Shown one piece after another: positions 1 to 31,334 of a stretch of DNA of 31,334 bases. The stretch comes from a virus. The notes beneath the pieces are model-generated. The model had not been told where the DNA came from. It worked only from the letters and a program-made list of their open reading frames with translations, and searched no databases. The position numbers and the translations under genes are program-made. Location: the IMG/VR virus record IMGVR_UViG_3300005338_000025, positions 1 to 31,334 of that record. One strand, 5' to 3'. Each line of letters opens with the position of its first letter. The first letter of the stretch is position 1.

Positions 1-22
1 CTGCGGCTCCTTGATGGGATGG

Positions 23-51
23 AGAATAGCAAACAAGTTTGCCGAGTGCAA
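23..51 (-). promoter_or_regulatory. Putative leftward early promoter (PL-like)
   Basis: On the minus strand a weak -35 TTGCAC (46-51) and a -10 TATTCT (23-28) are separated by 17 bp, and the first operator (29-42) fills the spacer. The rightward promoter at 1837-1865 has the same geometry. It would fire out of the left edge of the window, where a lambda-like phage would carry its leftward early operon. The match to sigma-70 consensus is modest. Confidence 0.45.
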
Positions 52-75
52 GCAAGTTTGCAAATATTTTTGCAA
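29..75. promoter_or_regulatory. OL-like repressor operator cluster
   Basis: Three adjacent dyad sites share the pattern GCAAA-N4-TTTGC. They are 29-42 (GCAAACAAGTTTGC), 48-61 (GCAAGCAAGTTTGC, one arm degenerate) and 60-73 (GCAAATATTTTTGC, extending to perfect 7-bp arms over 58-75). The same motif occurs three times next to the repressor gene at 1818-1879. By analogy with lambda OL/OR these are binding sites for the repressor and the Cro-like protein. The motif is seen directly; the binding proteins are inferred. Confidence 0.75.
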
Positions 76-86
76 GGTGGCAAAAT
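58..86 (+). promoter_or_regulatory. Putative rightward promoter for the 140-875 gene pair
   Basis: A -35 TTGCAA (58-63) and a -10 CAAAAT (81-86) are spaced by 17 bp, each matching 4 of 6 consensus bases. The -35 overlaps the third OL-like operator (58-75), so repressor would block it. It would give a leader of roughly 45 nt before the gene at 140. A short perfect palindrome CGCCTAGGCG lies in that leader. Confidence 0.4.
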
Positions 87-139
87 TGGGCTCATCGCAA
101 GGGCGGACTCGCCTAGGCGACTAACGTGAAAGGCGGCGG

Positions 140-583
140 ATGGACTTCGAGGCGGAAACGAAACGCTGCCCCACATGTGGGGAGCGCAAGCCAGTCGGGG
201 AGTTTTGGAGGAAGACCGGCAGCCCAGACGGGCGCCAGTGCCATTGCAAGGCGTGTCAGCGAGCGCAGCAGGCTGCTAGAAGCAAGACCGAGGGCTGGAA
301 GAGGGCCGCGAGCGAGTGGAGGAAGCGGAATCCCGGTAAGAAATACGCCTACAGAACGCCAGAAAGAGTTCGCGTCTACAACTTGAAATGGCGCACCGAC
401 AATCCCGACAAGTGGCGGGAGATTCAGCGCAAGCGGCAAGCGCGGGAGGCCTTGGAGCTAAGCGACAGATACGTTAAGGGGCGAGTCGCTCGTGGCCAAT
501 TCCCCACAACGATGGTCCCCGATGGCCTGATCGCGGCTAAGCGCGCTCAGTTGAAACTGCGCAGGCTCTTAAAGGAGAAGTGA
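140..583 (+). CDS. Small zinc-finger protein, HNH/endonuclease VII-like N-terminus
   Basis: A 147-residue basic protein. Its N-terminus has two CxxC knuckles, C10/C13 and C36/C39, around a K-P-x-x-x-F core and a DGR segment. Many phage HNH or recombination-endonuclease-VII-like proteins have this pattern. The remainder is Arg/Lys-rich and helical, and I see no clear catalytic HNH triad. ATG at 140 follows AAAGG by about 7 nt. It is the first gene after the OL-like operators and forms a pair with the next gene, running head-on into the repressor operon. Function is not established; it could be a DNA-binding accessory factor instead of a nuclease. Confidence 0.7.
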   Translation: MDFEAETKRCPTCGERKPVGEFWRKTGSPDGRQCHCKACQRAQQAARSKTEGWKRAASEWRKRNPGKKYAYRTPERVRVYNLKWRTDNPDKWREIQRKRQAREALELSDRYVKGRVARGQFPTTMVPDGLIAAKRAQLKLRRLLKEK

Positions 584-584
584 A

Positions 585-875
585 TTGAAGACGATCAAGA
601 ACATCGCCGATCTGAGCGAAGACTTGTGCCGCCTCTACGAAGACTTGCGGGGCGGGAAAATCGAGGCCAAAGAAGCCATAGAGGCGAACAACACGGCGGG
701 CAAGATTATCAGCGCAGCCAAAGTGCAATTGGCCTATCACGCGCTTCGCGGCGAACAGCCTAGCATCCCCTTTCTTGCCGCGCCAGTCGAGGAGAAGATT
801 GGTGGGGCAAGCGTCTTGCCAACGTTCCCGTCTGCGACCCAACTCACGCTCGGGGCTGCCGCCCGCAAGCGCTAG
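585..875 (+). CDS. Conserved-looking small phage protein, unknown function
   Basis: A 96-residue protein with a TTG start at 585, preceded by a good AAGGAG at 572-577. The first 60 residues are amphipathic helices with many acidic and basic residues (segments SEDLCRLYEDLRGGKIEAKE and NNTAGKIISAAKVQLAYHAL); the C-terminus is low in structure. I recall proteins of this look in many tailed phages near regulatory genes but know no function. It starts 1 nt after the upstream stop, so the two are probably co-translated. Its last 4 nt overlap the end of the convergent secreted-protein gene. Confidence 0.65.
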   Translation: MKTIKNIADLSEDLCRLYEDLRGGKIEAKEAIEANNTAGKIISAAKVQLAYHALRGEQPSIPFLAAPVEEKIGGASVLPTFPSATQLTLGAAARKR

Positions 876-1366
876 TCACAGTCCGTTTGCACCTGATTGC
901 CGACCCATCGGCTGCGGCAGGTTATTGGGAAACCGGGGTTCCGCAAAGGCTGAGGCGGCGGTTGCAACATCCGCATAATCTGCAGCGTGTTGTTCATCTG
1001 GATGGCTTGATTTTGCTGTCGTTCGGCCTGGTCAATTTGTTGGGCCTGCCTGACCCCGGTAGTAAGAGCGAGGTCAACGCGTCGATAGGCGTCATCGTAC
1101 TGCGGCTGGGTTATCGTCCCCGCCTCTAAAGCCCTCGCGTATGGAAGCATGTCGGAAAAGGCTTGCATCCAAAGCAGTTGAACCCTGCTGGGCGGCAGGG
1201 CACTTACCTTTCGGTATGCTTCCTCAAAGAACACAACGCGGCTGAGGCGCCCGGCGTTTGACTCGGCCACTCCCCAGCGATACCAATCGAAAAACGAGTC
1301 CACTAGCGGATCGGCCGCAGCCGAAAATGCGAGCACGAGGGCAAGCGCTGCAAGAAGTTTTTTCAT
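872..1366 (-). CDS. Secreted/periplasmic protein in the repressor operon
   Basis: A 164-residue protein with a clear signal peptide: KK at positions 2-3, a hydrophobic core to about residue 17, and probable cleavage after A-A-A before DPLVDSFF. The mature part is helical and Gln-rich and ends with two cysteines in TCRSRWVGNQVQTDC that could form a disulfide. The ATG overlaps the repressor stop (ATGA), so it is translated with the repressor in the lysogen. This is the place of rexA/rexB in lambda, so a lysogenic conversion or superinfection exclusion role is a reasonable inference. No catalytic motif is seen. Confidence 0.75.
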   Translation of the reverse strand: MKKLLAALALVLAFSAAADPLVDSFFDWYRWGVAESNAGRLSRVVFFEEAYRKVSALPPSRVQLLWMQAFSDMLPYARALEAGTITQPQYDDAYRRVDLALTTGVRQAQQIDQAERQQNQAIQMNNTLQIMRMLQPPPQPLRNPGFPITCRSRWVGNQVQTDCD

Positions 1367-1815
1367 GACGGTCCTCCTGTCTTGGTTTCTTGCCTGCGAA
1401 ACCTTTCTTCGAGAGCGCGTTGGGTCTCGGCGGCAATGTCCGCGTACTTGCGCACGGCGTTAAGAATTTCCTCTTTCGCGGCTCCCACCACAACAAGGGC
1501 GTTCAGCCCCCGCTCGATCAACTCATAAGGATCGGCCTCCCGCTCCTGTCGCAAGCGGTCGGAAAGAGGGCCTCCAATGGGCGGCGGCGTGCCGGACGGG
1601 TGACGTTTATTGCTCAGCCCGGCCTCGATCATCATTTCATCGACTGAAACGCCCATCGCCACGGCCAACTTGCCGATGTATCTGGGTATGCGGTTTTCGG
1701 CCGCCTCTAGCTGTTCGATGTTTTGGCGCCGCGTGCCGGCCCTTTTCGCCAGCTCCTTGGTGCTCATGTTGTTCAGCTTTCGGTAGTCGGAAACCTGCTG
1801 TCCGATGCTCCTCAT
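1363..1815 (-). CDS. XRE-family phage repressor (CI-like) without peptidase domain
   Basis: A 150-residue protein with an N-terminal HTH_3/XRE domain (about residues 5-60; helix-turn-helix around MSTKELAKRAGTRRQNIEQL and a second helix ending MGVSVDEMM). A Pro-rich linker (HPSGTPPPIGGP) and a helical C-terminus follow. It lacks the S24/LexA-like self-cleaving domain of lambda CI. I chose ATG 1815 because this start leaves all three OR-like operators (1818-1879) in the gap to the Cro-like gene. An upstream ATG at 1860 would put operators inside the coding region. No Shine-Dalgarno is visible at 1815, so translation may be leaderless as for lambda cI. It is co-transcribed with the secreted-protein gene. 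Confidence 0.85.
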   Translation of the reverse strand: MRSIGQQVSDYRKLNNMSTKELAKRAGTRRQNIEQLEAAENRIPRYIGKLAVAMGVSVDEMMIEAGLSNKRHPSGTPPPIGGPLSDRLRQEREADPYELIERGLNALVVVGAAKEEILNAVRKYADIAAETQRALEERFRRQETKTGGPS

Positions 1816-1817
1816 CA

Positions 1818-1879
1818 GCAAAGGATTTTGCGCCACTTGCGCGCAAACTAGATTGCGCATATCATGCAAACTACTTTGC
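1818..1879. promoter_or_regulatory. OR-like repressor operator cluster
   Basis: Three copies of the same dyad seen at 29-75: 1818-1831 (GCAAAGGATTTTGC), 1843-1856 (GCAAACTAGATTGC) and 1866-1879 (GCAAACTACTTTGC, extendable to TGCAAA/TTTGCA arms). Centres are 25 and 23 bp apart. They fill the gap between the divergent repressor (start 1815) and Cro-like gene (start 1894). The middle site sits in the spacer of the predicted rightward promoter. The arrangement is seen in sequence; occupancy order is unknown. Confidence 0.85.
1837..1865 (+). promoter_or_regulatory. Putative rightward early promoter (PR-like)
   Basis: A weak -35 TTGCGC (1837-1842), a 17-bp spacer and a good -10 TATCAT (1860-1865, 5 of 6 bases). 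The operator at 1843-1856 lies wholly in the spacer, the same geometry as the leftward promoter at the left edge. It would start transcription about 20 nt before the Cro-like ATG and drive the early operon towards the integrase. Confidence 0.55.
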
Positions 1880-1893
1880 AAGAAAGGCGCGAC

Positions 1894-2172
1894 ATGGCTG
1901 AGGTTTCCCCCGTCCAAAAGGCGGTCAATGTCTTCGACGGCAGCCCGACGAAGCTCGCCGCTGCTGTTGGGGATGGAATTCTCAGGCAGCACGTTGAACA
2001 CTGGCTGAAATCAGGCCGCGTCCCGGCTGAGCATTGCCCCGCCGTCTCTCGCGTCACGCGCATCCCACTGTGGGAGCTGCGCCCGGACGACTGGCACCGC
2101 GTCTGGCCGATGTTGATCGACACGCACGGCGCCCCGGCCGCGCCATCTCATTCCACTGAGGCGAAGGCGTAG
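1894..2172 (+). CDS. Cro-like protein, YdaS family
   Basis: A 92-residue HTH protein. The stretch SPTKLAAAVGDGILRQHVEH is the helix-turn-helix. The GRVPAEHCPAVSRVT and WELRPDDWHRVWP segments are the usual YdaS/Cro C-terminal hallmarks. It is divergent from the repressor across three shared operators, the position of cro. ATG 1894 is preceded by AGAAAGG at about 6 nt; an upstream in-frame ATG at 1866 lies in the operators and is less likely. As the first gene of the early operon it probably competes with the repressor for the GCAAA-N4-TTTGC sites to favour lytic growth. Confidence 0.88.
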   Translation: MAEVSPVQKAVNVFDGSPTKLAAAVGDGILRQHVEHWLKSGRVPAEHCPAVSRVTRIPLWELRPDDWHRVWPMLIDTHGAPAAPSHSTEAKA

Positions 2173-2175
2173 CCA

Positions 2176-2640
2176 ATGGCTGAGATTCACTTTGATCTCG
2201 GCACCGTCTACGTGGACGACGAAGACCTGCCGTTGATTGCAGGGCTTGTTCTGAGGCCGCGCATCCGCGCTGAGGCCGATCTTCGGTACGTCGAATTCAA
2301 GGCTCAGCGCCGGACTCAGATGCTCCACCGCTGGCTTCTCAATGCTCGCCCGGGTCAATTTGTCGACCACATAAATGGCGATGGCTTTGATAACCGTCGC
2401 GCGAACCTTCGCCTGTGCACTCACACCGAGAACATGCAAAACCGTCGCCGCCACTCGAACAACAAGTCTGGTTTCAAGGGCGTCTACTTCGATCAACGCA
2501 AGGGTAAATACCGGGCCGAAGTAAAGGCGTTCAAGAGGCGCTACTACATCGGAGAGTTCAAGACGGCGGAGGAGGCGAGTGCGGCTTACGTCGCTAAAGC
2601 CGCCGAGGTTCATGGGCAGTTCTTTCGCGCGGGGGCCTAA
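2176..2640 (+). CDS. HNH homing endonuclease with AP2 DNA-binding domain
   Basis: A 154-residue protein. An N-terminal segment is followed by an HNH nuclease core (H51 in MLHRW, D64-H65 in VDHINGDG, N73 and N77 in FDNRRANL, then RLCTHTENMQNR). A C-terminal AP2 domain follows at about 98-150 (SGFKGVYFDQRKGKYRAEV and YYIGEFKTAEEA). This is the standard architecture of phage free-standing homing endonucleases. It starts 3 nt after the Cro-like stop and is followed by the structured leader/terminator, so it looks like an insertion in the cro-cII interval. A related gene lies at 19163-19648. Confidence 0.9.
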   Translation: MAEIHFDLGTVYVDDEDLPLIAGLVLRPRIRAEADLRYVEFKAQRRTQMLHRWLLNARPGQFVDHINGDGFDNRRANLRLCTHTENMQNRRRHSNNKSGFKGVYFDQRKGKYRAEVKAFKRRYYIGEFKTAEEASAAYVAKAAEVHGQFFRAGA

Positions 2641-2768
2641 GTCATGCCCGCGCTCCTCACACCAAGCCCAGTTGCCGAGCCTGCACTGGCCCGCGCGGCA
2701 TCCGCACTGCGGCGCGAAGGCTCTCAGCGCGGCGTCGTAAGCGCTCGTCCACGGATTATCTCCCCCCT

Positions 2769-2817
2769 CGCGCAACGTGGCCCCACCCTCCTCGGGGCCT
2801 TTCAAGGACGTTGCGCG
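2769..2817 (+). other. Long RNA hairpin upstream of the post-cro terminator
   Basis: A perfect 10-bp inverted repeat (2769-2778 CGCGCAACGT, 2808-2817 ACGTTGCGCG) encloses a second 6-bp stem (2779-2784 GGCCCC with 2794-2799 GGGGCC), with an 8-nt one-sided internal loop (TTTCAAGG). The RNA would fold into one long bent hairpin ending 5 nt before the terminator hairpin. No convincing gene occupies 2641-2927. It could act in antitermination, attenuation or RNA stability; this is inference. Confidence 0.65.
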
Positions 2818-2822
2818 TCTTT

Positions 2823-2852
2823 GCCCCCGGCCTTCGGGCTGCGGGGCTTTTT
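2823..2852 (+). terminator. Intrinsic terminator after the cro-homing endonuclease genes (tR1-like)
   Basis: Stem GCCCC-CGGCC (2823-2832), loop TTCG, return stem GGCTG plus one bulged C and GGGGC (2837-2847), then five T residues (2848-2852). It is a strong rho-independent signal in the early operon before the CII-like gene, the position of lambda tR1. Expression of the replication genes therefore needs readthrough, antitermination or a further promoter. Confidence 0.85.
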
Positions 2853-2927
2853 CTATTCCGGTGATTCGCTGGTTCGTCATGGCAATCAGTTTTGCCCGGA
2901 CTGGACCGTCAAAGAAAGTCTTAACTG

Positions 2928-3347
2928 ATGACGGACGTTGCCGATCCCCAGCTACCGCTATCGCTTGCGCGCCCATCGGCCGCAGTCGATCCGCTGCTGA
3001 TTCAGGCGCAACCGACGCTGTTGGCCGCGATCAAGTTGTGCATCTCCATGGGCGGCTTCGAGGCCGACAAGGAGGTTTACAAGGCCCTGGACATTGACGC
3101 CGGCCACTGGTCGCGCATCTGCCGCGCGGAGGCCCACTTCCCGGTGGACAAGCTCGTCGCCCTGATGGACCTATGCGGCAACGAGGCGCCGCTCATGTGG
3201 CTCTTGTCGGCTCGCGGCTATGACCTGAGCGCACTTCGCAAGCGCGAGAGCGAAACCGAGAAGGCGCTGAGGTTGGAGCGCGAACGCAGCGCGAAGTTGC
3301 AGGAGCGCTTGAACTACGCCGAGTCACTCATTCAAGGGCGCGCGTGA
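2928..3347 (+). CDS. CII-like/HTH phage regulatory protein
   Basis: A 139-residue protein. Residues about 30-85 look like a helix-turn-helix fold (EVYKALDIDAGHWSRICRAE, then FPVDKLVALMDLCGNEAPL), and residues about 100-135 form a charged coiled coil (KRESETEKALRLERERSAKL). Position after cro and terminator and before replication genes is that of lambda cII. DNA-binding regulator is well supported; true CII-like activation of the repressor promoter is inference. The ATG at 2928 has only a weak AAAGAAAG ahead. It could also be a DNA-binding replication accessory protein. Confidence 0.7.
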   Translation: MTDVADPQLPLSLARPSAAVDPLLIQAQPTLLAAIKLCISMGGFEADKEVYKALDIDAGHWSRICRAEAHFPVDKLVALMDLCGNEAPLMWLLSARGYDLSALRKRESETEKALRLERERSAKLQERLNYAESLIQGRA

Positions 3348-3403
3348 TGACCGACACCGAAATCCTCTCGCGCGCCGTTCCTTCGGGGAGTGCGGAGAAG
3401 TGA
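3347..3403 (+). CDS. 18-residue leader ORF bridging to the methyltransferase gene
   Basis: ATG overlaps the stop of the CII-like gene (TGATG) and the stop TGA overlaps the GTG start of the methyltransferase gene (GTGA). It encodes MTDTEILSRAVPSGSAEK. Exact overlap at both ends suggests a translational-coupling bridge and not a functional peptide, although chance cannot be excluded for so short an ORF. Confidence 0.35.
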   Translation: MTDTEILSRAVPSGSAEK

Positions 3404-4143
3404 GCCAGCCCGTCGTTATCGGAGACGCAACGCTCTACTTGGGCGACTGCCGCGAAATGCTTCAGTGCTGGCCCGAGGTCGATCACGTCATCACAGATCC
3501 GCCGTATTCGGCCAACACGCACGAAATGATGCGGACGAACAAAGTTGGTCGCGCCAAGAACGGTGCTCGCGTTGATCTTTTCGACTCCATCAGCGGTGAG
3601 TCGTTCGACGAGTTGATGAAGTTGTGCCTTGGCGTGGCATACGAATGGGTAATCGCAACCTGCGACTATAAGCACGCTGCGCGTTTTTACGAACACCCTA
3701 AATTCGTCCGCCTAGGTGCGTGGGTCAAGCCCAATCCTATGCCGCAGATCAGCGCCGACCGCCCGGCTCAGGGATTTGAGACGGTAATGATTCTTCACGC
3801 TGGTGCGGTTGCCAAAAAATGGAACCGTGGCGGCGGCTCGGGCGTCTGGACATTCCCAGTCAACACCAACTCAGAAGTCCCGACGCAGAAGCCCTTGGCA
3901 CTCCTGATGGCGCTTGTGGAGGACTTCACCGAGCCGGGCGAAAGCATTCTTGATCCATGCATGGGCAGCGGCACGACCGGCGTTGCAGCCATCACGCTCG
4001 GACGCTCGTTCATCGGGATTGAGCAGGACGAGGGCCGCTTTTCTATCGCTTGTCGCCGCATAGAGCAAGCCTACGCCCAGCGCCCGCTATTCGATGCCGA
4101 ACCGCAACGCAAGCCAGAGCAACTTGGACTGGAGAGCGCATGA
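3400..4143 (+). CDS. Orphan DNA methyltransferase, N6-adenine/N4-cytosine class
   Basis: A 247-residue methyltransferase. The catalytic DPPY motif (D33-Y36) precedes the SAM-binding motif DPCMGSGTTG (from D185), with PTQKP before it at about 161-165. That order is the beta class of amino-methyltransferases. GTG start at 3400 has GGGGAG about 9 nt upstream. No restriction endonuclease partner is adjacent, so it is an orphan enzyme that may protect phage DNA from host restriction or modify regulatory sites. Target sequence is unknown. It overlaps both neighbours by 4 nt. Confidence 0.92.
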   Translation: MSQPVVIGDATLYLGDCREMLQCWPEVDHVITDPPYSANTHEMMRTNKVGRAKNGARVDLFDSISGESFDELMKLCLGVAYEWVIATCDYKHAARFYEHPKFVRLGAWVKPNPMPQISADRPAQGFETVMILHAGAVAKKWNRGGGSGVWTFPVNTNSEVPTQKPLALLMALVEDFTEPGESILDPCMGSGTTGVAAITLGRSFIGIEQDEGRFSIACRRIEQAYAQRPLFDAEPQRKPEQLGLESA

Positions 4144-4481
4144 CAACAACCTCAAGCTCAGCAGCACCCATCGGGAATCCAATTCCCGACCTTTGCACGA
4201 TACCGCAAGAGGCGAGTAACGAAGCGTCCGATAGCGCTGATTCGCGTGTCGGCGAATTCTCACAGCGCGAATTCGAGCCGCTGGAGGCGCTGCTTGTGGA
4301 CCTGATGCGCAAGGGCTGGCTCAGCCCGCAGGACGCGCTACGACAGGCCGGGACGATGAGCTTGGCGCAACGAATTTCCGAGATGCGGCGCGAGCACCCG
4401 GAGCTGAACATCGTTGACGAGTGGCGCCAGGTGGGGCGCAGCAGATTCAAACGCTACCGCATTTTGGAAACGGCTCTGTGA
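4140..4481 (+). CDS. Winged-helix (HTH_39-like) protein
   Basis: A 113-residue protein starting at the ATG that overlaps the methyltransferase stop. The first 45 residues are Ser/Thr/Ala-rich and probably disordered. Residues about 47-110 form a winged helix resembling the HTH_39 family (LVDLMRKGWLSPQDALRQAG, SLAQRISEMRREH, then a basic wing RSRFKRYRI). Such proteins often sit just before phage replication initiators. A role in origin recognition or replication regulation is inferred. Confidence 0.7.
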   Translation: MTTTSSSAAPIGNPIPDLCTIPQEASNEASDSADSRVGEFSQREFEPLEALLVDLMRKGWLSPQDALRQAGTMSLAQRISEMRREHPELNIVDEWRQVGRSRFKRYRILETAL

Positions 4482-5410
4482 CCGATGTACTACCCGAACC
4501 ACTTACGCCGGCCGATTGCGACCTGCGCGACTTCCAGTACATGGAGCTCGATGTTTCGCGCCTGCGCGACTCCAAGTTTGCTGCGACTCCGAACGCCGAA
4601 GCTTTCCGCGCGGGAGTGCTTCTATGGTGCGCCGCTTGGCACCAAGTCCCGGCTGCGAGCCTGCCGGACGACGATGTGGAGCTTGCGAATCTTGCGGGGT
4701 ACGGGCGCATGCCGGTGTCCGTTCGGGAGTGGCGCAAGGTGAGGCAAGAGGCCCTGAACGGATTTGTCAGGTGCTCCGATGGGCGCCTGTATCACGACGT
4801 CATCGCGGAAAAGGCCCTGTCGGCATTCAAGGCGAAGGTAAAGCACGCCTACGACCGGTTCTGTGATCGCATGCGCAAGGAGAACAAGGCGCGCGAAAAA
4901 GAAGGCAAGCCGCAGTTCGGAATTCCGTCGCTCGACCAGTGGAAATCCGGCGCCTACCCCCACGGAATTCCACCGGAAGGCGCTGATGATTCCGGCCGAA
5001 TTCCAGCGGAAAACGCTCTTAGAGGGAACAGAACGGAACAGAACGGAACGGAGACTCTTATTTCCGTTCCTGACGGAACGGGCGGCATGGCCGCCAAGCG
5101 GCTTGTCGATCTGGACCAGCGAGAGCTTTGGTGGGCAGCCAAGACCGTCTTGCACGAACAGGGCATGGCGAAGCCGCAATGCGGCACCTTCGTCGGCAAG
5201 CTGGCGAAGGATTACACCGAGGACGTGGCGCTTGAGGCCGTTCGGTCTGCACTGGCGGAGCCGCGCGCCAACTTTTCCGAGTACCTGAAATCGTGCTGCA
5301 TGCACGCGGCTGGACAGCGCCACCGCCCGAACGCGCAAGAGGCGTTGGAGGCCGGAAATCGCGCCGTTGTCGAGCGCGCACTAGCGAAGGAAGCTCATGA
5401 AATCCACTGA
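4478..5410 (+). CDS. Replication initiation-like protein, DUF1376 N-terminal domain
   Basis: A 310-residue protein with GTG start overlapping the previous stop. Residues about 18-105 match the DUF1376 pattern of phage replication proteins (DFQYMELDVSRLRDSKF; WCAAWHQVPAASLPDDD; LANLAGYG). A basic helical region follows (KAKVKHAYDRFCDRMRKEN), then a Gly/Pro/Thr-rich linker and a helical C-terminal domain (about 215-300). The DNA under the linker carries tandem and inverted repeats, as lambda O contains its own origin. It is paired with a DUF6475-like gene. Initiator function is inferred from family and context. Confidence 0.8.
   Translation: MTDVLPEPLTPADCDLRDFQYMELDVSRLRDSKFAATPNAEAFRAGVLLWCAAWHQVPAASLPDDDVELANLAGYGRMPVSVREWRKVRQEALNGFVRCSDGRLYHDVIAEKALSAFKAKVKHAYDRFCDRMRKENKAREKEGKPQFGIPSLDQWKSGAYPHGIPPEGADDSGRIPAENALRGNRTEQNGTETLISVPDGTGGMAAKRLVDLDQRELWWAAKTVLHEQGMAKPQCGTFVGKLAKDYTEDVALEAVRSALAEPRANFSEYLKSCCMHAAGQRHRPNAQEALEAGNRAVVERALAKEAHEIH
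4919..5092. repeat. Iteron-like repeats inside the replication gene, candidate origin
   Basis: The element GAATTCC occurs at 4920-4926, 4965-4971 and 4998-5004, the first two within the palindrome GGAATTCC. The 10-bp tandem repeat GGAACAGAAC then occurs at 5025-5034 and 5035-5044 with a degenerate third unit GGAACGGAG. Inverted copies TTCCGTTCC (5071-5079) and GACGGAACGG (5082-5091) follow. Repeats within the initiator gene recall the lambda ori in gene O. Origin function is inference. Confidence 0.5.
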
Positions 5411-6050
5411 CAAGCCTAAGCTTTGGGCGCTCGTTTCAGACGTGCTCGGCTACTACCGCCAGCCGGTGAGTGAATTCACCTTAGCCGTGTGGTGGCAAGC
5501 CTGCCAGCCGTTCGCGCTGGAGCAAGTCAGCAAGGCTCTGACGACGCACGCCACGGACCCGGAGCGCGGCCAATTCGCGCCGAAGGTGGCCGACATCGTT
5601 CGCATCCTTTCTGGCACCTACACCGACCGCGCGCAGCTCGCATGGGGCAAAGCGTTGGAGGCGATGGGTAGCGTCGGCGCATACACCGATGTTGTTTTCG
5701 ACGACCCGGCGATCCACGCCACGATTGAAGACCTGGGCGGCTGGCCGAAGGTTTGCCGGGCCGAAACGAAAGAGCTGAGCTACTTGCAGCACCGATTCTG
5801 CGAGAGCCACAAGGCGTACACCGGGCGCGGCAAGTTCGACTACCCGCGCCGCTTGATGGGGGACCGATCGCCCGATCATGAGTACGAGAAAAAGGGATTG
5901 TCGCCGCCCAAACCCGCACTGATCGGCGATCCCGAATTGGCCGCTTGCGTCTATCGCAACGGGAACGCAGCCGGGAAGACCGCGATCACGTTTGCGGGCG
6001 CAATGCCTCGACTCAATTTCGATGGGTTCCAGCCTGGAGGTGTGGCGTGA
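5397..6050 (+). CDS. Replication-associated protein, DUF6475-like (helicase-loader position)
   Basis: A 217-residue protein. The N-terminal part (KLWALVSDVLGYYRQPVSEF, WWQACQPFALEQVSKAL, FAPKVADIVRILSGTYTDRA) matches what I recall of DUF6475 proteins downstream of DUF1376 initiators. No Walker A motif is present, so it is not an ATPase. It overlaps the initiator gene by 14 nt. By position it is the counterpart of lambda P, possibly loading the host helicase, but that is inference. Confidence 0.7.
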   Translation: MKSTDKPKLWALVSDVLGYYRQPVSEFTLAVWWQACQPFALEQVSKALTTHATDPERGQFAPKVADIVRILSGTYTDRAQLAWGKALEAMGSVGAYTDVVFDDPAIHATIEDLGGWPKVCRAETKELSYLQHRFCESHKAYTGRGKFDYPRRLMGDRSPDHEYEKKGLSPPKPALIGDPELAACVYRNGNAAGKTAITFAGAMPRLNFDGFQPGGVA

Positions 6051-6235
6051 TCCTCCCGACCATCAACCAAAAGCCGCGCACCTACGAAGAGGCGCTAGAC
6101 GTGCTGAACGCACGCAGGGCAGGGGCCGACATGCCCGAGGCGTGGATTCTGAAGGCGCTTGAACTGACTGGCGACTACGTTCCGGCGAACAAGTACGCGC
6201 CGGCCTTTGTGCGGCTGTTTGAGGTGCGCGCGTGA
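6047..6235 (+). CDS. Small unknown protein in the replication operon
   Basis: A 62-residue protein. GTG 6047 overlaps the upstream stop and has GGAGG at 6036-6040. It has two predicted helices (RTYEEALDVLNARRAGADMP and EAWILKALELTG) and no cysteine or motif I recognise. Tight coupling on both sides supports it as a gene. Confidence 0.6.
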   Translation: MILPTINQKPRTYEEALDVLNARRAGADMPEAWILKALELTGDYVPANKYAPAFVRLFEVRA

Positions 6236-6481
6236 ATGTGCTCCGACTGCATGGCCGCCCGCGAAACCCTCGGGAGCTGGCGTTTCTACGATCCGCGCTG
6301 CATCTACTGCGGTGCAAGGTGCATTCAGCGAATCCCGAAGTTCAGCGCGACGGATGCGGAGACAACGCAGCGGCGCAGGGCGGTGCTGAAGGACTGGATG
6401 GCGATGGGACATGCCGAGCAGGAATTGCGCGAGCTTGCGCGTGGCCCGTTGGCATTCGAGCCAGTGAAGAAGGCCAAGTGA
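6236..6481 (+). CDS. Small zinc-ribbon protein
   Basis: An 81-residue protein. The N-terminus has CxxC at C2-C5 and a second cluster CIYCGARC at about 22-29, enough to bind one zinc ion. The rest is a basic helix and a short tail. ATG 6236 is within 1 nt of the previous stop, and the stop is 1 nt before the RusA gene. A nucleic-acid-binding role in recombination or replication is possible; the family was not recognised. Confidence 0.65.
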   Translation: MCSDCMAARETLGSWRFYDPRCIYCGARCIQRIPKFSATDAETTQRRRAVLKDWMAMGHAEQELRELARGPLAFEPVKKAK

Positions 6482-6482
6482 C

Positions 6483-6851
6483 ATGCTGACAATCACGCTG
6501 CCCTGGCCTAACCCGAAGCTCGCGCCGAACCGTGTTCGCGGCCATTGGGCGAAAGTCAGCGATGCGAAGCGCTCGGCATTCGAGGCGGCCTACATGCTCA
6601 CGTTCCAAGCGGCGCGGCAGCACGTCGGAGAGTGGTATCCGCTGTCGGCCGCCAACGTGCCGGTGACGCTCACATTTAATCCGCCCGACAAGCGTCGTCG
6701 CGACCTCGATGGACTGCTTAGCTCGATGAAGCAAAGTTTAGACGGTGTTGCAACGGCATTGACCATCGACGACGCGAAGTTCTCGCCGATCACCCTCCGG
6801 CGCGGCGAGCCCGTGAAGAACGGCGCTGTCATTTTGGAGATTGGTGCATGA
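6483..6851 (+). CDS. rusA: RusA-family Holliday junction resolvase
   Basis: A 122-residue protein, the usual RusA length. It has the N-terminal WPNPKLAPNRVRGHW segment and the acidic active-site set D74, D76 and D96/D97 (RRRDLDGLL, TIDDAKF), with a lysine at 83. RusA cleaves Holliday junctions symmetrically as a homodimer, resolving recombination intermediates before packaging. It overlaps the next HNH gene by 4 nt and lies in the same operon as NinB. Confidence 0.9.
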   Translation: MLTITLPWPNPKLAPNRVRGHWAKVSDAKRSAFEAAYMLTFQAARQHVGEWYPLSAANVPVTLTFNPPDKRRRDLDGLLSSMKQSLDGVATALTIDDAKFSPITLRRGEPVKNGAVILEIGA

Positions 6852-7348
6852 ACCTCGACCAACTCAAAGCGAAGTGCAACGAGGTCGGCGACTGCTGGGA
6901 GTGGATCACCACGGCGCGCAGCGTTGCCCGCAAGCGCCATCCTATGACGAAGCTTGACGGAAAGCCCGTCCTGCTGCGCCGACACGCCTATGAGCTGGTG
7001 CATGGCGAGATGGATGCTGGCCGTTATCTCGTCCCACACTGCGGGAATGCCTGCTGCATCAATCCTGAGCATCAACAGGTGCTCAGTGAGCGGCAGAAGA
7101 ACAAGCTCGGCGGCAAAAGGGCCGCGAAATCGCCCACTCGCGCCGGCAGCGTTGCGGTGGCGAAGCGCGCGCAGTCAACCACGAAGCTGAGCATGGAAAT
7201 CGCGCAGGCCATTCGCGCGAGCGATGACCCATGCGACATCGAAGCCGCCAAGCACGGAGTTCACCCTTCGCGTGTCACGCAGATCCGGCGCGGGCAGGGC
7301 TGGAAAGACTACAGCAATCCATTTTCAGGACTCGGAGCAAGAGCATGA
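6848..7348 (+). CDS. HNH endonuclease (HNH_3-like)
   Basis: A 166-residue protein. The HNH core is in the first 85 residues: H46 in RRHAYELVHG, then VPHCGNACCINPEHQQVLS, which resembles the zinc-containing HNH_3 pattern. The C-terminal half is basic and ends with a probable helix-turn-helix (CDIEAAKHGVHPSRVTQIRR) for target binding. That nuclease plus HTH layout fits a homing endonuclease. It is joined by 4-nt overlaps to rusA and the next gene. Confidence 0.85.
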   Translation: MNLDQLKAKCNEVGDCWEWITTARSVARKRHPMTKLDGKPVLLRRHAYELVHGEMDAGRYLVPHCGNACCINPEHQQVLSERQKNKLGGKRAAKSPTRAGSVAVAKRAQSTTKLSMEIAQAIRASDDPCDIEAAKHGVHPSRVTQIRRGQGWKDYSNPFSGLGARA

Positions 7349-7764
7349 CGCAAAAATATTGCAGCCCAAAGAGCGAAACGCGCCTAGCCATCGAAGAGGC
7401 GCTAAAGACCGGCACGCGCGAGAGCCCGATCAACGCCGCCGAGATTGCGGAGATGACCGGCCTGTCGATTTCGCTTGTTCGCACGCATGTGAACAACTGC
7501 ATCGAGCGGCACCAGGCGCACAACGTCAACACGCCGGGGCAGGTAGGGGCTGCGTATGCGTGGGGGCGAAAGCCGGAGCCCGGCAAGTCGCCCAACGTCG
7601 CGCAGCCGAGGCAAAGCACGTTCAAGGACGGCGACTATGACGGACGGGAGCTGCGGCCATTCACGGGAAGGGCTGGCGCGATGGATGCCTACGGCTTGCC
7701 ATCGGACGGCAGGCCGCGCGTGCGGCCGATCATCATCTCGGCCGGCCCGGAGCAGAGGGTATAG
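7345..7764 (+). CDS. Helix-turn-helix DNA-binding protein
   Basis: A 139-residue protein. Residues about 10-60 contain a probable winged helix (TRLAIEEALKTGT, then NAAEIAEMTGLSISLVRTHV). The rest is Gly/Pro/Arg-rich and likely disordered. The ATG at 7345 overlaps the HNH stop; an in-frame upstream extension has no support. It may be a transcriptional regulator of the early operon, function unknown. Confidence 0.7.
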   Translation: MTQKYCSPKSETRLAIEEALKTGTRESPINAAEIAEMTGLSISLVRTHVNNCIERHQAHNVNTPGQVGAAYAWGRKPEPGKSPNVAQPRQSTFKDGDYDGRELRPFTGRAGAMDAYGLPSDGRPRVRPIIISAGPEQRV

Positions 7765-7766
7765 CC

Positions 7767-7919
7767 ATGCAAACCGACTTCATTGACTCGCATTCGCCCA
7801 TCGATTTCGACGTAGAGCGAGACGACCGCTGGCAACTGCCCGAGCCGCGAAAGTGGGAGCCGAAGCGCATCTCGTTTTTTGCTCGCATCAAGGGGTGGAT
7901 CGGGAGGATGCTGGGATGA
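7767..7919 (+). CDS. 50-residue unknown protein
   Basis: A short ORF from ATG 7767, 2 nt after the previous stop, to TGA 7919, which overlaps the next ATG (ATGA). The N-terminal half is acidic (IDFDVERDD). The C-terminal half is basic and amphipathic (FFARIKGWIGRMLG) and could associate with a membrane or nucleic acid. No family recognised; tight spacing is the main support. Confidence 0.55.
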   Translation: MQTDFIDSHSPIDFDVERDDRWQLPEPRKWEPKRISFFARIKGWIGRMLG

Positions 7920-8218
7920 ACGACGAGCAGATGTTTTGGGAAATCGTCAGGAGTGCGCCATTTGCCGAGGCTGACGAAATGCTGCGTCTCCGCAGGCAGG
8001 ACGCATTGCAGCGTCGGATTGATGCCATGAAGAATCGCGATGGAATTGCTCAAGAGGAAATCAACCTCTTGCTGGAAAAGATCAAGGACGAGATGCATCG
8101 CCTAAACCGCATTAACCGGGACTACCAATTTCAGGTGGCGGTTAAGGCGCTTTATGGAGATGACGCATGGGAGTGGGTCAAGGTCTGGCTGATGCAAAAC
8201 ATAGCGGAGTGCATGTGA
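7916..8218 (+). CDS. Helical unknown protein
   Basis: A 100-residue protein, almost wholly helical and charged (FAEADEMLRLRRQDALQRRI; QEEINLLLEKIKDEMHRLNR; ending in a Trp-rich WEWVKVW helix). ATG 7916 has a strong GGGAGG about 10 nt upstream. It overlaps both neighbours. Function not recognised. Confidence 0.65.
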   Translation: MNDEQMFWEIVRSAPFAEADEMLRLRRQDALQRRIDAMKNRDGIAQEEINLLLEKIKDEMHRLNRINRDYQFQVAVKALYGDDAWEWVKVWLMQNIAECM

Positions 8219-8649
8219 GCAAGCGCATCTTCATCCTCGCCCATCCAGAGGCCCGCGCAAGGGCGCTGGAGTGCGTCAGGACGGCCCCGGAAGGCTATGC
8301 CGTGAGCGTGGCCGAACCAACCCGCAGCCTAGAGCAGAACTCCGCTCAATGGCCGATCCTGGAGGCATTCGCCGAGCAACTGGAGTGGCCGATCAATGGG
8401 CGCATGACCAAGCTCGATTCTGAGGATTGGAAAGCCATTCTGACGGCGGCATTCCGGCAGGAGTTAGCGCGCGTTGCTCCTGGGCTGGATGGCGGGATGG
8501 TTCTTCTTGGCGCGCGAACATCGAAGTTTTCCAAGCGCGAGTTTTCTGACTGGCTCGAATTCCTGCATTCGGTGGCAGTCGATCGCGGCGTGTCAGGCCC
8601 TGATGGCGAGCCATCTGGTGGGCAGGTAATGCCGAAAGGAAAAGCATGA
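8215..8649 (+). CDS. ninB: NinB-family recombination protein
   Basis: A 144-residue protein matching the NinB/Orf family: RSLEQNSAQWPILEAFAEQL, NGRMTKLDSEDWKAILTAAF and TSKFSKREFSDWLEFLHSVA are the hallmark segments. In lambda this protein binds single-stranded DNA and SSB and substitutes for RecFOR in recombination. GTG 8215 overlaps the previous stop. Together with RusA it forms the phage recombination set in this operon. Confidence 0.9.
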   Translation: MSKRIFILAHPEARARALECVRTAPEGYAVSVAEPTRSLEQNSAQWPILEAFAEQLEWPINGRMTKLDSEDWKAILTAAFRQELARVAPGLDGGMVLLGARTSKFSKREFSDWLEFLHSVAVDRGVSGPDGEPSGGQVMPKGKA

Positions 8650-9176
8650 AATCCATCATCGAAACCGCAAAGGAGTGCGGTGGCACCGACCTTTACGAAA
8701 TCACCGAAAAGATCACAGACATCAACGTGATGGTGCTTCGCCCCCACTGCCTCTCTGCCTTTGCTGATCGCATCCGCCAAGACGCCCGAGCCGAATTCGA
8801 GCGCGAGCACCGCACGCAGATGACGGTGGGCCAGTTGATCGACGCGCTGGCGCAAGAAAACCAAGCGTGGCCGGTTCGAATCGAGCGCGATGACGACTAC
8901 CCCCGGGCAGCAGGAATAGGCAGCTACCGGGGCTACTACGAACAGCTCGCCATCGGGAGCACCAAAGACGGCGGCAATGCCCTATGCGTCGGCGAGCTGC
9001 TGGCCAAGCTTCGCGCGCAAGTTGGTAACACCGTCACTGGATACAAGGGCGGAGCCTTTCGAATCTCGCTGGAGACCCCTGTATGGGCGGCTGAGTACGG
9101 CGAGTGCGGCCCGATGGTCGTCGGAATTGACTTGCGCGATTACTTCGTGACGTTGCTTACGGAGATTGAAGAATGA
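8646..9176 (+). CDS. Conserved-looking phage protein of unknown function
   Basis: A 176-residue protein with ATG overlapping the NinB stop. The N-terminal 60 residues are helical. A compact alpha/beta domain begins at MTVGQLIDALAQENQAW and runs to the end (for example YEQLAIGSTKDGGNALCVGE). Proteins of this type occur in early operons of many temperate phages without an assigned role. No catalytic motif seen. Confidence 0.65.
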   Translation: MKSIIETAKECGGTDLYEITEKITDINVMVLRPHCLSAFADRIRQDARAEFEREHRTQMTVGQLIDALAQENQAWPVRIERDDDYPRAAGIGSYRGYYEQLAIGSTKDGGNALCVGELLAKLRAQVGNTVTGYKGGAFRISLETPVWAAEYGECGPMVVGIDLRDYFVTLLTEIEE

Positions 9177-9223
9177 TCGCCGCTGCTATTCGTGCTGCTG
9201 CCGATACTTTGGGGAAGGCATAG
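9173..9223 (+). CDS. 16-residue bridge ORF
   Basis: ATG overlaps the upstream stop (ATGA) and the stop lies 2 nt before the next GTG start. It encodes MIAAAIRAAADTLGKA. It probably keeps ribosomes on the transcript between the two larger genes and is not a functional protein. Weak support because of size. Confidence 0.25.
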   Translation: MIAAAIRAAADTLGKA

Positions 9224-9225
9224 GC

Positions 9226-9660
9226 GTGAGCGAGCCGGAATTCAAAAACCTGCACGACAAGCCGGCCGAATCGGCGTCCGTGTTCGCGCACGCGGCATGG
9301 TTCCTGGCCGACTATGCGGAGCTGTGGTGGGACATCGGCTGCGACGATGAGGCGACCGACCGCGCACGCTGCGCCGAAATGGCCGAACTCGCCCGCCGCC
9401 TGCGCGAACTCGATGGCGAGTGGGAGGCCAAGCGCGAGGCCGGGCCGACCGCCAGCGCCGCCGCGATCGTCGCCGACATGCTGGCGGACTGGAAGTTGCC
9501 CGGGGCCGTCTGGTGGGCTGCTGATCGCCGCCGCTGGCGCGTCACGGGCGAAGGCTACCGCGCCGGCCCGAACGAGGTATGCGTCGGCGTCTATGCGCCC
9601 GGCGCGTCGGCCGCGATGTTGCAGGAAGACTTTGAGGCCGTGGAGGCTGGATCTGTATGA
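9226..9660 (+). CDS. Unknown early-operon protein
   Basis: A 144-residue protein. GTG 9226 is chosen for the GGGGAAGG about 7-10 nt upstream; a TTG at 9166 would add a Cys-rich stretch overlapping the previous gene and is less likely. The N-terminal half is helical and acidic (HAAWFLADYAELWWDIGCDD; AELARRLRELDGEWEAKREA). The C-terminal half has a small beta domain (WKLPGAVWWAADRRRWRVTG). Function not recognised. It overlaps the excisionase gene by 4 nt. Confidence 0.6.
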   Translation: MSEPEFKNLHDKPAESASVFAHAAWFLADYAELWWDIGCDDEATDRARCAEMAELARRLRELDGEWEAKREAGPTASAAAIVADMLADWKLPGAVWWAADRRRWRVTGEGYRAGPNEVCVGVYAPGASAAMLQEDFEAVEAGSV

Positions 9661-9887
9661 CCCAGCCGCAGTACATCACCCTGCAGGCCTGGGCGGAAGA
9701 CCGCTACCCAGGGCGGGTGCCTCACCGCAACACTTTGCACCGCTGGGCGCAGAATGGCATGATCGTGCCCGCCCCGTTCAAGCGCGGCAATATCTACATG
9801 GTCACCCCTGCCGCCCGCCACATTGATGAACCAGCCCCGGGCGGCCGTCTGGTCGACCGCTTCCGCAATGGCCTCTCGCCCGCGTAG
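9657..9887 (+). CDS. xis: Excisionase (lambda Xis-like)
   Basis: A 76-residue winged-helix protein of typical Xis size. The segment YITLQAWAEDRYPGRVP is followed by HRNTLHRWAQNGMIVPAPF and a short beta wing (GNIYMV), matching MerR-like excisionases. It lies immediately upstream of, and overlaps by 20 nt, the integrase gene. It would bind attachment-site arms and direct integrase towards excision. Confidence 0.88.
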   Translation: MTQPQYITLQAWAEDRYPGRVPHRNTLHRWAQNGMIVPAPFKRGNIYMVTPAARHIDEPAPGGRLVDRFRNGLSPA

Positions 9888-11016
9888 CAACAAGCGCCGG
9901 GGCTGGCCGGACGGCCTGTACGAGCGGCGCGGGTACTTCACCTGGCGCAACCCCCTCACGGGCAAGGAAATGGGCATAGGCCGCGTGCCGCTGGGCGAAG
10001 CCAAGGCCCAAGCCGCCGAGGCGAACGTCGCCGTGCAGGGCCTGCAGGACAAGCCTCGGCTGGTCGATCGGCTGACCGGCAAGAGCGACACCAGCCTGCG
10101 CGCGTGGCTGGAGCGGTACGAGATCAAGCTCGGGCTGGTCAAGGGCGATGCGCCGGCCGACCGGGCGCTGGCCTACAACACGACGAAGACCTATCGCTCG
10201 GCCGTGAAGCTGATCCGAGAAACCTATGCCGACAGCCTGGATCTGCCGCTGGACCGGGTGACGACGTTCATCGTCGCCGCCGGCATCAACAAGGTGAAGG
10301 CGCGGGCGGCGCGCAGCGCGCAGGCCATGCGCTCACGGCTCACGGACATTTTCGACAGTGCGATTGCCGAAGGCTGGACCACCAGCAACCCCGTGCGCGT
10401 GACGAGCGACGTGTCCGTGACAGTGAAGCGCGCCCGGATGACGTGGGACGTGTTCAAGCGCCTTTACGACAGCCTGCCGGCCGGGCCGGTCAAGAATGCG
10501 ACTGCCCTTGCGCTGGTGTCCGGGCAACCGCGCGAGGTGATCGCCGGCGCCATGTTCACCGACGTCGGGATGGTCGAGCGCCCCGGCGCGGCGCCGGTGG
10601 AATGCTGGAAGTTCACCCGCGGCAAGACCGGCGCCATGATCGCGATCCCCCTGGACCTGCACCTCGAGGCGTTCGGCCTGAGCCTGCGCGACGTGGTGAA
10701 GCAGTGCCGCGCCACGAACGTCGCCAGCAAGTTCATGGTGCACAACAGCACCAGGCGCAAGGGCGCGAAGCTGGGGGGTCCGGTGGCGCTGAACCGACTC
10801 ACCAAGGATTTCACGGCCGCCGTGCTGGCGCTGAAAATCGACTGGGGCGATGCCGAGGCGCCGACCTTCCACGAGCTACGAAGCCTGTCCAAACGGCTCT
10901 ACGAGGCCCAGGGCGGCGTCAACACGCGCGACCTGCTGGGTCACAAGACCGAGCGCATGGGCGAGCTCTACGCGGACGCCCGCGGGGCCGAGTACAAGCT
11001 AGTCAGCCTCGGCTGA
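9868..11016 (+). CDS. int: Tyrosine-recombinase integrase
   Basis: A 382-residue lambda-type integrase from ATG 9868. An N-terminal arm-binding domain (about 8-60; WPDGLYERRGYFTWRNPLTG) is followed by a core-binding SAM-like domain (about 75-170) and the catalytic domain. Catalytic residues visible: R222, K253 in RGKTG, H335 and R338 in FHELRS, H359 in LLGHKT, and nucleophile Y368 in MGELYAD. It is the last gene of the early rightward operon, which differs from lambda where int is in the leftward operon. The downstream non-coding repeats probably hold attP. Confidence 0.95.
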   Translation: MASRPRSNKRRGWPDGLYERRGYFTWRNPLTGKEMGIGRVPLGEAKAQAAEANVAVQGLQDKPRLVDRLTGKSDTSLRAWLERYEIKLGLVKGDAPADRALAYNTTKTYRSAVKLIRETYADSLDLPLDRVTTFIVAAGINKVKARAARSAQAMRSRLTDIFDSAIAEGWTTSNPVRVTSDVSVTVKRARMTWDVFKRLYDSLPAGPVKNATALALVSGQPREVIAGAMFTDVGMVERPGAAPVECWKFTRGKTGAMIAIPLDLHLEAFGLSLRDVVKQCRATNVASKFMVHNSTRRKGAKLGGPVALNRLTKDFTAAVLALKIDWGDAEAPTFHELRSLSKRLYEAQGGVNTRDLLGHKTERMGELYADARGAEYKLVSLG

Positions 11017-11240
11017 TTCGAGCGAATTTTGAGCGAATTTCGGGAGACGGCCCGGAAGGCCGCGCCAGTGCTATGTTTCCCGTGAAACAGCGATGTTGCC
11101 CATGCACACGAAGCAAACAGCGATAGAGCGTTGATTTTGCACAGGAAAGCGTCGATTCTCAGCGGTTGAAGAGTGCACCAGAACGCACCATGCCGCACCA
11201 ATGAAAACAACAGCTTAGCGCATGGTTTCGATGCGGCTCC
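11017..11240. other. Repeat-rich non-coding region after int, probable attP
   Basis: No gene is seen. Three repeat families occur: GAGCGAATTT at 11020-11029 and 11031-11040; AAACAGCGAT at 11085-11094 and 11115-11124 (30 bp apart); and GCACCA at 11175-11180, 11185-11190 and 11195-11200, phased at exactly 10 bp. Short direct repeats flanking a dyad next to a lambda-type int are typical of attP arm and core sites. The exact core cannot be fixed without the host attB. Confidence 0.6.
11074..11089. promoter_or_regulatory. parS-like 16-bp dyad in the presumed attP
   Basis: TGTTTCCCGTGAAACA differs at one of 16 positions from the widespread bacterial ParB-binding consensus TGTTTCACGTGAAACA. It may be a host ParB site, the recombination core of attP (inverted GTTTC/GAAAC arms), or chance. 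The match is seen; function is not shown. Confidence 0.45.
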
Positions 11241-11278
11241 AAAAGCAAAAAGCGCCCCGAGCCCGAAGGCCCGAGGCG
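11241..11278 (-). terminator. Strong intrinsic terminator at the end of the leftward transcription unit
   Basis: On the minus strand an 11-bp stem (11268-11278 with 11253-11263, two G-U pairs) closes a TTCG tetraloop and is followed by CTTTTTGCTTTT. It lies just downstream of the last leftward gene (stop at 11315) and isolates the att region from late transcription. Confidence 0.85.
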
Positions 11279-11314
11279 TGAAGACCGGTCTAGCCGATCA
11301 ACTTGGAGAACTCT

Positions 11315-11503
11315 TCACTCGCGCTCGGCCTGGGTTTCTTCGGCGAACTCGCTGACTCGCTCGATGGGCGGCAATTCCACGGGGGCGGCTTTCAGAATTC
11401 GCGCCACGCGGTATCGCAGATCGGCCGGCACGTCGGAGCGCCCTTCAATCTCCAGCGCCATCCTGCGCAGCGCCATGAACTCGTCTATGTGGGATTCCAT
11501 CAT
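11315..11503 (-). CDS. Small acidic helical protein, unknown
   Basis: A 62-residue protein starting with two ATG codons (11503, 11500) after AAGGGAG. It is rich in Glu, Arg and Ala, with helices MALRRMALEIEG and ADLRYRVARILKAA. It is the last gene before the terminator. No family recognised. Confidence 0.6.
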   Translation of the reverse strand: MMESHIDEFMALRRMALEIEGRSDVPADLRYRVARILKAAPVELPPIERVSEFAEETQAERE

Positions 11504-11518
11504 CGCGCTCCCTTTCGG

Positions 11519-11695
11519 CTAGCCATGCGGTCCACCAACAGAGCGGACAGCCGCCGGCTCGATGCTCTCCACAGACGCAAGGGCTAGTTCGTCGTTGTGC
11601 CACTGGATCAGCATCGTCGCGTGAAACAGGCGCCCCATCTTCGATGCGAGCCATATATTCCATCGGTAGAACAGCAGGACGTGTGCGTTGTGCAT
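11519..11695 (-). CDS. Small unknown protein coupled to the HNH gene
   Basis: A 58-residue ORF whose ATG overlaps the upstream HNH stop (ATGA). The first half is rich in Trp, His and hydrophobic residues (AHVLLFYRWNIWLASKMGRL) and could be a membrane-associated helix. The tail is acidic then Gly/Pro-rich. No family recognised; overlap and position are the support. Confidence 0.45.
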   Translation of the reverse strand: MHNAHVLLFYRWNIWLASKMGRLFHATMLIQWHNDELALASVESIEPAAVRSVGGPHG

Positions 11696-12270
11696 CAGTG
11701 CGCCTGCAACGCGGCCTTTTTAGCCGCCCACCAGAGCCGCTTAGCCTCTGACATCTTGGGCATCTTCTTGCCCTTGTTGGCGGGTGCCTTGCCCATGTTG
11801 GCGGCACTAAGCTTTGCTCGGACTTCTGGCGGCCTCGGTTTGCCAATCTTGGCCTGCCTTGTGCGCTCCCGACCCTCTGGCGAGACGCAATGCCGCCCCT
11901 TTGCGAGCATGTCGTCGGTATTCTGCTTGGGCGTGCCTAAGAACAAATGCGCCGGGTTGCAGCAAAGAACGTTGTCGCACTTGTGGCAGCCGAGCAGGCC
12001 ATCGGGAATTGGGCCGTTAGTCAGCTTCCACGCGACACGATGCGCCTGTTCGTTGCGACCATCGCTGTTCCTGAACACGCCATAGCCGCGCCCCGATTTG
12101 CTGCGCGATTTTGCGACCCAATTCCAGCACACATCAGGACCGCCCGAGCGATCGATTTTTCCCCAGAACCTACATGCGACGGAGCAATGCTTCTCCGCAT
12201 TCGCGTCTGGCCGGGAGCGTCGGAACTCTGCACCGCAATAGACACAGTGGTGCAAAATACTGGAAGCCAT
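11695..12270 (-). CDS. HNH homing endonuclease with zinc finger
   Basis: A 191-residue protein. The N-terminal CVYC and C-x4-C cysteines (about 9-33) form a zinc knuckle. The HNH core runs from AHRVAWKLTNGPIPDG through LGCHKCDNVLCCNPAHLFLG to KQNTDDMLAKG. The basic C-terminal repeats (PPEVRAKLSAANMGK, then NKGKKM) look like NUMOD3-type DNA-binding motifs. ATG 12270 is chosen for the strong AAGGA about 7 nt upstream. An in-frame ATG at 12375, overlapping the stop of the membrane-protein gene, would add 35 residues and cannot be excluded. Probably a mobile insertion in the late operon. Confidence 0.85.
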   Translation of the reverse strand: MASSILHHCVYCGAEFRRSRPDANAEKHCSVACRFWGKIDRSGGPDVCWNWVAKSRSKSGRGYGVFRNSDGRNEQAHRVAWKLTNGPIPDGLLGCHKCDNVLCCNPAHLFLGTPKQNTDDMLAKGRHCVSPEGRERTRQAKIGKPRPPEVRAKLSAANMGKAPANKGKKMPKMSEAKRLWWAAKKAALQAH

Positions 12271-12371
12271 ATTCGTTCCTTCATAACGAGAGTGGTCAGG
12301 CGCGGTCAACGGTGTTGGTAGCACCGCCCGCGCCGCCTTAATTTTACCCGACACCTGTTCAAGCGTACAGC

Positions 12372-12533
12372 TCATTTCGCCATCACGCGATCCAAGTAGA
12401 CCAACCCGCACTGCGCCCAGAAATAACCGCTGTAAACGATCGCCAGCGGCCAATTCTTGTTAAGCGCGTATATGCACGCTGCGACCGCGTAGCAAATGCC
12501 GGGAATGACGATAAGCGCAGCGGTAGGAGTCAT
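12372..12533 (-). CDS. Small membrane protein with two hydrophobic segments
   Basis: A 53-residue ORF with two hydrophobic segments separated by an Asn/Lys turn (AALIVIPGICYAVAACIYAL and LAIVYSGYFWAQCGLVYL). The start and stop both overlap neighbouring ORFs by ATGA. I recall similar short two-helix proteins in proteobacterial phages but no function. It could be a holin-related or envelope-modifying protein. Confidence 0.55.
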   Translation of the reverse strand: MTPTAALIVIPGICYAVAACIYALNKNWPLAIVYSGYFWAQCGLVYLDRVMAK

Positions 12534-12654
12534 AACGTGGGCACGATAATTAACGTGGCCGTGATAGTCATGAAGCGTATTCCGCGAATTTGCGCTTCAC
12601 CGAACTGGAGTCGAGGCGCGGCATGGCTACCGCCTTTTCGTCTCGACGTGTCAT
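12530..12654 (-). other. Two tiny linked ORFs between the phosphoesterase and membrane-protein genes
   Basis: A 28-residue ORF (12568-12654, MTRRDEKAVAMPRLDSSSVK...) starts in the phosphoesterase stop, and a 13-residue ORF (12530-12571, MTITATLIIVPTL) starts in the stop of the first. Each junction is ATGA, and the second ends in the start of the 53-residue gene. They may be coupling ORFs or the remains of a longer gene. I see no other content in this stretch. Confidence 0.3.
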
Positions 12655-13667
12655 CTCATTCCCTCGGGCTGCGGCACTGGCTCATGTTCTTTCGAGTAGT
12701 CCGGTGCAACGCGCAAGTGCGCGTACCGCTTGTTGATAAAGCCTAGCGACACAGGCATTTCATCGAACGCGCCATCGACCACTTCATGCAACATCCAGAA
12801 CCCGCGCCAGTGCCGGTTGCCCTGAAAGCCTAGGTAGTCCTCGTTATGTTCGTAGCACGATCCGCTAACGATTGAGGTAATGGTGCTGCCGTCCGCGCGA
12901 TAGGCATATGCGATCTGCTTGCCCTGCTGATGGCCCGCGAAGCAGCTCATCGAAGTCTTGCGGAGCTGCGCCGCTGCCGTCCCGGCCGGCCGACCCATCA
13001 GGCCAGTTGTGAAGTAGTGGGCGAAGGCCACTCCCTCAATGACGATCACCTCAAGGAACGGAATAACCTCCCATCCAAAATCCTTGTACTGCAAGTCGTC
13101 AATAGACATTACGCCGTCTAGCTTGGCGTCATCCTCGACCGCTCTATTTATCCGGTGTTCGTGGTTGCCCAACGTGAGCACCATGCGGGGCTTGTACGGG
13201 CGTTTCGGGTGTGCGGCGTTGTAGTCCACCATCGGAGTCAGAAACGCGCTCATGGCTTCTTTGGCGGCCTCTATGTCGCGTTTGTAGCGCCTCCCCTCGA
13301 AGCTCTTCTTGCCCTTGTCATAGGTTGATAGGCTGGGAAGATCCGCGAAGTCGCCGATGCACACGATGATGTCCGGCTTCTTCTCTACTGCGTACTGGCC
13401 AATCCGCATCAGGTAGGAGAAGTCATGCCCCGGCTTGGCCTGTACATCAGGGAGGACGAGGATTTTCTTTGGGCCTCCCGGAGCGGCCCTCATCTCCGAA
13501 TCCGTGACACCGGCTTTTCGCTTGACTACCTGCAGCACGCGGCCCACGTAGCTATGGGCCACACCTAGCGCCTCTGCCGCCTTTCGGTTGCTGCCATGGG
13601 CCTCGACGGCCTCAAGGATGACTACCTGCTTGGGCGTGCAGTGGGCCAGTAGTCGAGGGTCGATCAC
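12651..13667 (-). CDS. Calcineurin-like metallophosphoesterase with N-terminal HTH
   Basis: A 338-residue protein from a GTG overlapping the previous stop (GTGA). Residues about 10-52 form a helix-turn-helix (TPKQVVILEAVEAHGSNRKA, then LGVAHSYVGRVLQVV). The phosphoesterase domain has D74 in LVLPDVQ, GD at 105-106 in IGDFADL, GNHEH at 167-171 and GHQQG near the C-terminus. These are the metal-binding motifs of the metallophosphatase superfamily. HTH plus phosphoesterase suggests action on or near DNA, perhaps as a nuclease or phosphatase. The substrate is unknown. Confidence 0.85.
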   Translation of the reverse strand: MIDPRLLAHCTPKQVVILEAVEAHGSNRKAAEALGVAHSYVGRVLQVVKRKAGVTDSEMRAAPGGPKKILVLPDVQAKPGHDFSYLMRIGQYAVEKKPDIIVCIGDFADLPSLSTYDKGKKSFEGRRYKRDIEAAKEAMSAFLTPMVDYNAAHPKRPYKPRMVLTLGNHEHRINRAVEDDAKLDGVMSIDDLQYKDFGWEVIPFLEVIVIEGVAFAHYFTTGLMGRPAGTAAAQLRKTSMSCFAGHQQGKQIAYAYRADGSTITSIVSGSCYEHNEDYLGFQGNRHWRGFWMLHEVVDGAFDEMPVSLGFINKRYAHLRVAPDYSKEHEPVPQPEGMR

Positions 13668-14092
13668 GATTGGGCCTTGAGCCGATACGTGCGTACCGGA
13701 GTTCGTGAACCGGAATCGTGTTTGCAAACGATCTTGACGGCGCGCACCGGGTCTGTGAACGCCAGCGCCTCGTAAGCGCACATTGCCGCCTTGGCACCGC
13801 TGCCGATGGCCTCGATGCCACGCTCCACCTTCATAGGCACCGGGCTCTTGCAGTAGTGAAACAGCCCATCGTCCGACATCACAAGGCAGTCGCTGTGCGT
13901 GAACTTCGGCGGCTTTCCGCCCTTTTTGAGCCATTCGAGGAACATGATTCCCTCGTCAACATCGCCCGCGAACCCGATGAGCGATCCGCGCCAGCGCCTG
14001 ACCTTGCGGCCCGACCAAACCCTGTCGTCATCAGAAACACTCGAATCCGACAGCATCACGCCAAGCCGGAGGTCGGCCAACAGGGTCGTCAT
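13664..14092 (-). CDS. HslV/proteasome-like Ntn hydrolase
   Basis: A 142-residue protein. Removal of Met1 would expose Thr2 (MTTLLADLRLGVMLSDS), the expected N-terminal nucleophile. Further proteasome-beta/HslV features are a basic VRRW before SLIGFAGDVDEG and the segment EAIGSGAKAAMCAYEALAF, close to HslV's IGSG motif. It is shorter than HslV (about 175). It sits between a lipoprotein and a phosphoesterase and has no ATPase partner in the window. It may process a phage protein or act on a host target; this is inference. Confidence 0.8.
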   Translation of the reverse strand: MTTLLADLRLGVMLSDSSVSDDDRVWSGRKVRRWRGSLIGFAGDVDEGIMFLEWLKKGGKPPKFTHSDCLVMSDDGLFHYCKSPVPMKVERGIEAIGSGAKAAMCAYEALAFTDPVRAVKIVCKHDSGSRTPVRTYRLKAQS

Positions 14093-14352
14093 CAGATGTC
14101 CCCGCGTGTGCAGCCGTGCGAATCGAGCCGCGAGGCGAAGTCCTGCGCCGCCTCTTTCTGCCCCAGCATGTGAGCCTGGAACTGGATGTTTGCGATCTGC
14201 GCCTTGGTGACGAGCCCGCAGCCACCAGCATCAATGCACCGCTGCGCTTCTTCGGCGGTCACGGTGATCTGCACAGAGCCATCGTCAGGCGCTTTAGGCG
14301 CAGATGCACAGCCGCCCATTGCGAGCAGCAACGCGAGATAGACGACACGCAT
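14092..14352 (-). CDS. Small lipoprotein
   Basis: An 86-residue protein from ATG 14352 (GAAAGG upstream). It has a lipoprotein signal: hydrophobic core VVYLALLLA then MGGC with Cys as the lipidated residue, followed by AS, which predicts outer-membrane sorting. The mature part has three more cysteines (RCIDAGGC and HGC) and a helical middle. The stop overlaps the Ntn hydrolase start. It could be an outer-membrane spanin-type or conversion lipoprotein; it is not proline-rich like Rz1. Confidence 0.75.
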   Translation of the reverse strand: MRVVYLALLLAMGGCASAPKAPDDGSVQITVTAEEAQRCIDAGGCGLVTKAQIANIQFQAHMLGQKEAAQDFASRLDSHGCTRGDI

Positions 14353-14362
14353 GGTGGGCCTT

Positions 14363-14566
14363 TCAAGATGGTTGAAATAGCTGACGCAGGTACTTGGCGA
14401 TGGCTTGGTGCAGCAACACCTCGGTGAGCAGGACGAGGTTCTTGGCGCACTCGATGGCCTCGGGCGGCATCTCTTCATGCGCCTGAACTTCGGCCAGAAT
14501 GCGGCGCTTGTCCTGCACCTGAAATGCGGCCACATCAAGCCAGGACTGAGCGGTTGCCGAGTCCAT
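14363..14566 (-). CDS. Small helical protein, unknown
   Basis: A 67-residue all-helical acidic protein (SWLDVAAFQVQDKRRILAEV; EAIECAKNLVLLTEVLLHQA). It lies between two better-supported late genes with short gaps on each side (10 nt each). Only a weak ribosome binding site is visible. No family recognised. Confidence 0.55.
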   Translation of the reverse strand: MDSATAQSWLDVAAFQVQDKRRILAEVQAHEEMPPEAIECAKNLVLLTEVLLHQAIAKYLRQLFQPS

Positions 14567-14576
14567 GACGGGCTCT

Positions 14577-14819
14577 TTAGGCGGCTGGGGCGGCAGGCGG
14601 AGCGGAGACTTGCTTTGCCGTCTTCAGCGCGGCATATACGCCGTTGACAACCTTGCCCAGCTCGGGGGCGGCGTCTTGCGCGATGCCCTCGACGGACATG
14701 ATGAAGGCCAGCGCGGCCTCAAAACGGGTCTTGCCGTCCGATTCGGGCAGGTTGTCGGCCATCGCCTTGACGACGGAGACGATGAGGGGGATGAACTTGA
14801 GATACGTGAGGTAGGCCAT
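14577..14819 (-). CDS. Small helical protein with N-terminal hydrophobic segment
   Basis: An 80-residue protein from ATG 14819, which has AGGAG about 6 nt upstream. The N-terminus (YLTYLKFIPLIVSVVKAMA) could be a membrane helix, followed by acidic helices and an Ala/Pro tail (SAPPAAPAA). It is the first gene after the lysis-region terminator. I recall similar proteins near phage lysis genes without a function. Confidence 0.6.
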   Translation of the reverse strand: MAYLTYLKFIPLIVSVVKAMADNLPESDGKTRFEAALAFIMSVEGIAQDAAPELGKVVNGVYAALKTAKQVSAPPAAPAA

Positions 14820-14844
14820 GTGAACTCCTGTGCGGCACGGAAAT

Positions 14845-14879
14845 GAAAAAGCCGCCTGCTGTGCCAAACAGGCGGCTTT
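14845..14879 (-). terminator. Intrinsic terminator after the lysis cassette
   Basis: An 11-bp perfect stem (14848-14858 AAAGCCGCCTG with 14869-14879) and a 10-nt loop are followed on the minus strand by a T run. It lies between the end of the nested ORF/membrane protein (14922/14980) and the next gene (start 14819). Confidence 0.85.
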
Positions 14880-14921
14880 GATGGAATGGCCGTTGGAATT
14901 CGCGAATTGCGAATCAGGCGG

Positions 14922-15278
14922 CTAGTAGTTGTGGCAGCTCAGCGAAAGCGTGATGCCGTCGATGCAGCCGGGGGTTGGCCTAGCCAGGCAGATAGTTGGA
15001 GGGATCGTTCGGGGCGCCACTTGAAGACCGCATCGGATCGGCTGGGACGGCGTTGGCTTCGACGCTTCCAGTCGGTGCAGGAAGTGGTCCTTGTCCGCTC
15101 GCAGGTGCGTCCCCAGCGTTTCGAGCCACGGGGGCGCTATCCACCGGCTTTGCCGGGAGTAGTCCGCGATCTGCGCTTGAGCCGAAGTGATACACAAGGC
15201 CCACAGTGCCAGCGATAAGAGCGGCAACCACTTGGATGCCCTGCTCGGTGAAGAAATACGCGATCCACGGGTGTGCAT
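14922..15278 (-). CDS. Out-of-frame nested secreted protein in the lysis cassette
   Basis: A 118-residue ORF in another frame of the 14980-15429 gene, running 58 nt past its stop and ending just before the terminator. ATG 15278 has GGGAG 8 nt upstream inside the host gene. It has a signal peptide: KWLPLLSLALWALCITSAQA, with probable cleavage after AQA. The mature part is Pro-rich (SKPTPSQPIRC; RTIPPTICLARPTPGC), ending CHNY. A nested, secreted, Pro-rich product next to the endolysin recalls Rz1, but there is no clear lipobox. Chance overlap in GC-rich DNA remains possible. Confidence 0.45.
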   Translation of the reverse strand: MHTRGSRISSPSRASKWLPLLSLALWALCITSAQAQIADYSRQSRWIAPPWLETLGTHLRADKDHFLHRLEASKPTPSQPIRCGLQVAPRTIPPTICLARPTPGCIDGITLSLSCHNY

Positions 15279-15429
15279 TGATTTGGCTCCCAAGTAACGG
15301 CGCGAGCGCGGCGAGAAGTACCGCAAGGCCGGCCGCGATTCCGGCTTGCTTGCCAGACTTCACGGCATCGACGAAGGAATGCCCCTTGCGCAGTACGTCG
15401 AGCACCTTGGGGATGAGGGTGATGTTCAT
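14980..15429 (-). CDS. Two-helix membrane protein with Pro-rich tail (holin candidate)
   Basis: A 149-residue protein from ATG 15429 (AGGGAAG upstream, ATGA overlap with the previous stop). Two transmembrane helices (about 30-48, IAAGLAVLLAALAPLL; about 63-82, GIQVVAALIAGTVGLVY) are joined by a short loop with NAHPW. The last 65 residues are Pro/Ala/Ser-rich and disordered. Topology and position downstream of the endolysin fit a holin or holin-like protein. Several other small membrane proteins here compete for that role. Confidence 0.6.
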   Translation of the reverse strand: MNITLIPKVLDVLRKGHSFVDAVKSGKQAGIAAGLAVLLAALAPLLGSQINAHPWIAYFFTEQGIQVVAALIAGTVGLVYHFGSSADRGLLPAKPVDSAPVARNAGDAPASGQGPLPAPTGSVEANAVPADPMRSSSGAPNDPSNYLPG

Positions 15430-15608
15430 GGAGCTTCCCTGAAAAGAAATTGCTTCGGGTAGATCGGCTTGATGGCATCGATAACCGCGATCAGGTCTTG
15501 CGCCGTCTTTCTCGCGGCAGTCGGAAGGGCTGCGATTGCTCCTTCACGGAGCGCCGGTAGGTCGAGATAGCTCAGGTTCTGGCGCACCTCAGCAAGTTCT
15601 TTATCCAT
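15426..15608 (-). CDS. Small helical lysis-region protein
   Basis: A 60-residue soluble helical protein with ATG 15608 after AAGGA. Segments: ELAEVRQNLSYLDLPALREG and AARKTAQDLIAVIDAIK. The stop overlaps the next ATG. Possibly an antiholin or regulator by position; no family recognised. Confidence 0.6.
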   Translation of the reverse strand: MDKELAEVRQNLSYLDLPALREGAIAALPTAARKTAQDLIAVIDAIKPIYPKQFLFREAP

Positions 15609-15617
15609 GTCAGTCCT

Positions 15618-15791
15618 TCACGATTGCGCCGCGCCCAGCGCAGCGACAAACACAAGCAGCGCACCGACATAAGCAACGCACGCCCAAAACAGCGGCTCGC
15701 CATCACTGCTCAATGCGCTCGCTACCATCAGCTTCCAGCCCGTGAATGCGCAGAGCGTGCCAATTAGCGCGAGGACGAGTGCCCGGGTCAT
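15618..15791 (-). CDS. Two-helix small membrane protein (holin candidate)
   Basis: A 57-residue protein from ATG 15791 with two hydrophobic helices (ALVLALIGTLCAFTGWKLMV; FWACVAYVGALLVFVAALGA) separated by a polar loop with SSDGEP. An upstream TTG at 15809 is less likely. Size and topology fit class II holins. It lies downstream of the endolysin in the same strand. Confidence 0.6.
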   Translation of the reverse strand: MTRALVLALIGTLCAFTGWKLMVASALSSDGEPLFWACVAYVGALLVFVAALGAAQS

Positions 15792-15822
15792 TTCGGCGCT
15801 TTCTGCCAATCTTTTTGCGGAT

Positions 15823-15969
15823 TCATTTCGGCGGGTTGTAGGCCGCGATCACAAAGCCGATGACCACCAGCAAGCCCGCGAGAGAGCCAAGCGGCATGTC
15901 GTCGAAATACTCGCCAATCGCAGCGCCGATGCCAACGCAGAGAGCGGTGAAGGCGATTAGAGCGCTCAT
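15823..15969 (-). CDS. 48-residue two-helix membrane protein overlapping the endolysin stop
   Basis: ATG 15969 overlaps the endolysin stop (ATGA). Two hydrophobic helices (LIAFTALCVGIGAAIG; LAGLLVVIGFVIAAY) flank an acidic turn EYFDDMP. The tail is NPPK. Topology suggests a pinholin, holin or antiholin. Coupled translation with the endolysin supports a lysis role. Confidence 0.6.
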   Translation of the reverse strand: MSALIAFTALCVGIGAAIGEYFDDMPLGSLAGLLVVIGFVIAAYNPPK

Positions 15970-16442
15970 GCCTCACCCCGGAATAGCGCGAGTTCAGCCT
16001 GACGGCGCGCAAGTAGCCCATGGGCTACAGCGCTCCCGGGCGAAATCCACTTGCACCATTCATCTTCGCAGCGTCCCATGTCGCCGTCGTTGAAGGCGCG
16101 CAGGAGCGTGGAGGGTCGGCCATCCGGGTGAAGGTGGGCGATGCCGTCCTTGTACTGATTGCCGGGGCCGACGTTGTAGAACAGGCTCACGAACGCATCA
16201 AACTGGCCTTGGGTCATCGCGTGCGTGACGTACCGGCTCACCATGGCTTCGCGCGCCGCGATCGATGCCAGCAGTCGGCGGTCGCATTCGTCCTGCGTCC
16301 ACCAGGTATCGGGGCCAACGCCTTCTGTTTCGCCCCAACCGCACGTATAGGGCGCGCCGCCGGTCTTGGGGTCCGGGTATGCCTTCAGGCGGCACGACTC
16401 GAAACGCTTGATGAGCGAGATTCCGGCCTGAGAGGTTCTCAT
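15966..16442 (-). CDS. Endolysin, GH24 lysozyme
   Basis: A 158-residue T4/P22-type lysozyme. Catalytic residues by alignment to T4 lysozyme: E15 in KRFESC, D24 in YPDPKTGG, T33 in APYTCGWG. GWGETEG and the C-terminal helices (QGQFDAFVSLFYNVG; RAFNDGDM) also fit the family. It cleaves the beta-1,4 bond between MurNAc and GlcNAc. There is no signal or SAR segment, so release needs a holin. It is coupled to the 48-residue membrane protein. Confidence 0.93.
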   Translation of the reverse strand: MRTSQAGISLIKRFESCRLKAYPDPKTGGAPYTCGWGETEGVGPDTWWTQDECDRRLLASIAAREAMVSRYVTHAMTQGQFDAFVSLFYNVGPGNQYKDGIAHLHPDGRPSTLLRAFNDGDMGRCEDEWCKWISPGSAVAHGLLARRQAELALFRGEA

Positions 16443-16448
16443 GTCGTT

Positions 16449-16685
16449 CTACTTCTTTAGCCATTCGTGCAGGAACCATGTCGCCGCACTTCCTAGCGTT
16501 GCCGACATACCGCCCAGCGCCACCAGCAGCCGCCAGCCGCCCTTGGCTTCGGCGAGTTGCAACTGAATCGCCTGTATCGAAGTGGACATCTGCTGCAGCA
16601 GGACGGTTTTTTGCGCATCTGACGCGATGAGCGTTTCCACTTGCGATTGCAAGCGTCCGAATTCTTGCGGGTCAATGTCGCTCAC
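16449..16685 (-). CDS. Coiled-coil plus C-terminal transmembrane protein
   Basis: A 78-residue protein from a GTG start with AAGGA upstream. An N-terminal coiled coil (EFGRLQSQVETLIASDAQKT, LLQQMSTSIQAIQLQL) is followed by one transmembrane helix (WRLLVALGGMSATLGSAATW) and a basic end. This layout resembles XhlA/hemolysin-type proteins next to phage endolysins. It may aid holin function or anchor; assignment is tentative. Confidence 0.65.
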   Translation of the reverse strand: MSDIDPQEFGRLQSQVETLIASDAQKTVLLQQMSTSIQAIQLQLAEAKGGWRLLVALGGMSATLGSAATWFLHEWLKK

Positions 16686-16696
16686 GGCGCCAGTCC

Positions 16697-17191
16697 TTAT
16701 TCCACGAGAGTTGTTTCAGAGCCGTCGCGCTCCTGCGCTGCGTAGACGACTGCACTGGGGGTTTGCTGTACGGCCCCGAGGACGCCATCAGCCTCTAGAA
16801 CGAGTTGGGCGAGCTTGGAGCACCACATCCGATCGAGCGTGCGCTCCGGGTCTTTGTCGAGGAACGCGCGAACGGCGCCGATCTGCGAATAGGGCTTGCC
16901 GACCAGCGACATGGCGAACCTCTGCGTTTCCGCCTTCCACGGCGCATTGGTGCTGATGTGCCAGAACGGCAAGAGGTTGGACAGCGCATGAATCCGCACG
17001 CCGCCCGTGATTGACTCGATGATGAATACTCGGCCGTCGATTACCCAAGCTACGCCTACGTGGCTGTATTCGCTTTGTGTGAAGAAGCGGACGATTTGGA
17101 CCTTGACGTCATACCAACTCTTGAAAGACCTGTGCGTGAAGGCCAGGAGGTCGCCGCTCTTGATGGCGGCGCGTGCGTCGGCGTAGCGCAT
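16697..17191 (-). CDS. Permuted NlpC/P60-type (YiiX-like) papain-fold protein
   Basis: A 164-residue protein with the order of motifs of YiiX/YaeF enzymes: SGDLLAF near the start, H44 in YSHVGVAW, an acidic residue E59 in FIIES, and C124 in MWCSKLAQLV. His before Cys is the permuted NlpC/P60 arrangement. Family members cleave amide bonds in peptidoglycan or lipidated substrates. Between the fibre genes and the lysis cassette it might be a tail-associated or lysis-related hydrolase. The substrate is unknown. Confidence 0.75.
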   Translation of the reverse strand: MRYADARAAIKSGDLLAFTHRSFKSWYDVKVQIVRFFTQSEYSHVGVAWVIDGRVFIIESITGGVRIHALSNLLPFWHISTNAPWKAETQRFAMSLVGKPYSQIGAVRAFLDKDPERTLDRMWCSKLAQLVLEADGVLGAVQQTPSAVVYAAQERDGSETTLVE

Positions 17192-17194
17192 GGC

Positions 17195-17815
17195 TTATAG
17201 CTTCGATGCCGCCACAAACAGCGCGTCAATCGCAGCATCGTCCAACCCGAGCGCGCCTTGCAACTGCGCGATCAGCGGGTTGTTTCGCAGAACGTCGGCC
17301 GACTTGCCCCAGGTGATCTGCGCAGCCCGGCCGGCATCACCGGTCATTGCGGCAATCGCAGCATCAACGTGATCGAGAAGCGAAGAACCATCGGCCAGCT
17401 TCGTCGCCAGCAGCGCGAGCTGCGCCTGTCGCATCGTCACTTCCTGCGGTACGCCGTTAATGGCGGGCGGCTGCAGTTCGGCAATGCGCGCGTTCAGCGC
17501 ATCGACTTGTGCAAGCGCGGCATCGCGGGCTGTTTCGGCGGCCTTCTGCGCGTCAGCGGCGGCCTGCAATGCGACATCCTTCGCGGCGTTATCGGCCAGC
17601 GCGGCTGCGTTGATTTCCGAGCTGATGGCCGAAAGGGCTGCGCTGTCCGTCAAGGCAACCGGGCGCGGATCGAGCCGATGCCCCGTGCCGGGAATCACTT
17701 GGCCCGTCGAGTCGTCGATGATCTGCGAGACGGCGACGATGTGCGCGCCTTGAAGGCCAGCAGGATTCCAGCGGACGAGAAATTCTTCGTTGAAGGTTTG
17801 TTGTACGAGTGCCAT
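17195..17815 (-). CDS. Tail fibre accessory protein with coiled coil
   Basis: A 206-residue protein with ATG 17815 after AAGGA. An N-terminal beta segment (FNEEFLVRWNPAGLQGAHIV) is followed by an Ala-rich coiled coil at about 60-115 (KDVALQAAADAQKAAETARD). The C-terminal domain (EVTMRQAQLALLATKLADG; AALDDAAIDALF-like end) is one I know from proteins encoded after phage tail fibres. Probably a fibre component or assembly factor. Confidence 0.7.
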   Translation of the reverse strand: MALVQQTFNEEFLVRWNPAGLQGAHIVAVSQIIDDSTGQVIPGTGHRLDPRPVALTDSAALSAISSEINAAALADNAAKDVALQAAADAQKAAETARDAALAQVDALNARIAELQPPAINGVPQEVTMRQAQLALLATKLADGSSLLDHVDAAIAAMTGDAGRAAQITWGKSADVLRNNPLIAQLQGALGLDDAAIDALFVAASKL

Positions 17816-17823
17816 GATTTTCC

Positions 17824-19053
17824 TTATCCGAGGACGATGTAAGCGGTGCCGTTGCTCTTCACAAGACCTTTGCTGGAGCCGCTGCCGGTAGGCGTGCTTC
17901 CGTTGGTGAGGGATGTGAGGTCGGAGACGTAGAAGACGCCGCCGTCAACTGTGGATGCGGTCGGGAGCGTGGCGACGGTAAGCGCAGTGCCGCAAATCAC
18001 GCCGCGCAATTTGATGTCGCCGGCAAAGCTGCCGGATGCGCCCGTTCCAACCCCAACGACGCCGCCGGCAACGTAAGACAACCCGGTGCCGAAGGTATCG
18101 AACCAGTTCCCCGTCGTTGACCAGAAGACGCCTTGCGCGTTGTTCTTGCCAAGCAGCAGCCCGGAGACGCTGTTGATGGTGCCGACCGTGACTTGATTGG
18201 TGTCGTCGCGGTAGCGGCTGGCACGAAACGCGCCATCCACTCCCCCATCCGTCGTCCCCGCGCGAAAGTCAGAGCCAGTCGGTGACAGGTAGGTTGAGCC
18301 AATCCTTAGCGCACCGGTCGCCATGATCGCGGCCTTGCTGGATGACCCAACCTGAAAGTCCGTCAGCATCGACCCAGCCGCGCTGGCGGTGTTGGTGACG
18401 TTGAGCTTCCAGCCGGTAAATGTGACGCCGCCGGCATTCCAGGTCTGCGTGAAGCTCTGAACCGGGTTGCTGGTCGTGACCGTGGCGCCTGTCATGGTCA
18501 GCGCCCGGTTGGTATCGTCCCATGCGCTGCCGGACATGGCCGCGAAGGCACCAGCGTTGCGGTACTGTATTTCCGTTCCAGATCCACCAGGAGCGCCACC
18601 TGCCGGGGTGCTGTACGCTCCCGTTCCATCCAGAAACTTCGTCGCGTCGTTCGGCGCTTTGGGCGCAAAACCGTGCTTTGTCGTGCTGACGTTGTTCGTC
18701 GTGATGTCCGACATCGAGATATTCGCGTCGGTCGCAGCAGATGCAAAATCCTGCGCCTGAATGACGATCCCGATGGACTTCGCGCCAGAAGCAAAACTTA
18801 CCTTCGCGCCGCCGTTGCTGGAGCGCGATACGCTGGTACGTGAAAGCGTACTGGTCGCGCTCGTCCACGTTCCCGAGCCAACCTCCCAGCTCGTCTTATC
18901 GCTCGTCTCGCACCGGTAGCCGTAGGTCAGGCCGTTCGTGAGCGCAGAGGCGAACGAAACGCAGCCGGTCAGCGCAACGCCGTCAATGACGAAATCCGCC
19001 GTTCCGGTTGTGCTGGTCGTGTCACCAACCGCATCGACCAAATCATGGGCCAT
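17824..19053 (-). CDS. Tail fibre protein
   Basis: A 409-residue protein rich in Ser, Thr, Gly and Ala with beta-rich repeats. The N-terminal 110 residues (HDLVDAVGDTTSTTGTADF; CETSDKTSWEVGSGTWTSAT) are a fibre N-terminal domain I have seen in many podoviruses. The middle (STPAGGAPGGSGTEIQYRN) is a Gly-rich linker. The C-terminus is a repeat-like beta region ending GTAYIVLG. It presumably binds the host receptor. It follows a terminator and hairpin at 19081-19139. Confidence 0.85.
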   Translation of the reverse strand: MAHDLVDAVGDTTSTTGTADFVIDGVALTGCVSFASALTNGLTYGYRCETSDKTSWEVGSGTWTSATSTLSRTSVSRSSNGGAKVSFASGAKSIGIVIQAQDFASAATDANISMSDITTNNVSTTKHGFAPKAPNDATKFLDGTGAYSTPAGGAPGGSGTEIQYRNAGAFAAMSGSAWDDTNRALTMTGATVTTSNPVQSFTQTWNAGGVTFTGWKLNVTNTASAAGSMLTDFQVGSSSKAAIMATGALRIGSTYLSPTGSDFRAGTTDGGVDGAFRASRYRDDTNQVTVGTINSVSGLLLGKNNAQGVFWSTTGNWFDTFGTGLSYVAGGVVGVGTGASGSFAGDIKLRGVICGTALTVATLPTASTVDGGVFYVSDLTSLTNGSTPTGSGSSKGLVKSNGTAYIVLG

Positions 19054-19080
19054 GTAGTTCTTTCGGGGATAAAATGACGA

Positions 19081-19099
19081 GGCCCGCGCTTGGCGGGCC
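19081..19099 (-). other. GC-rich hairpin before the tail fibre gene
   Basis: Perfect 7-bp arms GGCCCGC (19081-19087) and GCGGGCC (19093-19099) around a 5-nt loop. On the minus strand it is followed by TCGTCATTTTATC, so termination is possible but weaker than the hairpin at 19115-19139. It may mark the fibre transcript's 5' end. Confidence 0.5.
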
Positions 19100-19114
19100 T
19101 TCGGGGGTCAGAAT

Positions 19115-19139
19115 GAAAAAACCGCCTCTAGGGCGGTTT
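19115..19139 (-). terminator. Intrinsic terminator between the immI-like region and tail fibre gene
   Basis: An 8-bp perfect stem (AAACCGCC 19119-19126 with GGCGGTTT 19132-19139), a 5-nt loop, and on the minus strand a run of six T. It ends transcription from the RHH-KOW-HNH genes before the fibre gene. Confidence 0.82.
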
Positions 19140-19162
19140 GTGTTTTCGGGGCAGGAGCGCTG

Positions 19163-19648
19163 CTAGATCGTGCAGCCCTCGTGGAGCTTTCGCTTCGCTT
19201 CCAAGTAGGCTTGGTGCGCCTCTTCGGGTGTGTCAAACAGGCCGAGAATGATCTTTCTTCCGCTGTAGATGCTCGCCTCGAACTGTTCGCCACGCCTGCT
19301 CTTGTAAACGCCTAGAACTCCGAGCTTGTTGTTGGCGTTCGCCGAACGACGATTTTGTATGTTTATCCTTTGTGCAGCATCGCGCAAATTGCCCCAGCGG
19401 TTGTCGTTTCGAATTCCGTTTATATGGTCGATGTTCCTAGTCGGCCAGGATTGCTCCATCATCAGCCACGCCAACCGGTGCGCTGCATATAACACAGCGT
19501 CGATTTTGATGACGATGTATCCGATGCCGTTTTTGCAGCCAGCAACATCGCCCGCCTTTATGGTGGGGCGCCTGTCTACTAGCCACGTAAACACGCCCGT
19601 CTCCGGGTCGTAGTGCAGCAGTTCGCGTAGCCGCTCGGCCGTCAGCAC
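19163..19648 (-). CDS. HNH-AP2 homing endonuclease
   Basis: A 161-residue protein. I chose the GTG at 19648 (GGGAG about 9 nt upstream); a GTG at 19666 would add 6 residues. N-terminal HNH core: AAHRLAWLMMEQSWPTRNID, then DHINGIRNDNRWGNLRDA and RINIQNRR. C-terminal AP2 domain (LGVLGVYKSRRGEQFEASIY; LFDTPEEAHQAYLEAK). The architecture matches the gene at 2176-2640. It overlaps the KOW gene by 7 nt. It looks like a homing insertion in the leftward immI-like transcript. Confidence 0.88.
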   Translation of the reverse strand: MLTAERLRELLHYDPETGVFTWLVDRRPTIKAGDVAGCKNGIGYIVIKIDAVLYAAHRLAWLMMEQSWPTRNIDHINGIRNDNRWGNLRDAAQRINIQNRRSANANNKLGVLGVYKSRRGEQFEASIYSGRKIILGLFDTPEEAHQAYLEAKRKLHEGCTI

Positions 19649-19941
19649 TTCTGCGTCTCCCACCACTTGCCGGCGATGCGCAACATTTCGTCTTGACCGC
19701 CGCGATCGCGCGGCGGCATCAAGTCGCCATCAGGGCAAACAAAGGCCATAGCGCGCGACTTCCGGCGGGTAACAGTCCACGTATGGAACTTGCTGCCCAA
19801 TGACCGCACGTACCAGTGAACCGCCGGGAAATCTTGAATCTCGCCTGCGTTCGCCGCACGCTTCACCACACCGAGCTTGCCTTTGTCGAGCCCGGTCAGG
19901 ATCAGCACCGTATCGCCAGCACGGCAGCGCAGCTTAGCCAT
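19642..19941 (-). CDS. Small KOW-motif protein
   Basis: A 99-residue protein. Residues about 8-35 match a KOW motif (GDTVLILTGLDKGKLGVVKR), known from NusG and ribosomal proteins that touch RNA or RNA polymerase. The rest is a small basic and aromatic domain. It overlaps the RHH gene by 8 nt. A role in transcription control is possible but unproven. Confidence 0.65.
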   Translation of the reverse strand: MAKLRCRAGDTVLILTGLDKGKLGVVKRAANAGEIQDFPAVHWYVRSLGSKFHTWTVTRRKSRAMAFVCPDGDLMPPRDRGGQDEMLRIAGKWWETQKC

Positions 19942-20092
19942 GAGCGGCCTCCCGCTTCTGCGCCTGTTCCAGCACGCGATTGAGGACGTAGTTCATGCTG
20001 CGCTCTTCGGCTCGGGCTTGCGACTTCAGCCAGTTTCTGATGCTGTCCGGCACGCGGACCTGCATCGGCTTGAGGATCGGCTTGGATGACAT
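19934..20092 (-). CDS. Ribbon-helix-helix repressor (Arc/Mnt-like)
   Basis: A 52-residue protein from ATG 20092 with AGGAG upstream. The beta strand KPMQVRVPDSI and helices RNWLKSQARAEERS and MNYVLNRVLEQAQKR form the Arc/MetJ-type fold, in which a dimer inserts a beta sheet into the major groove. It is divergent from another RHH gene (20198). The intergenic GGCATCA repeats are likely its operators. Position between ejection and fibre genes equals P22 immI, where mnt and arc lie. Confidence 0.82.
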   Translation of the reverse strand: MSSKPILKPMQVRVPDSIRNWLKSQARAEERSMNYVLNRVLEQAQKREAAHG

Positions 20093-20194
20093 GGCATCAC
20101 TCCTTTCTGGATGGAATGATGCCACTGTAATACCAATGCCACTTCGATATCACAATGACCCCTTGAAGCGGTGGGTCTTTGGCATCACGATGCC
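20092..20194. promoter_or_regulatory. Intergenic operator repeats between divergent RHH genes
   Basis: The half-site TGGCATCA occurs at 20092-20099 and 20180-20187, and its inverse TGATGCCA at 20117-20124, with related AATGCCA near 20135 and GATGCC at 20189-20194 (making the dyad GGCATC-AC-GATGCC). Repeated half-sites between two RHH genes are typical of Arc/Mnt-type operators. Seen directly; binding is inferred. Confidence 0.65.
20127..20155 (-). promoter_or_regulatory. Putative promoter for the leftward RHH operon
   Basis: On the minus strand -35 TTGTGA (20150-20155), 17-bp spacer and -10 TATTAC (20127-20132), each 4 of 6 matches. The half-site at 20117-20124 lies just downstream, so RHH binding would block it. 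No clear rightward promoter was found. Confidence 0.45.
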
Positions 20195-20197
20195 GCC

Positions 20198-20398
20198 ATG
20201 GCCGATTACGACAAATTCAACCTGCGCTTCGAGGACGGAATGCGAGCCCGCCTGGAAGACGCTGCCAAGAAAAACAACCGCAGCCTTCACGCAGAAATCA
20301 TTGACCGGCTGCGCGCCTCTTTTGAGGGGCCATCGCTAGAACTGCGCGTCGCCGAATTGGAGCGACACGTAGCAGAATTACGGAAGCGAAAGGGATGA
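20198..20398 (+). CDS. Ribbon-helix-helix repressor (Arc-like), rightward
   Basis: A 66-residue protein from ATG 20198. The beta strand DYDKFNLRFED and helices MRARLEDAAKKNNRS and LHAEIIDRLRASFEG fit the Arc family, followed by a basic coiled coil (LRVAELERHVAELRKRK). No Shine-Dalgarno is visible; a GTG at 20171 is the alternative. It overlaps the membrane-protein gene by 4 nt and so controls it. By P22 analogy it is the arc counterpart. Confidence 0.8.
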   Translation: MADYDKFNLRFEDGMRARLEDAAKKNNRSLHAEIIDRLRASFEGPSLELRVAELERHVAELRKRKG

Positions 20399-20634
20399 CG
20401 ATGGAACTCGCGCTAATTGTTCTGCTCAGGCCAGTCCTGTACCTGGCCCTCTTCGCTGGCGTCATCTATTGGGTAATGCGTCTTGTGTGGAGGGTATTGC
20501 CTAGCGGGAAGACAAAGGAGCTTCTCTTCGATAAGACACTTCCGTTGCGCAGGCCATGGCTAACGACATTCGTGACCTGGGGCACATTCATCGCCCTGCT
20601 TCTCTTCATCGCCCTCATATCCGCAAATTCTTAA
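20395..20634 (+). CDS. Small inner-membrane protein, candidate superinfection exclusion
   Basis: A 79-residue protein with two hydrophobic helices (about 4-30, LALIVLLRPVLYLALFAGVI; about 54-78, FVTWGTFIALLLFIALI) joined by a basic loop (SGKTKELLFDKTLPLRR). ATG overlaps the RHH stop after a GAAAGGG. It runs against the ejection-protein gene and overlaps its end by 4 nt. Cotranscription with an Arc-like gene, opposite strand to late genes, and the SieA-like position support lysogen expression. Exclusion of related phages is inference. Confidence 0.6.
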   Translation: MTMELALIVLLRPVLYLALFAGVIYWVMRLVWRVLPSGKTKELLFDKTLPLRRPWLTTFVTWGTFIALLLFIALISANS

Positions 20635-22229
20635 TTTCCCTGCTGGACTCCAAGCAGACCAACTCCAACGGGGATTGGCAGACGGCCAAGTTCGGTTGTA
20701 AGGAGGCCAAGACGATTTTGCGGAGCTGTTAGCAGCATGCGGGCGGCGGCTGGCGACCCCAAGAGTCTTTGCGCACCTACAGCAGTACCCATGCCAATCG
20801 CCGTCGGCACAAGTGTCCCCGTGGCTATCCCGGCGCCCAAGCCGCCGGCGCCAGTGAGCGCGCCTACGCCAGCGTTTTGCATTAGTGCGCGGACGCTGCC
20901 GCCAGTCTGCGGAGTCCTATCTACAAGGAACCTGCCCCCGATTTGGGATAGATCCGCAAACGGGGATTGGGATACTCTGTTTCCGTATTGACTTACCACT
21001 TGCGCCGGGAGCAGGGCGGCAGGAACGTCCCCAGACACGCGCCCGGCAACGCCGGCCTCTGCCTTATTCATCAACGGCTCGATTGCCTTGAAGGCCGCGT
21101 ACTGCCCTCTAGCCGTGGTCAGCGCCTGTGCGTCAGGTCCAGTTACGCTGCGATTGAACGTGTCAATCGCCGACTTGCGAAGTTGGCTCAGGATCGATTG
21201 ATGCAAGCCCTTCTCGCCTTCGGCCGCCAGCCTCAACTCAGATTGCCAGTTGTTGACGAACGAGCCTGGAACCTCTCCATTGGGGCCAACCTTTTGCAGA
21301 AGGTTTTGCACTTGGCGGTTTACCGCTTGCGCCTGCTCCGGGTTAAGGTTTGTTGCGCGTTGCTGTATCGCCTGGAGATCGGAAACAAACTTCCCGTCGA
21401 TCTTGAGGTCATTGCTGTTCCAAATGCGGTCCAACTCTTGCCCGATTCGGCCCTTGGCGTTGTCCATCACGGCCGCCGTTAGCTTCGGCTCATTGCTGCC
21501 GAACGTGTTCCCAACAGCGCGGTTAAACCCCTGCTGCACCGCCTCTTTGTCAGAGGCCCCCATAGCGCCAGTGATCGGCAGGTCGTTTAGGATGCTGCGA
21601 AGGCCCTTCACCGTCTTGCTGTCGGCAATATCAGCGGGGCCAAGCGGAATCCCGTACTGTTGAATTGCCTTTTGAGCAAGGGTGGTGTCTTGTGGGGTGG
21701 AAAGGACGCGCGCGCCTTGTACGACGGCCGGAAGCGCAGCGCCAGCAGCGCCGCCGATGGCAACGTTGGCCGCCCTGCTTTCGCCCGTTCCGACCGGTTG
21801 CAACGCCCCGGTCCCGGCGCCAACTGCCAACCCCTCAAGAACTGGCGCAGCCCGACCAAGCGCCCCGGCCCAGCCCATCGGAATCGCAAGCGTCGGCAAA
21901 ACATTCCCCGCAAAGTTGAGCGCTTTGCCCGTGAACGTGTCGTTCAGTTGCGCGTTGCGTTTGCGCATTTCGTCAACTGCCTGCGCAGAATTGTTCTCTG
22001 AGGGGGCTACAAGCTGACTGCCACCAACTACCAAGTCGTTGAACCCCGAGCCGAGCTGAGCCAGCCCTTTATTAATGGCTTGCGGCAGCGGGATTCCCGT
22101 ATCGATCGGCCCAAAGCGCAGGTTTCCACTGAAGTCAGTGACCGGCGCCGGTTTTTCAGGCTCTGCTAGTGGTGCGCTTTGCCATCCGGTCGCGCCGCCA
22201 CTCACAACCGGGGCGTCTTGCCATCCCAT
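20631..22229 (-). CDS. Large internal virion/DNA-ejection protein
   Basis: A 532-residue protein. It has a Pro/Gly N-terminus and two Gly/Ala-rich helices that look like glycine zippers (GAGTGALQPVGTG... and VGALTGAGGLGAGIATGTL). The middle is alpha-helical (about 200-370; VSDLQAIQQRATNLNPEQAQ). Such proteins are ejected with the DNA to form a channel across the envelope (compare P22 gp16/gp20). It is downstream of the 601-residue gene (TAATG overlap). No lytic transglycosylase motif seen. Confidence 0.7.
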   Translation of the reverse strand: MGWQDAPVVSGGATGWQSAPLAEPEKPAPVTDFSGNLRFGPIDTGIPLPQAINKGLAQLGSGFNDLVVGGSQLVAPSENNSAQAVDEMRKRNAQLNDTFTGKALNFAGNVLPTLAIPMGWAGALGRAAPVLEGLAVGAGTGALQPVGTGESRAANVAIGGAAGAALPAVVQGARVLSTPQDTTLAQKAIQQYGIPLGPADIADSKTVKGLRSILNDLPITGAMGASDKEAVQQGFNRAVGNTFGSNEPKLTAAVMDNAKGRIGQELDRIWNSNDLKIDGKFVSDLQAIQQRATNLNPEQAQAVNRQVQNLLQKVGPNGEVPGSFVNNWQSELRLAAEGEKGLHQSILSQLRKSAIDTFNRSVTGPDAQALTTARGQYAAFKAIEPLMNKAEAGVAGRVSGDVPAALLPAQVVSQYGNRVSQSPFADLSQIGGRFLVDRTPQTGGSVRALMQNAGVGALTGAGGLGAGIATGTLVPTAIGMGTAVGAQRLLGSPAAARMLLTAPQNRLGLLTTELGRLPIPVGVGLLGVQQGN

Positions 22230-24034
22230 TACGGCTTCCTCCGGCTCTTGCCGTCAGGCCCTGTAAATAGGGTGCCTGGCGGGAGGGCGTTGTATTCGGC
22301 GTCGGAGCTAATCGTCGTTGCGCCGCCCTGGGGGCGCGCTGGCGGGGTGATTTCGCCGAGCATGCTTTGCCCACCATTGCCGGTTGCACTCTTGGAGAGC
22401 CCGTTGTAATTGCTAATGTCGCGAAAGTTTGCCTCCTCGGCTTTGTCGAGAAGGAACTTGATGGCGTTTGCCTCTTGCCCGCGAGTGCCGAACATCTGAC
22501 GAACGAAATTCACGTCGCTGTTGGAGATATTTTGCGATCCGACAATCGACTTGATGTTCTTCCCGGCGATTTGCGCGAGAGTGGCGTCAAACGTCTGGGA
22601 GTTGGCGACGGAATCAGGCACCGGGATTCCAAGTGCGCTGAGTGAGCGAACAAGATTCAACTTGGTATCTGCGCCCATCCCATTGAACGTGCCGGCCTTC
22701 AAGATGTCTTTCGCGTTCCAGATCGCCGGCAGCGCCTGTTTTGCCGACAACGCCTTCGTCATCGCGTCGTCAACTTGGGATGCATTCTTTTCTCCGAGCG
22801 ACTTATTGAACTGATCTTGCGCGGTGGTCGGGCCGCTGACAAAGCCATCCGCCGAAATCCCGGCCGTCTTCATTTGCCTGGTGAGGGAATCAATGTCTCC
22901 TTGGGCGCGCTGTTTTTCTTCGGGCGTGGCCGCAGTCGAATAGGCGGAAACCGCACGTTTCAACTCGCCTTGCAAAATTGTCGGGTCCGGAGCAGTAATA
23001 GCCTGCTTGCGCGCCAACGGATCGGCGTTGAACTGCTGCCTGTCGAGCATAGGCCCGGGCCGCTGAGTGCCTTGTGGGCCCAATTGGGGCGCTGTTTGCG
23101 GCGTCGGCTGGACGGGGGTGGATTGCGGCGCGGTAGCGCCAAAGACTCCTGGAAACAAGGTGCTCAGCGAGCCCAATGCGCCAGACTTGTCCAGCGCTTG
23201 CAGGTTTGACATCGTGACAGTTTGTCCGGCCGCGTTCTTTATGTCTTTGGGCGTCAGTGCCGCGTCGATCAACTTCGGAACGCCAGAGCTAATAACCGTA
23301 TTCTGGAGTTGCAGCTCGTTAGCACCCGCCGGGGACACGACTCTGTAGCCGTTCGGAGCGGTGGCGTCTTTGACGATTTGATAGCCCTGCCCCGTAGGCG
23401 ACATTTGCGGAATAGACTCGCCGTTTTGGACCTTGTTCTTGTCCATCCAGACGCCGTTTACGTTTTGCATGTCGGGCGTGGAGCGCTTGAACATCCATTC
23501 CGGGATATTCTTGCCGTCGTTGAACGCGAGGTCTGCATAAACAGCGTTCGGATCAACACCGGCCATGGGGTTGCCCGCAGTCGCCTTACCGATCTCCTGC
23601 GCTTGCAATGCGGCGTTTGCCGTCGTCGGAGCCAGGTTGCCGGTTTGGTCGATTACGGCCTGATTCGCGGCGCTTGGCGCGGCCTTCAATTGGCCCATCC
23701 AGCCGTTAATCATGTCGTTGCGACGGGCGAGTTGCGCGGCTTGCTGTTTTCGCATCTCAATCTGCTGCAAAACATCTTGGTATTGCGCGCTCATGAGGCC
23801 GCGCTTCAATTGCGCTTCTGGGCTCATCAATTGAGCGTAGGCATTCAGGCCGCCCGCGAGGTTCCCAGAGATCATCCCGGCCGCAAGCGCCATCGTTGCC
23901 GCAGATTTGGGGTCATTTGGCCCTTGCCCAAGCAAGCCGGGTGAGCTATCGCCTCCAAACTGCGCGCCCCCAAGTAGCCCACCGAGCAAGCCGAGATTTC
24001 CGCCGCCCTGGTCGAGTAGTGAAGTGGTCGCCAT
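22229..24034 (-). CDS. Large internal virion/DNA-ejection protein
   Basis: A 601-residue protein. The N-terminus is Gly/Leu-rich (GGGNLGLLGGLLGGAQFGG) with a possible membrane-active helix to about 75, then Gln-rich helices (LQQIEMRKQQAAQLARRNDM). A Pro/Gln linker near residues 305-330 (TPVQPTPQTAPQLGPQ) separates a helical C-terminal region. It is adjacent to two other internal proteins, and composition fits phage ejection proteins. Exact role inferred from context. Confidence 0.65.
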   Translation of the reverse strand: MATTSLLDQGGGNLGLLGGLLGGAQFGGDSSPGLLGQGPNDPKSAATMALAAGMISGNLAGGLNAYAQLMSPEAQLKRGLMSAQYQDVLQQIEMRKQQAAQLARRNDMINGWMGQLKAAPSAANQAVIDQTGNLAPTTANAALQAQEIGKATAGNPMAGVDPNAVYADLAFNDGKNIPEWMFKRSTPDMQNVNGVWMDKNKVQNGESIPQMSPTGQGYQIVKDATAPNGYRVVSPAGANELQLQNTVISSGVPKLIDAALTPKDIKNAAGQTVTMSNLQALDKSGALGSLSTLFPGVFGATAPQSTPVQPTPQTAPQLGPQGTQRPGPMLDRQQFNADPLARKQAITAPDPTILQGELKRAVSAYSTAATPEEKQRAQGDIDSLTRQMKTAGISADGFVSGPTTAQDQFNKSLGEKNASQVDDAMTKALSAKQALPAIWNAKDILKAGTFNGMGADTKLNLVRSLSALGIPVPDSVANSQTFDATLAQIAGKNIKSIVGSQNISNSDVNFVRQMFGTRGQEANAIKFLLDKAEEANFRDISNYNGLSKSATGNGGQSMLGEITPPARPQGGATTISSDAEYNALPPGTLFTGPDGKSRRKP

Positions 24035-24037
24035 GGC

Positions 24038-25204
24038 TTACCTCGTCCCCGTCCAATAATTGTAAAGTTGACTGCCTCCGAGCAATCCTCCGACCGTGCC
24101 CAATGCGCCGCCGCCCGCGTTCTGGTTGCTGGTCTCTTGCCCCCCCAAGCCGGTGTAACGCGAGTAGATGTTGCTCGCGTCCGTTAGGGTGTTCCACGGG
24201 CCCTGCGTGCCGGCGCCATAGAGTTGCGCGCCCAATGCGGTCTGTGCGAGGTCGCCCTGGCGCTGCGAGGTGTAGAAGTCCTGCATGTTGCGCTGGTTAC
24301 CCAGAGCCAACCCGCCGAGGCCGAGGTTGTATTGGTTCGCCCCGTTCCAGTAGTTGTAGCCAAGCTGCCCCTGGTTCGCATTGAAGCTCTGATCGCCCTG
24401 GTATTGCCGCAGGTTGCGCTCCATCTGCGCCTGATAATCCTGCGCGTTGTTCCCCGCGAGCGCCGCCGCAAGGCCCTGATTCGACTGCGCGATTCCCAGC
24501 CCCTGCGCGATGCCTTCACGCGAGCCGCCGACGCCGCCAACCGAGTCCGCGTGCCGACGAATGCCCGGCAGGATGTTTTGTTGGAGGTTGTTGTCGAACT
24601 GGGTTTGCGTGGCCTGGTTCAGCGCGTCCAGCGCGGGGCTGCGCGTGTAGGCCGTCAGGCTCGCGGGCGTGATGTAGCCGCCGTTTTGATTGGCCGGCAG
24701 ATACTGCGAGCTGGCGCCGGGCGAGCCGATGCCGCCGATGCCGTTGAAATTCCAGCCGCCTCCGCCACTGCCGCCAGTCACGCCGCCGCCACCGGTTCCG
24801 CAGCCCGACGTGCCGCCTCCAGAAGTGCCGCCGCCGCTGTAGCCGTTGTAGTTCAGCGAGCCATCCGAGTTGACAATGCCGTGTTGCTGGTCGGCGTTGT
24901 CGATCTGCGAGTAGATCCCCGAAAACTCGTTATTGCCGCCCTGCTGCGCGTAGTTCTGGATGCCGGCCGCAGTCGTCCCGCCGAGAATTTGCGATAGCTG
25001 ATCCGGCGTGAAGCCCATCTGCTGGGCCTTGCCGAGAATCTGATCGTTGACGAGCGTGTTGTTCGGATCGAAGTTGAAATTGCCGCTGCTGTCGATCAGC
25101 GGATTCAGGCTCGCGTTCCACTGCCCATTGGCGTCATAGCCCCCGCCATAGTTGTTGTTGATGTATTGCTGGTAGGCGGAGATTTGGGAGGGGTCGAAGG
25201 CCAT
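24038..25204 (-). CDS. Gly/Gln/Asn-rich internal virion protein
   Basis: A 388-residue protein with GGAG upstream of ATG 25204. It is rich in Gly, Asn, Gln and Tyr. A Gly-rich run lies at about 125-155 (GGGTSGGGTSGCGTGGGG), and helical Gln-rich segments (SREGIAQGLGIAQSNQGLAA; AQMERNLRQYQGDQ) follow. The C-terminus is GGLLGGSQLYNYWTG. Position with the other ejection genes suggests a DNA-ejection component; family not recognised. Confidence 0.6.
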   Translation of the reverse strand: MAFDPSQISAYQQYINNNYGGGYDANGQWNASLNPLIDSSGNFNFDPNNTLVNDQILGKAQQMGFTPDQLSQILGGTTAAGIQNYAQQGGNNEFSGIYSQIDNADQQHGIVNSDGSLNYNGYSGGGTSGGGTSGCGTGGGGVTGGSGGGGWNFNGIGGIGSPGASSQYLPANQNGGYITPASLTAYTRSPALDALNQATQTQFDNNLQQNILPGIRRHADSVGGVGGSREGIAQGLGIAQSNQGLAAALAGNNAQDYQAQMERNLRQYQGDQSFNANQGQLGYNYWNGANQYNLGLGGLALGNQRNMQDFYTSQRQGDLAQTALGAQLYGAGTQGPWNTLTDASNIYSRYTGLGGQETSNQNAGGGALGTVGGLLGGSQLYNYWTGTR

Positions 25205-25214
25205 GGGCGCTCCA

Positions 25215-25242
25215 AAGAAAAAGGGCTCCCGAAGGAGCCCTT
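25215..25242 (-). terminator. Intrinsic terminator within the virion gene cluster
   Basis: A 9-bp stem (25221-25229 AAGGGCTCC with 25234-25242) and tetraloop TTCG on the minus strand, then TTTTTCTTT. It lies between the Met-rich gene (stop 25262) and the internal protein gene at 25204. Late transcription must read through it or restart. Confidence 0.85.
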
Positions 25243-25261
25243 GAAGTGATGCGAGGGGGAG

Positions 25262-25690
25262 TTAGCCGAGCAGGCCCTTGGTGCCCCACGGAGTGCCATA
25301 TCCGCCGCCCATGGTGTTCATGTTCTGGCCCATCGACTGGCCGGGCATTTGATTCATCGGCTGGCTGTAGCCAGGCATGCGGTTCATGCTCTGGCCGCCC
25401 ATCGTGTTCATCGCCTGGTAGTTGCCGGGGTTGTAGGCTTGCGTGCCGCCCGTGTTCCACTGCATCGGACCGCCCATCGGCTGGCCGAAGCCTTGCGGGT
25501 GAATCGGGCCGCCGTTTTGCCACGGCGGCGGCCCCATGTGGGCGCCGCCCATGCCCTGATGGCCGCCCATACCTTGTGGCGGCATGGCTTGCATGCCGGG
25601 CGTTGAAAACGAGCCCATGGGTTGCGGGCCGGCCGCTTGCGTGCCGGGCGTTCCCATGAAACCGAGGTTTTGCAGGTATGGGTTGTTCAT
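25262..25690 (-). CDS. Met/Gly/Pro/Gln-rich low-complexity virion-region protein
   Basis: A 142-residue protein with about one Met in eight and nearly all residues from M, G, P, Q and N. Imperfect repeats such as GMGGHQGMGGAHMGPP and MNQMPGQSMGQNMN are visible. It has no charged core. ATG 25690 is within 1 nt of the previous stop. No family recognised. It could be a disordered virion component or scaffold-like protein. Confidence 0.6.
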   Translation of the reverse strand: MNNPYLQNLGFMGTPGTQAAGPQPMGSFSTPGMQAMPPQGMGGHQGMGGAHMGPPPWQNGGPIHPQGFGQPMGGPMQWNTGGTQAYNPGNYQAMNTMGGQSMNRMPGYSQPMNQMPGQSMGQNMNTMGGGYGTPWGTKGLLG

Positions 25691-26755
25691 TTAGCGGCTC
25701 CCGAAAAAGCGGTTGAAGCCGTTACCGGCGACGGGTTGATTGAGAAGGCCACGGCCGACGTTCTGCATATCGGTGTAGCCCTGCAAGGCGCCGGGCTGCA
25801 TCTGGCTATGCAGCAGGCCGGCGGTGTAGCCCAGGATGCCGGGGTTGTTCGAAGTGCCGTCGCCGTACACATACGGCACCATGCGCGGGTCAATCGTGCG
25901 TTGCGTGCTGGTCGTGGTCTGCGTGCCGTGCGATCCGAGCGCGCCGCCGAGCAGCGAGGTGAGGATGCGTCCATAGCCGCTGTTCGCGCCGCCGACGCTG
26001 TTGATCAGGCTGGAAAGCCAAGTGCCATTCGAGCCGCCGAAGCCGCCAGCGCCATTTGCGCCGTTGACATCGAAGTTATCGCTCATGATGTCGCTGCCGT
26101 TGGTGTAGTCGCCGCTACTTGCGTAGGGATTGCCGTCTGCTGTGCTGCTCACGCTGCCTCCGCTTCCACTCGGCGCAACGTCGTAGCTCGCGCCATCGGT
26201 GCCCGCGCCGTTGATGTTGAATTGGCCGCCAAGCCCGGCCGTTCCAGCCGCTCCAGCCCCAGTTCCAAGGGCCGCACCACCGTTGATGGACGCGCCCCCG
26301 CCAAGGGAGCTGGCACTTGCTGCATCCAGCCCCGCATAACCCTCGGCGCCGCCGCCCACGGCGCCGTAGCCACCGCCAGCCCCTGCGCCAGCAGCACCCG
26401 CCCCGGCAGCAGTCGCCAGCATCGGGCCAGCCATGATTGCGGCAGCAGTGAGAAACTGCTGCATCGTGCTGTCGGGCGGGATAACGCCTGTCCCTTGGTA
26501 AGCACCGCTCGGGCTGTATTGCTCGACCTGATCCCCAACATCGTGATGACCGGAATTCACGTCCCGAAACAGGTTTGTGATGGCGGAGTCGGAGCCGGTC
26601 CCGGTTTCAAGGCTGGCCGGCGAGTTGCCGGCGTTGTAGGTCGCGTTCCAAGTGTTGCCGGTCGGGTCCGTCCAATACGGATTGGTGCCGCCCGATGTGT
26701 ACTGCGGGAACTGCGCGAGGATCGCGGCTACCTGTGCCTGCGTGAGATTTGCCAT
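25691..26755 (-). CDS. Gly/Ala-rich internal virion protein
   Basis: A 354-residue protein. N-terminal 60 residues are soluble (VAAILAQFPQYTSGGTNPYW). A hydrophobic Ala/Gly helix follows at about 100-130 (FLTAAAIMAGPMLATAAGAG), then a long Gly/Ser/Asn region. The C-terminus is a small domain (YVYGDGTSNNPGILGYTAGL). The Ala/Gly helix could insert in the membrane during ejection. Assigned by context. Confidence 0.6.
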   Translation of the reverse strand: MANLTQAQVAAILAQFPQYTSGGTNPYWTDPTGNTWNATYNAGNSPASLETGTGSDSAITNLFRDVNSGHHDVGDQVEQYSPSGAYQGTGVIPPDSTMQQFLTAAAIMAGPMLATAAGAGAAGAGAGGGYGAVGGGAEGYAGLDAASASSLGGGASINGGAALGTGAGAAGTAGLGGQFNINGAGTDGASYDVAPSGSGGSVSSTADGNPYASSGDYTNGSDIMSDNFDVNGANGAGGFGGSNGTWLSSLINSVGGANSGYGRILTSLLGGALGSHGTQTTTSTQRTIDPRMVPYVYGDGTSNNPGILGYTAGLLHSQMQPGALQGYTDMQNVGRGLLNQPVAGNGFNRFFGSR

Positions 26756-26764
26756 GTAAGTCCT

Positions 26765-27025
26765 TTATCCGAGCTTGACCCAGGCACCGCCGAAGTACCC
26801 GAAATAGCCGCCACCAGCACCTAGAGGCTGCCAATTCACCCCATCTGCGCAAACAATGATTCCGTCTCGAGGCTTGTTCGGCGCCTTGTGGAGCACGTTC
26901 AGTTGCAGCGAATCGACCGAATCGCGGGCGCCTTGCGCTATGCCCTGCAACTCGTTCATCATCCAAGTGAGCAGCGGCTGCAACTTCGGATCGACGGCAA
27001 GCAGCGGAGGCTTGGGGCGGTACAT
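26765..27025 (-). CDS. Small virion-region protein with C-terminal Gly-rich beta motif
   Basis: An 86-residue protein. ATG 27025 overlaps the preceding stop (TGATG), so the longer reading frame upstream was not used. A helical part (QPLLTWMMNELQGIAQGARD) precedes KPRDGIIVCADGVNWQPLGA and GGGYFGYFGGAWVKLG, an ending I recall from small phage structural proteins. Probably a virion component. Confidence 0.65.
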   Translation of the reverse strand: MYRPKPPLLAVDPKLQPLLTWMMNELQGIAQGARDSVDSLQLNVLHKAPNKPRDGIIVCADGVNWQPLGAGGGYFGYFGGAWVKLG

Positions 27026-28569
27026 CAGTAAGCTCCCATCGACACAACATCCAGTTGCGCCGAACGAACCCGCCACGGCGTATCGGCGGTCGTGTACATC
27101 CGCAGAGCCAGAAACCGGCCCGCGCTCGGCGTGAAGACGTTTACCTCGATGTCGGTGCCGACCGTGAATGGAACGGCGCTACTCCATGTGGGCGCGATGT
27201 CAGGGACCATCGAGCTGCCAACCTGGATGTAGACAACCGTTCCCGCCGCCGCATCGATCTTGGGGCGCACTCCGCGACACAGCTTGACGACTTCGGGCTG
27301 GTCAAAGTGGATTGCGATGCGCTCATGGGTCGCCGTGAAGCTGGCGCCGAGGTCTTGCTCGGTGCTGTCGTAAAGAACGAGCTTTGGAGCCGAGTTAGCG
27401 AAGATCAGCTTGGGGGCGGAGTTGATGTTCGCCAAGTCGCCCCAAGCCCGCGTCTCCGTGGCCCAAGTCGTGGTGATCGTGGCCCAGGTCGTGCCGCTTG
27501 CCAGCGAGATTTGACCGACCGAACCGTAAGACGTGCCGGCCGGAAGATCGCGAACCGAGTACGTGTTGTCCTTGTAGTTCCAGACCAGCGCCAGCGTGCA
27601 GGTTTGCGCGGCGCCATCGGGAAAGCAGATCAGCACCTCGTTGTTGACGGCGTAGTGAACGAGGAACGAAAACCGCGCATTGGACGACGTGATATTCGCG
27701 GCCAGCCATTTGCGAGCACGCCCATCAAGAATCGACTGCGGCCCCTGTCCGTTATGCAGCAACACATCCAAGCTCGGGGCCAGGTAGACATGGCCCAGCG
27801 GTGTGCTGACAACGCACCCGCGCGCGATGAGCCCGGTATCTCCAGGGAGTCTTCCGAACCGGAAAATCGCGCTGTCGTCTATCAACTGCATGAAGTGCAG
27901 CGCGTCGTCCTTGTAGACGACATTCATGTCCCCCAACGGCAGGAAATCGATGACCGAGCCGTTGGTTTCGGCTAGGCTCTCATCGCCCGCATCCTTGGTC
28001 GGGTCGGTGATGTCCCAGCTATCGGGAACCGATCCGGGGTCGGCGACATTGCTCCACAAGACTGTCGCACGTTCCCTGACTCCGGCCCTGGTGACGTCCC
28101 CGGCAACAAGGTAGTTCTTGAAGGGCCGAATCACGCCGGCCAGATAGCCGCCAGGCCAACCGGGGAGCGTTGCCAGATTGTTCGCGACGTTGCCGTCCCA
28201 GTATTCCGGAGCATTGACGCCGTTGTTCTGGACGTAGATGCCGTTAAAGACGTTCGCGGACCAGCGGTCGCCCTGGGCGCCAGTGTTATTCCCGTTCGTG
28301 ATGTCGGTCTGCGTGACCCCATCGTCAACGCCGGTTTTTTGCAGGCCGGTGTAGACGATGTAGCGGTTTTCTCCCACGGTGAAATGGCAGTCCGCATAGG
28401 GCGCAAAGGTCGGCGTCGTGAACACCGTCTGCATTCCGTGGAAGCGCTCGGCGGCCCCGGTGCGGTATCGCATGTTGCGGCCGGCCGAAGCCACGCCCAG
28501 GGCGAGTTCTTCCGGCATCCCGTCAAGGTTCAGGCCCTGCCCGAGATCTGGGATGGGAATCCAGGCCAA
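27025..28569 (-). CDS. Tail nozzle/tube-like virion protein
   Basis: A 514-residue beta-rich protein. The TTG start at 28569 lies directly after the preceding stop, with GGAAG upstream. The N-terminal segment (LALGVASAGRNMRYRTGAAE; ERFHGMQTVFTTPTF) and repeated beta segments resemble the podoviral tail-nozzle/stabilization group (T7 gp12, P22 gp10-like). Typical motifs include NVVYKDDALHFMQLIDDS and GLIARGCVVSTPLGHVYLAP. It sits downstream of the adaptor gene, as expected. Family placement is by eye. Confidence 0.65.
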   Translation of the reverse strand: MAWIPIPDLGQGLNLDGMPEELALGVASAGRNMRYRTGAAERFHGMQTVFTTPTFAPYADCHFTVGENRYIVYTGLQKTGVDDGVTQTDITNGNNTGAQGDRWSANVFNGIYVQNNGVNAPEYWDGNVANNLATLPGWPGGYLAGVIRPFKNYLVAGDVTRAGVRERATVLWSNVADPGSVPDSWDITDPTKDAGDESLAETNGSVIDFLPLGDMNVVYKDDALHFMQLIDDSAIFRFGRLPGDTGLIARGCVVSTPLGHVYLAPSLDVLLHNGQGPQSILDGRARKWLAANITSSNARFSFLVHYAVNNEVLICFPDGAAQTCTLALVWNYKDNTYSVRDLPAGTSYGSVGQISLASGTTWATITTTWATETRAWGDLANINSAPKLIFANSAPKLVLYDSTEQDLGASFTATHERIAIHFDQPEVVKLCRGVRPKIDAAAGTVVYIQVGSSMVPDIAPTWSSAVPFTVGTDIEVNVFTPSAGRFLALRMYTTADTPWRVRSAQLDVVSMGAY

Positions 28570-29421
28570 TTACGACTTCCGAACGCCGTACAGCTTGAAT
28601 TTGGCACCAGCCGCGATGTTGCCGCTGGAGAACATGAAGCGCAGGCCGTTGATAGCTGCTGTGGCGAAGCGTGAACCCGTACCGGAGCATGTTTCGAGAT
28701 TACCGGCCGTGTTCGAGGTCGATGCGCTGCACGCCCATTGGACACGCTTGTTGTAGGTCGTTCCTGCGGGATCAAAGACGCGCACAACGCCGCTAAAACC
28801 CCCGCCTGCCGTATTGCTGTCAACCGACTTTGCCGCGCCACTGCCGGACAGTTCAATCCGGGTCGCGGTATTGGAGCCGTTGGTGACAGTGGCGGCCGTA
28901 GCCGTCCCGATGGATAGAACCCAGTCATAATCGCCAGAGGTTGAATTCCACGTCGCGCCCGCATCCGGCGAAGTGCGCAACCACGCAGTCACGCCGCCCG
29001 CAGTTGTCGGCACTGCATTGATGATGTGCAACTCGTACTCGTCATACGTCGAGTCAATGCCCGAAGTGAAATCGACGGTCGTTGCCGTGTTCGATAGCGT
29101 CGTGGACGCGATGAAGTGCAGACCGAGGTCCGTTGTATTCGGCTTGGCCGTAATCTGCGTCTGAATCGCGCTGGTGACGCCTACAACGTAGTTCAGCTCC
29201 GTTTGCGTCGGATTCACCGCCCCCGTGATGTTCGGGAAGGTGGTCTTCAGCGCGCTCTTGATGTTGCGAATGTGCTGGGCGCCTTCAGAGACGGAATCGC
29301 CCGATGCGGGGAGCGTGGCGTTGAGGTCGCTGATGTACGTCACCGACTCCACGGTGGCCCAAGCGAGCAGGGCTGTACCCGCCAGCAGCAGGGCCGCAGC
29401 GTATTTCTTGAGGAATTTCAT
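28570..29421 (-). CDS. Signal-peptide-bearing beta-rich virion-region protein
   Basis: A 283-residue protein. The N-terminus is a signal peptide (MKFLKKYAAALLLAGTALLA, cleavage near AWA). The next part is helical (SVSEGAQHIRNIKSALKTTF), as in fibre N-termini. The C-terminal 170 residues are a Ser/Thr/Gly-rich beta domain (DEYELHIINAVPTTAGGV; FMFSSGNIAAGAKFKLYGVR) like tail-fibre or decoration domains. A signal on a virion-type protein is unusual. Genes on both sides are abutting. Confidence 0.65.
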   Translation of the reverse strand: MKFLKKYAAALLLAGTALLAWATVESVTYISDLNATLPASGDSVSEGAQHIRNIKSALKTTFPNITGAVNPTQTELNYVVGVTSAIQTQITAKPNTTDLGLHFIASTTLSNTATTVDFTSGIDSTYDEYELHIINAVPTTAGGVTAWLRTSPDAGATWNSTSGDYDWVLSIGTATAATVTNGSNTATRIELSGSGAAKSVDSNTAGGGFSGVVRVFDPAGTTYNKRVQWACSASTSNTAGNLETCSGTGSRFATAAINGLRFMFSSGNIAAGAKFKLYGVRKS

Positions 29422-30063
29422 TCAGATGCCCCGGTAGATGTTGAAACCGTTGCCGCGCGTGACGAGGCCCGCATCCACCCGCAAAGGGGCGTTGCGATTG
29501 CGGCTTTCGCGCGCCTTGAATCCGGCACAGGCTTGCTGGAACTTCTGCTCCCACTGCTGCAGGGCGTCCTTGTCCAGGGTGTAGCGGGCCATCTCGACCA
29601 TCGCGCCGGCCAGATAGATGTCTTGGCGCTCGGTGAGAAGGTAGTTCGTCGTGTTGCTCGCGCTCAAGTTCGACTTCTGGACGAACCGGAACGGCATCGA
29701 GTACGCCGCATCGGCTGGGCAATCCAGCCGGATGTTGTCGCCGTCAACCGCCCAGTAGCGCGGAAGCGTGCTGTTCGGGTAATAGGGCAACTCTTCGGGC
29801 TCGACCATCGTCAATGGCTGCCGATAGGAGTTGACGATCAGCCACAGCGCGATGGGGCTGACGTAGCCAGACGGCAGGGCGACGTAGTTGTTGCCGATCG
29901 TCGAAGTGAGCGTCGTCTCCGACTCCATGTCGCGCAAGATCAGCATGTCGTTCAGACGTGCTTCTGCGTTGGCGATGAAGTCGGGCCATTTGGTGGTCAG
30001 GTCGTCCCGGTGCGCCCAATCGGCCAATGCCGTTTGCAGCGTTGCATAGGTGTTGAGGCTCAT
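29422..30063 (-). CDS. Head-tail adaptor protein (podoviral, T7 gp11-like role)
   Basis: A 213-residue protein with GGAGCG upstream. Features recalled from phage adaptor/tail tubular A-type proteins: TALADWAHRDDLTTKWPDFI, AEARLNDMLILRDMESE, LPSGYVSPIALWLI, and MVEMARYTLDKDALQQWEQK. It is placed just upstream of the nozzle-like gene. Forms a ring between portal and nozzle. Family assignment by pattern. Confidence 0.75.
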   Translation of the reverse strand: MSLNTYATLQTALADWAHRDDLTTKWPDFIANAEARLNDMLILRDMESETTLTSTIGNNYVALPSGYVSPIALWLIVNSYRQPLTMVEPEELPYYPNSTLPRYWAVDGDNIRLDCPADAAYSMPFRFVQKSNLSASNTTNYLLTERQDIYLAGAMVEMARYTLDKDALQQWEQKFQQACAGFKARESRNRNAPLRVDAGLVTRGNGFNIYRGI

Positions 30064-30075
30064 TGGCGCTCCATG

Positions 30076-30098
30076 AAAAACGGCCCGCTAGGGGCCGT
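30076..30098 (-). terminator. Intrinsic terminator upstream of the adaptor gene
   Basis: A 7-bp stem (30080-30086 ACGGCCC with 30092-30098), 5-nt loop CTAGC-type, then TTTTT on the minus strand. It overlaps the region just before the adaptor ATG and cuts the virion operon into parts. Confidence 0.75.
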
Positions 30099-30099
30099 C

Positions 30100-30252
30100 T
30101 CATTTGCTCTTCGGGGCTCGCTTTTTCGGCAGCACAAGGACGGGGCGCTTTTCCTCTTCGACGAAGAAGCCGCGCTTGAGAAGCTCGGCGACCTGCTTGT
30201 CGTTGTAGGCATGTGTGGCGCCGTATTCCGGGTGCCGCATCGGGACTTGCAT
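30100..30252 (-). CDS. 50-residue basic protein, unknown
   Basis: A short gene from ATG 30252 (5 nt after the previous stop) to TGA at 30100, next to the terminator stem. It has a helix (NDKQVAELLKRGFFVEEEK) and a basic tail (LPKKRAPKSK). Small proteins of this type occur between head genes of many phages. Function unknown. Confidence 0.55.
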   Translation of the reverse strand: MQVPMRHPEYGATHAYNDKQVAELLKRGFFVEEEKRPVLVLPKKRAPKSK

Positions 30253-30257
30253 CTCGA

Positions 30258-30620
30258 TCAGGCCGCGCCCTTCATCAGCCCGAACGCAACCAGCGTTGCG
30301 CGGATTTCTTCAAGCTGGGCGTTCATCGCCGAGAAGGCGCCGGTCGTGGTGTAGCCGAAGCCCGCAGACGTGGCGGTGGTCAGCGTCAACGCCGCCTGAG
30401 CGGAACTAGCACGCTGCGCGATACCGGCCGTGCCGTAGAAGCCGACCGTATCGGTGATGGCATCGCCCAAAGCGGTGTTGCCGGTAACCGTGAGGTTGGT
30501 GAACGTGCCGGCGACCGGAGTCGTTGCGCCGATCACAGAGTTGTTGATGGTGGCACCCGTGATGGTGCCGCTGTCGATGGCGGCTTTGGAAGTCGCCACG
30601 CCGAGAGAGATGTCGCTCAT
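30258..30620 (-). CDS. Head-fibre/decoration-like virion protein
   Basis: A 120-residue protein. The N-terminal part is a Thr/Gly/Asn-rich beta region (TITGATINNSVIGATTPVAG; TFTNLTVTGNTALGDAI) typical of phage fibre or decoration proteins. The C-terminal helix (SAMNAQLEEIRATLVAFGLM) looks like a trimerising coiled coil. It probably decorates head or tail. Assignment is tentative. Confidence 0.65.
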   Translation of the reverse strand: MSDISLGVATSKAAIDSGTITGATINNSVIGATTPVAGTFTNLTVTGNTALGDAITDTVGFYGTAGIAQRASSAQAALTLTTATSAGFGYTTTGAFSAMNAQLEEIRATLVAFGLMKGAA

Positions 30621-30625
30621 TTCGA

Positions 30626-30892
30626 TTACCTTTTCAATTCAATGGGTTGGGTTGAGGCTTCGACACGAACACCTGCAGGGGCAAAAACATCGAAGCGGAT
30701 TGCGTGACCGTCATAGGCCCAGTACTGCGGCCATCCGATTTCAGATCGCTGGACCAAGTCGCCGATGCACCGAAACTCCGGGTGGTACTGCCGAGAGCCG
30801 ACGTCAATCACAACGCCCATATCGTTGGGCGAGAAATCAACGGAGATGGCGTCTGCGGGCTCAGGCAGCAAGCGGCTGGTATGGTTCGTCAT
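30626..30892 (-). CDS. Small virion-region protein, unknown
   Basis: An 88-residue protein from ATG 30892 (an ATG at 30904 would add 4 residues; neither has a good Shine-Dalgarno). Beta-rich, with DFSPNDMGVVIDVGSRQYHP and GWPQYWAYDGHAIRFDVF. It overlaps the end of the upstream gene by 32 nt. No family recognised. Confidence 0.55.
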   Translation of the reverse strand: MTNHTSRLLPEPADAISVDFSPNDMGVVIDVGSRQYHPEFRCIGDLVQRSEIGWPQYWAYDGHAIRFDVFAPAGVRVEASTQPIELKR

Positions 30893-31334
30893 AGAGTCCG
30901 ACATCTCCGTTGCAGTCGATCAAATGCTTCTTCATCGAGGTGTTGACGCCGACAACTTCCCAGTTGTCGTCATTGACCATCGCGCGCAACAGGCCGCCCG
31001 ACTCTTCGCGGAAACAGGGGCAGTTGCGAATGAACCAGGACAGCTCCTGTGCTTGGAGCAGCATCTGCGTGCTGGTCTTCCAATCGGCGCCGTCGGCCCG
31101 AACAATGACGAGGTTGGCGCGCTCGCCGAATCCCTCATCCCGGTCGATGTGGTCCGCTCCCACGAACGAGCTTTCGCATCCGAAAAACACCACGCCCGGA
31201 TAGCCCATCGCATGAGCCAAAAGCGGAGCGCGGGTTGCGGTGGTCGAACCCCCGGCAATCCCGCCCTTCGCGTGCTCGCTCAAGTCGAAACACTGCACCT
31301 GTCCATCGAACAGCGACGGGTCGCAGTGGCTTGC
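30861..31334 (-). CDS. Partial gene, MptE/DUF115-like Rossmann domain protein
   Basis: The frame is open from 31334 to its stop at 30861 (157 codons), so the 5' end lies beyond the window. The pattern GIAGGSTTATRAPLLAHAMG followed by GVVFFGCESSFVG resembles the GS-x-A and F-x-G-x-D/E motifs of the DUF115/MptE-like group. The HIDRDEG segment and a C-terminal CNGDVGLYDEPYQ follow. Phage versions are found near head genes; possible phosphotransferase or glycosylation role. Tentative. Confidence 0.5.
   Translation of the reverse strand, partial: ASHCDPSLFDGQVQCFDLSEHAKGGIAGGSTTATRAPLLAHAMGYPGVVFFGCESSFVGADHIDRDEGFGERANLVIVRADGADWKTSTQMLLQAQELSWFIRNCPCFREESGGLLRAMVNDDNWEVVGVNTSMKKHLIDCNGDVGLYDEPYQPLAA

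Follow-up and report, generated by a model that had tools for sequence, protein, structure and literature searches.

The window, which is the whole 31,334-nucleotide stretch of viral DNA that was analysed, carries at its left end a repressor gene, a divergently oriented gene for a Cro-like protein, and two clusters of short inverted repeats (dyads) that coincide with predicted promoters. The features of this region are listed below, with the dyads and promoters named after their predicted roles.

23-51, minus strand: PL-like promoter, -35 TTGCAC (51-46), 17-bp spacer, -10 TATTCT (28-23), exiting at the left end of the record
29-42: OL1, exact dyad GCAAACAAGTTTGC, within the PL spacer
48-61: middle OL dyad, GCAAG...TTTGC, one mismatch, left arm overlapping the PL -35
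60-73: distal OL dyad, exact, overlapping the middle dyad by 2 bp
140-583, plus strand: endonuclease VII/HNH-like gene between the clusters (phrog_2340, E = 3.5e-10)
585-875, plus strand: small gene between the clusters, no family match
872-1366, minus strand: second gene of the repressor operon, 164 aa, signal-peptide-like N-terminus
1363-1815, minus strand: repressor (CI role), 150 aa, HTH_3, 434-like helix-turn-helix (HTH), without S24 peptidase
1818-1831: OR3, exact dyad GCAAAGGATTTTGC, right arm reading CAAAAT when reversed
1837-1865, plus strand: PR, -35 TTGCGC, 17-bp spacer, -10 TATCAT
1843-1856: OR2, GCAAA...ATTGC, one mismatch, within the PR spacer
1866-1879: OR1, exact dyad, immediately 3' of the PR -10
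1894-2172, plus strand: YdaS-family Cro-like protein, 92 aa (PF15943, E = 2.4e-12)

An earlier note on this DNA described six GCAAA-N4-TTTGC dyads. All six are in place, but only four of them are exact, the dyads at 48-61 and 1843-1856 each departing from the pattern at one base. The exact pattern occurs four times in the whole record, every time inside the two clusters; in 300 dinucleotide shuffles of the record it averaged 0.09 copies and never exceeded one. None of the 300 shuffles contained at least three sites (with at most one mismatch) within 50 bp. One-mismatch copies outside the clusters, at 2882, 15805 and 21296, are near chance level. The full-genome scan suggested in the note also bore out the rarity of the motif: since three prophage-bearing bacterial genomes of 2.7-6.8 Mb contain only 6-9 exact dyads each, three of them in the immunity region, the motif is not common elsewhere. 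The dyads at 48-61 and 60-73 have two bases in common, so that simultaneous filling of both may be impossible.

The N-terminal domain of the repressor has the 434 repressor as its best solved relative (E = 3e-8), and the predicted model gives a confident 434-like HTH, followed by a less certain C-terminal helix (112-146). The C-terminal S24 peptidase domain that characterizes LexA/S24-type CI proteins is absent. The Cro-like protein matches PF15943 with 46.9 bits (gathering cutoff 30), and together with its relatives it gives a profile that matches 3bd1, a solved protein whose deposited name is 'Cro protein'; the AlphaFold model of the Cro-like protein (mean pLDDT 53) was too poor for use. The repressor and Cro-like genes are divergent and 78 bp apart, with three dyads in the gap, and the second cluster lies beyond the repressor operon on the outward-reading PL. 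The repressor operon, read leftward from 1815 to 872, is thus located between the clusters as the note had it, but not alone, because the rightward genes 140-583 and 585-875 are found there too. The 872-1366 product is possibly a surface or exclusion protein produced in the lysogen.

Beyond the immunity region, an integrase gene (9823-11016) is found about 8 kb past the Cro-like gene, in the rightward (PR) direction; in lambda it belongs to the PL operon. Replication genes are located further right of the clusters in the same region. Large minus-strand genes at 20631-25204, two of them matching DNA-ejection proteins, adjoin head and tail genes, which indicates that the record is a tailed phage.

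The arrangement recurs in 17 further loci, found via the Cro-like protein or the right cluster only, which together with the window make a set of 18. As the sole query, the Cro-like protein recovered five IMG/VR loci (L005-L009); as the sole bait, the OR3-OR2 pattern recovered nine more IMG/VR records and three Comamonadaceae genomes (two Polaromonas, one Acidovorax). With the repressor protein, no IMG/VR relatives were recovered. In the five loci found with the Cro-like protein, three dyads lie between the repressor and Cro genes, spaced by 25 and 23-24 bp, and two or three further dyads lie 1.0-2.6 kb beyond. Left sites, which were absent from the bait, are present in all 12 loci found with the OR pattern, as a single site in two of them. 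Across the loci, the right cluster consists of three sites with near-fixed spacing (25-26 and 23-24 bp), while the distance between the left and right clusters in the 17 loci ranges from 0.4 to 3.1 kb. OR1 is exact in 18/18 loci, and so is the OL1 dyad at the corresponding place; another dyad 31-34 bp from OL1 is present in 14/18. At least two left dyads (with at most one mismatch) occur in 16 of the 18 loci, the two Polaromonas loci having one. OR2 departs from the exact pattern in 13/18, and the deviating position is almost always one that the bait left free. Exact dyads number 24 on the repressor side (51.7 kb) versus none on the Cro side (41.3 kb).

The repressors of these loci keep the DNA-binding half and the operators, while their C-terminal halves swap between S24 domains and short, apparently helical modules; eight of the 17 repressors sharing these operators carry the S24 peptidase domain, the window's not among them. 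In one locus (L024, G006:C1:1-3500), the repressor frame is only about 67 aa long, stopping near helix 3, and no more than about 400 bp separate OL from OR; the locus reads as a broken or deleted immunity region that has retained both operator clusters. Two candidates were set aside: a Tyzzerella locus (L036), a chance match to the OR pattern that has neither OR1 nor a repressor/Cro pair, and Acidovorax phage AP1, which has a different dyad and is alone among named phages in having a similar Cro-like protein. Screening 401 genomes of the Polaromonas family added no close member to the set. It gave 23 YdaS matches of lower strength, and several of these are accompanied by other dyads. Among the papers listed in literature searches on the half-sites and on Comamonadaceae, none describes a GCAAA-N4-TTTGC operator.

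Short repeats with replication genes further right in the same region could also be replication iterons, or chance repeats in AT-rich DNA. The inverted symmetry of the dyads, their position on promoters and between divergent repressor and Cro genes, their conservation in 18 loci, each time at two distinct places, and the rarity of copies in the shuffles make this reading extremely improbable.

As the note had observed, each cluster has one site within a 17-bp promoter spacer, namely 1843-1856 in PR and 29-42 in PL. Both are weak promoters by consensus match (PR 8/12, PL 7/12), and a generic promoter scan listed neither of them; they are called because the arrangement is conserved across loci. 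It recurs in most relatives, in which the PL -10 is usually CATAAT-like, and the leftward PL-like promoter overlaps OL1 in most of the loci. In many relatives, the middle OL dyad is incomplete, and what is left is mainly the GCAAG/GCAAT arm that coincides with the PL -35. This IMG/VR record has 28 bases ahead of the first dyad, so that the genes PL would transcribe are not included in it.

For the promoter of the repressor gene (PRM), the CAAAAT formed by the reversed right arm of OR3 is the likely -10. This arm (ATTTTGC) is present in 6/6 loci not selected for it, namely the window and L005-L009. With this -10 the repressor mRNA would be near-leaderless, a type for which paaR2 and lambda cI offer precedents (PMC8630535). 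In all 17 loci whose repressor is intact, 1-3 bp separate its start codon from OR3 (3 bp in the window, ATG at 1815); lambda has about 10 bp at this place, and 434 has 32 bp (annotated phage record). As the mRNA must begin at or before the start codon, OR2 can be about 34.5 bp upstream of it at the most, which is too near for the PRM-activating distance of -42 in lambda, provided that this start codon is correct. Such activation by CI, from an OR2 whose centre is at about -42 relative to the PRM start, is found in lambda and 434 but is not common to all lambdoid switches.

The nearest known system in layout is phage 434 (OL657226). It shares with the window 14-bp operators, the order OR3, PR -35, OR2 in the spacer, -10 and OR1, and an OL1 located at the PL -10. 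A register of promoters and operators unlike known phages had been considered and was dropped, because annotated phage 434 has the same order. Phage 434 differs in the spacing of its OL dyads (23 and 31 bp; 19 and 12 bp in the window), in the repressor start distance given above, and in its Cro, which is not of the YdaS family; the window's repressor, for its part, has no S24 domain. Lambda (J02459) is alike in that two clusters of three sites flank the repressor operon, with PL and PR directed outward. In contrast, its operators are 17 bp long and of another sequence, OR1 rather than OR2 lies in the PR spacer, no rightward genes occur between the clusters, and its CI has a peptidase/oligomerisation domain.

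Among studied systems with a YdaS Cro, prophage CP-933P of E. coli O157:H7 is the nearest. It likewise uses YdaS as Cro and a CI-role repressor, PaaR2, without peptidase, and has operators at OR and OL and the promoters PL, PR and PRM; the PaaR2 and YdaS footprints overlap, and both proteins repress PL933P (PMC8630535). The CP-933P repressor gene is leaderless, as the window's would nearly be, whereas the operator consensus (GTTTAGTAA) differs, and a toxin-antitoxin pair follows the repressor (PMC8630535); no paaA2-parE2 genes were seen in the window. A counterpart of YdaT, the third protein of the PaaR2-YdaS-YdaT set, was not identified in the window, where 2928-3347 gave only weak CII-like matches. 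The RacR/YdaS pair of the Rac prophage is similar in that three inverted repeats separate the repressor gene from a divergent ydaS; the repeat there is GCCTAA/TTAGGC, and a left cluster is not described in the parts of that report considered here (PMC5700373).

Helix 3 of the repressor begins with Arg-Gln in 17/17 intact repressors, and the same pair begins helix 3 of the Cro-like protein in 17 of 18 cases, the exception being L026, in which the operators are nonetheless unchanged. In 434, CI and Cro likewise share the start of helix 3, which is Gln-Gln, and the operators are ACAA-N6-TTGT; Klebsiella phage RCIP0034 also combines Gln-Gln in repressor and Cro with ACAA-N6-TTGT operators. The dyads of the window do not have the ACAA half-site of the 434 class, but GCAA(A), with equal length (14 bp) and layout. 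Gln28 of the 434 repressor reportedly contacts operator base 1 (the 434 work of Wharton and Ptashne; structure 2OR1). The one-base change of the half-site from ACAA to GCAA matches the Gln-to-Arg change in repressor helix 3. YdaS/repressor pairs that are more distant but belong to the same family of bacteria have other dyads, as expected for separate immunity groups. A distant pair, L048, has ACAAA-N4-TTTGT-like dyads and the helix 3 sequence KPQAVQYL, and counts as another point for the link between helix 3 and base 1.

Because the Arg-Gln pair at the start of helix 3 is shared, and Gln-Gln goes with ACAA in 434, we infer that the repressor and the Cro-like protein both bind the dyads. That only the repressor does so, the YdaS-like protein acting elsewhere or as a toxin, seems improbable. 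PF15943 is indeed named as a toxin family, and the L026 protein lacks the Arg-Gln pair, but the pair is otherwise common to the repressors and the Cro-like proteins, the Cro-like family matches a solved Cro (3bd1), and in CP-933P YdaS footprints on the region of PaaR2 and represses PRM and PL (PMC8630535).

Taken together, the dyads are very probably the 14-bp operators of a lambda/434-type lysogeny switch, with both proteins as predicted binders. The proposal of a lambda-like immunity region with operators at either end has strong support: the sites are conserved in 17 more loci and overlap promoters, and the layout matches that of 434. In this switch, the 434-like repressor and the YdaS-family Cro-like protein would compete for OR3-OR2-OR1, the repressor closing PR and the Cro-like protein closing the repressor promoter, while the OL sites would let both proteins close the leftward PL. 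Repressor oligomers may additionally bridge OL and OR.

The note predicted that the repressor would form a long-range loop over about 1.8 kb. In lambda, the C-terminal S24 domain of CI oligomerises, and looping between OL and OR is established. The window's repressor is without this S24/oligomerisation domain, which counts against looping; bridging nevertheless stays plausible, though only that and at slightly less than an even chance, because the peptidase-less PaaR2 of CP-933P was reported to octamerise (PMC8630535). The rival to this step, and to this step only, is that the left cluster is the operator of an independent leftward promoter and the clusters are read separately, without a loop, for which we put the chances at about half. 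The OL-OR spacing of 0.4-3.1 kb shows no helical phasing (OL1-OR1 0.45 to 3.2 kb), PL overlaps OL1 in most loci, and OL is kept by repressors with and without the S24 domain, all of which favour separate reading. Against it stand the octamers of PaaR2 and lambda itself, which has the same two-cluster layout and loops.

Dual-operator immunity of the lambda/434 kind is already well known; here it occurs with a YdaS-family Cro, GCAA operators and 17 relatives. We tentatively suggest, with somewhat less confidence than for bridging, that these loci make up an immunity group, its named members belonging to Comamonadaceae, and that two different HTH families maintain its single operator code, GCAAA-N4-TTTGC, by means of a shared Arg-Gln pair. 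The C-terminal half of the repressor would be swapped between S24 and small helical modules, hence SOS-inducible and SOS-blind forms, and the repressor would be unable to activate its own promoter in the lambda manner. The set offers 18 naturally varied switches sharing one operator code. It makes testable whether repressor residue 28 (Gln in 434, Arg here) sets operator base 1 in nature, whether the S24 domain is needed for OL-OR looping, and how the repressor sustains its own expression with OR2 so near PRM. The operator pattern is also a usable signature for prophages of this immunity group.
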